This document shows positions 1-64,000 of a stretch of DNA of 64,000 bases, one piece after another (the stretch's first letter is position 1; each line of letters starts with the position of its first letter). The DNA is taken from assembly GCA_025998675.1 (NCBI GenBank), contig AP024673.1, positions 2,116,562 through 2,180,561 on the forward strand, written 5' to 3'. The notes under the pieces were generated by a model, which was not told where the DNA came from, ran no database searches, and saw nothing but the letters and a program-made list of their open reading frames with translations. Made by a program: the position numbers and the translations under genes. The stretch is from Fimbriimonadales bacterium (lineage in GTDB: Bacteria > Armatimonadota > Fimbriimonadia > Fimbriimonadales > GBS-DC).

Positions 1-77
1 CCAGCGACGGCGCCGTCGAGCCGAACATGCGGCGCGTGCGCGAGAAACTGCAGGGACAACGCGCCAACAGCTCATAA
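1..77 (+). CDS. 3' end of an upstream gene (24 residues visible)
   Basis: The window opens inside a reading frame that ends at the TAA at 75-77. Only 24 codons are visible, ending in RANSS, which is too short to assign a family. The yggT start follows 18 bases later, so this is probably the preceding gene of the same operon. In many bacteria yggT and divIVA follow ylmE, sepF or proC, but that is only a gene-order expectation. Confidence 0.55.
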   Translation, partial: SDGAVEPNMRRVREKLQGQRANSS

Positions 78-95
78 CCACAGAAGGGGAGGGAA

Positions 96-386
96 ATGAT
101 GTCGCCGATTGACCTGCTAATCCTGGCGCTGCGTGCGATTGTGATTATCCTCGTGATTAATGTGGTCTTCTCGTGGATTCGTTTCGCGGGCGGGCGCGTG
201 CCGCGCTACAACCCCGTCGTGCGCTTCATCGACCGCATCAGCGACGCCATCCTCGAACCCATCCGTCAGGTGCAGAACCGCCTGCTGCGCAGCGCAGGCA
301 TGGGCTACATGCCCATCGACTTCTCGCCCCTGATTGCGATTATCTTCATCCAGTTCCTCATCTACCTGCTGGCGGGGTTTCGATGA
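96..386 (+). CDS. YggT/YlmG family integral membrane protein
   Basis: A 96-residue protein with two hydrophobic stretches (about residues 6-26 and 76-94) separated by a basic loop containing NPVVRFIDRISDAILEPIR. That is the hallmark of one YggT repeat: a hydrophobic helix, a conserved P-V-x-x-x-x-x-x-x-D-P/E-P-I-R segment, and a second helix. YggT/YlmG proteins sit in the cytoplasmic membrane and are linked to division and nucleoid or membrane organisation; no enzymatic role is established. A purine-rich ribosome site lies at 85-93, so the ATG at 99 is better spaced than the one at 96. The stop overlaps the divIVA start (ATGA), so the two genes are translationally coupled. Confidence 0.9.
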   Translation: MMSPIDLLILALRAIVIILVINVVFSWIRFAGGRVPRYNPVVRFIDRISDAILEPIRQVQNRLLRSAGMGYMPIDFSPLIAIIFIQFLIYLLAGFR

Positions 387-937
387 ACGAGCCGAGACGA
401 CTCACGGTGCTGGAGATAGAGACCAAAAAGTTCCGCAGGCGATTGCGGGGCTATGACCCGACGGCGGTGGAGGCGTTTCTGCAGGAGGTCGCCGCGCACT
501 ACGAGGAGGTGCTGACCGAGAACCATCGCCTGCGCGAGGAGGTCGTCGGGCTGCGCCAGGAAGCGGAACGCTCCCGCGCGATGGAAGACGCGCTCAAGGA
601 GTCGCTGGTGCTGGCGCAGCGCAGCGCGGACGAAACGCGCAGCAACGCCCATAAGGAGGCGGAACTCATCCTGCAGGAGGCGCGCCTCAAAGCGGAGCAA
701 CTCGTGCGCGAGGCAGAGACGCGCGCCCAGCGCATCCTCGCCGAGACCGAAACGCTGGAGGCGCGCAAACGCGCGATCGTGATGGAACTGCGCGGGCTGC
801 TGCTGGCGCACCTGCATGCGCTGGACGGCGCATCCACCGAGCCGCCTCAGACAGTCGCGCTCGCCGAGACCGCCGCGCCCACCGACAACGGCGCGCCCGA
901 GACCGCGCCCGACGCCAGCGCGTCCCAGAACCCTTAG
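383..937 (+). CDS. divIVA: DivIVA domain cell-division/polarity protein
   Basis: A 184-residue protein. Residues about 5-50 are a DivIVA lipid-binding domain (TVLEIETKKFRRRLRGYDP followed by AVEAFLQEV), with the GYD motif and the VxxFL helix. Residues 50-150 form an uninterrupted, Glu/Arg/Ala-rich coiled coil. The C-terminal 30 residues are Pro/Ala/Thr-rich and probably disordered. The family oligomerises at curved membranes and recruits division or polar-growth proteins. The start is the ATG overlapping the yggT stop; an upstream in-frame ATG at 173 would run antiparallel to sense inside yggT and is rejected. The stop codon lies inside the first copy of the TTAGCCACGCTAA palindrome. Confidence 0.9.
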   Translation: MNEPRRLTVLEIETKKFRRRLRGYDPTAVEAFLQEVAAHYEEVLTENHRLREEVVGLRQEAERSRAMEDALKESLVLAQRSADETRSNAHKEAELILQEARLKAEQLVREAETRAQRILAETETLEARKRAIVMELRGLLLAHLHALDGASTEPPQTVALAETAAPTDNGAPETAPDASASQNP

Positions 938-1336
938 CCACGCTAAACATCTGGCGAACCCCTCGCCAATCCACACCCCACAAACCCAAACCTCAAGCAT
1001 CACTTCAACTTCATACCCCAAAACCCTGAACTCAAACCACCTCAACTCCTTAGCCACGCTAAACTTCTGGCGAACCTCCACACCACTTGAACTTGAATCA
1101 AATATCTACTGACCTTCGCCAACTCGTTAGCCACGCTAACTATCTGAACTCAACACCCAAAACACACCCAAATAACCTCACACCACACCCCAAAATCTGA
1201 ACTCAAAAACACCCCAAAAACACACCCACACGCCAACCGCCAGAAAACCCAACAAAAGTGGCGAACCTCCCCCCAATTCGCACTTGAGTTCAAATCGAGT
1301 CGAGGTTCGCCACGGGCGTTGAGTTCAAATCGGGGG
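934..1336. repeat. non-coding block of decayed short repeats between divIVA and the CRISPR array
   Basis: About 400 bases without a credible gene and with marked strand asymmetry (mostly A and C on the plus strand up to about 1255). It holds three copies of the palindrome TTAGCCACGCTAA (934-946, 1050-1062, 1127-1139), the first two followed by a TCTGGCGAACC string. It also holds several CTGAACTCAA boxes, a direct repeat TTGAGTTCAAATCG (1284-1297 and 1319-1332), and an inverted pair GTGGCGAACCT (1258-1268) / AGGTTCGCCAC (1303-1313). The palindrome plus TTGAGTTCA combination recurs in the presumed origin region near 22345-22404. Function is unknown; clustered protein-binding sites are one possibility. 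Confidence 0.6.
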
Positions 1337-1364
1337 GTCAATTGTTAAGAAGCGCGCGCAGGAC

Positions 1365-1396
1365 TTGACAAAGGGGGGGATGAGGTAGACTATACC
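1365..1396 (+). promoter_or_regulatory. probable CRISPR leader promoter
   Basis: A consensus TTGACA at 1365-1370 is followed by GACTAT at 1388-1393 (17-base spacer) and an overlapping TATACC at 1391-1396, directly before the first CRISPR repeat. Transcription would read rightwards into the array, consistent with the repeat ending in ATTGAAAC at its right side. Confidence 0.5.
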
Positions 1397-1593
1397 GTAG
1401 CATTCACCCCCAAGGGTGGGTGCTAATTGAAACGGGCCTCTTCAAGAACAGCCCAGGCCCCGCCTGGCACCTTGGTGTAGCATTCACCCCCAAGGGGGTG
1501 CTAATTGAAACGAGTAGTAGTATATGCCGTCGGCGATTTCCAAATAACTGCTGCATGTAGCATTCACCCCCAAGGGTGGGTGCTAATTGAAAC
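1397..1593 (+). CRISPR. CRISPR mini-array, three repeats and two spacers, no cas genes nearby
   Basis: Repeats lie at 1397-1433 (37 nt), 1477-1511 (35 nt, lacking two bases in the central G/T tract) and 1557-1593 (37 nt). Each begins GTAGCATTCACCCCC and ends GGGTGCTAATTGAAAC; the ATTGAAAC 3' end is typical of type I and type III repeats. The core CACCCCCAAGGGTGGGTG is partly self-complementary, as expected for a crRNA hairpin. The spacers are 43 nt (1434-1476) and 45 nt (1512-1556). The sequence after 1593 could be a third spacer that lost its closing repeat. No cas gene is in the window, so this is an orphan or remnant array or is served from another locus. Confidence 0.85.
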
Positions 1594-1800
1594 GCGCGCC
1601 CCTCGTAGACAGACTCGCCGTCAACGACTAAGTGCTGTTGCGGAGAGTTTTCGGCAGTCTCTCTGTTCGCGCATCCGCGCCCCCTAAAAACGACGAGTCG
1701 CACACATGCGGCAACTCCAACGCAAAGATACTTAATACCGTCGGCGGGTCAGACTTCGTAATTACCGTGCGCCTACAATCAGAGAGCCGCGCGCCCTGTT

Positions 1801-1917
1801 GCCCTCACCCCCAGCCCCTCTCCCGTCGTGCGGGAGAGGGGAGCCGCGTGTGTGACGCGCGACGCTCTATCTCCCTCTCCCAACCCACTGGGAGCAAGGG
1901 ACAAAGGGGGCGAGGGC
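1801..1917. repeat. 117-bp inverted-repeat element (MITE-like), copy 1
   Basis: The ends are complementary (GCCCTCACCCCC at the left, GGGGGCGAGGGC at the right). The interior contains two hairpins built from CCCCTCTCCCG/CGGGAGAGGGG and CTCCCAACCC/ACTGGGAG. A second copy at 57540-57655 is in the opposite orientation and agrees over most of its length. Similar GC-rich boxes are widespread non-autonomous repeats in bacteria (general knowledge). There is no transposase in either copy. Confidence 0.7.
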
Positions 1918-2020
1918 AATCATACAGCGCCGATTTACGAACGATGACCGCACGGTTGGTATTATAAGTCGCGAATTGGTATGACGCCGTCCGTTTCGCC
2001 GCGTGGGGATAACAGCGACC

Positions 2021-2047
2021 GCGCCTATACCCGTGCGTATACGGCGC
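2021..2047 (-). terminator. hairpin downstream of the methyltransferase gene
   Basis: GCGCCTATAC (2021-2030) can pair with GTATACGGCGC (2037-2047), with one bulged base and a six-base loop. It starts 16 bases after the stop codon of the leftward methyltransferase gene, where a terminator is expected. No clear U-tract follows on the minus strand, so termination activity is uncertain. Confidence 0.4.
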
Positions 2048-2062
2048 GGCTCGCGCCTCCTG

Positions 2063-2836
2063 TCACGGCTTGCGCAGGATGCAGTAGAGGTTGTTCACAA
2101 AATAGTCGCCCACCAGCGGCAGATGGCGCAGCAGGCTGAACAGGCGTACCACTGGATGGCGACTGCAGTTCGGCTGGAAAAACTCCACCGCAAAGCCCGA
2201 CTCGTAGATAATCCGCCGATAGTCGCGGAACACCAGCATATTCATCCCCAGGTCGCGGTAGGACTGGAGCGGTCTGCCCGATCGCCGTTCGGTCGCCCGC
2301 AGCACGATTCGGTCGGGGAGCCACAGGTGCGCCCACGGCAGGTTGACGCCCATCAGCCGCTTGATGGTATCGTGGTCGCCGAAGGGGCTGTTCCAGAGGG
2401 GTCCAATCGCGGCGTAGAGCCTGCCGCCCGACTTCAACCGCGCGTACATCTCGCGCAACACCTGCGGCAGATCCATCACATGCTCGAAAGTGTCTTTGCT
2501 GGTCATCAGGTCGAAGTCGCCTTCGGGTAGGTCGGCGATGTCGATACAGTGGAATTCGACGCGCGGGGCGAGTTCCGGGTAGTTGCGCTGCAGGTTCTGC
2601 TGGGCGAAATCGATAAGCCGCTCGTTGAGGTCGACGCCGACGACGCGCGCCGCGCCCGCTTTCGCCATATCGATGCAGAGGCTCCCGTGTCCGCAGCCCA
2701 GATCCAGCGCGCGTTTGCCCGCGAGGTCAGGTTGCCCCCCAAGACGGCTCCAGAATCGGGGGTTCTCCCGCGCGCCGCGCTGAAAGTAGGCGACATCGCG
2801 CGGGTCTAAGGGCGATTCCGCTGGGCGTGTATCCAT
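2063..2836 (-). CDS. class I SAM-dependent methyltransferase
   Basis: A 257-residue protein with the Rossmann-fold methyltransferase motifs. Motif I is ALDLGCGHGSLCIDMAK (about residues 43-59), followed by VVGVDLNERLI (motif II acidic Asp). Next come FHCIDIADLP and DLMTSKDTFEHV, the region where the substrate pocket begins. The C-terminal half contains YRRIIYESGF, as in ubiE/UbiG-like and sugar or natural-product O/C-methyltransferases. The substrate cannot be told. The start chosen (ATG 2836) overlaps the hisS end by 31 bases, suggesting it is the last gene of the VKOR-hisS operon. Confidence 0.8.
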   Translation of the reverse strand: MDTRPAESPLDPRDVAYFQRGARENPRFWSRLGGQPDLAGKRALDLGCGHGSLCIDMAKAGAARVVGVDLNERLIDFAQQNLQRNYPELAPRVEFHCIDIADLPEGDFDLMTSKDTFEHVMDLPQVLREMYARLKSGGRLYAAIGPLWNSPFGDHDTIKRLMGVNLPWAHLWLPDRIVLRATERRSGRPLQSYRDLGMNMLVFRDYRRIIYESGFAVEFFQPNCSRHPVVRLFSLLRHLPLVGDYFVNNLYCILRKP

Positions 2837-4080
2837 GCGGCAAGCTCCGTCTGGGGCACGGCAAGTTGCTCGTGGCTCACGAGGTCTTTCACGGTGGCGG
2901 TTCCCGCGGCGAGTTCGCTGTCGCCCAGCAGGAGGGCGTAGCGTGCGCCGCTGCGGTTCGCCATGCGCATCTGCGCCTTCGGGCTGCGACCCTCCAGGTC
3001 TAAATCGCACGCGACGCCCGCCGCGCGCAGCTGCTGGGCAATCTGCAGGGCGACGGGGCGCGCCGCCTCGCCGAAGGCGACCACGAAGGCGTCGATACGC
3101 GGCGGTTGGGGCAGGGGCGCGTTCAGCGCGTGCAGCACCAGCAGCGTGCGCTCCACGCCAATCCCGACCCCCAGCGCAGGGGTGGGCGGTCCGCCGAGCG
3201 CCTCGACCAAGCCGTCATAGCGTCCACCGCCGCACAAAGCGTTCTGCGACCCCAGCCCTTGCTCAGCGACCACCTCGAAAGTCGTGCGCGTGTAGTAGTC
3301 CAGCCCGCGCACCAGCCGATGGTCGCGCACATAGCCCACGCCGAGCGTCTTCAGCAGCCCCTGCAGGGTCTCAAAATGTGTGCGGCAGCCCTCGCACAGG
3401 TAGGGGTCAATCGGCGGCGCATCGGCGGTGACGGCGACGCACTCCTTGCAGTCCAGAATGCGCAGCGGGTTGCGCTCCAGTCGGCTCTGGCAGTTGTTGC
3501 ACAGGCGCTCGAAGTTTGCCTGCCCGAACTGGCGCACCGCGTCGCGATAGGCGGGGCGGCACTCAGGGCAGCCGATGGTGTTCAGGCGCAGCTCCAGCGC
3601 GCTTTCGGGGATGCCCAGCGCCGTGAAAAACGCCGTCACCATCGCCAGCAGCTCGGCGTCCGCCAGCGGGTGCGCCGCGCCGAAAATCTCCGCGCCGAAC
3701 TGATGCGCCTGACGGTAGCGCCCCTTCTGCGGGCGCTCGCCCCGAAAGAAGGGCGTGATGTAATAGAGCTTTTGCGCCCCGCCGCTCGCATGCAGGCTAT
3801 GCTCGATATAGGCGCGCACGACGGGCGCAGTGCCCTCAGGCTTCAGCGCGTAGCGCTCCTCGCCCCGCTCCAGCACATACATCTCCTTGGAGACGATGTC
3901 GCTGGTCTCGCCGACGCTGCGTTCAAACAGCGCGGCGCTCTCCAGGATCGGCGTGCGGATTTCGCCGTAGCCGTAGCGATGGCAATGCTCACGCCAGCGC
4001 GACTCCACATACTGCCAGAGCGGACTGCTCTCTGGCAGCACATCGTTCATTCCCTCAGGCGCACGGTATCGCAGTTCCAT
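2806..4080 (-). CDS. hisS: histidine--tRNA ligase
   Basis: A 424-residue class II aminoacyl-tRNA synthetase that charges tRNA-His. The N-terminus RAPEGMNDVLP is the usual HisRS opening. Motif 2 appears as YYITPFFRGERPQKGRYRQ followed by QFGAEIFG. The HisA motif LVRGLDYYTRTTFEV and the GGRYDGLVEALGG motif (motif 3 area precursor) follow. The C-terminal part (from about residue 330) is the anticodon-binding fold with AQLRAAGVACDLDLEGRSPK. A Cys-rich insertion (CNNC, CKEC and CEGC pairs) sits in the middle, as in many bacterial HisRS. Length is normal. The start lies seven bases after the stop of the VKOR-DsbA gene. Confidence 0.96.
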   Translation of the reverse strand: MELRYRAPEGMNDVLPESSPLWQYVESRWREHCHRYGYGEIRTPILESAALFERSVGETSDIVSKEMYVLERGEERYALKPEGTAPVVRAYIEHSLHASGGAQKLYYITPFFRGERPQKGRYRQAHQFGAEIFGAAHPLADAELLAMVTAFFTALGIPESALELRLNTIGCPECRPAYRDAVRQFGQANFERLCNNCQSRLERNPLRILDCKECVAVTADAPPIDPYLCEGCRTHFETLQGLLKTLGVGYVRDHRLVRGLDYYTRTTFEVVAEQGLGSQNALCGGGRYDGLVEALGGPPTPALGVGIGVERTLLVLHALNAPLPQPPRIDAFVVAFGEAARPVALQIAQQLRAAGVACDLDLEGRSPKAQMRMANRSGARYALLLGDSELAAGTATVKDLVSHEQLAVPQTELAAWIHAQRNRP

Positions 4081-4086
4081 CGCTGA

Positions 4087-5295
4087 TTAGGGCGAGACAT
4101 TAATCTGTTTGCCCAGATACTGCTGGATTTTGGGGTTCGCGTTCAGCGTGCTGACCAGCCCTGCCATCCCGCGCGCCACATGCATTTCGCCATCGTACAC
4201 CACAATAAAGCTGGGCGTCGAGCTGACCCCCAGCTTGGAGCCTTCCTCGAAGTCGCGGTAGATGGTCTTGAAGTAGATCTCTTGATTATCCATCGCCTGA
4301 CGCACTTTTTCCACATCCAGCTTCAGCTCTTCGGCGATTTTGAGGATGCGCGTTTTGGTGAGCGTCTGCTGGCTCTCGAACAGCTTCGCGTACATCTCCC
4401 AGAATTTGCCCTGCTTGCCCGCTTCCTCCGCGGCGGAGGCGGCGACCCACGCCATCGGGTGAATCTGCACGAGCGGGTAATGGCGGAACACGAAGAGCGC
4501 CTTATCGCCCAGCGCAGGCAGGATTTGCCCTTCCAGCAGCTCGTAGGCTTGCTTGCATGCAGGACACTGGAAGTCGGAGAACTCCACAATCACCAGCGGG
4601 GCGTCTTCGTTGCCTTTGCGCCAGCCCTGACCGTCCAGGTAGAGCATGGTGAGCTTCGCGTTGTCCGTCTGGATGACCTGCGCGGTAGTCGCCCGATTCC
4701 ACTGCCAGCCGCCATACGCCACGCCCGCCACGACCAGCGCCAGCGACACAGCAATCGACTGCGCCAGCTCGCGCGTCAGCACTCTGGTATCGTACTGGTA
4801 CTGAACAGCCTCGCCTTGAGCGGCGGCTATCTGCCCGCCCGCGAGCGCGCCTACAGGCTGCAACACACGGCGTAAGCCCATCAGCGACAGCAGCCACACG
4901 AATAGATTCGCGCCCGCCGCCGCCAGACACCACCAGCAGGGCGACCCCTTCGCGTACAGATTCAGCACGAAAAGTTGCACATAGGTGAAATAGGCGAACG
5001 CCAGCACACCCAGCGTGCTGAGCGCGGCGATGAGCTTGCCGTAGAGCCCCCACTGCTCAGGGTACTGCAGGCGCGTGAGGGCAAGCGCCGCCAGCAAGCC
5101 AAAATACCCGAACCCGAACGCGGCGACAGGGATCCCCGCAATCCGCGAATAGGGCGAACGCGCCACCTCGTCGCACCCGCCGCCCGTGCAGGGCAGCGCG
5201 AAATCTGCCGAGTGCGAAATCCACAGCAACGCGGAAATCACCATACCCACCGACGCAAACAGTATCAGCAGGCGGTTCTGGATAATCGCGTTCAT
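4087..5295 (-). CDS. VKOR-DsbA fusion, periplasmic disulfide-forming protein
   Basis: A 402-residue fusion. Residues 1-145 are a vitamin K epoxide reductase homologue: membrane helices, the loop Cys pair in PCTGGGCDEV, the conserved Ser in ARSPYSRIAGIP, and the quinone-facing CWWC. After a linker and a fifth hydrophobic helix, residues from about 225 form a DsbA-like thioredoxin domain with CPAC in DFQCPACKQAYELL and the cis-Pro motif SSTPSF. VKOR reoxidises the thioredoxin domain with menaquinone or ubiquinone, so one protein replaces DsbA and DsbB. The start is ATG 5295, because GGAGGT at about 5303-5308 is its ribosome site; the upstream ATG at 5310 overlaps that site. Confidence 0.92.
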   Translation of the reverse strand: MNAIIQNRLLILFASVGMVISALLWISHSADFALPCTGGGCDEVARSPYSRIAGIPVAAFGFGYFGLLAALALTRLQYPEQWGLYGKLIAALSTLGVLAFAYFTYVQLFVLNLYAKGSPCWWCLAAAGANLFVWLLSLMGLRRVLQPVGALAGGQIAAAQGEAVQYQYDTRVLTRELAQSIAVSLALVVAGVAYGGWQWNRATTAQVIQTDNAKLTMLYLDGQGWRKGNEDAPLVIVEFSDFQCPACKQAYELLEGQILPALGDKALFVFRHYPLVQIHPMAWVAASAAEEAGKQGKFWEMYAKLFESQQTLTKTRILKIAEELKLDVEKVRQAMDNQEIYFKTIYRDFEEGSKLGVSSTPSFIVVYDGEMHVARGMAGLVSTLNANPKIQQYLGKQINVSP

Positions 5296-5315
5296 AAAGG
5301 CAACCTCCATCTATG

Positions 5316-5321
5316 AGTATA
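5316..5321 (-). promoter_or_regulatory. -10 box for the VKOR-DsbA/hisS operon
   Basis: On the minus strand the sequence is GGTATACTC, a GG-preceded TATACT box. It gives a short leader that carries the GGAGGT ribosome site of the VKOR-DsbA gene. Confidence 0.55.
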
Positions 5322-5326
5322 CCTGC

Positions 5327-7325
5327 TCAGTGCGCGACGCCGTTCCCCTCGTAGGGATACCCCCAATCCTTACCTCCCAGCCGATACTCCAGCAGGAACA
5401 TCAGCCCCACTGCGAGGATGACCCCGCTGGCGACCCCCTTGCCCATCAGGAGCGCAACGCCACTGCACACAAGCGCCACCTGCAGAGCGTTTCGCAAGAC
5501 GAAGGCGCGCTCCCAGACGCCCTGCAACGGCTGGCGCAGCCCGTATCCCACCAGCGCGGCGCCCGCGCCGACGCCCACCCACGCCAGCGGCGCGAATCGC
5601 CAGCCCAGCGCGCCCCACCAGTCCCGCGCCCAGCCCGCCTGACGCTGCCACGGCTGGAGCGCGTCTATCCCGACCGCCAGCGCCGTGAGCAATACGCCAA
5701 CAAGCAACAACGCCGCCGCCCCACGCGCCAGCACGCGCGTATCCATCGACAAGGGAAGCAGCCCCGTGAACATCCCGACGCCCAACCCGAACGCGAGCGT
5801 CAGCGGAATCCAGGCGTCCAGCGCCGCGCCCAGCAACGGCAGCCCGCACACCATCAGCAGCAGCCCATACGCCATCCCCAGCCCCAGCTGCCCGCGCGCG
5901 CCCAGTCGGAGGCGTCCCCGACTCTCCAGCCATGCCGCAGGCGCCAGCACCCCCGACGCCAGCGCGAACGCCCAGAAATCCTCCCCAACCCCGAACGCAC
6001 GCACGCCGCCAATCCCCTCGCTGAACAGGGAGCGGTTCACTCCGTAGCCGCCCGCAATCAGCAGGTCCGCCCCTACGACCGCGAGCGACACGATCACCGC
6101 CGCGCATAGCAACGGAAGCTGTCCCCAGCGCGCGACGCCCGCCGTCAGAAGGCTCAACACTGCCCAGCATGCGGTCAGCCACCCTGCAAGGGTTGCCGCA
6201 TCCGCGCGGAGATCATCCGTCCAGAAGGCAAAAGGCGCGTAGGCGTAGGCAAGCCCAACCGCAGGGGCAAGCGCGAACACCGCCAGTCCCGACACGAATA
6301 GCCGCCTGCCAATCCCGCGCAGCCTGCGCAGCCGCCAGAGCGCGACGCCCCCACCCAGCCAGCCCAGATAGAGGGCAAGCAGCGCCGCGCGAAACATCGG
6401 CGTCAGCCGTTCCTGCGCCTGCGCCCACTCGAGACTACGCGCAAGGGCGTTCCCGCGCACATTCACCCCCACCGCCTCAGAAGTCTCGCGCAGGGCGACC
6501 CGCGCCAGCCAGCCGTTCCAGAACCGATGCCAGTCCGACTGGCGCGTCTCAAAAGCAGGGCTGCCCGACCAGCGTTCACCCCGCTGGCGCGTCAGGGCGC
6601 GGTAGAGCGTCGGCGCGAGGTCCACCTCCCGAATCACCCCGTTCCAGCGCGTGCTGGGCGAGGTGAGTAAACCGCTCGGTTCACGCGCCGCAAACCGCAC
6701 GACCGCGCTCAGGCGCGTTCGATCAAAGCGCATCGCTTCAGGCGAGGGAATGACCACCACCCACACCTCCACACCCTCCGCCAGCAACAGCTCCAGCGCT
6801 CGATAGTCCCAGCGCCTCAGTTCCAGAAGCGCCCAGTCCGCCCGAATCTCGAAAAAATTGCAGGCGCATCGCCTCCAAGCTGGGGAAGACATGCACAGGG
6901 GTCGCGCGGCTGCCCGACGCCGCAAGGAGCGCATAGGCGGTCGGATTGGGGGACTGGGGTGTATGGAGGTATACGCCGCGCTTCCCCGCGCGTTCCAGAC
7001 GGCTTGCCAGTGTATGCGCAAGCGCTTCGGGCGGCGTCCCTGACCGTACCTGCAATCGATGACGCGCGGTTGCCGTGTTCGCACTGGAAACGATTTGCAG
7101 TTCGGGAAGGCTTCGAGGAGGCGGGTTTATCCGTCGCCCTGTCGCCAGCGCATACGGTTCATGCAGGGCGCGCTCCCAGACCATCCACGCCGCCTGCGAG
7201 GGGACGCCCCCCACAATAGAGTCATGCTCGCCTGCCTGATGGACGAAGACAACCAGCAAGTCGGGCTGACCATATGCAAATACTGTCATCAAATAACAAA
7301 TGATACAGAGAATGAGTGCGCGCAT
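5327..7325 (-). pseudogene. frameshifted multi-pass membrane protein with an alkaline-phosphatase-like N-terminal domain
   Basis: Two overlapping minus-strand frames together make one protein of about 665 residues. The first part starts at ATG 7325 (TAATG overlap with the acylphosphatase stop) with a signal peptide MRALILCIICYLMTVFAYG and runs to about 6852. The second continues from there to 5327. The break is at a run of six T on the coding strand (6852-6857); five T would join the frames as LQFFEIRADW. The extracytoplasmic part contains GLLTSPSTR and REVDLAPTLYRAL, resembling phosphatase-superfamily membrane proteins. The rest has about ten hydrophobic helices. It could be a sequencing indel, a recent lesion, or slippage at the homopolymer. 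Confidence 0.6.
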
Positions 7326-7597
7326 TACCTGCGAATTGAGAAGGTGTCCCACTCCTGCGTCGCTTCGGCGTACTCTATATCCACCCGCTGTACCCGCGCG
7401 CCGATGGGTCCGCGGCGGAGCGTCTCTACAAAGCGGTGAAGCGTCCCTTCCTCTCCCTCAGCGACCACTTCCACCGTGCCATCCGTGCAGTTGCGCACAT
7501 AGCCACACAGCCCCAGACGCAGCGCCTCCGACTGGGCAAAGACCCTGTAGCCGACGCCCTGCACGAACCCATGCACGCGCGCGTGTATCCGCTTCAT
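7325..7597 (-). CDS. acyP: acylphosphatase
   Basis: A 90-residue protein, the usual length for acylphosphatase, which hydrolyses the carboxyl-phosphate bond of small acyl phosphates in the cytosol. The signature GFVQGVGYRVFAQSEALRLG carries the phosphate-binding loop and catalytic Arg. GYVRNCTDGTVEVVAEGEE carries the catalytic Asn. The start is ATG 7597, seven bases after TATAAT (minus strand 7610-7605), so the mRNA would be leaderless; an in-frame upstream GTG at 7633 lies upstream of that promoter. The stop overlaps the start of the next gene by one base. Confidence 0.93.
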   Translation of the reverse strand: MKRIHARVHGFVQGVGYRVFAQSEALRLGLCGYVRNCTDGTVEVVAEGEEGTLHRFVETLRRGPIGARVQRVDIEYAEATQEWDTFSIRR

Positions 7598-7604
7598 TAC
7601 GGCA

Positions 7605-7610
7605 ATTATA
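7605..7610 (-). promoter_or_regulatory. -10 box, leaderless acyP
   Basis: GGTATAAT on the minus strand with seven bases to the ATG of acyP. No ribosome-binding site fits between them. Confidence 0.65.
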
Positions 7611-7647
7611 CCGCTGACTTCGGGAACGCGCACACCGCCTTGCAGGG

Positions 7648-7653
7648 TATAAT
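7648..7653 (+). promoter_or_regulatory. -10 box for the 7670 gene and proline dehydrogenase
   Basis: GGGTATAAT, followed by a GGAGGT ribosome site at about 7659-7664 and the ATG at 7670. It is divergent from the acyP promoter, about 40 bases away. Confidence 0.6.
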
Positions 7654-7669
7654 AGGATGGAGGTAAATC

Positions 7670-8014
7670 ATGCGCCGCAGAGGAACGCCGATTGTGTGGA
7701 TAGGTCTGATTGCTATCTTAATCGCATTTGTGGTCTGGTATGGATGGCAGACGAACATAGCACCCTATATCGCCGAGCAACGCGCTCAGCAGCAACAAGC
7801 AGAGCCTGAGCAAGCCGCTCCCGCGCCCTCCGAAGAGGAGATAAAGGCGCAGCTCCAGCGTAATCAGGCGGCGATGTCTGCACAACCTGAACCCAAAGCA
7901 GCCCCAACCCAACCGCGCCAGCCTGCCGCTCCTGCAGCGATGCCTCAGCCTGACCCTAAACGCGATGTGATGGAGTACTGGTGGGAAACCGCTCCGCCCA
8001 AGACCAAGAAGTAG
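7670..8014 (+). CDS. hypothetical membrane-anchored protein, Pro/Gln/Ala-rich
   Basis: 114 residues: a short basic N-terminus (MRRRG), one hydrophobic helix (about residues 8-24), then a low-complexity Gln/Glu/Ala/Pro tail with a terminal VMEYWWETAPP segment. It looks like a single-pass protein with an extended domain outside the membrane. No family is recognised. It has a good GGAGGT ribosome site, and proline dehydrogenase starts 24 bases after its stop, so the two are probably co-transcribed. Confidence 0.75.
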   Translation: MRRRGTPIVWIGLIAILIAFVVWYGWQTNIAPYIAEQRAQQQQAEPEQAAPAPSEEEIKAQLQRNQAAMSAQPEPKAAPTQPRQPAAPAAMPQPDPKRDVMEYWWETAPPKTKK

Positions 8015-8038
8015 GCTCCAGCACAAGGAGAAGCGACG

Positions 8039-8953
8039 ATGCTCTCTCGGACACTGGTACTCAAGGTCGCGGAGCTTCCTGCATTCAAACACTGGATTAA
8101 GCACAGCCGCCTGACGCAGGGACTGATCAAACGTTTTATCGCGGGCGAAGATCTGGAAACCGCCCTTCGCATCACCCGCCAGTTGAATCAGGAGGGCTTC
8201 CTCGTCGCACTGGACTATCTGGGTGAAGATACTCATCGCATTGAAGACGCCGAATTCGCCGCTGAACAATACATTACCCTTCTGGAGCAAATACATAAAA
8301 GCGGCGTCAACTCTTGTATCTCTATTAAGCTCACCCAGCTGGGATTGGATCTGGGGCATGCGATAGCACATCGAAATCTCGAGAAAGTACTGGCGGCGGC
8401 GCGCGAACTGGACAACTTTGTCTGGGTGGATATGGAAAGCAGTAAACACACGCAGGCAATTCTGGATTTGTTCTGTGAGCTGTTCCCTCGCTATCCCAAC
8501 TCAGGCACGGTGCTGCAAAGCTATCTCTACCGAACCCCTGAAGACCTGGAACGCTTGCTAAACCTGGGTGCGCGTGTGCGATTGGTCAAAGGTGCGTATG
8601 CCGAACCGAAAGAAGTCGCCTACCCCGACAAACGGTCGGTTGACAGGCAGTTCAAAATTCAGATGGAGCAACTCCTTGAGCGAGGCAAAGAGCCTGCGAT
8701 TGCCACCCACGACGCGCGCCTGATTAGCCACGCCAAACACTACGCCTCAGAGCTGGGTTTAGGTAAGAGTCAGTTCGAATTCCAACTGCTCTACGGGATT
8801 AGCCGAGAGCTACAGAAACGGCTCGTGGCGGAGGGCTACCGCACGCTGATTTATGTCCCGTATGGCGAGCAGTGGTACCCCTACTTCTCCCGTCGCCTGG
8901 CGGAGCGCCCCGCGAATCTCTATTTCATTCTTCGGAGTCTGTTTCGGAAGTAG
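8039..8953 (+). CDS. proline dehydrogenase
   Basis: A 304-residue monofunctional proline dehydrogenase (FAD-dependent TIM barrel) that oxidises proline to pyrroline-5-carboxylate and passes electrons to the quinone pool. Family landmarks are SIKLTQLGLDLG, FVWVDMESSKHTQ, VLQSYLYRT, RLVKGAYAEP, PAIATHDARL and the C-terminal YVPYGEQWYPYFSRRLAERP; the last carries the Arg-Arg pair that binds the proline carboxylate. The length matches the stand-alone Thermus/Deinococcus type. The partner P5C dehydrogenase is not in the window. The 3' end overlaps the convergent isochorismatase-like gene by 29 bases. Confidence 0.93.
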   Translation: MLSRTLVLKVAELPAFKHWIKHSRLTQGLIKRFIAGEDLETALRITRQLNQEGFLVALDYLGEDTHRIEDAEFAAEQYITLLEQIHKSGVNSCISIKLTQLGLDLGHAIAHRNLEKVLAAARELDNFVWVDMESSKHTQAILDLFCELFPRYPNSGTVLQSYLYRTPEDLERLLNLGARVRLVKGAYAEPKEVAYPDKRSVDRQFKIQMEQLLERGKEPAIATHDARLISHAKHYASELGLGKSQFEFQLLYGISRELQKRLVAEGYRTLIYVPYGEQWYPYFSRRLAERPANLYFILRSLFRK

Positions 8954-9581
8954 CGGAAGCCTCTGCGTTTTCGTCTTCTTCCTCTTCGTCCCCCTCCTCT
9001 TCTTTCTGTCGCTCCTGTTCGCGCGCTTTGAGGAGTGGCAGCACTTCGCGAAACGAGTCGGTTCCTGCTTCGTAGAGCCACTCGTAGATGACGGACTCGA
9101 CCGCACTGATCTCGGCGCCGCTGTTCGCCAGCCGCAGCAAAGCATGTTTCCAATCACGCTTCTGCCGACTGGCGACCGCATCGTAGGGCACATGCACGGT
9201 GTAGCCCGCCTTGAGCAGGTCCATCGCGGTCTGCATCACGCATATGTGCGCTTCCACCCCCACCAGAACCACCTGCATTCGACCTGCTGCCTGTAGATGC
9301 TGGGCAAAAGGCTCCGACGCCATGCAGCTGAAGCAAAGCTTGTCAACGATGGGCGCATCACCAAGCGTCTCTGCGACTTCTGGAATCAGCCCGCCCAGCT
9401 TCTCAGCGTTCTGAGTCGTCGCCAGTATGGGGATTTCAAGCTTCCGAGCGATGTGAGTCAGCAGCTGGATGTTTTCTATTATCTGTTGCCTGACCTTGAT
9501 GGGCTTCAGGAACACCTCCTGAGCGTCAACAATCACAAGCACGGAGTTTTCCTGGCAGAGTAATTTTTCTGAGCGTTCCAT
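8925..9581 (-). CDS. isochorismatase-family cysteine hydrolase
   Basis: A 218-residue protein. The catalytic triad of the family is visible: Asp in VIVDAQEVF, Lys in IVDKLCFSC, and Cys in VGVEAHICVMQTAMDLL. The C-terminal 30 residues are almost entirely Glu/Asp/Ser and are not part of the fold. Family members hydrolyse isochorismate, nicotinamide or other amide/ether substrates; YcaC-like members are of unknown function, and the substrate here cannot be told. ATG 9581 is preferred over 9587 because GGAGGT ends only one base before the latter. The gene directly follows the fucosidase gene. Confidence 0.85.
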   Translation of the reverse strand: MERSEKLLCQENSVLVIVDAQEVFLKPIKVRQQIIENIQLLTHIARKLEIPILATTQNAEKLGGLIPEVAETLGDAPIVDKLCFSCMASEPFAQHLQAAGRMQVVLVGVEAHICVMQTAMDLLKAGYTVHVPYDAVASRQKRDWKHALLRLANSGAEISAVESVIYEWLYEAGTDSFREVLPLLKAREQERQKEEEGDEEEEDENAEASATSETDSEE

Positions 9582-9583
9582 CG

Positions 9584-10768
9584 TCATACCTCCAGAACAA
9601 CGACTGTGTTTCGTGGATCTGGCAAGGGCGCAGGTAGTTGTATAGTCATTTGTGTCTCCCGCTGTTCATACTGCAGGCGACTACCAGTTTGCAGCAATCT
9701 CACCGTTTTCACACGCAGGGGTAGCTCCAGCGTGAGTTCACCGTTCTCTGGTGTGTTCCAGACATGCAGGTAGATTCGTCGTGAAGTGCGGGTGGCGCCT
9801 CCCCAGGGCGTGGAGTCAAAGACCTTGCCGCGCGTACCGTAAACAGCTTCCCCATTCTCACGCAGCCATGCGCCCTTTTCTTTGAGGCGCTCCTGATGTT
9901 CGGACTGAATCGTACCGTCTGGTTTCGGTCCCACATTCAGGAGCAGGTTGGCGTCTCTGCTGGCGCATTCGGACAGGATACGAATCAGCTGGGCGGGCGA
10001 TTTATGATTGGTGTCTTTTGCGTGATAGCCCCAGCTGTTATTAATGGTCATACAGGTTTCGATAAGCGCGCTTTCGCTCGGTGGCTCGGGATTGAATCCG
10101 ATTTTGTTCTCTCCGGGAAGGTCCTGCTCATAGGTCTGAATATCCTCGTCGGGGAGCGGCTTCTGGTGATGATTGTTCGCGATGAGAATGCCCGGCTGTA
10201 TCCGACGCAGTGCGAAGTAAAGTTCAGAGAGCTTCCAAGTCTGGTCAATATTCTCCGGTTTCTCCCAGCACCCATCGAGCCAGATGCCCATCGGACGGTA
10301 TTTCTGAACCAGCTCAATCACCTGTCCGTGCCAGTAGCGCGTGTATGCGTCCCAGTCGGATTTATACGCAGGATGATGCCAATCAAGCGGCGAGTAGTAA
10401 AAGAGGAGGGCTACTCCAGCACTCCTGCAAGCATCAGCGAGTTCACGCATGATGTCGCGCTTATACGGCGTGTTGGTGATTTTGTAGTCGGTGAGCGCAC
10501 TGTCGTACATACAGAAGCCATCATGGTGCTTCGCGGTGATAGTGATGTAGCGCATTCCCGCCTGTTTCACCAGCTGTACCCACTCGTCAGCATTGAAACG
10601 CACGGGATTGAAGCGATGCATCAGCGGTTCGTACTCGGAAACTGGGATTTTCTCGTGATGCATCACCCATTCTCCGCGTTCAAGTAGGGAATAGATGCCC
10701 CAGTGAACGAACAAGCCAAACCGCATCTGACGAAAGCGTTCGCGTGCCTGTTGCCGTTGCTTTTCCAT
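9584..10768 (-). CDS. alpha-L-fucosidase, GH29
   Basis: A 394-residue glycoside hydrolase of family 29 with the retaining-fucosidase landmarks. FGLFVHWGIYSLLERGEW is at the N-terminus, TAKHHDGFCMYDS forms part of the fucose pocket, and GIWLDGCWEKP contains the nucleophile Asp. NNSWGYHAKDTNHKSP and DANLLLNVGPKPDG follow. There is no signal peptide, so it probably acts in the cytoplasm on imported fucosides. ATG 10768 is chosen because CGGAGG lies nine bases upstream; the ATG at 10792 lies before that site. It sits between parB and the isochorismatase-like gene. Confidence 0.93.
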   Translation of the reverse strand: MEKQRQQARERFRQMRFGLFVHWGIYSLLERGEWVMHHEKIPVSEYEPLMHRFNPVRFNADEWVQLVKQAGMRYITITAKHHDGFCMYDSALTDYKITNTPYKRDIMRELADACRSAGVALLFYYSPLDWHHPAYKSDWDAYTRYWHGQVIELVQKYRPMGIWLDGCWEKPENIDQTWKLSELYFALRRIQPGILIANNHHQKPLPDEDIQTYEQDLPGENKIGFNPEPPSESALIETCMTINNSWGYHAKDTNHKSPAQLIRILSECASRDANLLLNVGPKPDGTIQSEHQERLKEKGAWLRENGEAVYGTRGKVFDSTPWGGATRTSRRIYLHVWNTPENGELTLELPLRVKTVRLLQTGSRLQYEQRETQMTIQLPAPLPDPRNTVVVLEV

Positions 10769-10783
10769 AGGTATAAGCCTCCG

Positions 10784-10801
10784 GGTTTTCATGTGAAAAC
10801 C
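10784..10801. promoter_or_regulatory. palindrome GGTTTTCATGTGAAAACC at the parB stop
   Basis: Two perfect 8-base arms around a 2-base centre, overlapping the last base of the parB stop codon. It resembles the bacterial parS consensus (TGTTTCACGTGAAACA) in layout but not in every base. It could be a ParB site, another operator, or a weak terminator. Confidence 0.35.
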
Positions 10802-11673
10802 TACAACCCTTCAGGGGCAATCAGTTCCAGAAGGCGTCCCAGCTCTTCTTCCGAGTAGAACTCTATGACCATCCTGCCACTTCCGCCCGCCCACTGCACA
10901 ATCTGGACGCGCGTACCGAGATACGCGCTCAGATTATGTTCCAGCGCCGACAGTTCCGCAGGCTTGGGAGATGGCTGGGGCGCAGGCTCTGGAGCGTTGC
11001 GTGGAGTCGGATTCATCGGGCGCAGCTCGCGCGCACGCAGCTCCGCCGCACGCACACTCAGTCCTTCGGAAGTAATCTCGTTCCACAGCATGCGCTGAAG
11101 CGTTGGATCTTTCACCATCAGCAGCGCGCGCCCGTGCCCCTCGCTCATCACGCCCTCCTGCAGGCTCTTGATGATGTACTCGGGCAGCTGCAGCAGGCGA
11201 AGCGTGTTGGAGATTGCAGGCACACTTTTGCCGACACGCTGGGCAACCTGCTCTTGCGTCAAACCGAATTCGTCCATCAGCCGCTTGTACGCAAGCGCCG
11301 CATCTATAGGATTGATATCTTCACGCTGCACATTCTCGACCAGCGCCATCTCCAGCATTTGCTGTTCCGAAGGCGACCGTACCAGCGCGGGAATAGTTGT
11401 CAGTCCTGCCAGACGCGCCGCACGCAGTCGTCGTTCGCCTGCGACCAGCACATACTCGTTCTCACTGTCCTGCCGCACAATTATCGGCTGCAGCACGCCC
11501 ATCTCGCGAATGGACGATGCCAACTCCTCCAGCGACTCATCGCTGAATTGACGGCGCGGCTGATAAGGGTTTGTGCGTATCTGCTCGACGGGTACCTCCC
11601 GCACGAAGGTCTCGGCAAGCTCACTCTGACCAATCAGCGCACTCAAGCCTCTACCCAACGCTGGACGCCGCAT
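10801..11673 (-). CDS. parB: chromosome-partitioning protein ParB
   Basis: A 290-residue ParB/Spo0J. The N-terminal GRGLSALIG is the ParA-stimulating end. NPYQPRRQF and GERRLRAARLAG form the CTP-binding ParB/sulfiredoxin fold. LTQEQVAQRVGKSVPAISNTLRLLQLP is the parS-binding helix-turn-helix. After a Pro-rich linker, the last 50 residues are the dimerisation domain. The start is ATG 11673, preceded by AAGGAGG and lying inside the end of parA, so the pair is translationally coupled. With rsmG and the DnaA-box cluster at 22.2 kb it marks an origin-proximal region. Confidence 0.95.
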   Translation of the reverse strand: MRRPALGRGLSALIGQSELAETFVREVPVEQIRTNPYQPRRQFSDESLEELASSIREMGVLQPIIVRQDSENEYVLVAGERRLRAARLAGLTTIPALVRSPSEQQMLEMALVENVQREDINPIDAALAYKRLMDEFGLTQEQVAQRVGKSVPAISNTLRLLQLPEYIIKSLQEGVMSEGHGRALLMVKDPTLQRMLWNEITSEGLSVRAAELRARELRPMNPTPRNAPEPAPQPSPKPAELSALEHNLSAYLGTRVQIVQWAGGSGRMVIEFYSEEELGRLLELIAPEGL

Positions 11674-12469
11674 AGTCTCTAACCTCCTTGACAAAGTCCC
11701 AATACGCCTGCGCCCCGCGTGAGCGGGGGTCGTATTCCAGCACCGACTGACCGAAACTCGGCGACTCGCTGACGCGAATATTGCGCGGAATCACACTTTG
11801 CGCCACCTTTGCGCCAAAGAACTTGCGCACCTCCTGCTCTACCTGTTCGGCAAGTCGCGTGCGTGAGTCGTGCATCGTCAACAGCACCTTCCAGATTTCA
11901 AGGCGCGGATTGAGATGTTGACGCACCAGATCTATCGTCTGCAACAGCTGAGAAAGACCCTCAAGGGCGTAATACTCACACTGCACGGGCACAATCAATC
12001 CATCAGCCGCAGTGAGCGCGTTTATCGTGAGGACCCCCAGCGATGGCGGTGTGTCGACAATTATCCACCGATACCTCTCTCGAAGCGGCGCCAGCAGGCT
12101 CTTCAAAAGCGTCTCGCGAGCAATCTGAGACGCCAGTAGCACATCCACACCCGCCAGATCGATACTCGCAGGAACCAGATGTAGATGCGCACGACTGGTT
12201 TCGGTCGGAGTTATCTCTCCACGCACCGCAGGCGACTGGCTCAACTGCCGCTGGAGAAAGTAAAAGAGATTCTGAGTAGTCAGGCGAGGATCAATCCCTA
12301 GTCCGCGCGTGGCGTTTGCCTGTGGGTCCGCATCGACCAGCAGGGTCGACTCGCCCTCTTGCGCCAGTCCCACCGCCAGATTGACAGCCGTCGTGGTTTT
12401 CCCGACGCCGCCCTTCTGGTTAATCACCGCGATAATCCAGCCCTGCGGAATCACATAAGGCAGATTCAC
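11651..12469 (-). CDS. parA: chromosome-partitioning ATPase ParA/Soj
   Basis: A 272-residue Walker-type ATPase. The deviant Walker A motif is KGGVGKTTTAVNLA (about residues 19-32), the A' box is LLVDADPQANATRGLG, and the Walker B region is WIIVDTPPSLGVLT. SVIPRNIRVSESPSFGQSV is the usual Soj C-terminal signature. It binds DNA non-specifically as an ATP dimer and drives segregation of ParB-parS complexes. Start is a GTG at 12469. It is divergent from grpE, with about 115 bases between the two starts. Confidence 0.95.
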   Translation of the reverse strand: MNLPYVIPQGWIIAVINQKGGVGKTTTAVNLAVGLAQEGESTLLVDADPQANATRGLGIDPRLTTQNLFYFLQRQLSQSPAVRGEITPTETSRAHLHLVPASIDLAGVDVLLASQIARETLLKSLLAPLRERYRWIIVDTPPSLGVLTINALTAADGLIVPVQCEYYALEGLSQLLQTIDLVRQHLNPRLEIWKVLLTMHDSRTRLAEQVEQEVRKFFGAKVAQSVIPRNIRVSESPSFGQSVLEYDPRSRGAQAYWDFVKEVRDYAASSVG

Positions 12470-12519
12470 GCCCAGAGGCAGGACTCCTGCTGAAGACAGG
12501 CGCGCTTTCCCGCGTCAGG

Positions 12520-12525
12520 TATAAT
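12520..12525 (+). promoter_or_regulatory. -10 box for grpE-glmM
   Basis: AGGTATAAT box with a leader of about 50 bases ending in the strong ribosome site AGGAGG at 12571-12576. No CIRCE inverted repeat is visible around it. Confidence 0.55.
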
Positions 12526-12584
12526 TTCCCTGCAAAACGAACATCGCCTCGCGCATTGAGCGCTCTCGACAGGAGGTGATGTAT

Positions 12585-13160
12585 GTGGAACAAGCCATGA
12601 TGGAACACGAATCGGCAACTGAGCAGGAGACATCCACCACAGCGCAGGAACTGGATGCGAACCAACTGCAGGCGCGTGTGGCAGAGCTGGAGCAGGCATA
12701 CGAGGAGCAAAGGAACCTCTACCTGCGCACGCTGGCGGACTTCCAGAACTACCGCCGCCGCCAGCACGAAGAGATGGAACGCCAGCGCGGGCTGCTCCTC
12801 GAATCGGTCATGACGGAGTTGCTGCCGATACTGGACAACTTCGAGCGCGCGCTGCAGGCGGCAGAAGCCACGCGTGAACTGGAGCCACTCATCGAGGGCG
12901 TACGGATGACCGAGCGGCAGATCAAAGCCGTGCTGGCGCGCTATGACATCCATCCGATTATCGCCCTCGGGCAGCCGTTCGACCCCAATCTGCACGAAGC
13001 CATCCAGCGCGTGGAAACCGTCGATTACGAGGACGGCATCGTGATCGACGAGGTGGAACGCGGCTACCGACTGGGTGAGCGCGTGCTGCGCCCCAGCCGC
13101 GTGATTGTCGCGAAACGTCCTCAGGAGCCGCCCAACCAGGGACTGGATGTGCAGGCATGA
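12585..13160 (+). CDS. grpE: nucleotide exchange factor GrpE
   Basis: About 191 residues. After an acidic N-terminus there is a long coiled coil (about residues 20-65) containing YLRTLADFQNYRRRQHEE, the classic GrpE helix. The beta-wing domain follows, ending VEEVERGYRLGERVLRPSRVIVAK. GrpE releases ADP from DnaK. AGGAGG at 12571-12576 fits GTG 12585 best; ATG 12579 is too close to it and ATG 12597 is the next alternative. The stop overlaps the glmM start by four bases (ATGA). dnaK and dnaJ are not in the window. Confidence 0.93.
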   Translation: MEQAMMEHESATEQETSTTAQELDANQLQARVAELEQAYEEQRNLYLRTLADFQNYRRRQHEEMERQRGLLLESVMTELLPILDNFERALQAAEATRELEPLIEGVRMTERQIKAVLARYDIHPIIALGQPFDPNLHEAIQRVETVDYEDGIVIDEVERGYRLGERVLRPSRVIVAKRPQEPPNQGLDVQA

Positions 13161-14521
13161 CACGACTTTTCGGAACCGACGGGATACGCGGGGTCGCCAA
13201 CGAACGGCTGACCCCTGACTTTACTCTGAAGCTGGGACGCGCCATCGCCCAGCAGCTGCTTGAAACCACTACACAACATCCCCCGCGCGTGCTTATCGGG
13301 CGCGACACCCGACGCAGCGGCGCGATGATAGAAACTGCGCTTATCAGCGGGCTGACCTCGATGGGCGTTTACGCGACCTCTGCAGGAATTGTACCCACCC
13401 CTGCCGTCGCCTACCTCGTGCGCGAGGGACACTACGATCTGGGGATTGTCATCTCCGCCTCGCACAACCCTGCCCGCGACAATGGAATCAAGCTCATCGG
13501 CGGCGATGGCTACAAATTTCCCGACGAGTACGAAGCCCAGATAGAAGCACGACTCTCCGATATATCGGATCGGTTCCCGTACCCATCCCCTGAAAAAATC
13601 GGTCTCTGGGAGTATGACGAGCGCGAAAGTGAACAATATCTATTGTATTTACTGCATATCATGCGTGAACGCACCGGCGAACGCGAACCGCTGCGCGGCG
13701 CGTCCATCGCCCTCGACTGTGCGAACGGCGCCGCCAGCCAGTATGCCCCGGTCGTTCTCCACGAACTGGGCGCGAAAGTCAGTCTTTACGCAGGCGAACC
13801 CGACGGCGACAATATCAACCTGAACTGTGGCTCGACGCACATGGAACACCTCCAGCAGGCGGTGCTGGAGACGAACGCCGATATTGGAATAGCGTTCGAC
13901 GGCGACGCCGACCGCGCGCTCTTCTGCGATGAACGCGGCGACCCGGTAGACGGCGACGCGATTATGACCCTCTGGGCAATCACGCGACGCCAGCAAAACA
14001 CGCTCAACCCACCGCTCGTTGTCGCAACCGAGATGAGCAATCTGGGTATGCAGAAGCGGCTGGAAGCAGAGGGCATCCTGTTGCAACGCACAAAGGTTGG
14101 CGACCGCTATGTTGCAGAGGCGATGCGGGCGACAGGCGCACTCATCGGCGGGGAACAGTCGGGACACATCATCTTTCGCGAGCGCGCCACCACAGGCGAC
14201 GGACTCATCACGATGTTGGAGACGCTCACTCTCTGGCTGCAGCATCAGAAGCCTTTCTCGGAGATTGCGCACCCGTTTGACCCCTATCCCCAGAAACTGG
14301 TCTCCGTGCCCGTGCGCGACAAACACGGCTGGCAGTCGCACCCCGAGATTCAGGCGCGCATTCAGGAGGCGGAGCAGCTGCTTGAGGGGCGCGGGCGGCT
14401 CAACATCCGCGCGTCAGGCACGGAAAACCTGATCCGCGTGATGGTCGAGGCAGAAACTCCTGAACTGGTGAACGCCGCCCTTGCACCTGTCGTCGAAGCC
14501 GTCCAGCGCACGCTGGGCTAA
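13157..14521 (+). CDS. glmM: phosphoglucosamine mutase
   Basis: A 454-residue alpha-D-phosphohexomutase converting glucosamine-6-phosphate to glucosamine-1-phosphate for peptidoglycan. The N-terminus FGTDGIRGVANE is the GlmM signature. The active-site phosphoserine loop is SASHNPARDNGIK. The Mg-binding loop is FDGDADRALFCDERG, the sugar-binding loop GGEQSGHIIF, and the phosphate-binding loop RASGTENLIRVMVE. Length is normal. It is coupled to grpE by an ATGA overlap. Confidence 0.95.
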   Translation: MTRLFGTDGIRGVANERLTPDFTLKLGRAIAQQLLETTTQHPPRVLIGRDTRRSGAMIETALISGLTSMGVYATSAGIVPTPAVAYLVREGHYDLGIVISASHNPARDNGIKLIGGDGYKFPDEYEAQIEARLSDISDRFPYPSPEKIGLWEYDERESEQYLLYLLHIMRERTGEREPLRGASIALDCANGAASQYAPVVLHELGAKVSLYAGEPDGDNINLNCGSTHMEHLQQAVLETNADIGIAFDGDADRALFCDERGDPVDGDAIMTLWAITRRQQNTLNPPLVVATEMSNLGMQKRLEAEGILLQRTKVGDRYVAEAMRATGALIGGEQSGHIIFRERATTGDGLITMLETLTLWLQHQKPFSEIAHPFDPYPQKLVSVPVRDKHGWQSHPEIQARIQEAEQLLEGRGRLNIRASGTENLIRVMVEAETPELVNAALAPVVEAVQRTLG

Positions 14522-14526
14522 TTGGG

Positions 14527-14532
14527 TATACT
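14527..14532 (+). promoter_or_regulatory. -10 box, leaderless pncB
   Basis: GGGTATACT directly after the glmM stop, seven bases before the GTG at 14540. The alternative in-frame TTG at 14522 overlaps the box and is therefore unlikely as a start. Confidence 0.65.
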
Positions 14533-14539
14533 TTTCACA

Positions 14540-15913
14540 GTGGCTGTCTGGAACCAATCGCGCATTGAACCCTCGCGCTGGCAACTGGACTGGGACGGCA
14601 TTCGCAACGGCGACTACTCCGACCGCTATTTCTACAACGGCGTGCGGATACTGCAACAGCTTGCGCACGAAGGGTACCGATTCAGTGGCTATTCGCAGCG
14701 GCTGGAGGGGCAGGGTTTCGACCCGCGACTGCCTATTCACATCAGTGAACTGTCGGTCGAGATGCAGTTTTTCGCCCGTCGCAAACCGTTCACTGTTGTG
14801 GCGGGCGTGGACGCCGCGCTGGCAACCCTTCAGTTCGCAACAGGATACTTTGAGGGCGAACGATTTGTCAACACTGCCCACCAGCTGGAGATAGAAGCTG
14901 TCCACGATGGCTTCCTTGCGCCCTACGAAGGCGACCCGACGCAGGTTGTGCCTGTGCTGAAGGTGCGCGGCAGGTACCGTGACTTCGCGCTGCTGGAGAC
15001 TCCCCTGCTGGGACTACTGACGCGCATGAGCCGAATCGCCACGAACACCTACCGCATTCTGGAGGCGGCGCGCGGGAAGCCTGTGCTCTTCTTCCCCGCA
15101 CGGTTTGACCTGCCTCAGACCCAGATGTACGACGGCTATGCCTATCATATCGGGGTACAGCGCTACAATCTGGACCATCGTACCAGCACGCCTGCCATCG
15201 TTTCCACGCCTGCCCAGACCCGTCTGTGGGATGGCGCCGCGGGCGGCACGACGGCGCATGCGCTAATCGCTGTTTTTCTGGGCGATACTGTGGAGTTGAT
15301 GCTCCAGTTCGCGCGCCTGATGCCCCTCGAAACGCGCCGTGTGGCTCTGGTGGATTTCGACAACGATTGCGTCGGCACGGCGCGCGCCGTCGCAAAGGCG
15401 TTTTTCGAGCGACACCGTGCGGCTCTGGAGCGCGGCGACACAGAAACGGCTCAGCGCTACATCCTGCACGGGGTGCGCCCTGACACGAGCGCGAACCTCA
15501 CCGATAAGAGCCTGCAGCACGAACCCGACGCCGCCCAGCTCTATGGCGTGAACCCGCGCCTGATTTTCAAGCTCCGCGAAGGGCTGGACACCGCATGGCA
15601 GGAGTGGCAACTTCCGCCCCACTGGCGCGAACGCGCCCAGGCGTATTGCCGCGCCATCCAGATTGTTGCAACGGGCGGGTTCAACGAGGCGCGCATTCGC
15701 CAGTTCGAAGAAGCGGGCGCGCCCGTCGATGTGTACGGCGTCGGCTCGTCGTTCCTGAGCAACAGCACAGCCGAGGGCACCAACACCGATTTCACGGCGG
15801 ACATCGTGCGCGTCTGCATAGAGGGGCGCTGGGTCCCTATGGCGAAGATGGGACGCGCCCCCAGCGAAAACCCGGCGCTTCAGCGCGTACAGCTGCCCCT
15901 CACACCCGACTAA
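14540..15913 (+). CDS. pncB: nicotinate phosphoribosyltransferase
   Basis: About 457 residues. It joins nicotinate to PRPP with ATP hydrolysis in the NAD salvage (Preiss-Handler) pathway. Landmarks are FYNGVRILQQLAHEGY and LPIHISELSVEMQFFARRKPF near the N-terminus and LETPLLGLLTRMSRIATNTYR in the core. LVDFDNDCVGTARAV and VATGGFNEARIRQFEEAGAPVD belong to the PRPP-site barrel, ending VDVYGVGSSFL. The start is set by the promoter: GTG 14540 lies seven bases after TATACT. The 3' end overlaps the convergent amylase gene by four bases. Confidence 0.9.
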   Translation: MAVWNQSRIEPSRWQLDWDGIRNGDYSDRYFYNGVRILQQLAHEGYRFSGYSQRLEGQGFDPRLPIHISELSVEMQFFARRKPFTVVAGVDAALATLQFATGYFEGERFVNTAHQLEIEAVHDGFLAPYEGDPTQVVPVLKVRGRYRDFALLETPLLGLLTRMSRIATNTYRILEAARGKPVLFFPARFDLPQTQMYDGYAYHIGVQRYNLDHRTSTPAIVSTPAQTRLWDGAAGGTTAHALIAVFLGDTVELMLQFARLMPLETRRVALVDFDNDCVGTARAVAKAFFERHRAALERGDTETAQRYILHGVRPDTSANLTDKSLQHEPDAAQLYGVNPRLIFKLREGLDTAWQEWQLPPHWRERAQAYCRAIQIVATGGFNEARIRQFEEAGAPVDVYGVGSSFLSNSTAEGTNTDFTADIVRVCIEGRWVPMAKMGRAPSENPALQRVQLPLTPD

Positions 15914-18900
15914 ATCGCGCCGACACCCGCACGCACCTCCAGCTTCGGCGGGCGTACCAGCGGCTTGGTGGAGCGGAGCAGTACCTCGAAAGTCAATACC
16001 CCGCCAGAGGGCAGATCGCTTTCCGACAGAATCTGATAGGCGACGCCCTGACGCAGGAAGCTCTCGCCCGTGCGATTGAGCCACTCGACGCCGTCGGGCA
16101 GTTGCGCGGCGAGCGCCAGCGGACCGTCTATTGTCTCCCCGCTGATGTTCACGACCCGCCCGCGAAGCCTGTAGGCGTTCACGCGTGGGTCGTAGCGCAT
16201 CGGTTCGAGGTACAGGCGATAGCCCACTGTCAGCAGAGGCATCTCCTGCAGGGTGTAGGTCGCGACCGCTTGCAGGCTCACCGCTGCCGTGCCCGGATTG
16301 TTCACAACATTCGGCTGCGGCGGCAGGAACTGATTCGTGAGAAAACTGTTCGCCGGTGGGCGCGCGCCAAGCGTCGCCCGGCGCGAATCGTATGCGGATA
16401 GCGTCGCGCCTGTTTCACCCGTCGTTAGAAGCGCGGCAAACAGCCCCAGCGGGCGATTCGCTTTCCGCCCTGCAAACAGCGTCTCCAGCGGGATGGCGAC
16501 CTCCAAGCCTGTCGGCGGATCGCTGGGCGTGTTGCGGGGTCTCCAGGCGATTCGTGCAGGAACGCCCTCCAGCCAGTTCAATCGATCCGCGTCGAGCCGG
16601 TACACGCCCGCCTCCGCGCCCACCAGCGGCGGCGTCAGCGGGTCGCCCACGAAATTCGCCTCAGGCGCCGAGTGCAGCCCCCTGTGTCGGAAGACCCCTA
16701 TGGCAAATTCCGCGCCGAATCCCGCAGGCGGCGTCAGTTTGCGATTCGAAATCAGGCGCGCGGCAGGACCGCTGTCGTCGCTCAGCGTGTTGAGTTGAGA
16801 CAGCCCTGTGCCCAGCCCATAATCCACATCAAGGTACACCGCTACGCCGTTCAGCAGGTTCTCTGCAGGATCCACACGCCCCGCCAGCCCGATGTAGAGA
16901 TTCCGATGATCGTTGCGCACATACAGCGCATCGAGTCGGTTCAGATTCGAGGAAGGCGCGCGAGTCTGCGTGGCGATTGGCGTCCCCAGATCGCTCAGGT
17001 CGCCGTCTACAGCGATTCGCGGCTCCGGGCGGCGCAGGTAGAAAAAGGCGTAGAAATCAGTGAACAGTCCCGGACGATTGCCCGTGTCGGCGAACACCCG
17101 TACCTGCACCAGATGCAGCCCCTGCGCCAGATGCGAGAGATTCACACGCTCAAGCGCAAACTGCCCATCGGCAAGGCGTGTCATCGGGATAAAGCCGTCC
17201 GCCAGCCCCTCTGGTGTGTTGGTCAGGGGCTGCAGGTCGCCCAGCGCGACGCCGCTATTGAATCGCACCAGCGCACCGACGCCTGTGGCGTCCGTGCGCA
17301 CGCGAAGGGTCAGAAAATCGCCCGTCACGGTCGCCGCCTCGAAGCTGCGCCCCGTTGCGTAGGCTCCGCCGGGCGTGTTGACGGTCTGGAAGGGGTACTC
17401 CGCGCCTGTGAGTGCGTTGAAAAGCCGCACAGGGCGTTCCCCAGCGATGGGCTGGGGCGTGCGCGGCGCATATAGCACATAGCCGTAGGCGTTGTTGTCG
17501 TTGCTCGGCGCAGAGTTCGGCGGAACGGTAATCGTCACGCTCCCGTTCGCGCCCACCGTCACGGGCGGTCGCTGCCCCGAATAGTCCACCAGCACCGTGC
17601 CAGGCGCAAATGCAGTCTGCACCGTTGCGGTGAGGGGGGTCAGGTCGCCGCGATTGTTTAGCCCGACCAGCAGCAGGCTGTGCCCGTTTACCTGGCGCTC
17701 GTAGATGTAGAGGTTGTTGCTCACCCAGCGATTCACAAGGTTGCCCCGCGCGAAGCGTTTGCGCACATCAAGCAATCGCAGCAGGCTATCGTCGCCGTTG
17801 CCCAGCGCGTTGTAGCGTCCCGGACGCGGAAAGTGGCTCCAGTTGTTCGGCTCGATGTTATTGCCGTCGTAGTAAATCTTCGGTCTGCCCGGACGGGTGA
17901 GCAGCCATGCGTGCGCGAGGTTGTTCGAGCGCGGGGGACCATCGTCATGGCTCTGCACAAACCCGACTCCCAGATAACGCGCCAGCCCCCCAAACTCGTA
18001 GGGCAGCCCCGTGGAAGGGTCCGCGCCTATCGTGTTGCTCAGCGACGCGCCCAGATTGCCCAGTCCGTTGGAGTTGAAGAGATCCTTCATCATAAAGTTC
18101 ATCGGGAAATCGAGCAGATTCATCCCCGTTTTGGCGTACTCGCGCAGTTCATAGGCGTTGCCCGAATAGACCTCGCCGAACACATACAGCGACGGCTTAA
18201 TCCCCAGCAGGTAGGGCAGCAGATCGCCGTTGTTCACCGTTCCGCCGGGCTGCTGGGGCGTCCGCGCGAAAAAGCCGGGCGGCGTGTGGCGCACGGCGTC
18301 AATCCGATAGCCGTCGAACCCAATCACCTCCGTCAGAAACCATCCCCAGCGCTTCAGGTACTCGCGTATATCTTCTGCATAGGGCTGCCCCGTTGGATAG
18401 TAATGCGGATTCAGCGGGTTCCGCACGAAGCTGGGCTTGCCGAAAGCGTTGAACTGCGCGTAGCCCGGCAGGTTGAACGCGCCCGTGCGGGTGTTGTTGC
18501 CGTCCTCGTGCGCATAGTCCGCCAGACCCACGATGTCGTGATTCAGCGTGCCGAAGCCAAATGGGGGCGCGTTATTGAAGTCTATCTCGCTGTTGTTGGG
18601 ATCAGCCGTCGAGCGGATATGGAAGTCCTCCGGTATCACGCCCGGATAGCGGTCTATGGCGGTGCTGGCGCGATTGTCCGCGTGATTGGTCACCAGGTCG
18701 CAGTAGACCTCCAGCCCGAAGCGGTGCGCCAGCCGAATCAGCTCTATCAGTTCCTGCGTTGTGCCGTACTGTGTACGCACGGTGCCCTTCTGGAAGCGAT
18801 CGCCCAGATCGAACAGGTCAAACGGATTGTAGCCCACGCTGAACCCGCCGCCGCCCGACTTGACAGGCGAGGGGAGGTAAATGGCGCCGTAGCCCGCCTG

Positions 18901-19392
18901 AACCACTTCGGGCAGGCGCTGCATAATGGTACGGTAGTCGGTCTGGAACCACTGCAGAATCGGCGTCTCGCGGTATTGCGGCGCATAGCGTACCCAGACG
19001 CTGTAGTTCGCGCCGCCGTTGTTGTCAAAGCGCGTCTCGCCGCCTGCGCCTCGCGCACGGATGTAAAACTGCACATGAGTCCCCGCCGGGTAGGGCGGCA
19101 GCACCACATACCACTGCGTATTCCCGCCAGTATTGAAGTCGAATGAGAAATCGTATTCTCGTGTGGTCAGCCAATTATCGGTAGTGACGATTGCCTGTAC
19201 CGACTGCCCGGGCGCGATGGGGTTCGTTTGTGTGGTGATGGTGATGACCTGCCAGGGGTCAACCATTCCCAGTCGGCTGGGCAACTGATGGAAGCCCGTC
19301 GCAAAGAGGCGCGTGTTGCCAACCCAGTTCAGCTGGGCGCACGCCGTCGCCGCCCATAGCAGCAATCCCAGAACCATCCAGCCGCGTCGCAT
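15910..19392 (-). CDS. large secreted alpha-amylase-family enzyme (GH13) with C-terminal accessory modules
   Basis: About 1160 residues. A signal peptide ends at about residue 19 (ATACA-Q). Residues 45-135 look like an N-terminal starch-binding-type beta domain. The GH13 barrel spans about 145-600: region I CDLVTNHADN, region II GYRIDAVRH with nucleophile D365, region III VFGEVYSG with acid/base E407, and region IV VQSHDDGPPR with D483. The C-terminal 450 residues hold a probable sugar-binding module (RIAVDGDLSDLG to TGLEVAIPLETLF) and a final beta domain. It probably degrades starch-like glucans outside the cell. The start is ATG 19392, six bases after TATAAT (leaderless). Confidence 0.88.
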   Translation of the reverse strand: MRRGWMVLGLLLWAATACAQLNWVGNTRLFATGFHQLPSRLGMVDPWQVITITTQTNPIAPGQSVQAIVTTDNWLTTREYDFSFDFNTGGNTQWYVVLPPYPAGTHVQFYIRARGAGGETRFDNNGGANYSVWVRYAPQYRETPILQWFQTDYRTIMQRLPEVVQAGYGAIYLPSPVKSGGGGFSVGYNPFDLFDLGDRFQKGTVRTQYGTTQELIELIRLAHRFGLEVYCDLVTNHADNRASTAIDRYPGVIPEDFHIRSTADPNNSEIDFNNAPPFGFGTLNHDIVGLADYAHEDGNNTRTGAFNLPGYAQFNAFGKPSFVRNPLNPHYYPTGQPYAEDIREYLKRWGWFLTEVIGFDGYRIDAVRHTPPGFFARTPQQPGGTVNNGDLLPYLLGIKPSLYVFGEVYSGNAYELREYAKTGMNLLDFPMNFMMKDLFNSNGLGNLGASLSNTIGADPSTGLPYEFGGLARYLGVGFVQSHDDGPPRSNNLAHAWLLTRPGRPKIYYDGNNIEPNNWSHFPRPGRYNALGNGDDSLLRLLDVRKRFARGNLVNRWVSNNLYIYERQVNGHSLLLVGLNNRGDLTPLTATVQTAFAPGTVLVDYSGQRPPVTVGANGSVTITVPPNSAPSNDNNAYGYVLYAPRTPQPIAGERPVRLFNALTGAEYPFQTVNTPGGAYATGRSFEAATVTGDFLTLRVRTDATGVGALVRFNSGVALGDLQPLTNTPEGLADGFIPMTRLADGQFALERVNLSHLAQGLHLVQVRVFADTGNRPGLFTDFYAFFYLRRPEPRIAVDGDLSDLGTPIATQTRAPSSNLNRLDALYVRNDHRNLYIGLAGRVDPAENLLNGVAVYLDVDYGLGTGLSQLNTLSDDSGPAARLISNRKLTPPAGFGAEFAIGVFRHRGLHSAPEANFVGDPLTPPLVGAEAGVYRLDADRLNWLEGVPARIAWRPRNTPSDPPTGLEVAIPLETLFAGRKANRPLGLFAALLTTGETGATLSAYDSRRATLGARPPANSFLTNQFLPPQPNVVNNPGTAAVSLQAVATYTLQEMPLLTVGYRLYLEPMRYDPRVNAYRLRGRVVNISGETIDGPLALAAQLPDGVEWLNRTGESFLRQGVAYQILSESDLPSGGVLTFEVLLRSTKPLVRPPKLEVRAGVGAI

Positions 19393-19398
19393 GCGTAT

Positions 19399-19404
19399 AT
19401 TATA
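19399..19404 (-). promoter_or_regulatory. -10 box, leaderless GH13 gene
   Basis: TATAAT preceded by GGGC on the minus strand, six bases before the ATG at 19392. No ribosome site is possible between them. Confidence 0.65.
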
Positions 19405-19465
19405 GCCCAATCGTGCGACGCACGCACCTGAGGAGCGACGGTTGGGTTCACTCGCGCCGCATACC

Positions 19466-20314
19466 TCAGGCGATCAACAACAACTCGCAAAGCGCATCCA
19501 CCGTATCGCGCACGCGCTGACGCACAGACTCTGCAGTTTGCTTTTCAATCCGAATAAGCGTGTTCAGCTCAGCGACGGGATAGAGCGCCTCTGCAAGGGC
19601 ACTGTCCTCAATATCCCACAGATTTGCCTCCATAACCGACGCCGTGAGCAGCCGTACATCGCCTTCCGGCAGGTAGGGCGCGTGATGCTCGCCAATCGCC
19701 CGCACGATGCGCTCTGGCAACTTCCAGTGTTCGGCAATCATCGCGCCGATTTCCGCATGGTCGTAGCCGAACAGTTCCCGTTCGCGCATGATGCTGAACG
19801 GTTCACTGTCCGACTGGATTAGGGAATGGTAGACGCCCGGAAACCGCGCCGTCAGAAAAATCGCGCCGATATCGTGCAGCAATCCTGTGATATAGGCGTC
19901 TTCCGCAACCCGGTAGCCCCAGCGACAGGCGCGCGCGATTCCCTGAGCATACCCAGCGACGGCTACCGAGCGACGCCACAGGGCGCGCTCCAACTCGCTC
20001 ACCGCACGACTTCCCTGTATTGCTGCCGCCGCCGCCACGCCCAGAACTATCCCCTTCACTGCGTACACCCCCAGCAACATCAGTGCTTGCTGGAGCGTAC
20101 TCACCGCACGCGGGAGACCATAGTAAGCAGAGTTCGCAATCTGCAACACTCTCCCACACAGCACAGGCTCCGCCTTGAGAAGCGTCTCGACCTCGCCCAG
20201 AGTCGCAGTCTCGGACTCCAGAAGCTCCACCAGTCGCATCACGGCTCTGGGCAGAGGTTGAAGCGCTTTAACCGAAGCCTCAACCTCTCTCCGTACCACT
20301 ACACTGATTGGCAT
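19466..20314 (-). CDS. HDOD domain signalling protein
   Basis: A 282-residue protein made of an HDOD fold, a divergent relative of HD phosphohydrolases used in signal transduction. Visible landmarks are LQPLPRAVMRLVELLES, VLCGRVLQIANSAYYGLPR, TLQQALMLLGVYAVKGIVLGV, GLLHDIGAIFL (an HD-like pair) and YDHAEIGAMIAEHWKLPERIVRAIGEHH. There is no GGDEF, EAL or receiver domain attached. Its partners and output are unknown. ATG 20314 is preceded at once by GAGAGGAG, so GTG 20299 is an alternative start. It is divergent from rsmG. Confidence 0.88.
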   Translation of the reverse strand: MPISVVVRREVEASVKALQPLPRAVMRLVELLESETATLGEVETLLKAEPVLCGRVLQIANSAYYGLPRAVSTLQQALMLLGVYAVKGIVLGVAAAAAIQGSRAVSELERALWRRSVAVAGYAQGIARACRWGYRVAEDAYITGLLHDIGAIFLTARFPGVYHSLIQSDSEPFSIMRERELFGYDHAEIGAMIAEHWKLPERIVRAIGEHHAPYLPEGDVRLLTASVMEANLWDIEDSALAEALYPVAELNTLIRIEKQTAESVRQRVRDTVDALCELLLIA

Positions 20315-20326
20315 CTCCTCTCAGGG

Positions 20327-20332
20327 TATTAT
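20327..20332 (+). promoter_or_regulatory. -10 box for rsmG
   Basis: GGGTATTAT 28 bases before the rsmG ATG, with CTGGAG as ribosome site between them. Confidence 0.45.
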
Positions 20333-20360
20333 GGGTATCTGCGCCTGAATTCTGGAGACT

Positions 20361-21095
20361 ATGCACGCACAAATCGGCGACTGGGCAATGCTGGAGCAAG
20401 CCGCCGCGTGGGGAATCGCGCTCAATACCCCCGCGCGTGAGCAGCTTGCGCACTACCTCACGCTCGTTTATGAGGCGAACCAGCGAATGAATCTCACGCG
20501 CGTACCCCCTGAACAGGCTGTGGGGCGACATCTGATGGATTCGCTCTGTCTGCTTGCTGTTTATGCGCCTCCGGAAGGCGCGCAGCTGCTGGACATCGGC
20601 TCGGGCGCAGGGCTGCCTGGGATTCCTCTGGCGATTGTGCGCCCTGACCTGCGCCTGACCCTGCTCGACTCGCACGGCAAAACGGTTCAGTTCCTGCGAG
20701 AGGCATGCGACGCGCTGAATTTGCCGGCAACTGTCGTGCATGCCCGTGCGGAAGAGTGGGCGCACACGCCCGCCGCTCGCGAACAGTTCGATGTCGCCGT
20801 TGCCCGAGCCGTCGCAAAGATGCCCATCCTCGCGGAGCTGATGACGCCCTTCCTGAAAACAGGCGGCGTGGGACTTGCCCTCAAGAGCGTAAACGAGCGC
20901 GAGGAGATTTCACAGGCAGCTCCTGCCGCGCGGATTCTGGGAGCAACGCTGGAATTGCACCCGATCACTCTTGAAACCGAGCAGGGAACTGTCGAGCGAG
21001 CAATTGGACTTCTGCGTAAGGCGCGCGCCACGCCGAAGCAATACCCACGCGCGTGGAAACAGATTCTCAACCGCCCGCTGGGGGGCAAACCGTGA
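20361..21095 (+). CDS. rsmG: 16S rRNA (guanine-527-N7) methyltransferase
   Basis: A 244-residue RsmG/GidB. The N-terminal helices (YLTLVYEANQRMNLTRV) and the Rossmann motif LLDIGSGAGLPGIPLAIVRPD are characteristic. So are TLLDSHGKTVQFLREA (SAM ribose-binding acidic residue) and FDVAVARAVAKMPILAELMTPFLK. It methylates G527 of 16S rRNA. In many bacteria rsmG lies beside parAB and oriC, and here the DnaA-box cluster is 1.1 kb downstream. The stop overlaps the following GTG start (GTGA). Confidence 0.95.
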   Translation: MHAQIGDWAMLEQAAAWGIALNTPAREQLAHYLTLVYEANQRMNLTRVPPEQAVGRHLMDSLCLLAVYAPPEGAQLLDIGSGAGLPGIPLAIVRPDLRLTLLDSHGKTVQFLREACDALNLPATVVHARAEEWAHTPAAREQFDVAVARAVAKMPILAELMTPFLKTGGVGLALKSVNEREEISQAAPAARILGATLELHPITLETEQGTVERAIGLLRKARATPKQYPRAWKQILNRPLGGKP

Positions 21096-22213
21096 GGGTG
21101 GGCATCGACGCGCGGTTGCTCACAGGCGCGTACACGGGCGATCGCACCTACTGGCGCGGGCTTCTCACGGCGTTCTCGCAGCTGCTGGATCCGAAGGCGC
21201 ATCGGCTGATTCTCTTTTCCACGCGCCTCATTCCCGACGGAACGCTGCCCGAATCGCCTCTTTACGAGCATGTTGTTGCGCCCGCGCGCTCCGATCGGCT
21301 CTGGAGCCTGTTTCAGCTGCCGAAGCTTGCCCGCACACACGGTTGCGACCTCGTACACACCCAGTATACGGTTTCGCCCTTTTTTCGCACACCAACCGTC
21401 ACGACCGTACATGACATCTCGTTTCTGATAGAGCCGCGCTGGTTTCCGCTGAAGGACAGGATTCTGCTGCGCCTGACTGTGCCCGCCTCGTGTCGCCGCG
21501 CGCGGCGCGTGTTGACCGTCTCGGAAACCTCGCGCGAGGACATCATCGAGAGGCTGGGCTTGCCCCCTGAGAAGGTGGTCGCCACGCCCAACGGTTTGCC
21601 TGAGGGATTCCACCCGATTCCGAAGGCAGAAGCGCAGGCATGGGCGCGTGAACGGTACGGCATTCAGTCGCCCTTTGCGCTGGCAGTGGGCGTGCTTCAG
21701 CCGCGCAAGAACTGGCAGCTCGCGATACAGGCGGTCGCTCTGGCGCGCGAGCAATACGAGCTGCCGCTCACGCTCGTGCTGACCGGCAAAGCGGGCTGGG
21801 CGCGCCGCTTGCTGGATCATGCCAAACGAGTGTGGGTTCAGGGCGACTGGCTGATAGAGACGGGCTATGTGCCCGACGAACATCTGGTGTGGCTCTACAA
21901 CGCGGCGGAGGTAATGCTCTACCCTTCCTTCTACGAGGGTTTCGGATTGCCGCCGCTGGAAGCGATGGCGTGCGGGACGCCCGTGATTGCCTCCAACGGC
22001 GGCGCACTGCCCGAAGTGGTCGGTTCTGGAGGAATCTTGCTCCCTCCCGACCAGCCCGGCATGTGGGCGAACGCCATCCGCACTCTCCTTGCCAGCGACG
22101 CCTACCGCAACGCCCTCACCGAACAGGCGCTCACGCAGGCGAAACGCTTCTCCTGGCGCACCACCGCTGAGCGCACCTGGCAGGCATATCAGCAGGCGGT
22201 GAATTGTGGATAA
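21092..22213 (+). CDS. glycosyltransferase family 1 (GT4-type fold)
   Basis: A 373-residue GT-B glycosyltransferase. The N-terminal half holds [23 protein letters not shown] and [14 protein letters not shown], then [15 protein letters not shown]. The C-terminal half has [16 protein letters not shown], the nucleotide-sugar motif [26 protein letters not shown] (E-x7-E type, with Glu in [10 protein letters not shown]), and LPEVVGSGG. It most resembles mannosyl- or rhamnosyltransferases of cell-surface glycans; the substrate is unknown. The start is GTG 21092 overlapping the rsmG stop. The last codons form part of the first DnaA box (22205-22213). Confidence 0.9.
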
Positions 22214-22538
22214 CTCGCCTGTGAATTGTGGAAAACTCTGTGGATAACCCTGTGGAAAACCCCGAATCGCCCCGTTTTCCACAGAGTTATCCACAGTGGA
22301 TCCACAGTTTTCCACAGAGTTTTCCACATCGAAACCCCCGATGTTTAGCGTGGCTAATTAAACACTCAGTCAGTAGACAAAAGTTGCAATTTGAGTTCAG
22401 AATCGCCCTCTGAAACCCCTGAAATTCGTCGACCGCGCGGTCGAAGTAGACAAAGTTATCCACAATTCCACAATGACCTACTACTACCATGGATTCTCTA
22501 TATGTATAGGGGCATGGGAATTAGTTGCGTGTGGAAAA
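22205..22538. other. oriC: probable chromosomal replication origin (DnaA-box cluster)
   Basis: Four perfect TTATCCACA boxes: 22205-22213 (reverse), 22239-22247 (reverse), 22287-22295 and 22456-22464. Six TTTTCCACA boxes: 22227-22235 and 22251-22259 (reverse), 22275-22283, 22308-22316, 22320-22328, and 22530-22538 (reverse). The main cluster switches orientation at about 22265. To its right lies a relatively A/T-rich stretch (about 22340-22395, with CTAATTAAAC) that could unwind. Nearby rsmG, parA and parB agree with an origin. dnaA and dnaN are not in the window, and carB is the right neighbour. Confidence 0.82.
22345..22357 (-). repeat. TTAGCCACGCTAA palindrome, fourth copy, in the origin region
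   Basis: On the minus strand the sequence reads TTAGCCACGCTAAACATC, an 18-base match to the copy at 934-951. A TTTGAGTTCAGAATCG string at about 22389-22404 parallels the TTGAGTTCAAATCG repeats at 1284 and 1319. This is the only copy seen outside the 0.9-1.1 kb block. Confidence 0.6.
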
Positions 22539-22600
22539 CTCGAACGCGCCCCCCTGTAGGATACCCGAAGGCTGTCCCATAACAAGCAAATCGTACAGGT

Positions 22601-22612
22601 TTTTCATGAAAA
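22601..22612. promoter_or_regulatory. palindrome TTTTCATGAAAA between oriC and carB
   Basis: A perfect 12-base palindrome within GGTTTTTCATGAAAAC. It resembles the GGTTTTCATGTGAAAACC site beside parB. It may be a ParB-type or other regulator site; no direct evidence is available. Confidence 0.3.
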
Positions 22613-22644
22613 CTTGCCTTCGGGTTCGAATCGCTGCTGTTGGG

Positions 22645-22650
22645 GTATAC
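22645..22650 (+). promoter_or_regulatory. -10 box for carB
   Basis: GGGGTATACT, 50 bases before the carB ATG, with GGAGGAG as ribosome site just before the start. Confidence 0.55.
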
Positions 22651-22700
22651 TGCAGGGCGTCCCTTTAAGTCCGTCCAGCGAGGCGACAAGGGAGGAGACT

Positions 22701-25700
22701 ATGCCGAAAGACACATCGTTGCGCAAGGTGCTGGTGATTGGCTCTGGTCCGATAATTATCGGGCAGGCAGCCGAGTTTGACTACTCTGGTTCGCAGGCGT
22801 GCCGTTCCCTTCGCGAAGAAGGGCTGGAAGTGGCGTTGATTAACTCCAATCCCGCGACGATAATGACCGACCCCGACACTGCCGACCGCGTGTATATTGA
22901 GCCGCTGACGGTGGAGTTCGCCGAGCGCGTGATTGCACAGGAGCGTCCCGACGGCTTGCTGCCGACGCTGGGGGGGCAGACGGGGCTGAATCTGGCGACG
23001 GAGCTGGCAGTGCGGGGCGTTCTCGACAAGTACGGCGTGCGCCTGCTGGGGACGCCGCTCACGGCGATTCAAGCCGCCGAAGACCGCGAGAAGTTCCGCG
23101 ACCTGATGCGCCAGATTGGCGAGCCTGTGCCCGAATCGTGGATTGTGGAGAGCCTCAGCGAGCTGCGGCGCGTGGCGGAGATTGCGCCCTACCCGTGTAT
23201 CGTGCGCCCTGCCTACACGCTGGGCGGCACAGGCGGCGGAATCGCACACACGCCCGACGAGCTGCTTGAGATTGGCGCGCGCGGGCTGGAACTTTCGATG
23301 CGCTCGCAGATTCTGGTGGAGCGCTCTCTGCTGGGCTGGAAGGAGATTGAGTACGAGGTGATGCGCGACGGCGCAGACAACGCCATCGTGGTGTGCAATA
23401 TGGAGAACCTCGACCCGATGGGCGTGCATACGGGCGATTCGATGGTCGTTGCGCCGTCGCAGACGCTGAGCGATTTCGAGTATCAGCTGCTGCGCACGGC
23501 GTCGCTGCGAATCATTCGCGCGCTGGGCATTCAGGGCGGGTGCAATGTGCAGCTCGCGCTCAACCCCAACGGCAGCGACTACTATGTGATTGAGGTGAAC
23601 CCGCGCGTGAGCCGCTCCAGCGCGCTGGCGTCCAAAGCGACGGGCTACCCGATTGCGCGTATCGCGGCGAAAATCGCGATTGGATTGCGCCTGGATGAGA
23701 TTCGCAACCCCATCACGGGCACTTCGGCGGCGTTCGAGCCTGCGCTGGACTACTGCGTGGTCAAAATCCCGCGATTCCCGTTCGACAAGTTCCCGACGGG
23801 CGACCGCACGCTGGGCACGCAGATGAAGGCGACGGGCGAGGTGATGGCGATTGACCGTACCTTCGAGGGAGCGCTGATGAAGGCGGTGCGCGGGCTGGAG
23901 GTGGGCGTGAGCGACCTGCGCTATCCGCCCGCCGCGCGCCTCAGCCCGATGGAACTGGAGACGCTGATTGCGACGCCCAACGACATGCGCCTGTTCTATG
24001 TCGCCGAGGCGTTCCGACGCGGCTGGCTTGTCGAGGAGGTTCACGGGCTGAGCAAGATAGATCCATGGTTCCTGCATCGCATTCGACGCCTGGTAGAGAT
24101 GGAGCAGGAGCTGATCGCGCGCAGCGCGGAGGTGCGGGAGGCGCTGTCTGCTCTTGCGTTGGATTCGTGGCAAGTGCGTAAAGCGCCGTCTGTATGGAGT
24201 GCGGAAGCGGAGCTTCCGCATGCTGAAGCGGACGCTTCAGCACTCCAAATTCCGCGCCCGAGCGCACCCGCAGACACGGGTACGGTTGCTTCACTGCTCC
24301 GCCGCGCCAAAGAGTGGCAGTTTGGCGATCGGTTTCTGGCGCAAATCACGGGGCTGAGCGAGGCGCAGGTACGCGCAGGGCGCAGGGCGCTGGGCATCCT
24401 GCCCGCTTTCAAGATGGTGGATACCTGCGCAGGCGAGTTCGAGGCGCAGACGCCCTACTTCTACAGCACCTATCACGGCGCATCCGATCGCCCTGCGCCT
24501 GCGCATCCCCGCAAGGCGCTCGTGCTGGGGTCGGGACCCATCCGAATCGGGCAGGGAATCGAGTTCGACTACTCCGCCGTACACGCCGTGCGCACGCTGC
24601 GCGAACACGGCTACTATGCAATGATTCTCAACAATAACCCCGAAACCGTCTCGACGGACTTCGATATCTCCGACGCGCTCTACTTCGACCCCATCACGAC
24701 GGAGGATGTAATGAACCTGCTGGAGTACGAGGCGGGCGAGTCGGGCGCGCCTATCCCCGTGCTGGTGCAGTTTGGTGGGCAGACGGCAATCAACCTTGTT
24801 CGCTCACTGCAGGGTTTCGGGGTTCCGATTCTGGGCACGCCGCCTGAGTCCATCGAGCTGGCGGAAGACCGTCGCCAGTTCGACGCGCTGCTGGAGCGGC
24901 TGGGCGTGCCGCGTCCGTCGGGGCGCGCTGTGACGACGCTGGAAGATGCACGGGCGGCGGCGCACGCCGTCGGCTACCCCGTGCTGGTGCGCCCCTCCTT
25001 TGTGCTGGGCGGGCGTGCGATGGAGATTGTGCGCTCCGACGCCGAGCTGGAGACCTACTGGCGCTCAGCGGTGCTGGCGTTCCCCGACGCGCCCGTGCTG
25101 GTCGACAAATACATCGAGGGCAAAGAGGCGGAGGTAGACCTCATCGGCGACGGCGAGCGGTTCCTCATCCCCGCAATTATGGAGCATATCGAGCGGGCGG
25201 GCGTGCATTCGGGCGACAGTATGACCGTCGTGCCGCCGCAGACGCTCGGCGCATCGGAACAGGCGCAGATTCGCGACTACAGCCTCCGTCTGGGGCGCGC
25301 GTTGCACGCCTGCGGGCTGCTGAACATCCAGTTCGTCGTGCAGGACGGGCAGGTGTATGTGATAGAGGTCAACCCGCGCGCCAGCCGCACGGTGCCCTAC
25401 CTGTCCAAGATTACCGACATCCCGATGGTACGTCTGGCGGTCGCGGCGCAGCTGGGGCAGCCCCTGCCCTTCACGGAGACCGCCGCCGACCCGACGCGCG
25501 GGCGAATCGCGGTCAAAGCGCCCGTGTTCTCCAGCCTGAAGCTGCGGCAGGTAGAGGTCGCGCTGGGACCCGAAATGCGCTCCACGGGCGAGGTGATGGG
25601 GATTGATGTGAGCTACGCCGCTGCGCTCTATAAGGCGCTGACGGCGGCGGGCGTCAAAATCCCCCGCATGGGCAGTGTGTTGCTCACGCTGGCGGACAAG

Positions 25701-26096
25701 GACAAGCCCGAGGGCGTCGCGCTGGCGCGGGCGTTTCTGGCGAAGGGGTTCCGCCTGCTGGCGACGGCGGGCACGGCGCAGACGCTACAGACAGCGGGCT
25801 TGCCCGTGCAGACGGTTCCCAAAATCGGCGCGGGCAGCCCCAACCTGCTGGACTACATCACGGGCAAGCGCGTGCAATTGCTGGTCAACACCCCCAGCCC
25901 TGACCGACGCGCCGAGCAACAGGGGCTGCTGATTCGCCGCGCCGCCGTCGAATCGGGCGTGCCGTGCCTGACCGCGCTGGACACCGCATGGGCGCTGCTG
26001 CACGCGCTGGACGCCGCCGAATGGCAGGTGCATCCCATCGGGCAGTTCGAGCGGGCGGCGGTCTCGACTATGACTGCCCGTGCAGTACCGCAATAA
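22701..26096 (+). CDS. carB: carbamoyl-phosphate synthase large subunit, with an in-frame palindromic insert
   Basis: A 1131-residue synthetase making carbamoyl phosphate for arginine and pyrimidines with CarA, which is not in the window. First ATP-grasp half: [19 protein letters not shown], then [20 protein letters not shown]. Second half: [19 protein letters not shown], then [18 protein letters not shown]. The C-terminal 130 residues are the MGS-like allosteric domain. It is about 60 residues longer than usual. The extra lies between the oligomerisation-domain helices (about residues 485-530), where codons 499-516 are made of a 53-bp repeat found twice elsewhere in the window. The start ATG 22701 follows GGAGGAG. 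The 3' end overlaps convergent hpt by 29 bases. Confidence 0.96.
24195..24247 (+). repeat. 53-bp cloverleaf-like palindromic element, copy 1, in frame inside carB
   Basis: Outer arms TGGAGTGC and GCACTCCA enclose two adjacent hairpins, GCGGAAGC/GCTTCCGC and GCTGAAGC/GCTTCAGC, joined by AT. Copy 3 (55353-55405) is the reverse complement of this one apart from one loop. With the flanking TA and AA the shared unit is about 57 bases, a whole number of codons. In carB it is read as [18 protein letters not shown] without a stop. Confidence 0.85.
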
Positions 26097-26625
26097 ACGG
26101 CAGGTTGCGGTACCGCTCCGCGTAGTCCAGCCCGTAGCCGACGACGAATCGGTCGGGGATTTCGAAGCCGCAGTAGGCGAGCTCGATCTCTGCCTGTCGG
26201 CGTGCGGGCTTGCTCAGCAGCGTACACACGCGCAAACTGGCAGGCTCGCGCTGGCGCAGCTGCCCCAGCAGGTAGCTCAGCGTGAGTCCCGTGTCGTAGA
26301 TGTCCTCCACCACCAGCACATGGCGGTCGCGGATGGGCGAATCGAGGTCTTTGAGCAGGCGCACCTGCCCGGTGGAGTGCGTCTCCGCGCCGTAGCTTGA
26401 GATGGCTACGAAGTCATACGCCACAGGCAGCGGGATGGCGCGCATCAGGTCGGCGAGGAACACCAGCGAGCCTTTCAGCACGCCCACCAGCAGGGGCGGA
26501 TGGTCGCGATAATCGTGGGTAATCTGCTCGCCCAGCGCGCGCACGCGCGCCTGCAGGGTGTCGCTGGTGATGAGTATCTCCAGCTCCGGGAAGCGCTTGA
26601 GCCATGCGGCGTCAGTCGGGTTCAT
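26068..26625 (-). CDS. hpt: hypoxanthine phosphoribosyltransferase
   Basis: A 185-residue type I phosphoribosyltransferase that salvages hypoxanthine (and often guanine) with PRPP. The PRPP loop is [18 protein letters not shown]. Other landmarks are [28 protein letters not shown] and the C-terminal [23 protein letters not shown], the usual HPRT ending. Length is normal. It is convergent with carB, overlapping its 3' end. Confidence 0.94.
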
Positions 26626-26722
26626 CGGTTCCTCCCCAGCGGATGCTTAAGGATACCTGACGGAAAACATGCAGGCTGTCCGCTGAGGGTGAGTGGGGTA
26701 TATTTAGACAGGGTGAGAGACT

Positions 26723-27349
26723 ATGGAGCAGGTTATCTCCACAGAGGCGCATGTAGCGTCGCAGGAGCCTCGCACTTTCGAGGAATTCCTACAGCAATAC
26801 GACGACGCGCACGCCGAATGGGTCAACGGGGAGGTTATGCCGCTTATGCCCGCGTCTGTAGAGCATCAGGATACAAACATGTTTTTGCTGAGCCTGGTGG
26901 TGAACTGGGTCGCGTACTATGAGTTAGGGAGGGTCTATCACCCGCCGCTGTTGGTGAAGTTGCCGTTGCCTGAGGGCAGAGAGGTCGCCCGCGAACCCGA
27001 TATTGTGGTCATCCTCAACAGCAACGCGGGTCGCTTTGAGGCGCAGTATTTTGACGGCGCGCCCGACCTGATTGTGGAAATCGTCAGCCCCGCCAGTCGG
27101 CACACGGATCGCTTTGTGAAGTTTGAAGAGTACGAGACGGCGGGCGTGCCTGAATACTGGGTGGTGGATCCTGATCGTCGGTATGCGGAGTTTTTCCAGC
27201 GCGATGGGGGTGGGTTGTATCGTGTGGCGTTCAGTGGTTCGGAGGGCGTCTATCGCAGTCGGGTGCTGGATGGTTTCTGGCTGGAGGTGGATTGGCTATG
27301 GTCGCGCCCGCCGCTATGGAGCGTTCTGAAGCAGCTGGGGCTTGGCTGA
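26723..27349 (+). CDS. Uma2 family (DUF820) PD-(D/E)XK nuclease-like protein, copy 1
   Basis: A 208-residue protein. The family core is visible as EFLQQYDDAHAEWVNGEV (N-terminal helix and Glu), REPDIVVI (first acidic residue), GAPDLIVEIVSPASRHTDRFVKFEEYE (the D-x-n-E-x-V box) and GVPEYWVVDPDRRYAEFF. Uma2 proteins have a restriction-endonuclease fold and are often expanded in cyanobacteria, Chloroflexi and relatives; no biological role is settled. It has its own GGTATATT box and GGGTGAGAG ribosome site. The 3' two thirds is nearly identical to copy 2. Confidence 0.85.
   Translation: MEQVISTEAHVASQEPRTFEEFLQQYDDAHAEWVNGEVMPLMPASVEHQDTNMFLLSLVVNWVAYYELGRVYHPPLLVKLPLPEGREVAREPDIVVILNSNAGRFEAQYFDGAPDLIVEIVSPASRHTDRFVKFEEYETAGVPEYWVVDPDRRYAEFFQRDGGGLYRVAFSGSEGVYRSRVLDGFWLEVDWLWSRPPLWSVLKQLGLG
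26942..27344 (+). repeat. direct repeat shared by the two Uma2 genes (copy at 27617-28019)
   Basis: About 400 bases match the segment 675 bases downstream with only three differences that I could find. The first 215 bases of the two genes are clearly diverged in the middle. The abrupt change in identity suggests recent gene conversion or unequal recombination rather than a simple whole-gene duplication. Confidence 0.8.
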
Positions 27350-27397
27350 GCGTCGCGGGCTGTGGGGCGAGGTATACTCAGGGTAGGGTGAGACACT

Positions 27398-28024
27398 ATG
27401 GAGCAGGTTATCTCCACAGAGGCGCGCGCCGCGCCGCAGGAGCCCCGCACCTTCGGGGAGTTCCTGCAACAGTACGACGACGCGCACGCCGAATGGGTCA
27501 ACGGGGAGGTTGCGCCAGTCATGCCTGTATCAGTGGTGCATCAGCGGTCAAGCAGGTTCCTCTACACGCTGCTGAGCAATTGGGTGGACTATCACACCCT
27601 TGGCGAGGTCTATCATCCGCCGCTGTTGGTGAAGTTGCCGTTGCCTGAGGGCAGAGAGGTCGCCCGCGAACCCGATATTGTGGTCATCCTCAACAGCAAC
27701 GCGGGTCGCTTTGAGGCGCAGTATTTTGACGGCGCGCCCGACCTGATTGTGGAAATCGTCAGCCCCGCCAGTCGGCACACGGATCGCTTTGTGAAGTTTG
27801 AAGAGTACGAGACGGCGGGCGTGCCCGAATATTGGGTGGTGGATCCTGATCGTCGGTATGCGGAGTTTTTCCAGCGCGATGGGGGTGGGTTGTATCGTGT
27901 GGCGTTCAGTGGTTCGGAGGGCGTCTATCGCAGTCGGGTGCTGGATGGTTTCTGGCTGGAGGTGGATTGGCTGTGGTCGCGCCCGCCGCTATGGAGCGTT
28001 CTGAAGCAGCTGGGGCTTGCATGA
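27398..28024 (+). CDS. Uma2 family (DUF820) PD-(D/E)XK nuclease-like protein, copy 2
   Basis: A 208-residue tandem paralogue of the preceding gene. It differs mainly at residues about 35-72 (APVMPVSVVHQRSSRFLYTL against PLMPASVEHQDTNMFLLSL). From VYHPPLLVK onwards it is nearly identical. The promoter (GGTATACT at 27371-27378) and ribosome site are also duplicated. The putative catalytic residues DIVVI and DLIVEI are intact in both copies, so both should be functional folds. Confidence 0.85.
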   Translation: MEQVISTEARAAPQEPRTFGEFLQQYDDAHAEWVNGEVAPVMPVSVVHQRSSRFLYTLLSNWVDYHTLGEVYHPPLLVKLPLPEGREVAREPDIVVILNSNAGRFEAQYFDGAPDLIVEIVSPASRHTDRFVKFEEYETAGVPEYWVVDPDRRYAEFFQRDGGGLYRVAFSGSEGVYRSRVLDGFWLEVDWLWSRPPLWSVLKQLGLA

Positions 28025-28069
28025 ACGACTGTTGTTTACCTTTCAGGTGATTGTACGCCGCAGGGCAGG

Positions 28070-28075
28070 TAGAAT
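28070..28075 (+). promoter_or_regulatory. -10 box, leaderless nitrilase-family gene
   Basis: AGGTAGAAT with six bases to the ATG at 28082, which leaves no room for a ribosome site. Confidence 0.6.
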
Positions 28076-28081
28076 CGTAAT

Positions 28082-28987
28082 ATGGGCACAAGCGCGTCAA
28101 TAGCCGCAGTGCAGATGCAGTTTCGTCTGGAGGATTACCGCAGCGCGGAGGCGTTCCGCGAGCGGATTGGGGGGCTGGCTCGTGCGGTGCGTCAGCGCGT
28201 CCCGAGGGGCGACCTGTTGATGGTGTTTCCTGAAGATGTGGGGCTGGGGCTGATTTTCACGCAGGATTTTGAGCGCGTGCAGACCTGCAAGACAATGGTG
28301 GAGGCGGGCATGCGCCTGATGGAGCGGCATCAGATTAACTTCCTCGCGGCGGAGGGGGGCTTTGCGGGGGCGACACGGAGCCTGATGCGCATGCTCAGCC
28401 CGTTCGTGGAACGCGTCTATCACGAAGCGTTTGCAGAGGCGGCAAGGGCGACGGGCGCGTGGATTGTCGCCGGCAGCGCGCCGATAGCACAGGGCGACTG
28501 CGTGTATAATGTGTGCTATACCTACAATCCAAGAGGCGAGCGCGTGCTGATCCAGCGCAAAATCAACCTTGTGCCGCTGGAGCAGGAGCTGGGATTGAAC
28601 CTGTGCGCCGCCCCGCGCGAGACGCCGACCGTCGACGCCCCGTTCGGCAGGCTGGGCGTGCTGATATGTCTGGACGGGTTTCATCACGAACTGATAGACC
28701 AGCACGCGCGGCGCGGGGTGCGTGTGCTGGCGATGCCCTCCTACAACCCGTTGCCCTGGACGAAAGAGGAGGCGCAGGGCTGGGAGAATGGTCTGCTCGC
28801 AGGCGTGCAGAAGCACCTCGAAATGATCGGCGTCAATCCGATGGGCGTCGGTGGCTTTTTCGATGTGCGTGCGGAGGGACAGTCGTCGATTGTCGCGGCG
28901 CGCGCCCGCACACCCGACGGCAGCGGCTACCTCGCCCGCGCCCGAAGCAAGGATCAGGAAGAAATCCTTATCTACCCGACCCCTTGA
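28082..28987 (+). CDS. carbon-nitrogen hydrolase (nitrilase superfamily)
   Basis: A 301-residue protein with the nitrilase-superfamily triad: Glu in VFPEDVGLG, Lys in LIQRKINLVPLEQE, and Cys in VLICLDGFHHELID. It hydrolyses amides, nitriles or carbamoyl groups; NCNYNVCYTYN-like and MPSYNPLPWT segments do not identify the substrate. It appears to be a single-gene unit between the Uma2 pair and the rplJ operon. Confidence 0.85.
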   Translation: MGTSASIAAVQMQFRLEDYRSAEAFRERIGGLARAVRQRVPRGDLLMVFPEDVGLGLIFTQDFERVQTCKTMVEAGMRLMERHQINFLAAEGGFAGATRSLMRMLSPFVERVYHEAFAEAARATGAWIVAGSAPIAQGDCVYNVCYTYNPRGERVLIQRKINLVPLEQELGLNLCAAPRETPTVDAPFGRLGVLICLDGFHHELIDQHARRGVRVLAMPSYNPLPWTKEEAQGWENGLLAGVQKHLEMIGVNPMGVGGFFDVRAEGQSSIVAARARTPDGSGYLARARSKDQEEILIYPTP

Positions 28988-29013
28988 CGCGCGCGAGGTG
29001 TATGGGGTATACT
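28984..29013 (+). promoter_or_regulatory. rplJ-rplL promoter
   Basis: TTGACG at 28984-28989 and GGGGTATACT (box 29008-29013) with an 18-base spacer. It is one of the few promoters here with a good -35 element. It overlaps the end of the nitrilase-family gene. Confidence 0.65.
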
Positions 29014-29225
29014 TGCCCCGCCATACCGCAGATAGCAGGCGTCCCCTAGGGGACATAATCCGCGCGGCGGTCCGCCTGCCGAGGGATGCGCACGGGACAG
29101 TTTGGAACAGAGCGGCGTTTCGGCGCAAGCCGACGCCCCGTTAACGCACCAAACCGTTGCGAGCCTGCTGCGGCGTGGCTCGCGTTTTTGGTTTAAAAAG
29201 GCGCGAAACCGAGGAGGTGTATCGA
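29014..29225 (+). promoter_or_regulatory. long structured rplJ leader with an internal terminator-like hairpin
   Basis: About 210 bases upstream of rplJ contain several GC-rich hairpins: GGCGTCCCC/GGGGAC near 29040, and GGCGT...CGGC with GCCGACGCC near 29115-29137. Then GCGAGCC (29159-29165) pairs with GGCTCGC (29177-29183), followed by a five-T run (29185-29189). That last hairpin has the form of an intrinsic terminator, so the leader probably acts as an attenuator. Ribosomal protein L10 (or the L10-L12 complex) regulates its own leader in many bacteria, which is the likely ligand. Confidence 0.6.
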
Positions 29226-29804
29226 ATGGCGACAACCGAACAGGCGACACACGCCAGCCCTGAGCGTCGCTGGGCGCGCGAGCCGCGCGCCGAAAAAGTG
29301 GCGCAGGTGAACCAGATACGCGCGTGGATGGGCGAAGCCAAAGCGCAGATTCTGGTCGACTATCGTGGGCTGAGCGTGCGTGAGATTACCGACCTGCGCA
29401 AGCAGCTGCGTCAATCGGGCGCGGAGCTGCGTGTGGTCAAAAACACGCTCTATCGCATCGCGCGCGACGGCAATATTCCCGACGCGCTGGAGCCGCATCT
29501 GCACGGGATGACCGCGATTGCGTTCGTCACGGGCGACGAGGCTGCCGCCGCCAAAGCGCTTACCGACTACATCAAGCAGGCGCGTAAGGCGGAAGTGAAG
29601 GCGCTGATGCTCGGCGAGAAGGTCTATCCTGCGACGATGGTGGACACGCTGGCGAAGTTGCCCCCGCGCGAGGTGATGCTGGCGCAGTTTCTGGGCGCGC
29701 TGCAGTCGCCCATCACGGGGCTGGTGGGCACGCTCTCCGAACTCATCGGGCAGTTCGTGCGCACGCTCCAGGCAGTTGCCGATAAGAAGGCAGAAACCCA
29801 ATAA
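29226..29804 (+). CDS. rplJ: 50S ribosomal protein L10
   Basis: A 192-residue ribosomal stalk base protein. Landmarks are ILVDYRGLSVREITDLRKQLR, LRVVKNTLYRIA, GMTAIAFVTGD and the C-terminal helix that binds L7/L12 dimers (LIGQFVRTLQAVADK). The start is ATG 29226, after GAGGAGGTG; earlier in-frame codons lie in the leader hairpins. The rplL gene follows after 21 bases. Confidence 0.97.
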   Translation: MATTEQATHASPERRWAREPRAEKVAQVNQIRAWMGEAKAQILVDYRGLSVREITDLRKQLRQSGAELRVVKNTLYRIARDGNIPDALEPHLHGMTAIAFVTGDEAAAAKALTDYIKQARKAEVKALMLGEKVYPATMVDTLAKLPPREVMLAQFLGALQSPITGLVGTLSELIGQFVRTLQAVADKKAETQ

Positions 29805-29825
29805 TCACAGAAGGAGGCACACACT

Positions 29826-30221
29826 ATGGCGAAACTAACCGCTGAGGAACTGATTCAGGCAATCGACGAGATGACCGTGCTGGAGTTGAACGAGCTGGTC
29901 AAGGCGTTGCAGGAGAAGTACGGCGTGTCGGCGGCGGCGCCCGTCGCAGTCGCCGCAATGCCCGGCATGATGCCCGGCGCAGCCGAGGCAGCCCCTGCGG
30001 CTGAAGAGAAGACCTCGTTCGATGTCGTGCTGGCAGCCGCAGGCGACAACAAGCTGCAGGTCATCAAGGTCGTCCGCGAACTCACACAGCTCGGACTGAA
30101 AGAGGCGAAAGACCTCGTGGAAGGCGCGCCTCAGAAGGTCAAAGAGGGCGTGAGCAAGGAAGAGGCGGAGGACATCAAGAAGAAACTCGAAGAGGCGGGC
30201 GCGAAGGTCGAAATCAAGTAG
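29826..30221 (+). CDS. rplL: 50S ribosomal protein L7/L12
   Basis: A 131-residue stalk protein: an N-terminal dimerisation domain ([19 protein letters not shown]), an Ala/Met/Pro hinge, and the factor-binding domain [20 protein letters not shown] to [13 protein letters not shown] and AGAKVEIK. It recruits translation factors to the ribosome. It has a strong AAGGAGG ribosome site and is followed by an intrinsic terminator. Confidence 0.97.
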
Positions 30222-30250
30222 GCGACTGGGCGAGATTCTGCCTGAGTTAG

Positions 30251-30289
30251 CAGCCCCTCTCTGCATGCGCGGGGAGGGGCTGTTGATTG
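30251..30289 (+). terminator. rplJ-rplL terminator
   Basis: CAGCCCCTC (30251-30259) pairs with GAGGGGCTG (30274-30282) around a 14-base loop, followed by TTGATT. It ends the rplJL unit and separates it from the convergent HEPN gene. Confidence 0.65.
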
Positions 30290-30295
30290 ACACGG

Positions 30296-30643
30296 CTACA
30301 CGGACTCGAAAGAGACGCCAAGCTTTTGCTCGATGAACTCTCGAATCACCTCCGTAATCTTCAGGCACTCGGCGGCTTCTTCTACCATCGGAATGGGGTA
30401 GTCGCCTGGGTAACGAATCTCCACTGCATAAAGTTCGAGAGGCTCCACATCCAGAGATGTGAAATCGGCGTCTATGCGGGCGCAGAGTTCTTTCAAGTAT
30501 TCGAGATTATGGGTTCTGGGGAAGTCAGCGCTGTGAAAGACAAGGAACGCCTTGAGAGCCTTTTCCACAAACTGCTGGCAGTGAAAGCATACAGCTGTGG
30601 TCACAACCTCCTCTGGTGGCAGCGCCATCTCGTGCCGCGCCAC
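30296..30643 (-). CDS. HEPN domain protein (probable toxin of an MNT/HEPN pair)
   Basis: A 115-residue helical protein with the HEPN pattern: FHCQQFVEKALKAFLVFHS, then FPRTHNLEYLKELC with the conserved Arg-Thr-His, and a C-terminal helix ending VIREFIEQKLG. In MNT/HEPN systems the HEPN protein is an RNase-like toxin and the partner a nucleotidyltransferase antitoxin that AMPylates it. Here it follows the nucleotidyltransferase gene by 47 bases. A GTG start at 30643 is used; ATG 30628 is possible. Confidence 0.8.
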   Translation of the reverse strand: MARHEMALPPEEVVTTAVCFHCQQFVEKALKAFLVFHSADFPRTHNLEYLKELCARIDADFTSLDVEPLELYAVEIRYPGDYPIPMVEEAAECLKITEVIREFIEQKLGVSFESV

Positions 30644-30690
30644 CCGTAAATCGTCTCTTGCTCTTCGCAGCTACAGCAAAACCTCTTTAC

Positions 30691-31035
30691 TCATAACGGA
30701 AGACCTTCCATCAAGGCTCTCCTGACGACGGCGCCTACCTGTTGCGCTTCGCGCTGGACTTCTTGCTGGGAGCGTATAATCAGATCGCACGGGATGAGCA
30801 GGCGCGCGAGGGTGCGGTTTAGCCGTGCAAATAGTTCAATCCGCTTCTGTCGGCTCAGAGGGTCTTGCAAGATTATTAGCAAATCCCAGTCGCTCTGTGT
30901 GTCCGCGTCTCCGCGCGCGCGGGAGCCGAACAGCACAATCTGCTCCACAGCGACGCCTGACGCCGCCGTCTCCGAGCGGATAGCTTCCGTGATAAGCAAT
31001 CGCGTTGCCTCGTCGGTCATGGGCTGCGTCTGCAC
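30691..31035 (-). CDS. MNT-type minimal nucleotidyltransferase (probable antitoxin)
   Basis: About 114 residues. The nucleotidyltransferase signature VLFGSRARGDADTQSDWDLLII has the GS motif and the D-x-D metal ligands, and a third acidic or polar position falls in LLIPCDLIIRSQ. Members AMPylate the HEPN toxin. The start GTG 31035 lies six bases after TATACT (minus 31047-31042), a leaderless arrangement; ATG 31020 is the alternative. The gene lies 20 bases from the end of the ABC permease gene. Confidence 0.82.
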   Translation of the reverse strand: MQTQPMTDEATRLLITEAIRSETAASGVAVEQIVLFGSRARGDADTQSDWDLLIILQDPLSRQKRIELFARLNRTLARLLIPCDLIIRSQQEVQREAQQVGAVVRRALMEGLPL

Positions 31036-31041
31036 AACTTG

Positions 31042-31047
31042 AGTATA
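31042..31047 (-). promoter_or_regulatory. -10 box, leaderless MNT gene
   Basis: AGGTATACT on the minus strand, six bases before GTG 31035. Confidence 0.55.
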
Positions 31048-31055
31048 CCTCCTCA

Positions 31056-32261
31056 TCATTCGTACCGCAGCGCCTCGACGGGATCTTTGCGGGCGGCGCG
31101 GGCAGCGGGCAGCACCCCAAACACCAGCCCCACCGCGCCGCACACCGTTAGTGCAAGCCCAATCGTATTGCCCGTGACCTGCGGCGTCAGCACGGTGAAG
31201 CGCTCAATCGCCGCGCACACCCCCCAGCCCAGCAACACCCCCATTAGCCCGCCCACCAGCGCAATCAGCAGCGCCTCCATCAGAAACTGCCAGAAAATAT
31301 CGCGCTGCTCCGCGCCGACCGTCTTGCGGATGCCAATCTCGCGCACGCGCTCGGTGACGCTCATCAGCATCACATTCATCACGCCAATCCCGCCGACCAC
31401 CAGCGCGATGGAGGTGATGCCCGTCAGCGCGACCGACACGATTTGCAGCAGGGTGAACAGGCGGCTGAGCAGCTCCTCCTGCGTCAGCACCGAGAAGTCC
31501 TCGCTGCCGCCATGACTGCGCAACACCGCCGCCTTAATCTGCGCCTGCAACTGCGCGGGGTCCTGGTCGGGCGCGGTTTGGGCAATCACGCGATGGATTT
31601 GCTCGCTGCCCATCGCCCGCTGCAGCGCGCGAATGGGCGCGTAAATCGCGAACTCGAACCCGCCGCTGCCCAGCAGAGAACGGTTGCTATCCTCTGCCGT
31701 GACGCCGATCACGGTGAAGGGCTTGCCGTTGAGCTGTACCTGCTTGCCCACGGGGTTTTCCGTACCGAAGAGCTGCTCGGCGGGCTTGGGTCCGAGAATG
31801 CACACGAACCGCTCGGCTTCGGCGTGCGTGAAAAATCGCCCGTGCTTGAGCGTGTGGGGGCGCATTTCGAACCATTCGGGCGTCGTGCCCAGAATGAGCG
31901 CGGCGTCCGCCCAGCGCTCGCCCCGTTGCGCCCCGCCCGCGACGAACATAATCGGCGCGACGCGCCGCACGCCCGCCACCTGCGCCACCGCCGCAATATC
32001 CCCCTCGCGCAGGGTGCTGAGACCGATGAAACTCATCGGGTTGAACGGGTTTTCGGGGCTGAGCCTGCCGGGCAACACAATCACCAGGTTCACCCCCAGC
32101 GACTCCACCTGCGCGACCACATCGCGCTGCACGCCCTTGCCCAGCGAGACCAGCACCACAATCGCCGCCACGCCGACCGCCATCCCCAGCCCGCTCAAGA
32201 GCGTGCGCCGCGGAGTCATCCAGATCGATTCTAACGCCGCTTGGAAACTTTTTTTCAACAT
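31056..32261 (-). CDS. ABC transporter permease, MacB/FtsX type
   Basis: A 401-residue permease with the MacB topology. One N-terminal helix (TLLSGLGMAVGVAAIVVLVSLG) is followed by a large periplasmic domain of about 220 residues (from VQRDVVAQVESLGVNLVIVLPGR). Three C-terminal helices follow, with the FtsX motif GGIGVMNVMLMSVTERVREIGIRKTVGA. Such permeases export peptides, macrolides or lipoproteins, or work by mechanotransmission with an ATPase and a membrane-fusion protein. Neither partner is adjacent, so the complex must be assembled from elsewhere. TATACG ends five bases before the start codon. Confidence 0.88.
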   Translation of the reverse strand: MLKKSFQAALESIWMTPRRTLLSGLGMAVGVAAIVVLVSLGKGVQRDVVAQVESLGVNLVIVLPGRLSPENPFNPMSFIGLSTLREGDIAAVAQVAGVRRVAPIMFVAGGAQRGERWADAALILGTTPEWFEMRPHTLKHGRFFTHAEAERFVCILGPKPAEQLFGTENPVGKQVQLNGKPFTVIGVTAEDSNRSLLGSGGFEFAIYAPIRALQRAMGSEQIHRVIAQTAPDQDPAQLQAQIKAAVLRSHGGSEDFSVLTQEELLSRLFTLLQIVSVALTGITSIALVVGGIGVMNVMLMSVTERVREIGIRKTVGAEQRDIFWQFLMEALLIALVGGLMGVLLGWGVCAAIERFTVLTPQVTGNTIGLALTVCGAVGLVFGVLPAARAARKDPVEALRYE

Positions 32262-32332
32262 CGTGCGTATACCCGTATGAACGATTTACGAGCAATTCCC
32301 GACGAATTGCCCATTAACCCCCCGTTAAGGGG

Positions 32333-32440
32333 TTGAGATTCGCGACGCAATATGCCATAATATTAACTGGGAACGAGTTCACCTTCCTTCCTTGGGGGTG
32401 GCAGGCTTTGCTCTCCTTTCACTGCCACCCTCCTTTTTAT
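32333..32440 (+). ncRNA. candidate small RNA with its own promoter and terminator
   Basis: TTGAGA (32333-32338) and CATAAT (32356-32361) are spaced by 17 bases. About 28 bases after the predicted start (about 32368), GGGTGGCAG (32396-32404) pairs with CTGCCACCC (32422-32430), followed by TCCTTTTTATT. That would give a transcript of roughly 70 nt with no start codon and good reading frame. It lies between the divergent ABC permease gene and tRNA-Cys. No known RNA family is recognised. Confidence 0.45.
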
Positions 32441-32473
32441 TAGCCCCTTGAAACCTTCCGACGCATTCTGGGG

Positions 32474-32479
32474 TATAAT
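32474..32479 (+). promoter_or_regulatory. -10 box of tRNA-Cys
   Basis: GGGTATAAT, 11 bases before the tRNA 5' end. Confidence 0.6.
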
Positions 32480-32490
32480 TAGGCAGGCGA

Positions 32491-32566
32491 GGCGCCGTAC
32501 CCAAGTGGCTAAGGGGAGGGTCTGCAAAACCCTTATTCGTGGGTTCGATTCCCACCGGCGCCTCCA
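32491..32566 (+). tRNA. tRNA-Cys (anticodon GCA)
   Basis: The acceptor stem GGCGCCG (32491-32497) pairs with CGGCGCC (32556-32562). Discriminator T at 32563 is the identity base of tRNA-Cys, and CCA is encoded (32564-32566). The anticodon loop CTGCAAA presents GCA at about 32523-32525, flanked by the AGGGT/ACCCT stem. The T arm is GTGGG-TTCGATT-CCCAC. All arms are complete. Confidence 0.95.
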
Positions 32567-32570
32567 GAAT

Positions 32571-34025
32571 TCAGCTCCCCCCAGACGCATTCCCGTTCGT
32601 TGCAGGCGCGTCGCCGATGACTTCCACAGGCGCGTGCAGCCACTGTCCATCGACATAGACGCTCACCACGCCGCGCCCCGCGCGCAGGGCGCGAAATCGT
32701 CCCCACTGATCCACGAAACCGATGCTTACCGTACCCCAGACCGCCTCCCATGTGGAGATGGGCTGGTCGCCGCGCATCAGGCGGAATCGGATTTGCTCGC
32801 CGACCTTGAGGCTCGCCTGGTGCGGCTCGATGCGATAGTCCGTAGAGCGCGGCAGGAGGGGGCGTTGCGCATCGTCGTAGACCAGCCATGCGTTCGACAC
32901 AGGGCGCTCCACGCCGTCCGAGGGGCTGTTGACCACAAGATTGCGCACAACCAGCGTGCTGGAGCCGCCGCCGTCTAAATTAATCGCCTCCACTGCGCCG
33001 TAGCGCGCCATAATCTGCGCCAGCTCGCTCAGCGACGCGCCCTGACTCTGGGGCTGACGCCCGTCGACCGTAATCCATATAATTTCGCCCTGCGCGGTGC
33101 GTCCCACCGCTGTGCGCGGGTGGCGCCGCTCGATAAAGCTCTGCAGGTTGAACCCGCCGGACATCTCGTTGGGGGCGAGGGGTTTACCGTTCCGTACCAG
33201 CCACGGTCCCCCTGAGACGGCTTCCTGCACGGCGCGCCACCGGGCGGCGCCATCGCCTGCGAGATCAATGCGCAGGGTGATTCGCTCGCCGGGCTGGAGG
33301 GCGCGCAGAAAGTCCGCCGCGCCTGCCGTGCCAATCAGCACGCCGCCTGCAGGGGGGATGGGCGCAGAGTTGCCCTCGCGTACCTCGCGCACAATTGCCT
33401 GTACCTGTGCGCCGACGCGCAGCGGGCGCGGCAACACCTCCAGCGCAACGGCGACGCCGCGCGCCGCCGCCTGCGCCGTCGCCCCATAAAACGAGGTGAA
33501 CAGCACCATATCACCCTCCGCTTTGGCGACGCGGTTCAGCCCCATCAGCGGGTGCTTCGCGCCGTCGGGGCGCGTGATGTCGGCGTCCAGCGTCGGGTCG
33601 CCCATCACCACCTGCCCCGTCGCCGTCCAGCCGACGCCCGGTCTGCCCGGAAACGGCTCGCTCACCAGCTCGCCGTTCACGATGCACAGCCCCAGCGGGT
33701 CGCCCCCGTCGAAAAAGTCGGCGTTAATCGCGGCGACGGCGCGATGACGCCACGCCATCCGACTGGTCAGCTCGCGTCCGCGCAGCGCGCCGTCGGTGTT
33801 CACCACATCGTTGCCCAGCGTGGATCGAAAACTGACCGCGCGCGCCGGGGTAATCCGCACGCCTTGAATGGCGAGCGGCGGGTTGACGGAAATCTCCTGA
33901 AACAGCACAAGGTGCGGGCTAATGCGCTTTTCTATCTTCTCTGCAGGAGGCTGTTGCACGGCGGGCGCAAACGCCCAGAGCAGACCACACAGCAGGACCC
34001 AGAGCCGAGACCATCGGGTTCGCAT
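32571..34025 (-). CDS. secreted phosphodiester glycosidase family protein (NAGPA/DUF2233 domain)
   Basis: A 484-residue protein with an N-terminal signal peptide (RLWVLLCGLLWAFAPAV). The NAGPA-type domain covers about residues 55-365: AINADFFDGGDPLGL, SGGPWLVRNGKPL, HPRTAVGRTAQGEIIWITVDGR and AVEAINLDGGGSSTLVV are its conserved blocks. The last 100 residues form a beta domain (VGEQIRFRLMRGD to GRGVVSVYVDG). Family members cleave GlcNAc-phosphodiesters or related exopolysaccharide linkages outside the cell. The start ATG 34025 lies eight bases after TACAAT (34034-34039, minus strand). Confidence 0.86.
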   Translation of the reverse strand: MRTRWSRLWVLLCGLLWAFAPAVQQPPAEKIEKRISPHLVLFQEISVNPPLAIQGVRITPARAVSFRSTLGNDVVNTDGALRGRELTSRMAWRHRAVAAINADFFDGGDPLGLCIVNGELVSEPFPGRPGVGWTATGQVVMGDPTLDADITRPDGAKHPLMGLNRVAKAEGDMVLFTSFYGATAQAAARGVAVALEVLPRPLRVGAQVQAIVREVREGNSAPIPPAGGVLIGTAGAADFLRALQPGERITLRIDLAGDGAARWRAVQEAVSGGPWLVRNGKPLAPNEMSGGFNLQSFIERRHPRTAVGRTAQGEIIWITVDGRQPQSQGASLSELAQIMARYGAVEAINLDGGGSSTLVVRNLVVNSPSDGVERPVSNAWLVYDDAQRPLLPRSTDYRIEPHQASLKVGEQIRFRLMRGDQPISTWEAVWGTVSIGFVDQWGRFRALRAGRGVVSVYVDGQWLHAPVEVIGDAPATNGNASGGS

Positions 34026-34055
34026 CGCTCTGAATTGTACCTGACCCGCGCGGGG

Positions 34056-34061
34056 TAGAAT
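34056..34061 (+). promoter_or_regulatory. -10 box for trpE
   Basis: GGGTAGAAT, 12 bases before the trpE ATG. It is divergent from the TACAAT box of the glycosidase gene about 20 bases away. Confidence 0.5.
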
Positions 34062-34073
34062 TGCGCCGCGAGC

Positions 34074-35561
34074 ATGACCACGCCTGACCTGAGCGAGTAT
34101 GTTGCGATTGCGCGACAGGGGCGGATGACGCCCGTCTATCGCATCGCGCTTGCCGACTGGGAGACGCCCGTCTCCGCCTTCTACAAGACCGCCGCCCACG
34201 AACAGTATGCTTTCCTGCTGGAGAGCGTCACGGGCGGCGAACAGATTGCCCGCTATTCGTACATCGGTTTTGCGCCGACGCTGGTGTTGCGCACCCGAGG
34301 GCGCACGGCGCGCGTCTGGGAACGCGACTCAGGCTGGCGCGCGTTCGAGATACCGCCGCACCAGACGCCGCTGGACATTGCACGCGCGCTCCTCAGACGC
34401 CATCCCTATCAGGCGTCGCCTGCGCTGCCGCGCTTTACGGGGGGGCTGGTCGGCTACCTGGGGTACGACCTCGTGCGCTTCTTCGAACGGTTGCCCGACG
34501 CGCCGTCCGACGACCTGAACACCGACGACTGCTGCCTGATTGCCCCCGAAGTGCTGCTGATTTTCGATCACGCGCTTCACACCATCACCGCGCTGACGAA
34601 CCCGCCGCCCAGCGCGTGTCCTGAACAGAGTTATGCGGACGCCGTCGCGCGCATCGAGCGCACCCTGCAGCGCTTGCGCACGCCGCTGCCGCCGCCCCCG
34701 CGCTTTGAGGACCCGCACTTCAAACTGGAGCCGCAGACGAACATCACGCGCGAAGCCTTCGAAGACGCCGTGCGCCGCACCGTCGAGTATATTCACGCGG
34801 GCGACTGTATTCAGGTGGTGCTGTCGCAGCGCTTCAGCCAGCCGATTAGCGCCCCGCCGTTTTACCTCTATCGCGCCCTGCGCACGATTAACCCGTCGCC
34901 ATACATGTTCTACCTGCAGTTTGAGGATACGACGCTGATTGGCGCGTCGCCCGAAGTGCTGGCGACGGTGGAGGACGGTAAAGCCCTCACGCGCCCGATA
35001 GCAGGCACGCGCCCGCGCGGCAAAACGCCCGAAGAGGACGCCCGGCTCGCGCAGGAACTGCTCGCCGACCCCAAAGAGCGCGCGGAACACATCATGCTGG
35101 TAGACCTGGGGCGCAACGACATCGGGCGCGTGAGCGTCTACGGCACGGTGCGCGCGACCGACCTGATGGTGATTGAGCGCTACTCGCATGTGATGCATAT
35201 CGTGTCGGAGGTGCAGGGACAGCTGCGCCCGGACGCCGACGCCTTCGATGTGTTGCGGGCGTGCTTCCCCGCGGGCACAGTATCAGGCGCACCGAAGGTG
35301 CGCGCGATGGAGATTATCGACGCGCTGGAGCCGACTCAGCGGGGTCCCTATGCGGGCGCGGTCGGCTACTTCAGCTACACCAACGAGATGGACGCCTGTA
35401 TCACCATCCGCACGATTCTGGTCAAGGACGGCGTGGCGCATGTGCAGGCGGGCGCGGGGATTGTCGCCGATTCTGTGCCCGCTCGCGAATACGAGGAGTG
35501 TGTGAACAAGGCGCGCGCCGCGCTCACCGCGATTGCGCGGGCGCATGCGCCGCTGGAGTAG
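34074..35561 (+). CDS. trpE: anthranilate synthase component I
   Basis: A 495-residue chorismate-utilising enzyme that makes anthranilate for tryptophan. The N-terminal FLLESVTGGEQIARYSYIG contains the LLES feedback (tryptophan-binding) motif. The catalytic part has VVLSQRFSQPI, INPSPYMFYLQF, GASPEVL, IAGTRPRGKTPEEDARLAQEL, HIMLVDLGRNDIGRV and FPAGTVSGAPKVRAMEII. The N-terminal feedback motif favours TrpE over PabB. A matching amidotransferase gene is at 49209-49802, not adjacent. The 3' end overlaps the convergent regulator gene by 38 bases. Confidence 0.94.
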   Translation: MTTPDLSEYVAIARQGRMTPVYRIALADWETPVSAFYKTAAHEQYAFLLESVTGGEQIARYSYIGFAPTLVLRTRGRTARVWERDSGWRAFEIPPHQTPLDIARALLRRHPYQASPALPRFTGGLVGYLGYDLVRFFERLPDAPSDDLNTDDCCLIAPEVLLIFDHALHTITALTNPPPSACPEQSYADAVARIERTLQRLRTPLPPPPRFEDPHFKLEPQTNITREAFEDAVRRTVEYIHAGDCIQVVLSQRFSQPISAPPFYLYRALRTINPSPYMFYLQFEDTTLIGASPEVLATVEDGKALTRPIAGTRPRGKTPEEDARLAQELLADPKERAEHIMLVDLGRNDIGRVSVYGTVRATDLMVIERYSHVMHIVSEVQGQLRPDADAFDVLRACFPAGTVSGAPKVRAMEIIDALEPTQRGPYAGAVGYFSYTNEMDACITIRTILVKDGVAHVQAGAGIVADSVPAREYEECVNKARAALTAIARAHAPLE

Positions 35562-36648
35562 GCGACGCGGTCGTGCCACGCACAATCAGCTCGATGGGCA
35601 GGTACTCATGCAGTGGGTCAGGCGGCGCGCCTTTGGCGCACTCCAGCAGCTTCTGGACGGCGCGCGTGCCCAGCTGCTCCAGCGGCTGGCGGAAGGTGGT
35701 CAGCGGCGGCGAGGCGAGCGCCGCCGACGGCGGGTCGTCGAACCCCAGCAGCGACACATCGTCCGGCACACGCAAACCCGTCTGATGCACGGTCTGCATC
35801 GCCGAGAGCGCGAGGTAGTAGCCCCCCGCGAAAATCGCCGTCGGTCCGTTGGGCAGGCGCAGGGCGGTGCGAATCCCCTCGCGAATCGCTTCGTCCAGCT
35901 CGTCCGCGTAGGGCGTGGTGAAAGTCCAGATCTGCGATTCGGGGACGCCTGCCTCCTGTAGCGCGTCGCGGAAGCCGCGCCAGCGGTCGCGCGAGTTGAA
36001 GGTCTCCAGCGCGCCGAACAGCCCCAGAAAGCGCCGATGCCCCAGCTCCAGCAGATACTTCACGCCCTCACGCGCGGCGGTGTAGTTGTCGGTGTCCACC
36101 GTGGGCGTCTCCCACGCCTGCGCGCTCGCGCCCACAATCACCACCGGCACGCCCCGACGATACAGGTCCTCCAGCAGCGCGATGTGTTCCGCCGCGGGCG
36201 CCATCGCCAGCACGCCCACAAACTCGGTCGAGAGCAGCTCGCGTTCAATCTGGTCAATCTGATAGTCCAGCCAGAGGGTGCGCATCGCCAGCGGCGCGAG
36301 CGTATTCAGCACACTGCGCTGGATGCTGCTGAAGTAGAAGTCCACAGGCTGGCGCGTGCCGCCGCCCAATCCGAGCGCCATAATCGTGAACGAGCGCTGG
36401 AGCAAGTTCGGGGGCAGGTTCTCGGCGACAACGGTGCCCACGCGCCGCTTGCGGGTCAGAATGCCCTCGCGCGCCAGTCCCTGTAGCGCACGGCTCACCG
36501 TCAGCGGACTCACGCCCAGCTGATGCGCCAGCTCGCGCTCCGGCGGCAGCACATCGCCCGGTTTCCAGTAGCCCGTCGCAATCTGCCGCTCAATCCACTG
36601 GCGCACCTGCACATAGCGCGGCGTCTCCGCATTGAACCGAATAACCAT
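35524..36648 (-). CDS. GntR-HTH / LacI-sensor hybrid transcription regulator
   Basis: A 374-residue regulator. Residues 1-75 are a GntR-type winged helix (YVQVRQWIERQIATGYWKPG, LPPERELAHQLGVSPLTVSRAL, ILTRKRRVGTVV). The rest is a LacI/GalR-like periplasmic-binding fold (VPVVIVGASAQ, DNYTAAREGVKYLLELGHRRFLG, FAGGYYLALSAM, VSLLGFDDPPSAALASPPLTTFRQPLEQLG). Such AraR-like hybrids respond to sugars. A likely operator sits in its own leader. No sugar operon is adjacent, so targets are unknown. Confidence 0.88.
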   Translation of the reverse strand: MVIRFNAETPRYVQVRQWIERQIATGYWKPGDVLPPERELAHQLGVSPLTVSRALQGLAREGILTRKRRVGTVVAENLPPNLLQRSFTIMALGLGGGTRQPVDFYFSSIQRSVLNTLAPLAMRTLWLDYQIDQIERELLSTEFVGVLAMAPAAEHIALLEDLYRRGVPVVIVGASAQAWETPTVDTDNYTAAREGVKYLLELGHRRFLGLFGALETFNSRDRWRGFRDALQEAGVPESQIWTFTTPYADELDEAIREGIRTALRLPNGPTAIFAGGYYLALSAMQTVHQTGLRVPDDVSLLGFDDPPSAALASPPLTTFRQPLEQLGTRAVQKLLECAKGAPPDPLHEYLPIELIVRGTTASPTPAAHAPAQSR

Positions 36649-36657
36649 ATCTCGCCG

Positions 36658-36693
36658 ACTACCTTGTAGTTATAGGGTAGTCCGCCTATTATA
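36658..36693 (-). promoter_or_regulatory. promoter and probable autoregulatory operator of the GntR/LacI regulator
   Basis: On the minus strand, GGTATAAT (box 36693-36688) is followed by an inverted repeat ACTACC (N12) GGTAGT (36681-36658). The repeat would cover the transcription start and early leader, and ends ten bases before the ATG. That position suits repression by the encoded regulator. Confidence 0.5.
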
Positions 36694-36715
36694 CCACATT
36701 CAAGAGCGTCAATCT

Positions 36716-38065
36716 CTACGCCGCCTGTGCATAGGGCGCGCCCATTTGTACGGATTTGAGTACCTGTACCAGTGTGCCATCAAGCGCAGTACCGCTGTCG
36801 CGTTCCATGATGTCGAACACCTGCTCCAGCGGCAGGGCGGCGCGGTATGGACGCTCGGCGCTGAGCGCGTCGAACACATCGGCGACCGCCAGAATGCGCA
36901 TCTCGGGTGTGAGCTGCTCGGCGGTGCGCCCCTGCCAGTAGCCGCGTCCATCGAGCCGCTCATGATGTGCGCCCGCGACCTCCGCCAGCAAGGCAAACGA
37001 GCGAATGCGCCGCAGGATTTCGTAGGTATGGCGCGGGTGTGCGCGAATCGCGGCGAACTCGTCGTCGGTGAGCTTGCCCGGCTTTTCGAGAATGGTGTTC
37101 GAGACGCCCAGCTTGCCGATGTCGTGCAGCAGCCCCGCGCGGTAGATGAAGTTCACCCGCTCGGTATCCCAGCCCAGCGCTTCGGCGATCTGCACAGCGT
37201 ACTGCGCCACACGCCGCGAATGCTCCGCCGTGAAGCTCGATTTGGCGTCCACAATCATCGCGAACGCCTCACACACACGGTCGATGTCGCTCGGCAGCAC
37301 TTTGCGCGTGAAGTCGGGCATCGGCGGGGTCATATCGGGATTGTGCAGCATCTCGGCATGCAACGCCCAGAACGCGCGGTCGCTCTGAAAACTTTCTGCC
37401 ACGCGCACCAGCTCGGGATCAAACCACTTGCCCCGACGCTGACGGAGCATCTCATAGGTCGCGTCCACCCCGAAGGTCGAGGCGAACACCTCCATCGTCT
37501 GGCACATGCACAGAATTCGCGCGTGCATGGGAATCTGCTCACCCTTGAGCTTATAGGGCGAGCCTCTGCCGTCCCAGTGTTCATCGAGGTACTCGATGGC
37601 TTGCGCGACCTGCTCGGTGAAGCCGATGTAGCGGGCGATCTGCGCCCCGCGCGTGCAACGCGCTAAGGTCACCTCGTCCATCACGCCCACCGAGCCGCGT
37701 GTCTCTTTGAGTGCGTGTACGATTTTCTGGAAGATGTTCGCGCCGGGCATCATATGCTCCAGCGCAAAACGCATCGACTCCAGCGGGTTCGACCAGTTGA
37801 CCAGCTTCACATGCCGTTTGGTGAGCAGGTCGTCGGCGGCGAACACCTTGTAGACGCGCACCGAGTTGCTGGAGCAGCCTGCGTCCTTGAGCAGGCTCGC
37901 TTTGCACAGGTCGCGCATGTCGGCGTCGGAGAACCCCAGTTCCTTGCCGATTCGCAGTGCGAGGTAGGCAGTACGCACGGCGTGCCCGCGCGGTTGCCCT
38001 TCTGTGATGTCCAGCGCATGGCTCAGCGCGCTCAAAATCTCCGCAAAAGTCAGCGGCGTTTGCAT
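36716..38065 (-). CDS. tandem HD-GYP-type protein, C-terminal domain apparently active
   Basis: 449 residues. The C-terminal half (about 265-440) is a canonical HD-GYP c-di-GMP phosphodiesterase domain: EHSRRVAQYAVQIAEALGW, LLHDIGKLGVSNTILEKPGKL, HPRHTYEILRRI and HHERLDGRGYWQG. The N-terminal half repeats the fold in degenerate form: GHAVRTAYLALRIGKELGF and LLKDAGCSSN, where the HD pair reads KD, and DEHWDGRGSPY. It is soluble, without membrane helices. The start ATG 38065 lies eight bases after TATAAT (38074-38079, minus strand), so it is probably leaderless. Confidence 0.88.
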   Translation of the reverse strand: MQTPLTFAEILSALSHALDITEGQPRGHAVRTAYLALRIGKELGFSDADMRDLCKASLLKDAGCSSNSVRVYKVFAADDLLTKRHVKLVNWSNPLESMRFALEHMMPGANIFQKIVHALKETRGSVGVMDEVTLARCTRGAQIARYIGFTEQVAQAIEYLDEHWDGRGSPYKLKGEQIPMHARILCMCQTMEVFASTFGVDATYEMLRQRRGKWFDPELVRVAESFQSDRAFWALHAEMLHNPDMTPPMPDFTRKVLPSDIDRVCEAFAMIVDAKSSFTAEHSRRVAQYAVQIAEALGWDTERVNFIYRAGLLHDIGKLGVSNTILEKPGKLTDDEFAAIRAHPRHTYEILRRIRSFALLAEVAGAHHERLDGRGYWQGRTAEQLTPEMRILAVADVFDALSAERPYRAALPLEQVFDIMERDSGTALDGTLVQVLKSVQMGAPYAQAA

Positions 38066-38143
38066 ACATAGGGATTATAGGCATGGACACGGGGTTCTGC
38101 AGGGGCATGGTTCAGGCGCGGCGCTGCCCTGAGCGTGAGAGCC

Positions 38144-39040
38144 TTACGAAGCCTGTTCCCACACCTCTATCTGTGCGCCTTTGTAGAGTCGTTGCAGGCG
38201 CTGGATGCCCGATTTGCCCAGCACGGCGGCGGCGGTGGCGAGGCTGTCAGCGGTGATTCCGTCGCGGGCGCGCACCCGCGCCAGAATCAGTCGGGTCAGC
38301 CCCAGCCCCGTGCGCGGGTCGATGATATGTGCGTAGCGTGCGCCGCCAATCTCCACGAACTGTTCCGTACTGCCCGAGGTGGAGAGCGCGCCGCGGGCGA
38401 GGGTGGTCTCGCCGCCTTCCGCGAGAGCAATCCGCCAAGCGGGGGCGTCGGGCGGCGGGTCGCCCGCGGCGATGTCGCCCCCCATCTGAATCAGCGCGCG
38501 TGTGATTCCGTAGCGGCGCAGCACGCGCAGGGCATGGTCGCAGGCGTAGCCCTTCGCGATGCCCCCCAGATCCAGCTGCATGCCCTCCACTTTGAGGCGC
38601 ACCGCGCGGCGGCGCAGGCAGAGTTCCATCAGACGGTAGCCTGAACGGGCGCGCGCCGCCTGCAAGGTCTGGGGGTCGGGCAGTTGCCCCGTGCGACGCG
38701 CCTCGCGCCACAGGCGCACCAGCGCGCCCACTGTCGGGTCGAACGCGCCGTCGGTCTGCTGCGCCAGCCGATGCGCCCGCCACAACACATAGAACAGCTC
38801 GCGGCTGACCCGTCGCCAGCGTCCAACCGCGTCCCTGCACAGCAGGTTCAGCTCGCTGTCGACGCGGTAGTCGCTCATCTGCTGCTCCAGTTCGCTGATG
38901 CGCGTGTACGCGGCGCGGCACGCTTCTACCGCCTGCGCCTCCTGCGCCGCGTACACCACGATCGGGGTATCGACCCCCATGCGGATTTGCGTATAGGCGA
39001 ACCTACGCAGTGTTTCCCCTTTCATGCGAACGAAACTCAT
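38144..39040 (-). CDS. apbE: FAD:protein FMN transferase (ApbE)
   Basis: About 298 residues. ApbE attaches FMN covalently to Thr of target proteins such as NqrB/RnfG. Landmarks are RMGVDTPIVVYA, ISELEQQMSDYRVDSELNLL, DGAFDPTVGALVRLWRE, LDLGGIAKGYACDHALRVLR, ALIQMGGDIAA, and AHIIDPRTGLGLTR followed by DGITADSLATAAAVLG, the Mg/FAD site. No lipoprotein Cys or clear signal peptide is seen. ATG 39040 overlaps the stop of the upstream gene (TGATG) and has GAAGG before it. Confidence 0.88.
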   Translation of the reverse strand: MSFVRMKGETLRRFAYTQIRMGVDTPIVVYAAQEAQAVEACRAAYTRISELEQQMSDYRVDSELNLLCRDAVGRWRRVSRELFYVLWRAHRLAQQTDGAFDPTVGALVRLWREARRTGQLPDPQTLQAARARSGYRLMELCLRRRAVRLKVEGMQLDLGGIAKGYACDHALRVLRRYGITRALIQMGGDIAAGDPPPDAPAWRIALAEGGETTLARGALSTSGSTEQFVEIGGARYAHIIDPRTGLGLTRLILARVRARDGITADSLATAAAVLGKSGIQRLQRLYKGAQIEVWEQAS

Positions 39041-40293
39041 CAGCATCCTTCGCCGAACGCGAACAGCACCGCCAGCAGGTCGGCGTCGTCCACCACGCCG
39101 TCGTAGTTCACATCGGCGGGGTCGAAGTAGCCCGTGTTGCCGAACGCGAACAGCACGCTAAGCAAGTCCGCGTCGTCGATGCACCCGTCCCGATTCAGGT
39201 CTTCGAGGCGTCGGTCGAATCGCGGCAGCACTGCAATCCATGCCTCGCGCTGGTTGCTGGGGTTCGTGCCCGTGCCGACGAGAACCGTACCGTCAGCGGA
39301 GAGGGCGCGCACCTCCTCCAGACGCCAGTTTTGCACGGCTGCAACGCCCGCATTCAGCAGCAGGTCTTTGACGCGGTACAGCGCGCCCTCGCTATCCCAA
39401 AGAACCGCTTCCTTGCCGAGTTCAGAAGTGCCGAACCCGCCCACCAGCAGTCCGTCAGCAGATACGGCGTAGGCGCGGCTGTCATATGCGCCGCCCTCCA
39501 GCTCGCCCAGTCCGACCATGCCCGTATCGGCGCGCCAGCGGAACGCCTCGATGCCGTTGAACCCACGACTCCAGCCGACCACGACCGAGCCGTCGGCGTT
39601 CACGCCGTAGGCGTAGCTCAGGAAGGGAAAGCCGCCCAGACTGCCCAGCGGCTGGAAGGCTCCGTTTTCCCAGCGGAACGCTTCACTGTCGCCGTTGAAG
39701 GACGCGCTGCGCCCGACAATCACGCGCCCATTCGCCGACACATTCTGGGCATAGCTGGCGAACTCACCGCCTGGCAAATCGCCCAGCCCGCCCATGTCGT
39801 CATCAGGCGTCCAGCGGAACGCTTCCGAGCCATTCGCGGAGGCGCTCCAGCCCACAACGACTGCGCCGTCGGCAGAAAGCCCCAGCGCAAAGCTCTGGAA
39901 ACTGCCGCCGGGCAAGTCGCCCAGTCCCGTCATCTGGTTCGTATCGCGTCGCCATAGGAACGCCTCCGTGCCCGACGCGGAGCGTCCCTGTCCCACAATC
40001 ACCGCGCCGTCGAACGAGACGCCCCACGCGATGCTGGTAAAGGTCCCGCCCGGCAGGTCGCCCAGAGGCACAAGTCCCGTCTCCAGCGTCCAGTAGCACG
40101 CCTCCGTGCCGTTGGCGGAGCTGCTCCAGCCGACTGCCACGCGCCCGTTTGCCGAAAGCGCGAACAGGTTGCTGGTCGTGTTGCCGCCGGGCAGGTCGCC
40201 CGCGCCGTAGAACGCAGGCGTCTGCGCCAGCGCGCCCGCGCTCAGCGTCGCCCATAGAATCGTCCATCCTTTGCGCATCGTATTCACCCGCAT
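39040..40293 (-). CDS. secreted HAF-repeat protein with C-terminal dockerin-like EF-hand pair
   Basis: 417 residues with a signal peptide (TILWATLSAGALA). From about residue 25 to 330 there are seven or eight repeats of about 47 residues with the pattern GDLPGG...S.A.G.S.DG.V.VG.S...G.EAF.W, the HAF extracellular-repeat type, which probably folds as a beta-propeller. The C-terminal 55 residues hold two Asp-rich loops, DLNRDGCIDDADLLSVLFAF and DVNYDGVVDDADLLAVLFAF, like type I dockerin calcium loops. An ATG at 40278 is an alternative start. ApbE is coupled downstream, which is functionally unexpected. Confidence 0.82.
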   Translation of the reverse strand: MRVNTMRKGWTILWATLSAGALAQTPAFYGAGDLPGGNTTSNLFALSANGRVAVGWSSSANGTEACYWTLETGLVPLGDLPGGTFTSIAWGVSFDGAVIVGQGRSASGTEAFLWRRDTNQMTGLGDLPGGSFQSFALGLSADGAVVVGWSASANGSEAFRWTPDDDMGGLGDLPGGEFASYAQNVSANGRVIVGRSASFNGDSEAFRWENGAFQPLGSLGGFPFLSYAYGVNADGSVVVGWSRGFNGIEAFRWRADTGMVGLGELEGGAYDSRAYAVSADGLLVGGFGTSELGKEAVLWDSEGALYRVKDLLLNAGVAAVQNWRLEEVRALSADGTVLVGTGTNPSNQREAWIAVLPRFDRRLEDLNRDGCIDDADLLSVLFAFGNTGYFDPADVNYDGVVDDADLLAVLFAFGEGC

Positions 40294-40380
40294 GCATGCT
40301 ACCCATCGGTGAGACGCCTGCGCTATTGCGGAGGCGACAAGCGGTTGCGCCGAAGCGACGACTCGCGGGCGGTCGTGCCC

Positions 40381-41967
40381 TCAGAACAAGCTCGGCACGG
40401 TTGGGTCGATGGCGACATCGAGCAGCACGGGCTGGCGCAACTGCAACGCGCGCGGGAGCGCTTCCTCCACCTCCTCAGGCGTCGTCAGCCGCTCGGCGTG
40501 GACGCCCATCCCCTGCGCCAGCGCGACCAGATCCAGATGGGGCACATCCAGCCCCTGCACGCCGCTGCCCGGATAGAACGCCATCGTGAAGCTCTTGAGA
40601 ATGTTGTACGCGCCGTTGTTCAGCACGAGGAACAGCACAGGCGCGTTCTCCTCGCGCGCGCTCCAGAGCGCCTGCACGGAATACATCACGGAGCCGTCGC
40701 CAATCACGCACACGACGGGGCGTTCGGGCTGCGCCTTTTGAATCCCAAGGGCGGCGGGCATCGCCCAGCCCAGTCCCCCGCTGGCGGAAGTGTAGTAGTC
40801 GTTATTGGGCGACAGGCGCACGAACTCGCGCAGGCACAGGCTGGAGGAGACCGCCTCGTCGACGACGACGGCGTTCTCGGGCAGGTGTTGCGCGAGCGTG
40901 TGCAGCACAAAAAACGCGCCCATCTTGCTCCGCGCGCGGGTCGCTTCCGAGCGGCGGCGCGCCTCGTCCACCGTGCGGGAAGGCATCTTGTAGTCGCGCG
41001 GGGGGACGCGCTCCGCCAGAATCGTTAGGGCGCGGCGGATGTCGCCCACGAACGCCCGCTCCACAGGCGCGCGCGACGCCTCCTGCGCGTCGTCGGTAAG
41101 CAGCATCGCCCGCACGCCCGGCGGCAGCATGCCTCCGGGGAAGTAGGGATACAGCAGGAACACAGGCGCGCCGACCACCAGCACGAAGTCATGCTGGCTC
41201 AGCGCCTGCAGCAGGCGCGGCGTGGCGGGCAGCAGCATCCCCTCGTAGAGCGGATGGCGCGTCGGGAAGCCCATCCGCGAGTTGAGCGGCGCGTGATAGA
41301 CCGCGCAGCCCAGCCGCTCCGCGAGCGCGACCGCCTCGGCGACTGCGCCCGCGCCCCCGACCCCCGCGCCGCACACCAGCGCGGGCTTCTGCGCCGCCGT
41401 CAGCGCGTCCACGACCGCCTCCAGACCCTGCGGCGCGTCGGGCGCATGCAGCGCTTTCAGGCGCGGCGGCTCGGCAGGCGCGTCCCAGAAATTCATCGGA
41501 ATCGAAACGAACACGGGTCCGCGCGGCGGCGTCAGCGCGAGGTGGTACGCCTGCTCCAGCGCGTCGGGCACATCGGCGGCGTGCTTGACCTCATACGCCC
41601 ACTTCGTCACGGGGCGCGCCATGCCCACCAGGTCGCCCGACAGCAGCGGCTCGTGAAAGATGTGGCGCGTGTCCTGCTGCCCGCAGGTGACAATCAGCGG
41701 CGAACGGTTCTTGAGCGCGGTGAACAGCACGCCCATCGCGTTGCCCAGTCCGGGCGCGACATGCAGGTTCACCAGCGCGGGCTGCCCGCTCGCCTGCGCG
41801 TAGCCGTCCGCCATCGCCAGCGCGATGCTCTCCTGCAACGCCAGCACATAGCGCACCCCGTCGGGCAGATTCACCAGAAATGGCAGCTCGGTGGAGCCGG
41901 GATTGCCAAAGAGGTAGCGGACGCCCCGCGCCCGCATCCACTCGAAGGTCGCCTCACGGATATTCAT
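40381..41967 (-). CDS. thiamine-diphosphate enzyme, benzoylformate-decarboxylase-like
   Basis: A 528-residue TPP enzyme, the length of benzoylformate decarboxylase. TPP-activating Glu is E46 (ALQESIALAMADGYA). Ser25 (GNPGSTELPF) and His69 (NLHVAPGLGNAMG) match two catalytic residues of the family (S26 and H70). The second catalytic His (H281 in the Pseudomonas enzyme) is replaced by Tyr273 in GAPVFLLYPYFPGG. The metal/pyrophosphate motif is GDGSVMYSVQALWSA...NN. It may therefore decarboxylate a different 2-oxo acid, or act as another TPP lyase. There is no adjacent mandelate pathway gene. Confidence 0.82.
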   Translation of the reverse strand: MNIREATFEWMRARGVRYLFGNPGSTELPFLVNLPDGVRYVLALQESIALAMADGYAQASGQPALVNLHVAPGLGNAMGVLFTALKNRSPLIVTCGQQDTRHIFHEPLLSGDLVGMARPVTKWAYEVKHAADVPDALEQAYHLALTPPRGPVFVSIPMNFWDAPAEPPRLKALHAPDAPQGLEAVVDALTAAQKPALVCGAGVGGAGAVAEAVALAERLGCAVYHAPLNSRMGFPTRHPLYEGMLLPATPRLLQALSQHDFVLVVGAPVFLLYPYFPGGMLPPGVRAMLLTDDAQEASRAPVERAFVGDIRRALTILAERVPPRDYKMPSRTVDEARRRSEATRARSKMGAFFVLHTLAQHLPENAVVVDEAVSSSLCLREFVRLSPNNDYYTSASGGLGWAMPAALGIQKAQPERPVVCVIGDGSVMYSVQALWSAREENAPVLFLVLNNGAYNILKSFTMAFYPGSGVQGLDVPHLDLVALAQGMGVHAERLTTPEEVEEALPRALQLRQPVLLDVAIDPTVPSLF

Positions 41968-42009
41968 AGGCGCGGGATTCGAACCGCGAGTCAGAATTCC
42001 TGCCCGCGC

Positions 42010-42330
42010 TCAGGGCTTGCGCAGCGTCGCCACCAGCATCAGCACAAACGCGACCGCGCTCAGAATCATCGTAATTCCGCCGGGCATCCACTTGCCTGTC
42101 GTGAAGAAGCGGTAGGCGAAGAACGCACCCAGCGCCAGCGCGACCACCGCGCTCAAGCCAAAGCCCGCGGTCGGGTTTTTGAAGCTGATTGCCAGCCCGA
42201 CCAGCAGAATCACGGCGGCGACCAGCCCGTTCACCAGCGATACCATGCTCTGGGCGGAGACATAGCCCATCACGCCGCCCGCCGCGATGATGAGCGCATA
42301 CACCAGCAGCGCAGCCTGAAAAGCGTTCAT
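42010..42330 (-). CDS. TMEM14-family small membrane protein
   Basis: A 106-residue protein with four hydrophobic helices and the features of the Tmemb_14 family: YALIIAAGGVMGYVSAQSMVSL at the start and RFFTTGKWMPGGITMILSA near the end. Bacterial members are uncharacterised; eukaryotic ones are mitochondrial or porphyrin-linked. TACACT at 42341-42346 (minus strand) lies ten bases before the ATG. Confidence 0.78.
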   Translation of the reverse strand: MNAFQAALLVYALIIAAGGVMGYVSAQSMVSLVNGLVAAVILLVGLAISFKNPTAGFGLSAVVALALGAFFAYRFFTTGKWMPGGITMILSAVAFVLMLVATLRKP

Positions 42331-42351
42331 AGCAGGGAAAAGTGTACCCGA

Positions 42352-43563
42352 CTACCCCTCCCCAAACGCCTCGCGCAGGATCTCGACCGCTTCGTCGGCG
42401 TCGGCGGGGGTAATCACCAGCGGCGGCACGATGCGCAGGATGCTCTCGCCGACGGCGTTCAGAATCAGCCGCCGCTCCAGCGCTCGTTGCACGACGGCGC
42501 GGGCGATGGGCTGGCTCAGTTCGACGCCAATCATCAAGCCGCGCCCGCGCACCTCGCGGATGGGCGCGCCCGACGCCTGCAGTTCGCGCAGGCGCGCCTG
42601 CAGGTAGTCGCCGACCCGACGGGCGTTCTCCAGCAGACCCTCCTGCTCGATAATCTCAATCACCGCCAGCGCCGCGCTACAGGCGAGCGGGTTGCCGCCG
42701 TAGGTCGTGCCGTGTTCGCCGGGCTGCAGCACTTCGGCGGCGACGCCGCGCAGCAGGCACGCGCCAATCGGAAAGCCCCCGCCCAGACCCTTCGCCGTCG
42801 CAACAATGTCGGGCATGATGTCCGTGTGCTGGAAGGCGTACCAGCGTCCCGTGCGCCCGAAGCCCGCCTGCACCTCGTCCAGTATCAGCAGCGCGTTGTA
42901 GCGGTCGCACAGCGCGCGCGTCTCGCGCAGGTACTCGTCGTCAATCGGGTAGACGCCGCCCTCGCCCTGAATCGGCTCGATGAGAATCGCGGCGGTGCGC
43001 TCGTGGAACGCCGCGCGCAGCGCGTCCCGATCATTGCGCGGCAGGGCGCGAAAGCCCGGCAAGAGCGGCTGGAACGGCGCCTGATACTTCGCCTGCATCG
43101 TCGCCGAGAGCGCGCCCATCGTGCGCCCGTGAAAACTACCCTCCAGCGCGAGAATCTCGTACTCCGGCGTGCGCTTGACGGCGTTGGCGTACTTGCGGGC
43201 GACCTTGATAGCCATTTCGCACGCCTCCGCGCCGCTGTTGGCGAAAAACGCCTTCTCCATGCCCGACAGCTCGCACAATTTCTGCGCCAGGCGCGCCTGC
43301 GGCTCGGTCAGGAAAAAGTTGCTCACATGCATCAAACGCGCCGCCTGCTCTGCAATCCGCTGCGCCAGATGCGGGTGGCTATGCCCGACATTGCATACGG
43401 CAATCCCCGCCAGAAAGTCGAGGTAGGCGTTGCCGTGTTCGTCGTAGAGGCGCGCGCCCGCCCCGCGCACAAACAGAATCGGCTGGCGACGATACACGGG
43501 CAGCACATACCGCGCATCCAGTGCGGCGATGGTCTCCGTCAGGGTCGTTTGGGCAGTGGTCAT
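42352..43563 (-). CDS. argD: acetylornithine/ornithine-type aminotransferase (class III)
   Basis: A 403-residue PLP-dependent aminotransferase. LYDEHGNAYLDFLAGIAVCNVGHSHP, FFANSGAEACEMAIKVARKYA, LEGSFHGRTMGALSAT, LILDEVQAGFGRTG, the PLP-lysine segment VATAKGLGGGFPIGA and HGTTYGGNPLACSAALAVIE are the ArgD set. It probably makes N-acetylornithine for arginine, or lysine-pathway intermediates by the same chemistry. The start ATG 43563 is seven bases after TATACT (43571-43576, minus strand), leaderless. Confidence 0.88.
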   Translation of the reverse strand: MTTAQTTLTETIAALDARYVLPVYRRQPILFVRGAGARLYDEHGNAYLDFLAGIAVCNVGHSHPHLAQRIAEQAARLMHVSNFFLTEPQARLAQKLCELSGMEKAFFANSGAEACEMAIKVARKYANAVKRTPEYEILALEGSFHGRTMGALSATMQAKYQAPFQPLLPGFRALPRNDRDALRAAFHERTAAILIEPIQGEGGVYPIDDEYLRETRALCDRYNALLILDEVQAGFGRTGRWYAFQHTDIMPDIVATAKGLGGGFPIGACLLRGVAAEVLQPGEHGTTYGGNPLACSAALAVIEIIEQEGLLENARRVGDYLQARLRELQASGAPIREVRGRGLMIGVELSQPIARAVVQRALERRLILNAVGESILRIVPPLVITPADADEAVEILREAFGEG

Positions 43564-43570
43564 ACGCTTC

Positions 43571-43576
43571 AGTATA
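43571..43576 (-). promoter_or_regulatory. -10 box, leaderless argD
   Basis: AGGTATACT on the minus strand, seven bases before the ATG at 43563. It lies immediately after the DUF433 gene. Confidence 0.6.
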
Positions 43577-43578
43577 CC

Positions 43579-43824
43579 TCAGGGGTACGCGGTTGGGCGA
43601 GAGCAAGCGATGTTCTCTAAAGTCTCCGCAGCGAACAGCAGGCACGCCTGAACATCTTCTGCAGTAAGCCCCTCATACTCCTGAAGGATCTCATCTACCG
43701 TTGCGCCGCTGGCTAACAGGCGCAGAATGTAAGCGACGCTCAAGCGCGTGCCCCGAAGCACAGGCTGTCCCGCTAAGATGCGTGGATCGCTGGTAATGCG
43801 CTCCAGCAAGGTTTTGTTCGGCAT
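43579..43824 (-). CDS. DUF433 family protein (antitoxin-like)
   Basis: An 81-residue protein with the DUF433 signature: ITSDPRILAGQPVLRGTRLSVAYILRLL, then SGATVDEILQEYEGLTAEDVQACLLFAA. DUF433 proteins are winged-helix antitoxins usually followed by a PIN-like DUF5615 toxin. Here argD follows instead, so it appears to be an orphan. GGGTGAGAG serves as ribosome site and TATACT lies at 43842-43847. Confidence 0.88.
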   Translation of the reverse strand: MPNKTLLERITSDPRILAGQPVLRGTRLSVAYILRLLASGATVDEILQEYEGLTAEDVQACLLFAAETLENIACSRPTAYP

Positions 43825-43889
43825 CACTCTCACCCTGCCGAAGTATACCGCATGTATGCCCGACGCCTGCCGCAGGTAGAGCAAACAGG

Positions 43890-43895
43890 TATAAT
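43890..43895 (+). promoter_or_regulatory. -10 box, leaderless GT2 gene
   Basis: AGGTATAAT, seven bases before the ATG at 43903. It rules out the in-frame upstream ATG at 43852. Confidence 0.65.
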
Positions 43896-43902
43896 TCCTC
43901 CG

Positions 43903-44814
43903 ATGACGCCCAGAGTCAGCGTGCTGATACCCAGCTACAATCACGCGCCGTACCTGCCCGCCGCCCTGCAAAGCGTGTTCGACCAGACCTTCACCGACTA
44001 TGAGATTGTTGCGGTGGACGACGGCAGCACAGACGGCTCGGTGGAGATTCTGCAGGGCTACGGCGACCGCGTGCGGCTGTTCGTGCAGGCGAATCGGGGC
44101 ACCTACCCGACGCTGAACCGCTGCATCGCCGAGTCGCGCGGGGAGTATCTGGCGATTCTGAACTCGGACGACCTGTGGGCGCCGACGAAGCTCGAAAAGC
44201 AGGTCGCCCTGCTGGACGCGCACCCCGAAGTGGGGCTGGTGCACACGGGCGGGCATTTCATCGACGCGCAGGGCGCCATCCAGCCGGGCAACCCGCTGGG
44301 GTTCGAGTGGCCCCGCACGCCGACGGGCAACATCATCGAGGCGCTTGTGCGCTGCAACAAGATTATCGCCTCATCGGTGCTGGCGCGTCGGGCGTGTTTT
44401 GAGCGGCTGGGCGGCTTTCGGGAAGACCTGTTCGGCTCGGGCGACTGGGAGATGTGGTTTCGGATTGCGCTGGAGTGGGACATCGGCTACATCGACGAGC
44501 CGCTCACGATGTACCGCGTGCATGGGGCGAACGCCTCGTTCCAGCATCGGCGCGTGTACGAGGACGATGTGAAGGTGCGCACGCAGACGATTCATGCTTG
44601 CGAGCCGCGCCTGTGGCAGCGGGCGACCGATCCGCGGGCGATGCGGCTTGCGCTGGCGCACTCATACGCCTGTCTGGGCACGGAGTACGCGCTGCTGGGC
44701 AATCGGACGCAGGCGCGACGGGCGTACCTGCGTTCGCTGCAGCTCTACCCGCTGCGTTTCAAGAGCGCGCTGCGCCTGATGCTCACCTTTTTGCCCGTCA
44801 AGCCGCCGCTTTAG
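43903..44814 (+). CDS. glycosyltransferase family 2
   Basis: A 303-residue GT-A enzyme. The N-terminal VSVLIPSYNHAPYLPAALQSVFDQTF is followed by IVAVDDGSTDGSVEILQGY with the nucleotide-binding Asp. LAILNSDDLWAPTKLEKQVALL holds the DxD-type metal site (NSDDLW). FGSGDWEMWFRIALEW carries the acceptor-activating acidic region (D-W-E-M-W-x-R). It probably adds a sugar to a surface glycan; donor and acceptor are unknown. The start is fixed by the promoter. The 3' end overlaps the convergent coiled-coil gene by four bases. Confidence 0.88.
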   Translation: MTPRVSVLIPSYNHAPYLPAALQSVFDQTFTDYEIVAVDDGSTDGSVEILQGYGDRVRLFVQANRGTYPTLNRCIAESRGEYLAILNSDDLWAPTKLEKQVALLDAHPEVGLVHTGGHFIDAQGAIQPGNPLGFEWPRTPTGNIIEALVRCNKIIASSVLARRACFERLGGFREDLFGSGDWEMWFRIALEWDIGYIDEPLTMYRVHGANASFQHRRVYEDDVKVRTQTIHACEPRLWQRATDPRAMRLALAHSYACLGTEYALLGNRTQARRAYLRSLQLYPLRFKSALRLMLTFLPVKPPL

Positions 44815-45362
44815 CGCCGCGTGCCGACCCGCTGCTTGAGATAGTCCTCCAGCAGCACCTTGCCGTTCTGCACGGTGTTCATCACCTTCGCCAGCGCGCC
44901 TTCCAGCTGGGTCAGCACCTCGTAGGCGTACTCGTCCGCGCCCTGCCGAATCTGGTGCGCCTTCTCGCGGGCGGATTCGAGAATCTCCTGCGCCTGGGTC
45001 TGCGCGAGCTGGTAGACCTCCGTCTGGCTGAGCATGCGCTGCTGTTCGGCGTGGGCGCGTTCGAGAATCTGCTCCGCCTCGCGCCGCGCCTGCTCCACGA
45101 TGCGGCGGGCTTCCTCCTGCGCCTGCGCGACGGTCATCTGCGCTTCGGTCTGCGCGCCCCCAATCAGCCGATCCGACTCGCGCAGCACCCGCTCCGCCTT
45201 GTCAAAATCGCTCGGCAGGTTCGCCAGAATCTGCTGGACTCGGTTATGACACTCGCCTTTATCCAAACCGAGTACAAAAGGTCCAAAGCTCCGCGCGTGT
45301 TCAAATGCTTGATCGAGTTCCCGCAGCCATTTCCGAATGGTCGAGACATCCGTGTGTATCAT
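44811..45362 (-). CDS. coiled-coil protein, DivIVA/ATP-synthase-b-like
   Basis: 183 residues. After a short N-terminal segment (VSTIRKWLRELDQAF) residues 60-175 are a long Ala/Glu/Gln/Arg coiled coil, including AQMTVAQAQEEARRIVEQAR and REAEQILERAHAEQQRML. This resembles the coiled-coil part of DivIVA or ATP-synthase b subunits, but the DivIVA membrane-binding motif is not convincing. Function is unknown. ATG 45362 is preceded by GGGGAG. It follows coaD by 26 bases on the same strand. Confidence 0.65.
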   Translation of the reverse strand: MIHTDVSTIRKWLRELDQAFEHARSFGPFVLGLDKGECHNRVQQILANLPSDFDKAERVLRESDRLIGGAQTEAQMTVAQAQEEARRIVEQARREAEQILERAHAEQQRMLSQTEVYQLAQTQAQEILESAREKAHQIRQGADEYAYEVLTQLEGALAKVMNTVQNGKVLLEDYLKQRVGTRR

Positions 45363-45388
45363 TGCTCGAATCTCCCCTATACAGCGTT

Positions 45389-46141
45389 CTATTCGCTCGA
45401 TGGGTGGTGGGTTCCTGCCGTTTTGGGGGCGAATCGCTCCCGCAGTTTGTGGGCGACATTTGGGGGCACGAGCGCGTCCACCGAGCCGCCCAGCCGCGCC
45501 ACCTCTTTCACGATGGACGACGACAGGAACGCATACTGCTGATGGGTCATCAGAAAGCAGGTATCGACTTCGGGCGCGAGCTGGCGGTTCATGGTCGCCA
45601 TCTGGAACTCGTACTCGAAGTCGGACACGGCGCGCAGCCCGCGCACAATCGCGCATGCGCCGACCTGATCGGCGAAGCGCGCCAGCAAGCCCTCCAGCGA
45701 CGCGATGCGCACATTCGGCAAATGCCTGCAGCATTCCTGAAGCATCTGCACGCGCTCCTGCAGGCTGAACAGCGACTGTTTTTGCGCGTTGACGGCGACG
45801 GCGACGATGAGTTCGTCGAACAGGCGCGCCGCGCGCTGAATGATGTCCAGATGCCCCAGCGTGGGCGGGTCGAAGCTGCCCGGATAGACCGCCCGCCGTA
45901 CCTGCTCGCCCATCGGCAGAAGTGTACCCGCTGGCTGCGCCTGAATCTGCCTCGAAAGATTTTCTCCTGCCCGACGCAGCTCGGCGTAGACCCGCCCCAT
46001 CTCCTGCATCTTGCGCACGCGCTCCGTCGGCGTGAGCTTCAGGTTCTCCCGCAACAGCGAAACATCGACGAACTGCTTGTAATACTCAATCACAGGGTCG
46101 GGCGCCAGCGACACAGGCACGAAGTCCTTCGGGCGTTCCAT
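45389..46141 (-). CDS. coaD: phosphopantetheine adenylyltransferase with an extra N-terminal domain
   Basis: A 250-residue reading frame. Residues 77-250 are CoaD, which makes dephospho-CoA from pantetheine-4'-phosphate and ATP: AVYPGSFDPPTLGHLDIIQRAA (with the T/HxGH motif as TLGH), IVRGLRAVSDFEYEFQMATMN and FLSSSIVKEVARLGGSVDALVP. Residues 1-66 (DPVIEYYKQFVDVSLLRENL then LTPTERVRKMQEMGRVYAEL) match a short helical segment seen in unrelated small proteins, not normally part of CoaD. Both ATG 46141 and ATG 45913 have their own leaderless-type promoters (TAGAAT six bases, TACACT seven bases upstream), so two products are possible. Confidence 0.85.
   Translation of the reverse strand: MERPKDFVPVSLAPDPVIEYYKQFVDVSLLRENLKLTPTERVRKMQEMGRVYAELRRAGENLSRQIQAQPAGTLLPMGEQVRRAVYPGSFDPPTLGHLDIIQRAARLFDELIVAVAVNAQKQSLFSLQERVQMLQECCRHLPNVRIASLEGLLARFADQVGACAIVRGLRAVSDFEYEFQMATMNRQLAPEVDTCFLMTHQQYAFLSSSIVKEVARLGGSVDALVPPNVAHKLRERFAPKTAGTHHPSSE
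45921..45926 (-). promoter_or_regulatory. internal -10 box for a short CoaD
   Basis: GGGTACACT, seven bases before the in-frame ATG 45913 that opens the normal-length CoaD (174 residues). Confidence 0.5.
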
Positions 46142-46147
46142 AGCCTG

Positions 46148-46153
46148 ATTCTA
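46148..46153 (-). promoter_or_regulatory. -10 box, leaderless long coaD frame
   Basis: GGGTAGAAT, six bases before ATG 46141. Confidence 0.55.
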
Positions 46154-46182
46154 CCCCACAGAAACGCGCGGCGACTGGCGTT

Positions 46183-47919
46183 TCAGGAGAACGGCGTGTA
46201 GTCGCGCCACTGTTCGGTCGCCTGTTGCATCAGCGCGCGCTGCACGGGCAAACACGCCAGCGCAATCCCAAGCGCAATCAGCGGGAACCATGCGCCCGCC
46301 TCGAGCGCGGCTGCGTAGACGGCTAACCCCAGCAACAGCAGCGCCGCGCCGCCCAGACCCCACAGAACGCCAAGGTCGCTCTCGACCGCCTCCAGATAGG
46401 GCTGAGCCGTCTGCAGCTGACCAAACAGTTGCACCAGCACGCCGCTCCATCCGTAGGATGCCATCAGCGCCAGACTGCCAAGCCACAGATGCCATACCTC
46501 CGGGTACACCAGCAGCCCCGCTATGTAGACTGGCAGCACCAGCATCGCGATGAACGCCCCCGTGGACGCGAAGACCCAGTACCTGATGTACCGCTCCGCG
46601 CTGAACGGCAGAGCGCGCACCCAGTCGTAATGAGCGTTCACATGCCGATGCGCGGATGTTGCTGATGAGAGATACAACAGCGGTATCGCGCCCGCGAGGA
46701 AGACCACCACTCGGGGGTTAGGGGATCGTTCGAAGAGGTATTTTGCTCCCAGCATCATCCCCCCAGCCATCAGAAAGTAGCCCAGCAGACTCAGCAGCGT
46801 TATCCAAACAGGCGTTGTGCGCAACGAGAGCAGATAATCACGCCACAGGAGCGCGTAAATCCCCTGCAGTCGCCACCGCTCCAGCATGGCGGGCGTGCGA
46901 ACCCCCTGATTGGCTTGCATCGCCCGTTCCAGTTGTCGGCGTACCGCGTGGGGCATTTCGTCCGCGCTGTCTGCGCCCAGCTGGAGCCCTGTCGCCACAA
47001 GGTCAACAATCTCTCTCGAATCGCGTTTGAGGCGCCGGGCGAGCCAGAGACAGCCTGCGCCCCACAGCACAATCGCCGCGCCCATCAGGGGCGTCCACCC
47101 GCGTATCGGCGCGAGCAAGGCGTCCGCTGTCGCGCGGGCGGGGAGCGAAAGCGCCAGCGTCGGCAACCCGTTGAGCGTATATTCCATCGTCTGGACAGGC
47201 GCAACGCCGCGCGCTCGTGCTGCCAGAAACCCCATCACCCCGGAAGCAATCAGCGACAGCAACCAGAAGCTACCCGCCGCTGCCAGCACCCATCGCAGCC
47301 ACGGGCGACGCCGCAAACGCGCCGCCCAGTAAAAGCCGAACAGCTCGAAAAACAGTCCCTGCATGTAGCGTATCGCCCAGTAGCCCACCAGCAGCCACGC
47401 CCCTGACGCCAGATGCGCGAGATAGTCCTCCACCAGCGCCGATGTAAATCTAAGCGATAATAGAACCGCGAGAATCAGATAGAGCGGAATGCCAATCCCC
47501 AGGTTGATGGTTGTGCGTATGGTGATCAGGGCGCGCATCAGGAGCCATGCGTTGGGCGGCGAGGCAAACAGAAAATGCAGGTCGCTCTCGGAAAACCCGC
47601 GCACGAACGAGTAGGGCGCGAATGCGCGCCTTGCCAGCACAAAGACCAGGTGAAACGCGCTGACAAGCATCACACAAAGCAGCGCAATCCATCCGCGCTC
47701 CTCGCTGGACAGCTCCAGCCAGAGGGTGCGCAGGGCTTGCGCGTCTCCGCCAGACATCTGGAAGCGCACATACAGCCAGATCACCCCCAGAATGATGACA
47801 AACACGACGATGGCACCAAGCAGCCCCACTGGACTTCGCAGTGCGCGCACGAAACTGTTGCGCCACTGACGCCACTCCAGATAGAACGCGATTCGCCACA
47901 CCTGCCACGCCGTGTGCAT
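46183..47919 (-). CDS. putative ABC exporter permease (large multi-pass membrane protein)
   Basis: 578 residues with about ten to twelve hydrophobic helices in two blocks. FVRGFSESDLHFLFASPPNAWLLM and the later LPFSAERYIRYWVFASTGAF are the paired motifs of 'putative ABC exporter' proteins, in which a soluble loop reads E/S-D-x-x-F-L-F-x-x-P. A long cytoplasmic segment (about residues 295-355) separates the halves. The cognate ATPase is not adjacent. Substrate is unknown. Confidence 0.75.
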   Translation of the reverse strand: MHTAWQVWRIAFYLEWRQWRNSFVRALRSPVGLLGAIVVFVIILGVIWLYVRFQMSGGDAQALRTLWLELSSEERGWIALLCVMLVSAFHLVFVLARRAFAPYSFVRGFSESDLHFLFASPPNAWLLMRALITIRTTINLGIGIPLYLILAVLLSLRFTSALVEDYLAHLASGAWLLVGYWAIRYMQGLFFELFGFYWAARLRRRPWLRWVLAAAGSFWLLSLIASGVMGFLAARARGVAPVQTMEYTLNGLPTLALSLPARATADALLAPIRGWTPLMGAAIVLWGAGCLWLARRLKRDSREIVDLVATGLQLGADSADEMPHAVRRQLERAMQANQGVRTPAMLERWRLQGIYALLWRDYLLSLRTTPVWITLLSLLGYFLMAGGMMLGAKYLFERSPNPRVVVFLAGAIPLLYLSSATSAHRHVNAHYDWVRALPFSAERYIRYWVFASTGAFIAMLVLPVYIAGLLVYPEVWHLWLGSLALMASYGWSGVLVQLFGQLQTAQPYLEAVESDLGVLWGLGGAALLLLGLAVYAAALEAGAWFPLIALGIALACLPVQRALMQQATEQWRDYTPFS

Positions 47920-47999
47920 ATGCGCCCGCGCACCTCGCCTTCAAGAACAGCCGTCTCGATTCTACCCACGCAAAGAGATTGCGCAGGTATGATTTTTTG

Positions 48000-48083
48000 A
48001 TGCGAGCAATCGCCCGTCGCAGGGTGAGCGCGGCGGAGTTCGAACGAGTGTCCATGGGCAGACTCGCTGAGTTGTGGGGCTGA
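48000..48083 (+). CDS. possible 27-residue leaderless peptide
   Basis: AGGTATGAT (box 47988-47993) lies six bases before an ATG that opens 27 codons, rich in Arg at the start and ending GRLAELWG. The spacing matches the leaderless genes of this window. The peptide has no recognised family, so it may be a chance frame or the remnant of a longer gene. Confidence 0.25.
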   Translation: MRAIARRRVSAAEFERVSMGRLAELWG

Positions 48084-48126
48084 CAGACGCGGACTGTTCC
48101 CTGTCGAGGTACAATTAGGTGGGTGA

Positions 48127-49194
48127 TTGCAGGTGGCTCGAAGTCGCACGGTGGAGGCAGGCGTGCTGGATTCGCGCAAAGCCGCCATTTTGCGGGCGGT
48201 TGCGCGTGAACACATCCGCACGGGCGAACCCGTCGCCTCGCAGGTGATTGCGCAACGGTATGCGCTGGGGGTCAAGCCCGCCACTGTGCGCAACGAGATG
48301 GCGGCGATGACCGAGTACGGCTACCTCATCCAGCCGCATACCAGCGCGGGGCGCGTGCCCACCACCCGCGGCTACCGCTACTATGTGGAGCATCTGATGG
48401 GGCAGGCGACCACCCTGCGCATCGAGAGCTACTTCCGACGCCTGCCGGAGCCGGGCGAGAGCCTGACCGAGCTGCTGAGCGCGACGCTGCAGGCGCTGGC
48501 GCGCGCCGCGCAAATGGTCGCCTTCGCCGCCACCGCCCGCGACGAAACGATGCGCATCCTCCGCTGCGTGATTACCCCCTGCAGCCCGCGCCGCGTGCTG
48601 TCCGTCGTGGTGATGGAACACGGCGAGGTGGACAACCGCGTGATTGACCTCCAGCATGCGCCCTCGCAGCGCGCGCTGAACCGCATGCAGAGCCTGCTCG
48701 CCGCGAGGGTCGAGGGGCAGACCGTGCGCGCCGTGCTGAGTCTGGACCCTGCCCACGCCCCGCCGATGGAGTCGCCCGCCGAACGCGAGACGCTGGCGAC
48801 CCTGCTGCGCGCCATCCAGCAGCAGGCGCAGGAAATCGCCGAAGGTGAACTGCTCTACGAAGGCATGGTCTACCTGCTGCGCCTGCCGGAGTTCCAGCGC
48901 GAGGTGAGCCAGCTGGAGGCGGTGCTGCGCGTGCTGGAGTCGCGCAAGCCCCTCTACCGCCTGCTGCAGCAGGGGAGCGACGCTGAGCTGCATGTCGCCA
49001 TCGGCGAGGAGAACCCCATCGACGCCCTGCGCAGCTGCACGCTCATCTATGCCCGCTACCACGCGGGCGGACGCCCCGCAGGCGTGATTGGACTGATGGG
49101 ACCCGTGCGCCTCGACTACGACCATGCGCTGCCCACCGTGCAACACGCTGCGCACGCCCTCAGCGACCTGCTGACGCGCACCCTCTATTCGTGA
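48127..49194 (+). CDS. hrcA: heat-inducible transcription repressor HrcA
   Basis: About 355 residues. The N-terminal winged helix is [24 protein letters not shown] and [43 protein letters not shown], the HrcA signature. The C-terminal part is the GAF-like dimerisation domain ending [20 protein letters not shown]. HrcA represses chaperone genes at CIRCE operators. No CIRCE site is visible before grpE in this window, so its targets must be elsewhere. The TTG at 48127 follows TACAAT (48110-48115); GTG 48133 is an alternative start. Confidence 0.92.
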
Positions 49195-49208
49195 ACAGGA
49201 GCCGCGCC

Positions 49209-49802
49209 GTGAAGATTCTGGTGATCGACAATTACGACAGTTTCACTTACAACCTCGTGCAGTATCTGGGCGAGCTGGGCGCAGAGCTAACCGTCGTGCG
49301 CAACGACGAGATTAGCGTCGAGGACGCGCTTGCGCGGCAGCCCGACCGTATCCTGATTTCGCCCGGACCCTGCACGCCCCACGAGGCGGGCATCAGCATC
49401 CCGCTGATACAGGCGGCGGCGGGCAGGGTTCCGATTCTCGGCGTGTGTCTGGGGCATCAGGCGATTGGCGCGGCGTTCGGCGGCAATATCGTGCGTGCGA
49501 AACGCCCGATGCACGGTAAAGAGTCGCCTGTGCGCCACACGAACGCGGGCGTGTTCCGCGATACGCCCAACCCCCTGCGCGCCATCCGCTACCACTCGCT
49601 GGTCATCGAACGCGCCACCCTCCCCGACTGCCTCGAAATCACCGCCGAAAGCGAGGACGACCACGAAATCATGGGCGTGCGCCACAAGCAGTATCCCATC
49701 GAAGGCGTCCAGTTCCACCCCGAATCGATCCTTAGCGAAGCGGGGATGCACCTCCTGCGCAACTTTCTGGAATACGGACGCGATGCATCCGTAAGCCGCT
49801 GA
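49209..49802 (+). CDS. trpG: anthranilate/para-aminobenzoate synthase glutaminase component
   Basis: A 197-residue class I glutamine amidotransferase. [22 protein letters not shown] opens the protein. [15 protein letters not shown] and the nucleophile elbow [15 protein letters not shown] (Cys) follow, and [11 protein letters not shown] supplies His and Glu of the triad. It delivers ammonia to TrpE (34074-35561) and perhaps PabB. AGGAG fits GTG 49209; the earlier GTG at 49191 overlaps the hrcA stop. Confidence 0.92.
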
Positions 49803-49810
49803 GACAATTG

Positions 49811-49863
49811 GGAGTGCGGAAGCGGAGCTTTCGCGACGCTGAAGCTCCCACTGCAGCACTCCA
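49811..49863 (+). repeat. 53-bp cloverleaf-like palindromic element, copy 2
   Basis: Starts GGGAGTGCGGAAGCGGAGCT and ends GCAGCACTCCA, in the same orientation as the carB copy. The first inner hairpin is kept with one change (GCTTTCGC). The second inner hairpin is decayed (GCTGAAGCTCCCACTGCAGC). It begins nine bases after the trpG stop, in the non-coding gap before the next promoter. Confidence 0.75.
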
Positions 49864-49897
49864 AAACCAGCCTGAGAATACGATTTCTGAATTGGGG

Positions 49898-49903
49898 TAT
49901 AAT
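49898..49903 (+). promoter_or_regulatory. -10 box for the dockerin-like protein gene
   Basis: GGGGTATAAT, 38 bases before the ATG at 49941; AAAGGAGG is the ribosome site. Confidence 0.6.
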
Positions 49904-49940
49904 AGAGACGCCCCATCGCGGGGAAAGGAGGTTATCAACG

Positions 49941-50996
49941 ATGAGACGACCGATGTTGGTGCTTGGCGGATTAGTCGCACTTGTCGCGCTCGCGTCTGCG
50001 CAGACGGTCGACGGGCGCAATATCCCGCAGGAGTTCGGAACGCCCCTCGCGTCGCAGACCAACTACACAGGCTTTGGCGACAGGGTCAGCTCCGACCAGA
50101 ACTGGGGTTCCGAACTGAACCAGCTCTTTGTAAGGTGTGTGAACGGCGTGCTGTATATCGGCGTTACGGGCAATTTGGAAGGCAATGGCAACTCGATTCA
50201 TCTCTATATCGACACAGGGCGCAGCAGCAGCAACACCTTCAACCTGACCACCGGCTGTATTAACTGCTCCGTGCAGGGCATGAGCGGCGTGCTGTTTGAC
50301 CACAATCCCGACTATGCGATAGGCGTCAACCGCTTCGATGATCAGCAGGGCAACGACAACATTTACATCGATATTCACGACCTTGTGAACAACCAGTCCA
50401 CCTATGTGGGCGCGGTGGCGGTGGGCACGGGCGCGAACACGCCGCAGGGCGGCGACAATTCGGCGAACCTGAGCGTCGCGTTCGACAACGCCAACCTGCA
50501 GGGCGTCACAAGCGACCCGAACAACATCGGCGACCCGTCGACCGCCACAACGGGGCTGGAAGTCGCGATCCCGCTGAGCGCGCTGGGCAACCCGCAGGGC
50601 GAAATCAAGATACTGGCGGTGCTGACGGGCGGCGCAAATTTAGACGACCCCTGTCAGGGCACTTATCTGTCCAACCAGTCGCTGCCCGCGATGAACATCG
50701 GCAACACCAGCCAGCAGTTCGGCAACGCGGCGTGGGCGCGCTGCCCCGACCCGCCGTTTGACTTCTTCCCGTTCAGCTTTGCCGAGCTGGCGGGCACGCA
50801 CTATGTGGCGGTGCAGCCGTGCCCGGCGGGTCCTGAGGGCGATGTGAACGGCGACGGCTGCGTGGACGACGCCGACCTGCTGATTGTGCTGTTCAACTTC
50901 GGCAACGCGGGCGGCGACGGCGATGTCAATAGCGACAACATCGTCGACGACGCGGACCTGCTGATTGTGCTGTTCAACTTCGGTACGGGGTGCTAA
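49941..50996 (+). CDS. secreted protein with C-terminal dockerin-like EF-hand pair
   Basis: 351 residues. A signal peptide (MLVLGGLVALVALASAQ) leads a beta-rich domain of about 270 residues with SIHLYIDTGRSSSNTF and TGLEVAIPLSALGNPQG. The second motif also occurs as TGLEVAIPLETLF in the GH13 protein at 15910-19392, so both seem to carry a related glycan- or surface-binding module. The last 55 residues are two near-identical loops, DVNGDGCVDDADLLIVLFNF and DVNSDNIVDDADLLIVLFNF. Substrate or partner is unknown. Confidence 0.82.
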   Translation: MRRPMLVLGGLVALVALASAQTVDGRNIPQEFGTPLASQTNYTGFGDRVSSDQNWGSELNQLFVRCVNGVLYIGVTGNLEGNGNSIHLYIDTGRSSSNTFNLTTGCINCSVQGMSGVLFDHNPDYAIGVNRFDDQQGNDNIYIDIHDLVNNQSTYVGAVAVGTGANTPQGGDNSANLSVAFDNANLQGVTSDPNNIGDPSTATTGLEVAIPLSALGNPQGEIKILAVLTGGANLDDPCQGTYLSNQSLPAMNIGNTSQQFGNAAWARCPDPPFDFFPFSFAELAGTHYVAVQPCPAGPEGDVNGDGCVDDADLLIVLFNFGNAGGDGDVNSDNIVDDADLLIVLFNFGTGC

Positions 50997-51007
50997 GACT
51001 CCCTGCG

Positions 51008-51039
51008 CAGGGTTTCCCCACGCGCGTGGGGAAACCCTG
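51008..51039. terminator. perfect 32-base palindrome between convergent genes
   Basis: CAGGGTTTCCCCACGC and its complement form an uninterrupted 16-base-pair cruciform, located between the dockerin-like gene (ends 50996) and ccrM (ends 51041). It is well placed as a bidirectional terminator, though there is no clear T-run on either side. Confidence 0.6.
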
Positions 51040-51040
51040 C

Positions 51041-52201
<1,161 letters not shown>

Positions 52202-52237
52202 CTATGGCGTCCCCCAATCAGGTATACTTATGCGTGC

Positions 52238-53156
52238 CATGACCCGCTTTGCGAAGTTCGCCTGGCTGACGCTGGGCTACAATATTCTGGTGATTCTGTG
52301 GGGCGCGTTTGTGCGGGCGACGGGTTCAGGCGCGGGGTGCGGCAGCCACTGGCCCACCTGCAACGGCGAGATTATCCCGCGCGACCCGTCCATCGAGACC
52401 CTCATCGAGTTCAGCCACCGCCTGACCAGCGGCGTGGCGTTCCTGCTGGTGCTGGCGATGCTTATCTGGGCGTTTCGGGCGTATCCGCGCAAGCACATCG
52501 TGCGGCTGGGCGCAGTGTTGAGTATGTTTTTCATGATTACCGAGGCGCTGGTGGGCGCGGGGCTGGTGCTGTTTGAGCGCGTGGCGACCGATGTGTCGTA
52601 TGCGCGGGCGGTGTGGATGGCGGCGCATTTGCTGAACACTTTCATTCTGTTGCTGTTCATCACGCTGACGGCGTGGTGGGCGTCGGGCGGGGCGCGCTTC
52701 CCCCTGCGCGGGCAGGGCTGGACAGGCGCGGCGACGCTGGGCGCGCTGTTCCTGATGACGCTGATTGGCATGAGCGGCGCGGTCACCGCGCTGGGCGATA
52801 CGCTGCTGCACCTCGATGTGATTCACACGAACCCCGTTGTGGGCGAGACGCTGCTCGCCCTGCGCATCTATCACCCGACGCTGGCGGTTGGAATCGCGTT
52901 TTACATGCTAATCGTGCTGACGCGCCTGATGCTCGACCGCCCCTCGCCGACCGCCTATCGGCTGGGGATTGGCTTCAACCTGCTCTATGTGGCGCAGCTG
53001 GGGCTGGGAGTGCTGAATGTGTGGCTCAAGGCGCCCGTGTGGATGCAGCTGGTGCATCTGCTGATTACCGATATCCTGTGGATTATGCTGGTTATCTTCT
53101 CCGCCACCGTGCTGGCGACGCGCCCGCAGGAGAAACCCGCCCCCGTTCGGGTATAA
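52238..53156 (+). CDS. ctaA: heme A synthase (CtaA/COX15 family)
   Basis: About 305 residues and eight membrane helices. GAFVRATGSGAGCGSHWPTCNG holds the conserved loop with its Cys pair. The heme-ligand histidines are in EFSHRLTSG, AAHLLNTF, IYHPTLAVG and QLVHLLITD. It oxidises heme O to heme A for cytochrome oxidase, implying aerobic respiration. TATACT (52222-52227) ends ten bases before ATG 52238; ATG 52229 is too close to that box. The stop overlaps the -10 box of mqnE. Confidence 0.9.
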
Positions 53157-53176
53157 TCTCTGTGAAATATTTCACG
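53152..53176 (+). promoter_or_regulatory. mqnE promoter with a CRP/FNR-like palindrome over the start site
   Basis: GGGTATAAT (box 53152-53157) overlaps the ctaA stop. TGTGAAATATTTCACG (53161-53176) is a perfect 14-base palindrome core with the TGTGA-N6-TCAC layout of CRP/FNR-family sites. It covers the expected transcription start and lies just before the GGAGG ribosome site, a repressing position. Confidence 0.5.
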
Positions 53177-53189
53177 GAGGCGCGTTGGT

Positions 53190-54344
53190 ATGCATGTTCT
53201 GGAGACGATTCTGGGGCGCGAATTGACGCCCCTGTATGAGAAGGTCGTCCGCGGCGAGCGGCTGTCGTTTGAAGACGGCATGACGCTCTACACCACGCCG
53301 AACCTGTCGGGGGTGGGCTATCTGGCGAATCTCGTGCGCGAGCGGCTCAACGGCGACTACGCCTACTACATCCGCAATCAGCACATCAACTACACCAACA
53401 TCTGCAACAAAGGGTGCAAGTTCTGCTCGTTCTATGCGCAGAAGGGCGGTCCGAAGCCCTACACGCTCACGATGGACGAGGTGCGCGAGCGGCTCCGCGC
53501 CTACAAACACATCCCAATTACCGAAGTGCATATCGTGGGCGGGGTAAACCCGCGCCTGCCGTATGACTATTATCTGGAGCTGGTGCGCACGGTCAAAGAG
53601 GAGCGCCCCGATGTGCATATCAAGGCGTTCACGGCGGTCGAGTGGGAGGAGATTGCCCGCGTGGCGCGCAAGCCCCTGCGCGAGGTGCTGGAGGAGATGA
53701 AGCAGGCGGGGCTGGGCAGCGTGCCCGGCGGCGGCATCGAGGTGCTGAGCGACCGCATCCACGCCGAGCTGTTCCCCAAAAAGATTGACGGCAAGCGCTG
53801 GAAGGAGATTGCCCGCGAAATCGCCGCCGTAGGTCTCAAGCAGTACGCCACCCTGTTGTACGGGATGGGCGAGACCATCGAAGAGCGCGTGGACCACTTT
53901 TTGCAGTTGCGCGAGCTGCAGGACGAGACGGGGCACTTTCTGGCGATGACGCCGCTCTCGTTCCACCCTGAGGGCACGCAGCTGGCGCACCTGCCGCACC
54001 CCAGCGGCGACGACGACCTGCGCAATATCGCCGTCGCGCGTCTGCTGCTGGACAACTTCCCGCACATCAAGTCGTTCTGGATTATGAACACGCCCGCGAT
54101 TACCCAGATTGCGCTCTGGTACGGCGCGGACGATGTGGACGGCACGGTGCATGAGTACGAGATTGTGTATCAGGACGACGCGCCCGGCGTGCGCCAGCAG
54201 GTGCTGACGCGCCGCGCGCTGATTCAGCTCATTCGCGACGCGGGGCGCGTGCCCGTCGAGCGCGATAGCCTGTACCAGATTGTGCATCGCCCTAACGACG
54301 AACCCGAAGAAGAATCCCCGCGACGCCTGCTGCGGGTGGTGTGA
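53190..54344 (+). CDS. mqnE: aminofutalosine synthase
   Basis: A 384-residue radical SAM enzyme of the futalosine menaquinone pathway, converting the chorismate-derived enolpyruvyl-benzoate to aminofutalosine. The [4Fe-4S] motif is CNKGCKFC in NYTNICNKGCKFCSFYAQ. HIVGGVNPRLPYDYYLELVR, GSVPGGGIEVLSDRI and LYGMGETIEERVDH are characteristic. The other mqn genes are not in the window. ATG 53190 follows ACGGAGG. Confidence 0.93.
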   Translation: MHVLETILGRELTPLYEKVVRGERLSFEDGMTLYTTPNLSGVGYLANLVRERLNGDYAYYIRNQHINYTNICNKGCKFCSFYAQKGGPKPYTLTMDEVRERLRAYKHIPITEVHIVGGVNPRLPYDYYLELVRTVKEERPDVHIKAFTAVEWEEIARVARKPLREVLEEMKQAGLGSVPGGGIEVLSDRIHAELFPKKIDGKRWKEIAREIAAVGLKQYATLLYGMGETIEERVDHFLQLRELQDETGHFLAMTPLSFHPEGTQLAHLPHPSGDDDLRNIAVARLLLDNFPHIKSFWIMNTPAITQIALWYGADDVDGTVHEYEIVYQDDAPGVRQQVLTRRALIQLIRDAGRVPVERDSLYQIVHRPNDEPEEESPRRLLRVV

Positions 54345-54354
54345 GCCTATCTGG

Positions 54355-54360
54355 TATCAT
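54355..54360 (+). promoter_or_regulatory. -10 box, leaderless presenilin-like gene
   Basis: TGGTATCAT, five bases before GTG 54366 (a second in-frame GTG follows at 54369). Confidence 0.5.
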
Positions 54361-54365
54361 GGCGC

Positions 54366-55262
54366 GTGGTGCAACGGACGACCCTGCAGCAGGCGGTTCC
54401 TAACTGGCTGGTCTGGAGCGCGGCGTATTTCGCGCTGCAGCTCGGCGCGCCGATGCTGACCCTTCCCAGCGGCTGGCTGCTGGTGCTGGGCGTGCTGGCG
54501 ACGACCCTGCTGCTGATGGCGACTCTGTTGCATCTGGTGTTCGCGTGGGCGCACGAGGCGGAGCGGGCGCGCTGGCTTGCCCCCGCGTTGCTGGCGGGGG
54601 GGCTGATGGCGTGGCTCGGTTGGAACGCGCTGCCTGCGCTGCTGGGCTGGAGCCGTGCGAACCCGCCGTCGGAGCTGATGCAGGGTGTGTTCCGCGCGGT
54701 GCATGGCTACCTGCTGATGGCGGCGGCGGTGGGGCTGGGCGCAACGCTCTCCAAAATCATCCGTGAGAAGAACCTGCTCGCGCCCGTGATTCCGTTCGCC
54801 GCGATGGTGGATATGCTCACCGTGCTGACGCCGGGCGGGTTTGTGAAGCAGGTGATGGAGAAAGCGCCGCAGGTCGCGGAGCAGGCGTCCGTGGCGGTGA
54901 TGGCGGCGCCCAACGCGCCCGAAGCGACCGCGCGCCTGACCCCCATCGCGATTATCGGCGTGGGCGACTTCATCTTCCTCGCGCTTTATGCCGCGTGCCT
55001 GATACGGTTCGGTTTGCGCGTGCGCGCGACGCTGGTGGGGCTGTTCGTGGCGCTGTGGGTTTACCTCGCGCTGGTGCTGTGGGTGTTGCCCGCGCTGGGG
55101 ATTGCGCCGCGCCTGCCCGCGCTTGTGCCGATGGCGGTCGTCACGCTCGCGCTCAACTGGCGCGCGTTCCAGCTGAGCCGCCAGGAAGCCATCGCCAGCG
55201 TGGTGGTGGTCGCGCTCGCACTGGGCATGATTGCGTGGGTCTTCACGCGCGGCGCGGCATAA
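54366..55262 (+). CDS. multi-pass membrane protein with presenilin/SPP-type GxGD protease motifs
   Basis: 298 residues, about nine hydrophobic helices. Three spaced motifs match the intramembrane aspartyl protease family. Asp149 is in AAMVDMLTVLTPGGFVKQVM, compared with the YDLVAVLCPKGP segment of presenilin. GVGD (198-201) is in IIGVGDFIFLALY, compared with GLGDFIFY. PAL (251-253) is in APRLPALVPMAVV. A hydrophilic loop of about 35 residues lies between the two Asp helices, as in presenilin. The likely activity is cleavage of peptides within the membrane. The first Asp is preceded by V, not Y. Family assignment is from motif order only. It lies 21 bases after mqnE with its own -10 box. Confidence 0.7.
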   Translation: MVQRTTLQQAVPNWLVWSAAYFALQLGAPMLTLPSGWLLVLGVLATTLLLMATLLHLVFAWAHEAERARWLAPALLAGGLMAWLGWNALPALLGWSRANPPSELMQGVFRAVHGYLLMAAAVGLGATLSKIIREKNLLAPVIPFAAMVDMLTVLTPGGFVKQVMEKAPQVAEQASVAVMAAPNAPEATARLTPIAIIGVGDFIFLALYAACLIRFGLRVRATLVGLFVALWVYLALVLWVLPALGIAPRLPALVPMAVVTLALNWRAFQLSRQEAIASVVVVALALGMIAWVFTRGAA

Positions 55263-55352
55263 ACACGCGCCTCATACCAAATGCACAGTCAAAATTCGCT
55301 AATCGCCTCGCATGTGCCTGCAGAGGCAGCTGTTGCCTGCGCCCCGCTACTA

Positions 55353-55405
55353 TGGAGTGCTGAAGCGGGAGCTTCAGCATGCGGAAGCTCCGCTTCCGCA
55401 CTCCA
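55353..55405 (-). repeat. 53-bp cloverleaf-like palindromic element, copy 3
   Basis: Starts TGGAGTGCTGAAGCGGGAGC and ends CTCCGCTTCCGCACTCCA. It is the reverse complement of the carB copy except for one four-base loop (GGGA against GTCC). Flanks also agree (TA before, AAA after). It is in a non-coding gap. Confidence 0.85.
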
Positions 55406-55484
55406 AAAGTCGCCGTTTTGTGAACTCTGACCCGCAGATTGGTATCAGATCCCAGAATCCCGCATTTTGCCCAGTTTCATTCGC

Positions 55485-55590
55485 TTCCCAGAGATGGAAA
55501 CACCCCTGTAGCGGGGAGAGAACGCGAGCCAATCGCCGCCCGAAAGGTGCAGTTTTCTCCCCAGCTGCCAAAAATCTGATATGGAGGGAC
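55485..55590 (+). promoter_or_regulatory. structured leader of the pilin-like gene, possible riboswitch
   Basis: The leader can form two mutually exclusive structures. GGGG (55513-55516) can pair locally with CCCC (55503-55506), or GGGGAGAGAAC (55513-55523) can pair over a long range with GTTTTCTCCCC (55552-55562), enclosing a small CGCC...GGTG hairpin with a GAAA loop (55542-55545). The ribosome site GGAGGG follows 20 bases later. Switchable leaders before pilin genes are often c-di-GMP riboswitches, but the sequence does not match the GEMM consensus well enough to name it. Confidence 0.4.
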
Positions 55591-55592
55591 AG

Positions 55593-55946
55593 ATGATGAT
55601 GCGCACTTTGCTCAACCGACGCCGCGAGCGGGGCTTCACCCTCGTGGAGATTATGATTGTGGTGCTGATTATCGGCATCCTGCTGGCTATTGCGGTACCG
55701 AGTTTCATGAGCGCACGCGAGCGCTCGCGGGCGAACGCCTGCCGTTCGAACCTGCGCCAGGTTCAAGCCGCCAAAGAGCAGTGGGCGATGGCGAACAATC
55801 AGGGACCGACGGCAACCCCAGACTGGTCAGACCTGACGCCCAACTTCATTCAGCAGCAGCCCAGCTGTCCGTCGGGCGGTACTTACACGATTGGCAACAT
55901 GAGCACCAACCCGACCTGTAGCATCGGTGGGAACCACTCGCTGTAA
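55593..55946 (+). CDS. type IV pilin / type II pseudopilin-like protein
   Basis: About 117 residues. A short basic leader ends in the prepilin peptidase site RRERG-FTLVEIMIVVLIIGIL, with Glu5 of the mature protein present. A 20-residue hydrophobic helix and a short globular domain (RSNLRQVQAAKEQWA) follow. The C-terminus has a Cys pair (SCPSG...PTCSIGG) that may close a D-like loop. GGAGGG precedes three consecutive ATG codons at 55593, 55596 and 55599; the latter two are better spaced. No assembly genes are nearby. Confidence 0.9.
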   Translation: MMMRTLLNRRRERGFTLVEIMIVVLIIGILLAIAVPSFMSARERSRANACRSNLRQVQAAKEQWAMANNQGPTATPDWSDLTPNFIQQQPSCPSGGTYTIGNMSTNPTCSIGGNHSL

Positions 55947-55957
55947 GTCGGAATTGT

Positions 55958-55990
55958 CGCCCGTCGCAGGGTAGCGCTCCGCGACGGGCG
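55958..55990 (+). terminator. hairpin after the pilin-like gene
   Basis: CGCCCGTCGC (55958-55967) pairs with GCGACGGGCG (55981-55990), 12 bases after the stop codon. There is no T-run, so it may be a factor-assisted terminator or an mRNA-stabilising structure. Confidence 0.5.
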
Positions 55991-56081
55991 GCTCGCACAC
56001 CATATATCCGTATCACTCTTCACAGGACTATCTGCAACGCCCTGCGCCCCGGCGCGGGGCGATTCGCGTTTCGGCGTCAGG

Positions 56082-56087
56082 TATACT
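56082..56087 (+). promoter_or_regulatory. -10 box for miaB
   Basis: AGGTATACT, 19 bases before the miaB ATG. Confidence 0.55.
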
Positions 56088-56106
56088 TTTCATTGGTGAA
56101 CTGGGG

Positions 56107-57438
56107 ATGCCGCGCTACAAGATACTGACCTGGGGCTGCCAGATGAACGAGGAAGACTCTGAGCAGATGAGCCTCTACCTGCAGGAGCGAGGCTACGAGC
56201 CTGCCGAGCGGGTGGAGGACGCCGATGTGGTGCTGCTCAACACCTGCTCGGTACGGCGCAAGCCCGAAGACAAGGTCTTCAGCACGCTGGGGCAGTTGCG
56301 CACGCTCAAGCAGCGCAAGCCGCAGATGGTGATTGGCGTGTGCGGCTGTATGGCGCAGCTGCGCGCGGACGAAATCCGCCAGAAAGCCCCGTTCGTGGAC
56401 ATGATTGTCGGCACGGCGCATATCGCGCAGGTGGGCGCGCTACTCGAAGAGACCCTGCAGAAGCGACGACTCGCGATGCGCCTCGACCTGCCCGAACGCA
56501 AAGGCGCGATTGTGACGGACATTCCCCAGCGCAAAGTCGACCGCGCGCCCAAGCTCAAGGCGTTTGTGCCCATCCAGTACGGCTGCGACAAGTTCTGCAC
56601 CTTCTGCATCGTGCCCCTCACGCGCGGGCGCGAACGCAGCCGACCGACCGCCGACATCGTGGAGGAGGTGCGCCGACTCGCCGAACGCGGCACAAAGGAA
56701 ATCACCCTGCTGGGGCAGACGGTCAACTCCTACGGCAAGAACCTGCTGGAGGGGCGCGTGCCCTTCGCCAGATTGCTCCAGTTGCTCAGCGACATCGACG
56801 GCATCGAACGCATCCGATTCACCTCGCCCTACCCGCGCGATTTCCGCGACGACCTGATCCGCGCGATTGCCGAGCTGCCGAAGGTGATGGAGCATGTGCA
56901 TCTGCCGCTCCAGTCGGGCGATAACGAGGTCCTCAAAGCAATGCGCCGCCTCTATACGGTGGAACAGTTCGAGGAAGTGGCGGCGAAACTGCGCGCGCAT
57001 GTGCCCGGAATCGCCATCACGACCGACATCATCGTGGGCTTCCCGGGCGAGACCGACGAACAGTTCGAAAACACGCTGCGGGTGGTGGAGCGCGTGCGCT
57101 TCGACGGCGCGTACATGTTCGCCTACAGCCCCCGTCCGGGCACGCCCGCCGCGCAGATGGAGAATCAAATCCCCCGCGCGGTCAAGCAGGAGCGGCTCCA
57201 GCGACTGATTGCGCTGCAGAACCAGATTACCTGCGAAATCAACAGCGCGCAGGTGGGGCAGGTGTTCGAAGTGCTGGTGGAGGGTCCCAGCCAGAAAGAC
57301 CCGACCAAGCTGGCGGGCTTCACGCGCGAGAACAAGATGATGCACTTCGTCGGCTCGCCAGAGCTGGTGGGGCGGCTCGTGCGCGTGCGCGCGGACGAGG
57401 CGCACCTGTGGGGTTTCTACGGCACGGTGGTCGCCTGA
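56107..57438 (+). CDS. miaB: tRNA-2-methylthio-N6-dimethylallyladenosine synthase
   Basis: A 443-residue radical SAM methylthiotransferase that modifies A37 of tRNAs. The N-terminal UPF0004 domain supplies three Cys (TWGCQMN, LLNTCSVR, GVCGCMAQ) for the auxiliary cluster. The radical SAM motif is CDKFCTFCIVP. The TRAM domain (about residues 375-440) ends the protein. YPRDFRDDL, HVHLPLQSGDNEVLKAMRR and TDIIVGFPGETDEQF are typical of the family. Length is normal. Confidence 0.95.
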   Translation: MPRYKILTWGCQMNEEDSEQMSLYLQERGYEPAERVEDADVVLLNTCSVRRKPEDKVFSTLGQLRTLKQRKPQMVIGVCGCMAQLRADEIRQKAPFVDMIVGTAHIAQVGALLEETLQKRRLAMRLDLPERKGAIVTDIPQRKVDRAPKLKAFVPIQYGCDKFCTFCIVPLTRGRERSRPTADIVEEVRRLAERGTKEITLLGQTVNSYGKNLLEGRVPFARLLQLLSDIDGIERIRFTSPYPRDFRDDLIRAIAELPKVMEHVHLPLQSGDNEVLKAMRRLYTVEQFEEVAAKLRAHVPGIAITTDIIVGFPGETDEQFENTLRVVERVRFDGAYMFAYSPRPGTPAAQMENQIPRAVKQERLQRLIALQNQITCEINSAQVGQVFEVLVEGPSQKDPTKLAGFTRENKMMHFVGSPELVGRLVRVRADEAHLWGFYGTVVA

Positions 57439-57539
57439 GCAGGAAACGGAGCGTGCGCGCCGAATAACACGGTTGATGAAGATTCGCTTTTGCATATGCG
57501 GCGCGAGAGCATATTTTTTAAAGCAGAAGTCTGTAGACA

Positions 57540-57655
57540 GCCCTCACCCCCTTTGTCCCCCTCTCCCAACGGGTTGGGAGAGGGGGATAGCGCGTCGTGC
57601 GACGCTTGCACGACTCCCCTCTCCCGCAGGCGGGAGAGGGGCTGGGGGTGAGGGC
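57540..57655. repeat. 116-bp inverted-repeat element (MITE-like), copy 2
   Basis: GCCCTCACCCCC at the left and GGGGGTGAGGGC at the right end. The internal hairpins are CCCTCTCCCAAC/GTTGGGAGAGGG and CCCCTCTCCCGC/GCGGGAGAGGGG. It is in reverse orientation to the copy at 1801-1917. It lies in the gap between miaB and the giant secreted-protein gene. Confidence 0.75.
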
Positions 57656-57843
57656 TACAGGGCGTATCGTTGCACTGTGAAAAGGACGCCAATAGGGTAC
57701 TTGTTCCGCCGCGTAAGCCGTGTATTCACGAAGTGCGCCTGCGCAATCGGTGTTTGCCAGCTACTGAAGCCGCGCCTTCGCATGCCCGAATTTTGTTTTA
57801 TACCAACGGCGCGTGCATCGCTTGGAAATACCCCCCTCCGTAA

Positions 57844-57898
57844 GGTTCCCCCCGCAAGCGAGGGGAACCACACTCGGCTCCCCCTGCGCGCAGGGGGA
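57844..57898. repeat. pair of strong hairpins before the secreted-protein gene
   Basis: GGTTCCCC (57844-57851) pairs with GGGGAACC (57862-57869), and a perfect 20-base palindrome TCCCCCTGCGCGCAGGGGGA follows (57879-57898). They look like a REP-type repeat or a terminator/leader structure. The rest of 57439-57904 holds only the MITE-like element and no credible gene. Confidence 0.45.
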
Positions 57899-57904
57899 AT
57901 CTAC

Positions 57905-60900
57905 TTGCCGATTGGTATTACCCTGACCCTTGCGCTCGCCTTGAGCCTGCACGCGCACGCCCTCCAGCCTGCGTCGGACGGCGTACATGCGCTGGAAGAC
58001 CTCACTGCGCGCTGGACACAGGGTCAGGTCTCGAACGCGCTGAGCGCGCCTGTCGTGCGCACGGTTGCGTCAGGCGGAGTCGCGATGCGCGCGGGCTTCC
58101 TGCATCCGACGGCGCGCCCCGCACGCAACCAGTTCACGATTAGCCTGCCCGCCGTCAACCCGGGCGACCTGCTGGTGCTAACCGCGTGGGCGGGGGTGGA
58201 CGACAACGCCCGCCGCGACGACCCGCAAAACCCGCACGACGGCGTGCGCATGCGGCTGATTGTGGACGGTAAGGTTGTCGCTGAAGCCGACTGCGAGACC
58301 GCTGGCTGGCGCGCGCTGTCGGCAGACCTGACGCCGTATGCCGGCAAAACCGTCGCCGTCGCGTTTGAAGCCGACGCGAAGGGCAACGCGAACTACGACT
58401 GGGCGTACTTTGCGGGGGCGCAGGTGGCGCGCCTGCGTGAGCGGTTCGCGCAGAAAGTCGGGCGCGAGCTGCCTCCCGAAGGCGTGCTGGAAGTGCGCGG
58501 CAGGGCAGGCGACCAGTTCACCCTGCGCGCGGCGAATCACGCGCCCCTGAGCGCAGAGATTCCCGCCAGCGGCGTGCTGTGGCTGCGCTACGCGTTTGCA
58601 GGCGCGCGCAGCGCGACGCTGACCGAGCTGCAGCCCGACTCGGTCGCGCGCGTGTACCCGCTGTTGCCCCGCCTGCGATTGGAGACCGTCGCCGCGCGCC
58701 GCGCGGTTCTCACACTGGGCGAGACGACTGAGGTAGTGGCGCGCGTGCGCAACATCGGCGCGGGCACATGGCAGAACGACCGCGCGCAGCTGAGCGTGCA
58801 GGCGCTGGGCGATGTGGAAATCCTCTCGCGCCCGGAGCTGGAAACCGACCTGCTGCCCCCGAACGCCGTCGCCGAGACGCGCTTTCGGGTACGGGTGGGC
58901 GCGCGCCCGCGCGTGAGCCTCATGCTCCGCAGCGATGCAGGCAACGACGCCGTGATTCTCAGCCCTGTGGTCGCTGCGAACCCCTTCAGCCTGCCAGCAA
59001 CGGGCACAGTCGCACGCGCTGAGAACGGCGCGGGCGCGCTGCAAAACGAATCCCTGCGCCTGCTGATTACGCCCGCGTCTTCTGGGGGGCACGCGGCGCG
59101 CCTGTTCGCCCGACAGGGCAACGAGTGGGTTCCCGTCGCCAGCAGCGCGCCGCTGGCGGACGCGATTGTGAACGCGGAGGGCGCGCCCCCCAAACTGAAC
59201 GCCTTCGCCGTGGAGAGCATTACCGCAGACCCTGCGGGCATGCGCCTGATTCTGCAGGGCAGGCTGGGGCTGACCGCCCGCGCAACGCTGGAGTATCAGC
59301 TGCAGGAGAACCGTCTGCGCTGCACGGGCAGGATTGTCGCCGAAGTGAACGCGCACCTGTACCGATTCCGATTCCCCGACTGGCGCGTGGGCGACGGCTC
59401 GTTTGGCGCAGCGAAGGACGAGGCGCTGCTGCCCGGACTGGAGTACCTGCTGGACGAGGAGGCGTCTTCCAGCGCGGCGAACGCCGCGCCGCCGTATGAT
59501 GCGCGTTTCGCGCCCGACCCGTACAAAATCACTGCGCCCGTGATGGCAGTACGCTGGCGCAACTATCTGGTGAGCATGGAGTGGGAGCCGACGCAGGGCT
59601 GGTCGGGCGTGCTGCGGGCGCCGAATGTGCTGTTTGCCTCGCCGAACTTTCTGGAGGGCGGCGCGAACCATCGGCTGGCGCTGTGGGTTCCCAGCATCCC
59701 GCGCTGGGCGGACGAGAACACCCAGCAGGCGCGCGAGCCGTTCCGACTGCTCAAAGGCGAGTCCGCGCTGTTGCAGGCGACGCTGATAGTGCGCACAGAC
59801 GCCCACGACGGGATTGAGGCGATGGCGCAGTACCTGCGGCGCGTCGGAATGCCCCAGCCGCCTGCGCCCCAGCGCAACGACTTCGCTGCGATGCAGCTAA
59901 CCGTGCAGGGCTTGCTGAACGCTTACGACCCCGCCCAGCGCGCGTGGCAGCACACGAACACAGGACCCGTGTTTTATGATCCGCAGGTCGCGCTGGGGCA
60001 GTGGGCGCTGGGGCATCGGATGTTTCCTGAAGATGCGCGACGGCGTCAAGCCATCGAGCAGGTACGCGCCGCCGTGGACGCCCGCCCGAAGGGACAGCAC
60101 GGGCTGGAGGCAGCGTTCTATGTGGGCGGGCTGCCGAGCGCGCTGGCGGCGGCGGAACGCGAGATAGACGCCCTGATTAGGGCGCAACGTGAGGACGGCA
60201 GCTGGGCGTGGCAGCCCGAAACGCCGCGCCATGCCATTCTGGGCAAGGCGGGCGACAGCGCCAGCGGCTGGACCGGGCAACGCGCCGCGCAAATCGGACG
60301 GTATGCAGCGATGACCCTGCAACCCCGCGCCCGCGAGAGCCTGCTGCGCAGCCTGCGCTCCCTGAGCCAGCAACGCCGCCCCGAAGGCGCCCAGACATGG
60401 GAGCTGCCCCTGCATGTGCCCGACCTGCTCGCCGCGCCCTACGCCGTGGACGCCTTTCTGCACGCGCACGCGCTCACGGGCGACCCGGAGTGGCTCCCGC
60501 AGGCGCGACTGTGGGCGCTGCGGGGAACGCCCTTCATCTACCTCTGGCACACGCCTGAGAAGCCCATCATGCGCGGCGCAAGCATCCCCGCCTTCGGCGC
60601 GACCTGGCTCGACCATCAGCCCTGGTTCGGCGTTGCCGTGCAGTGGAACGGGCTGGTGTACGCCCGCGCGCTCTACCGCCTCGCGCCGCTGGACAGCGAA
60701 TACGACTGGAAACGGCTGGCGGACGCCATCACGCTCTGCGCCGTGCAGCAGCAGGAGTGGGTCTCCGACCGCCGCGCGAACCGCGAGGGCTACTACCCCG
60801 ACGCCTTCAACATCCCCAGAAACACCGAAGAGTACACTTGGGACCTGAACCCGCGCCTGATTGCGCCGTGCATTGCGCAGCGGCTGGGCTTTGCCATCGA

Positions 60901-61225
60901 GCCGCTCACACAGGTGGTACGTGCGGAGGGGCGCACACTTGCCTGCACCGCGCCGGGACTGCAAACGGCGTCTCTGGAGAACGGCGTCCTGCGTGTGCAG
61001 GTGATTGCCCCCGCCAGCGATGTGCCCGCGCTGTATCTGCTCGTGGCGGGCGTGCGCGCGCCCAGCGCCGTGCGTCTGAACGGCGTTGAACTGCCCCGCG
61101 TGGACGATATGGACGCGCTCCTGTGGCAGTTAGAGTCGCCGCGCTCAGGCTGGGCAATCTATGAGGGTTATCTTCTCGTGCGGCTCGTCGGCGCACCTGC
61201 CGCAACGGTAGAAGTTGAGGAGTAG
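57905..61225 (+). CDS. giant secreted protein of unknown function, probable all-alpha catalytic domain
   Basis: About 1106 residues. The frame is open from 57473, but the upstream part only translates the MITE-like repeat and hairpins. The best start is TTG 57905, which gives a signal peptide (LPIGITLTLALALSLHAHA) and has AGGGGG upstream. Residues about 20-180 resemble a carbohydrate-binding jelly roll (NPGDLLVLTAWAGVDDNAR, YDWAYFAGAQVARL). The middle is beta-rich. Residues about 640-960 are helical and Trp-rich (REDGSWAWQPETPRH, WLDHQPWFGVAVQWNGLVYARAL), like the alpha/alpha-barrel of polysaccharide lyases and six-hairpin glycosidases. No catalytic residues can be named. Confidence 0.7.
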   Translation: MPIGITLTLALALSLHAHALQPASDGVHALEDLTARWTQGQVSNALSAPVVRTVASGGVAMRAGFLHPTARPARNQFTISLPAVNPGDLLVLTAWAGVDDNARRDDPQNPHDGVRMRLIVDGKVVAEADCETAGWRALSADLTPYAGKTVAVAFEADAKGNANYDWAYFAGAQVARLRERFAQKVGRELPPEGVLEVRGRAGDQFTLRAANHAPLSAEIPASGVLWLRYAFAGARSATLTELQPDSVARVYPLLPRLRLETVAARRAVLTLGETTEVVARVRNIGAGTWQNDRAQLSVQALGDVEILSRPELETDLLPPNAVAETRFRVRVGARPRVSLMLRSDAGNDAVILSPVVAANPFSLPATGTVARAENGAGALQNESLRLLITPASSGGHAARLFARQGNEWVPVASSAPLADAIVNAEGAPPKLNAFAVESITADPAGMRLILQGRLGLTARATLEYQLQENRLRCTGRIVAEVNAHLYRFRFPDWRVGDGSFGAAKDEALLPGLEYLLDEEASSSAANAAPPYDARFAPDPYKITAPVMAVRWRNYLVSMEWEPTQGWSGVLRAPNVLFASPNFLEGGANHRLALWVPSIPRWADENTQQAREPFRLLKGESALLQATLIVRTDAHDGIEAMAQYLRRVGMPQPPAPQRNDFAAMQLTVQGLLNAYDPAQRAWQHTNTGPVFYDPQVALGQWALGHRMFPEDARRRQAIEQVRAAVDARPKGQHGLEAAFYVGGLPSALAAAEREIDALIRAQREDGSWAWQPETPRHAILGKAGDSASGWTGQRAAQIGRYAAMTLQPRARESLLRSLRSLSQQRRPEGAQTWELPLHVPDLLAAPYAVDAFLHAHALTGDPEWLPQARLWALRGTPFIYLWHTPEKPIMRGASIPAFGATWLDHQPWFGVAVQWNGLVYARALYRLAPLDSEYDWKRLADAITLCAVQQQEWVSDRRANREGYYPDAFNIPRNTEEYTWDLNPRLIAPCIAQRLGFAIEPLTQVVRAEGRTLACTAPGLQTASLENGVLRVQVIAPASDVPALYLLVAGVRAPSAVRLNGVELPRVDDMDALLWQLESPRSGWAIYEGYLLVRLVGAPAATVEVEE

Positions 61226-61293
61226 ACACGATACGGCGGCTTGTGGTGAACCTTTTTGCCTCGACGCGATCGAGAAGAGGTACAATATAAGTG

Positions 61294-61527
61294 ATGCCCA
61301 AAGTTTACGAGGAACTCGTGGAATTCATCGCGCGGCTCAGCCCGCAAGAGGTGATTAATTTTCGACCGTCGCAAGCCTCGCAGGAGCGGCTGGAGACCCT
61401 GCTGCAGCGCCGCCGTGACTCACGCCTGACCCCAGAAGAAGAGGAAGAACTGCAGAACTATCTGGTTGTTGAACATTTATTCCGTTTGGCAAAAGCGAAG
61501 GCGCATGAATTCATCAGCAACGCATGA
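61294..61527 (+). CDS. small hypothetical protein preceding an HNH nuclease
   Basis: A 77-residue helical, charged protein (VYEELVEFIARLSPQEVINF, then LTPEEEEELQNYLVVEHLFRLAKAKA). Such short proteins commonly precede HNH nucleases in two-gene cassettes, but no function is established. TACAAT (61281-61286) lies seven bases before ATG 61294 (a GTG at 61291 is in frame), so it is probably leaderless. The stop overlaps the HNH start (ATGA). Confidence 0.8.
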   Translation: MPKVYEELVEFIARLSPQEVINFRPSQASQERLETLLQRRRDSRLTPEEEEELQNYLVVEHLFRLAKAKAHEFISNA

Positions 61528-61958
61528 GGCGCAAAATTTCCAAAAGGCTTCGTGAGCTGGTGGCTCAACGCGCAGGTTACCGTTGCGAATATTGTCTGAT
61601 TCATGAGAGTGACACCTTCTACGGATGCCAATTAGAGCATATCATCAGTTTGAAGCACGGCGGTACGAATGACCCTGATAATCTTGCATATGCATGCGCT
61701 TTTTGCAATTATGCCAAAGGTACAGACATAGCGACCTTTCTGGACGACACTGATCATCCCGTACGGCTTTTCAATCCTCGTCGCGATCGGTGGGAGGATC
61801 ATTTCAAGTTGGAAGGGGTTTACATCGTTCCCGTAACGAACATCGGCGAGGCAACAGTGCGATTGCTTGGGCTTAACCACCCTCTGCGACTTGCGGAGCG
61901 AGAGCTTCTAATCCGCGCAGGGCGCTATCATCCACAGCGGAGACACCCCAAACCATGA
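61524..61958 (+). CDS. HNH endonuclease
   Basis: A 144-residue protein with an HNH/zinc fold. The first Cys pair is in YRCEYCLIHE, the catalytic His and Asn region is LEHIISLKHGGTNDPDNLAYACAFCN (written here as two blocks, LEHIISLKHGG and TNDPDNLAYACAFCN), and the second Cys is in CAFCNYAKG. The C-terminal part (RLLGLNHPLRLAERELLI) is the usual tail of this nuclease subgroup. It is coupled to the small upstream gene. Whether it is a mobile-element, defence or toxin-type nuclease cannot be told. Confidence 0.85.
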   Translation: MRRKISKRLRELVAQRAGYRCEYCLIHESDTFYGCQLEHIISLKHGGTNDPDNLAYACAFCNYAKGTDIATFLDDTDHPVRLFNPRRDRWEDHFKLEGVYIVPVTNIGEATVRLLGLNHPLRLAERELLIRAGRYHPQRRHPKP

Positions 61959-62087
61959 AGCGCAATCTTTCTCTGGATTGTTATGTCAAATGCTGCTACA
62001 GTCACCCACTTCCACACTTGGCAGTGTTTCCGCTCGCTGCTTTTGCCAGATGCGCTAACCGCTTTTGGATCTGTTATTCTATCGACT

Positions 62088-63533
62088 CTACATCATAGAC
62101 AACTCAGGCAAAATGCCCCGCTCGTCGAAGGCGCGCTTGAGCTGGCGCATCAGCGAGCGTTCGCCTTCTGTGAGCGCCATGCGGGGCAGCTCGCCGCCTG
62201 AGTGTGACCGCAGCCAGTCCGCGCCGTTCAGCACGCGATATTTCGCCTCCAGCGCGCGGATGCGCGACACGAGCGCGTCGGTCAGCCCGCTCTCGTCGGC
62301 GGCGACATACAGGACGCCGTTGCCCGCGTGCGCCAGCGCCGAGACGCCCGTCAGCTCGCTCCAGCGCGCCGCGGCGTCGGCGATGTCGCTGGGGCGCATC
62401 AGAATTTGCAGCAGCAGCGCATGACGGCGCGGGGCGAGCCAGTCGCGCACCTGCTGTAGCATCGCCGCCGACACAGGCTCCGCAGGGTAGCCGCGCGCAC
62501 GCACCTGCTCGATTTGCCACGCGACGCCCTCCGCGCGCCCCGAAAACTCCAGCAGGATGTAGGGCGCGGGCGCATCCTGCTCGGTCTGCAGCAGCGGCTC
62601 GGCTTGAGGTTCCAGAGTCGTCAACGGCGCAACGACGGGCGGACGCTCCAGCACCGTTGCGCCTGCGTGAATGGGTATGCGAGGCATGCTCTGAGGCGAA
62701 CCTGCCGAGGCAATTGTCGGGTGGTAGTTGAGGGGCGCGGACTCGGCGTCTGGCAGGGCGTCCACGCGCCGCAGCGACTGCGCCGAAACCCAGTCGCCCG
62801 GCGTTTCGCGCAACGCCAGCACGCTAACGCCGTCGGGCTGGAGAGGCAGCGTCATCAATTCGTCGAGCGTCTGTGCCAGCGTCGCCCAGCTGGCGCGCCA
62901 GCCGACGGCGTCGAACTGCTGCGGCAGGGGCTGCACCTTGAGCGTGATTTCGGTCAGCACCGCCAGCGTGCCCCACGAGCCGCACAGCAAACGATGGATG
63001 TCGTACCCTGCGACGCTCTTGACCACCTTCGCGCCGCTTTTGAAGGCGACTCCGTCGGGCGTCACGGCGCGCACGGCAAGCAGTCGGTCGCGCGGCGCGC
63101 CGAACCGATAGCGCCACGAGCCTGCACGGTTGCTGGCGACAATCCCGCCGATGGTCGCCTCGCCGGGCAGCGCGGGGTTCCACGGCAGGTACTGATGGTG
63201 TTCACGGAGTATCTCCTGCACCGCCTGCAGGGTCATCCCCGCGCCGACGGTCAGCACCAGGTCGGCGGGCGAGTAGTCCACCACGCGGTTCAGGCGGCGC
63301 GTGCTGAGCAACCACCACGCGCGTTCAGGCGGTGTGAGATGAGGCAGATGTGTACCGCCGCCCGCAATCACGCACGGCGCGCGCATGGCATGGGTGTATT
63401 CCAGCAGGGCGCACACCTCCGACTCGCTGGCGGGGGCGACCACTGCAAAGGGCGCGGCGTCGCCGATGCAGGCGTGCGAATCGGGCGCGCCGCGCCCCTC
63501 ACTGCCGACAATCGCGTACAGTCCCTCCTGCAT
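62088..63533 (-). CDS. FAD-binding oxidoreductase, GlcE-like glycolate oxidase subunit
   Basis: 481 residues. The FAD-binding PCMH-type domain shows APCVIAGGGTHLPHL, LVLTVGAGMTLQAVQEIL, LPGEATIGGIVASNRAGSWR and SGAKVVKSVAGYDIHRLLCGSWGTLAVLTEI; the last two are GlcE signatures. About 70 residues of Pro-rich sequence (about 265-330, including HAGATVLERPPVVAPLTTL) interrupt the C-terminal domain. GlcD and GlcF are not adjacent on the right. The start ATG 63533 overlaps the stop of the upstream gene (TAATG). Confidence 0.85.
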   Translation of the reverse strand: MQEGLYAIVGSEGRGAPDSHACIGDAAPFAVVAPASESEVCALLEYTHAMRAPCVIAGGGTHLPHLTPPERAWWLLSTRRLNRVVDYSPADLVLTVGAGMTLQAVQEILREHHQYLPWNPALPGEATIGGIVASNRAGSWRYRFGAPRDRLLAVRAVTPDGVAFKSGAKVVKSVAGYDIHRLLCGSWGTLAVLTEITLKVQPLPQQFDAVGWRASWATLAQTLDELMTLPLQPDGVSVLALRETPGDWVSAQSLRRVDALPDAESAPLNYHPTIASAGSPQSMPRIPIHAGATVLERPPVVAPLTTLEPQAEPLLQTEQDAPAPYILLEFSGRAEGVAWQIEQVRARGYPAEPVSAAMLQQVRDWLAPRRHALLLQILMRPSDIADAAARWSELTGVSALAHAGNGVLYVAADESGLTDALVSRIRALEAKYRVLNGADWLRSHSGGELPRMALTEGERSLMRQLKRAFDERGILPELSMM

Positions 63534-63955
63534 TACAGCCTGATATCGATAATGCCCGACACGCCGACGCCCTCCACGCGGTTAATATTGCGTTGGGGGT
63601 TTTTGGTAGAGATGGGGATCAGCGCGCGCAGGCGCACCTCGCGCCCCAGAAAGTCGCCCTCAATCTGGGCGACCGCCTGCACCTTGCGCACCAGTTCGGG
63701 TTTGCCCATCACCTGCGCCGCGCCGATATGTGCGCCATTGCCCGCGCTGAGAATGGGCACGACCTTCGTGGCAAAGTTTCTGTCGGGTTTTGTGTTCGTA
63801 AGGCGGTTCAGCGCGCGATCCATATCCCCGCCGAAGCGGTCCACCGCCAGTGCAATTCCGCCTGCCTTCAGAATCTTGTCCAGCTGCGCATACCCAACCA
63901 CACCGCCCAGCGTCAACAACACTCCAAGCCCAAATGCACGTAGTTGCCGTGTCAT
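63533..63955 (-). CDS. hypothetical secreted protein coupled to the GlcE-like gene
   Basis: A 140-residue protein with a signal peptide (AFGLGVLLTLGGVVGYA). LDKILKAGGIALAVDRFGGD, TKVVPILSAGNGAHIGAAQV and EVRLRALIPIST are visible, but no family is recognised. GGGAGGT is the ribosome site and TATACT (63975-63980, minus strand) the -10 box. One-base overlap with the following GlcE-like gene suggests an operon. Confidence 0.75.
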   Translation of the reverse strand: MTRQLRAFGLGVLLTLGGVVGYAQLDKILKAGGIALAVDRFGGDMDRALNRLTNTKPDRNFATKVVPILSAGNGAHIGAAQVMGKPELVRKVQAVAQIEGDFLGREVRLRALIPISTKNPQRNINRVEGVGVSGIIDIRL

Positions 63956-64000
63956 AGAAACCTCCCTGTTGCGTAGTATACCTGTTGGACGCGCAAACGG

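Follow-up and report, generated by a model that had tools for sequence, protein, structure and literature searches.

The 64,000-bp window analysed here (the whole stretch of DNA, genome positions 2116562-2180561) carries a divIVA gene near its start (383..937, plus strand; PF05103, E=1.4e-35), followed on the same strand by three exact copies of a 13-mer palindrome, TTAGCCACGCTAA. The first copy (934..946) overlaps the divIVA stop codon, the second (1050..1062) lies 116 bp past it and the third (1127..1139) a further 77 bp on; a fourth exact copy occupies 22345..22357 on the minus strand. Each is an interrupted inverted repeat, TTAGC-CAC-GCTAA, with 5-bp arms around a 3-bp centre. The first-pass annotation had placed all four copies correctly and described the first three as a divIVA-flanking array. 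Three copies do follow divIVA, but the array is a CRISPR leader (934..1396, plus strand) of which divIVA is a mere neighbour. The stretch lies directly upstream of the first CRISPR repeat, opposite the ATTGAAAC repeat end, and is conserved among arrays of the same type. Repeat 1 (GTAGCATTCACCCCCAAGGGTGGGTGCTAATTGAAAC) is found at 1397..1433, repeat 2, which is 2 nt shorter, at 1477..1511, and repeat 3 at 1557..1593, all on the plus strand. Downstream of the three sites, the leader holds two plus-strand copies of the box TTGAGTTCAAA (1284..1294 and 1319..1329, 35 bp apart) and a probable array promoter, TTGACA - 17 bp - GACTAT (1365..1393, plus strand, within TAGACTATACC), which is conserved in the leader alignment. 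The TTGAGTTCA-type boxes noticed earlier near both places are indeed there, as these two copies and as TTGAGTTCAGA at 22391. Boxes of the TTGAGTTCAAA form belong to the leader: 12 of the 13 genomic copies are pairs 35 bp apart in six CRISPR leaders. Inverted repeats of the GCGAACCTCC / GGAGGTTCGC type also surround TTGA(A/G)(C/T)TCAA boxes twice in the leader (window 1068-1122 and 1259-1312), and their arms appear to co-vary between leaders, TGCGCGAACC or TGGCGAACC each occurring with a matching partner.

Within the window, the exact 13-mer is confined to these two non-coding places, as first reported, and a one-mismatch copy at 8724 lies within a longer ORF. The restriction does not hold genome-wide: the genome (one contig of 2,987,958 bp) has 21 exact copies, and the pattern TTAGCNNNGCTAA matches at 27 places, all with the centre (C/T)A(C/T) on one strand. 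The claim that such recurrence is unlikely by chance was borne out. Allowing up to two mismatches, the window contains 5 matches against 0.57 expected, a number reached in 0 of 100 shuffles. The 21 exact genomic copies compare with about 0.03 expected from dinucleotide composition, and a reversed control pattern gave 0 matches genome-wide. Counting and mapping of both the 13-mer and the box over the genome likewise showed that their distribution is not random. Exact copies are present in 17 of 18 genomes of the family (3-21 each) versus 1 of 43 genomes in other families of the order; the large family f3 lacks the 13-mer except for one copy in one genome.

Much of this recurrence comes from clusters. 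Counting exact and one-mismatch copies, three-site clusters with identical 116 / 77 bp spacing occur at 153k, 739k, 2117k (the window), 2399k and 2714k; the cluster at 1875k has two sites, 77 bp apart. After every one of the six clusters, GTAGCATTCACCCCCAAGGGTGGGTGCTAATTGAAAC repeats begin 375-467 bp from the first site, and the leader thus exists in six paralogous copies. The non-random, palindromic form of the motif is of the type that a protein would bind, as had been proposed. The proposed link to division is not supported, because divIVA only neighbours one of six dispersed CRISPR arrays. The 739k cluster comes after cas1-cas2, with its first site about 20 bp past the cas2 stop, and this is the only Cas1 gene found in the genome; a type III-B Cmr module (Cas10/Cmr2, Cmr5, RAMPs) is located at about 1.2 Mb. 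None of the cas promoters of this genome has a 13-mer site. The remaining arrays have no adjoining cas1 and are neighboured by unrelated genes, such as divIVA in the window; they look as though they had spread together with their leader. In another genus, L322 (G014) carries a different CRISPR type with the repeat GTTTTTAGCCTACCTGTGAGGGATTGAAAC, and its leader has TGAGTTCA boxes and no operator site.

The single copies of the 13-mer are putative operators of an Fe–S/iron regulon. Directly downstream of them lie genes for a SufBD-core protein (sufD-like), sufC-sufB, Mrp/ApbC and a Rieske protein followed by sufS and sufU, as well as cysK (a cysteine-synthase-like PALP enzyme), FeoB, an ABM-domain protein and DUF1028. 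One site is upstream of an actA-like multihaem cytochrome gene (alternative complex III), whose G017 homologue matches cytochrome c7, and one-mismatch sites precede genes for a fasciclin protein and a MarR-family protein. In relatives, too, the 13-mer is found at these promoters and genes. Among 137 unique contexts, a -10 hexamer ends 0-1 nt before the site in 63, the site falls within the -35/-10 spacer in 22 (feoB, ABM), and no -10-like hexamer is nearby in 34, the leader copies included. In distant genera the arms are kept and the centre is altered, at feoB and sufS in G015 and at feoB, cysK and actA in G017, which fits how the operator of a dimer would behave. Three further observations concern these loci. 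Ahead of the actA-like gene, the operator is directly adjoined by an FNR/CRP-like palindrome, TTGTGATAAAATGCACAA (L037, about 7345-7380), which is conserved in relatives (L073, L085 and L090). The sufC-sufB genes and their operator lie within a few kb of the type III-B Cmr operon (L032, L246; genome about 1.197-1.208 Mb). In one related genus, an operator is found upstream of a sulfurtransferase (rhodanese-like) gene (L161 of G016, 1540), and sulfur metabolism would then be part of the regulon too.

The single copies bear on two broader readings of the motif. A dedicated chromosome-organising protein, as suggested by the first-pass annotation, is unlikely given that most unlinked copies appear to be core-promoter operators of Fe–S, iron and cysteine genes; on the same ground, we rejected a chromosome-organising or division protein as the main reading. 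The 13-mer could also be the remnant of a dispersed mobile repeat, in keeping with multi-site clusters at six places in the genome. Such a repeat accounts for the repeated leaders but not for the promoter copies: the clusters are CRISPR leaders, and the single copies have flanks unrelated to one another and are placed exactly at promoters. We therefore rejected this explanation, whose probability we regard as practically nil.

The leader sites are conserved beyond this genome. Within the genus, several genomes have leaders with two or three sites, the usual arrangement being a pair 77-78 bp apart. When 16 leaders from six genomes (G000, G004, G007, G008, G010 and G012) were aligned, none of the 20 columns in the arms of the inner site pair varied, whereas 37 of the 94 remaining columns were invariant (Fisher p=2.5e-7). 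These leaders had been selected by a pattern that requires the arms, and the test therefore does not give an unbiased rate; what it shows is that the sites occur together at a fixed distance while the sequence around them diverges. A homologous cas1-cas2 locus in the sister genus, G013, has a short leader without an operator site, and the CRISPR link is therefore not ancestral. This wiring arose in, or survived only in, one genus, and the suf operators and the oriC site are older. Because the leader sites lie clear of the probable array promoter, they have no obvious direct effect on transcription; nor does any promoter adjoin them. Could the motif be an operator of the Fe–S regulon whose leader copies are passive passengers, present by chance in an ancestral leader and copied along with the array? 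The six G000 leaders are paralogues, 85-95% identical to that of the window, and the absence of sites from the sister genus and of a promoter beside the leader sites agrees with this explanation. Across genomes, however, leaders are only about 70-75% identical, yet the inner arms have stayed invariant and the spacing has been held at 77-78 bp, and we judge passive carriage to be quite unlikely.

The fourth window copy lies in a region (22205..22538) with a cluster of 10 DnaA-box-like nonamers (TTNTCCACA). Homologous DnaA-box regions were found in 15 of the 18 family genomes. GC skew is too weak in this genome to place the origin, and synteny was used instead: because homologous regions in other genera adjoin dnaA (L266, G017) or a RecF/SMC-type gene (L269, G014), the window region is very probably oriC, and the earlier suggestion that the motif is shared with a true origin agrees with this. 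The minus-strand site is conserved in 11 of 11 genus origins recovered, all of which contain TTAGC(C/T)A(C/T)GCTAA. Outside the genus, it is exact in G014, has a changed centre in G013 and one arm change in G017, and is degenerate in G016. No promoter adjoins it. It is preceded by a block, TTGAACTCA ... TTTGTCTAC (22373..22399, minus strand), that resembles the block before leader site 3; common to leader and oriC are TTGAACTCAAA, then TTTGTCTAC, then the operator 15-17 bp on. Elsewhere in oriC, a perfect 16-bp palindrome, TCGACCGCGCGGTCGA (window 22429-22444), sits between a TTGAGTTCA box and a DnaA box and is (nearly) conserved in the genus.

This shared block, with its similar spacing in both settings, and the distance of the leader sites from the array promoter would suit a mainly architectural binder. 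IHF has a role in CRISPR adaptation, and an IHF-like protein might help spacers to integrate at leaders and DnaA to load at oriC, the promoter copies being secondary. Against this stand the rigid promoter geometry and its tie to one pathway, the presence of promoter copies in more genera than leader copies, and a copy number that is low for a nucleoid protein. We consider an architectural role of this kind unlikely, and return to a regulator of Fe–S and iron genes.

The best candidate for the protein that binds the 13-mer is a 189-aa MarR-family protein with four C-terminal cysteines, here called MarR-Cys, whose gene lies outside the window (genome 2973092-2973658; PF01047, E=9.2e-17). It has a MarR winged helix-turn-helix (wHTH) domain, and AlphaFold2 predicts a MarR fold with a pLDDT of 86 (about 70-80 in the cysteine tail), for which the best Foldseek matches are MarR-family structures. 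A one-mismatch site, TTAGCCACGCTAT, precedes the gene at 2973693. Upstream regions of the gene contain TTAGCCACGCTA(A/T/C) in 12 of 17 genomes, and no clear site was seen there in G003, G004, G014, G015 and G016; the palindrome at its own promoter makes MarR-Cys a candidate for autoregulation. All 18 family genomes carry the gene and it also occurs in further families of the order, but at the search threshold no homologue was found in the large family f3. The C-terminus reads C-L-x-C-G...D-P-x-C-P...C-R. Of 25 homologues, 23 retain the four cysteines (families f1, f2, f4 and most of f5), and the two without them, from G021 and G027, are among the most distant. Conserved cysteines able to ligate a cluster, together with an operator at suf and iron promoters, are what is expected of an Fe–S-sensing regulator, and the cysteines of MarR-Cys probably ligate an Fe–S cluster or iron. 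A PF01325 match that suggested a DtxR-type regulator proved to be the MarR-Cys protein itself, which scores far better as MarR.

Another regulator could bind the 13-mer. The genome has one clear Rrf2 gene (IscR-like, at 653331) and two FUR matches, of which the one at 2349109 is clear, and both families control iron or Fe–S genes elsewhere. On the genome-wide map, no 13-mer lies near the single Rrf2 match or either FUR match, so neither has the upstream site that the MarR-Cys gene has in most genomes, and the half-site agrees with MarR/SlyA usage. We hold it to be improbable that Rrf2 or FUR is the binder.

Sequence comparison shows the motif, the regulon, the promoter geometry, the candidate autoregulation and the conservation in leaders and oriC. 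From these we infer that MarR-Cys binds the 13-mer, that it carries an Fe–S cluster, in which direction it regulates and what it may do to CRISPR or replication. It is likely, in our view, that an autoregulated Fe–S/iron repressor of MarR/SlyA type with the operator TTAGC-N3-GCTAA also occupies CRISPR leaders and oriC. Such a repressor would control Fe–S assembly (suf, mrp), cysteine and iron-uptake genes from core promoter elements, and in one genus the CRISPR leader would have acquired two or three copies of its operator with a set spacing; a copy also lies in oriC. When cells are Fe–S-replete, repressor dimers may sit on suf-type promoters and leader sites; it would be the holo protein that represses, the position of sites on core promoters favouring repression. 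Multiple dimers on the leader, 260-460 bp upstream of the first repeat, could assemble into a nucleoprotein complex and so damp transcription of the array or the integration of spacers. Iron or oxidative stress would then cause cluster loss and release, and CRISPR activity would rise with Fe–S stress. The weakest step is the sign of the CRISPR effect, where repression and an activating or integration role are about evenly balanced. That one MarR-family Fe–S sensor gates, through the same operator, Fe–S biogenesis, CRISPR memory at the level of array expression or spacer uptake, and replication initiation at oriC is an idea that we put forward only tentatively.

The timing of CRISPR array switch-on in nature is largely open. 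Because the 13-mer of Fe–S promoters also occurs in CRISPR leaders and oriC, our data suggest that virus memory, and perhaps replication, may answer to the iron–sulfur state of the cell. In one genome, every one of the six array leaders has candidate operators of a metabolic regulator, which are kept in the genus and offer a testable link from iron–sulfur state to adaptive immunity, possibly extending via the oriC site to replication initiation. MarR-Cys, with its MarR fold and four C-terminal cysteines, and its regulon would represent a candidate new type of Fe–S regulator in Armatimonadota. A search of open-licence papers returned none that links a regulator or operator of Fe–S biogenesis to CRISPR leaders or oriC, and none that deals with CRISPR in genomes of hot-spring Fimbriimonadales, a habitat suggested by the isolate names of several relatives.

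Both wHTH Fe–S repressors (SufR, ArnR) and regulators acting on CRISPR (H-NS/LeuO, Csa3a, Fnr at cas3) are already known. SufR is a winged-helix suf repressor (PMC6034842), and ArnR binds [4Fe-4S] with a wHTH that resembles MarR/ArsR (PMC12343034). MarR-Cys resembles both in combining a wHTH DNA-binding domain with C-terminal cysteines, but differs in its candidate operator and in the CRISPR-leader and oriC sites; whereas ArnR has three conserved cysteines, MarR-Cys has a canonical MarR fold and Pfam match and four cysteines in C-x2-CG...CP...C. SlyA, a MarR-family protein, has the consensus palindrome TTAGCAAGCTAA (PMC5797941) and responds to iron status via aromatic ligands (PMC12506092). 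SlyA/RovA of enteric bacteria thus share the family and the TTAGC/GCTAA arms with the system described here; the 13-mer has one base more in its centre than TTAGCAAGCTAA, and the C-terminal cysteine motif and the Fe–S assembly regulon set the present candidate apart. As for CRISPR, the Fe–S protein Fnr activates type I-E CRISPR-Cas in Citrobacter rodentium according to oxygen state (PMC12669028). Fnr acts there from a site at the cas3 promoter, whereas here two or three sites lie in the array leader and none at a cas promoter, and the candidate regulator belongs to an unrelated family in a different phylum. Csa3a of Sulfolobus is a MarR-like factor linked to spacer acquisition (PMC4333418); its gene accompanies cas genes and its targets are the promoters of adaptation genes, in contrast to a housekeeping Fe–S regulator candidate with leader sites. 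H-NS and LeuO act on the E. coli CRISPR leader (reviewed in PMC10013973; for E. coli adaptation, see PMC10011333). Like them and IHF, the candidate here would be a DNA-binding protein at CRISPR leaders; unlike these general nucleoid factors, it would be a metabolite- or cluster-sensing regulator whose candidate operators are common to the leaders and a metabolic regulon.
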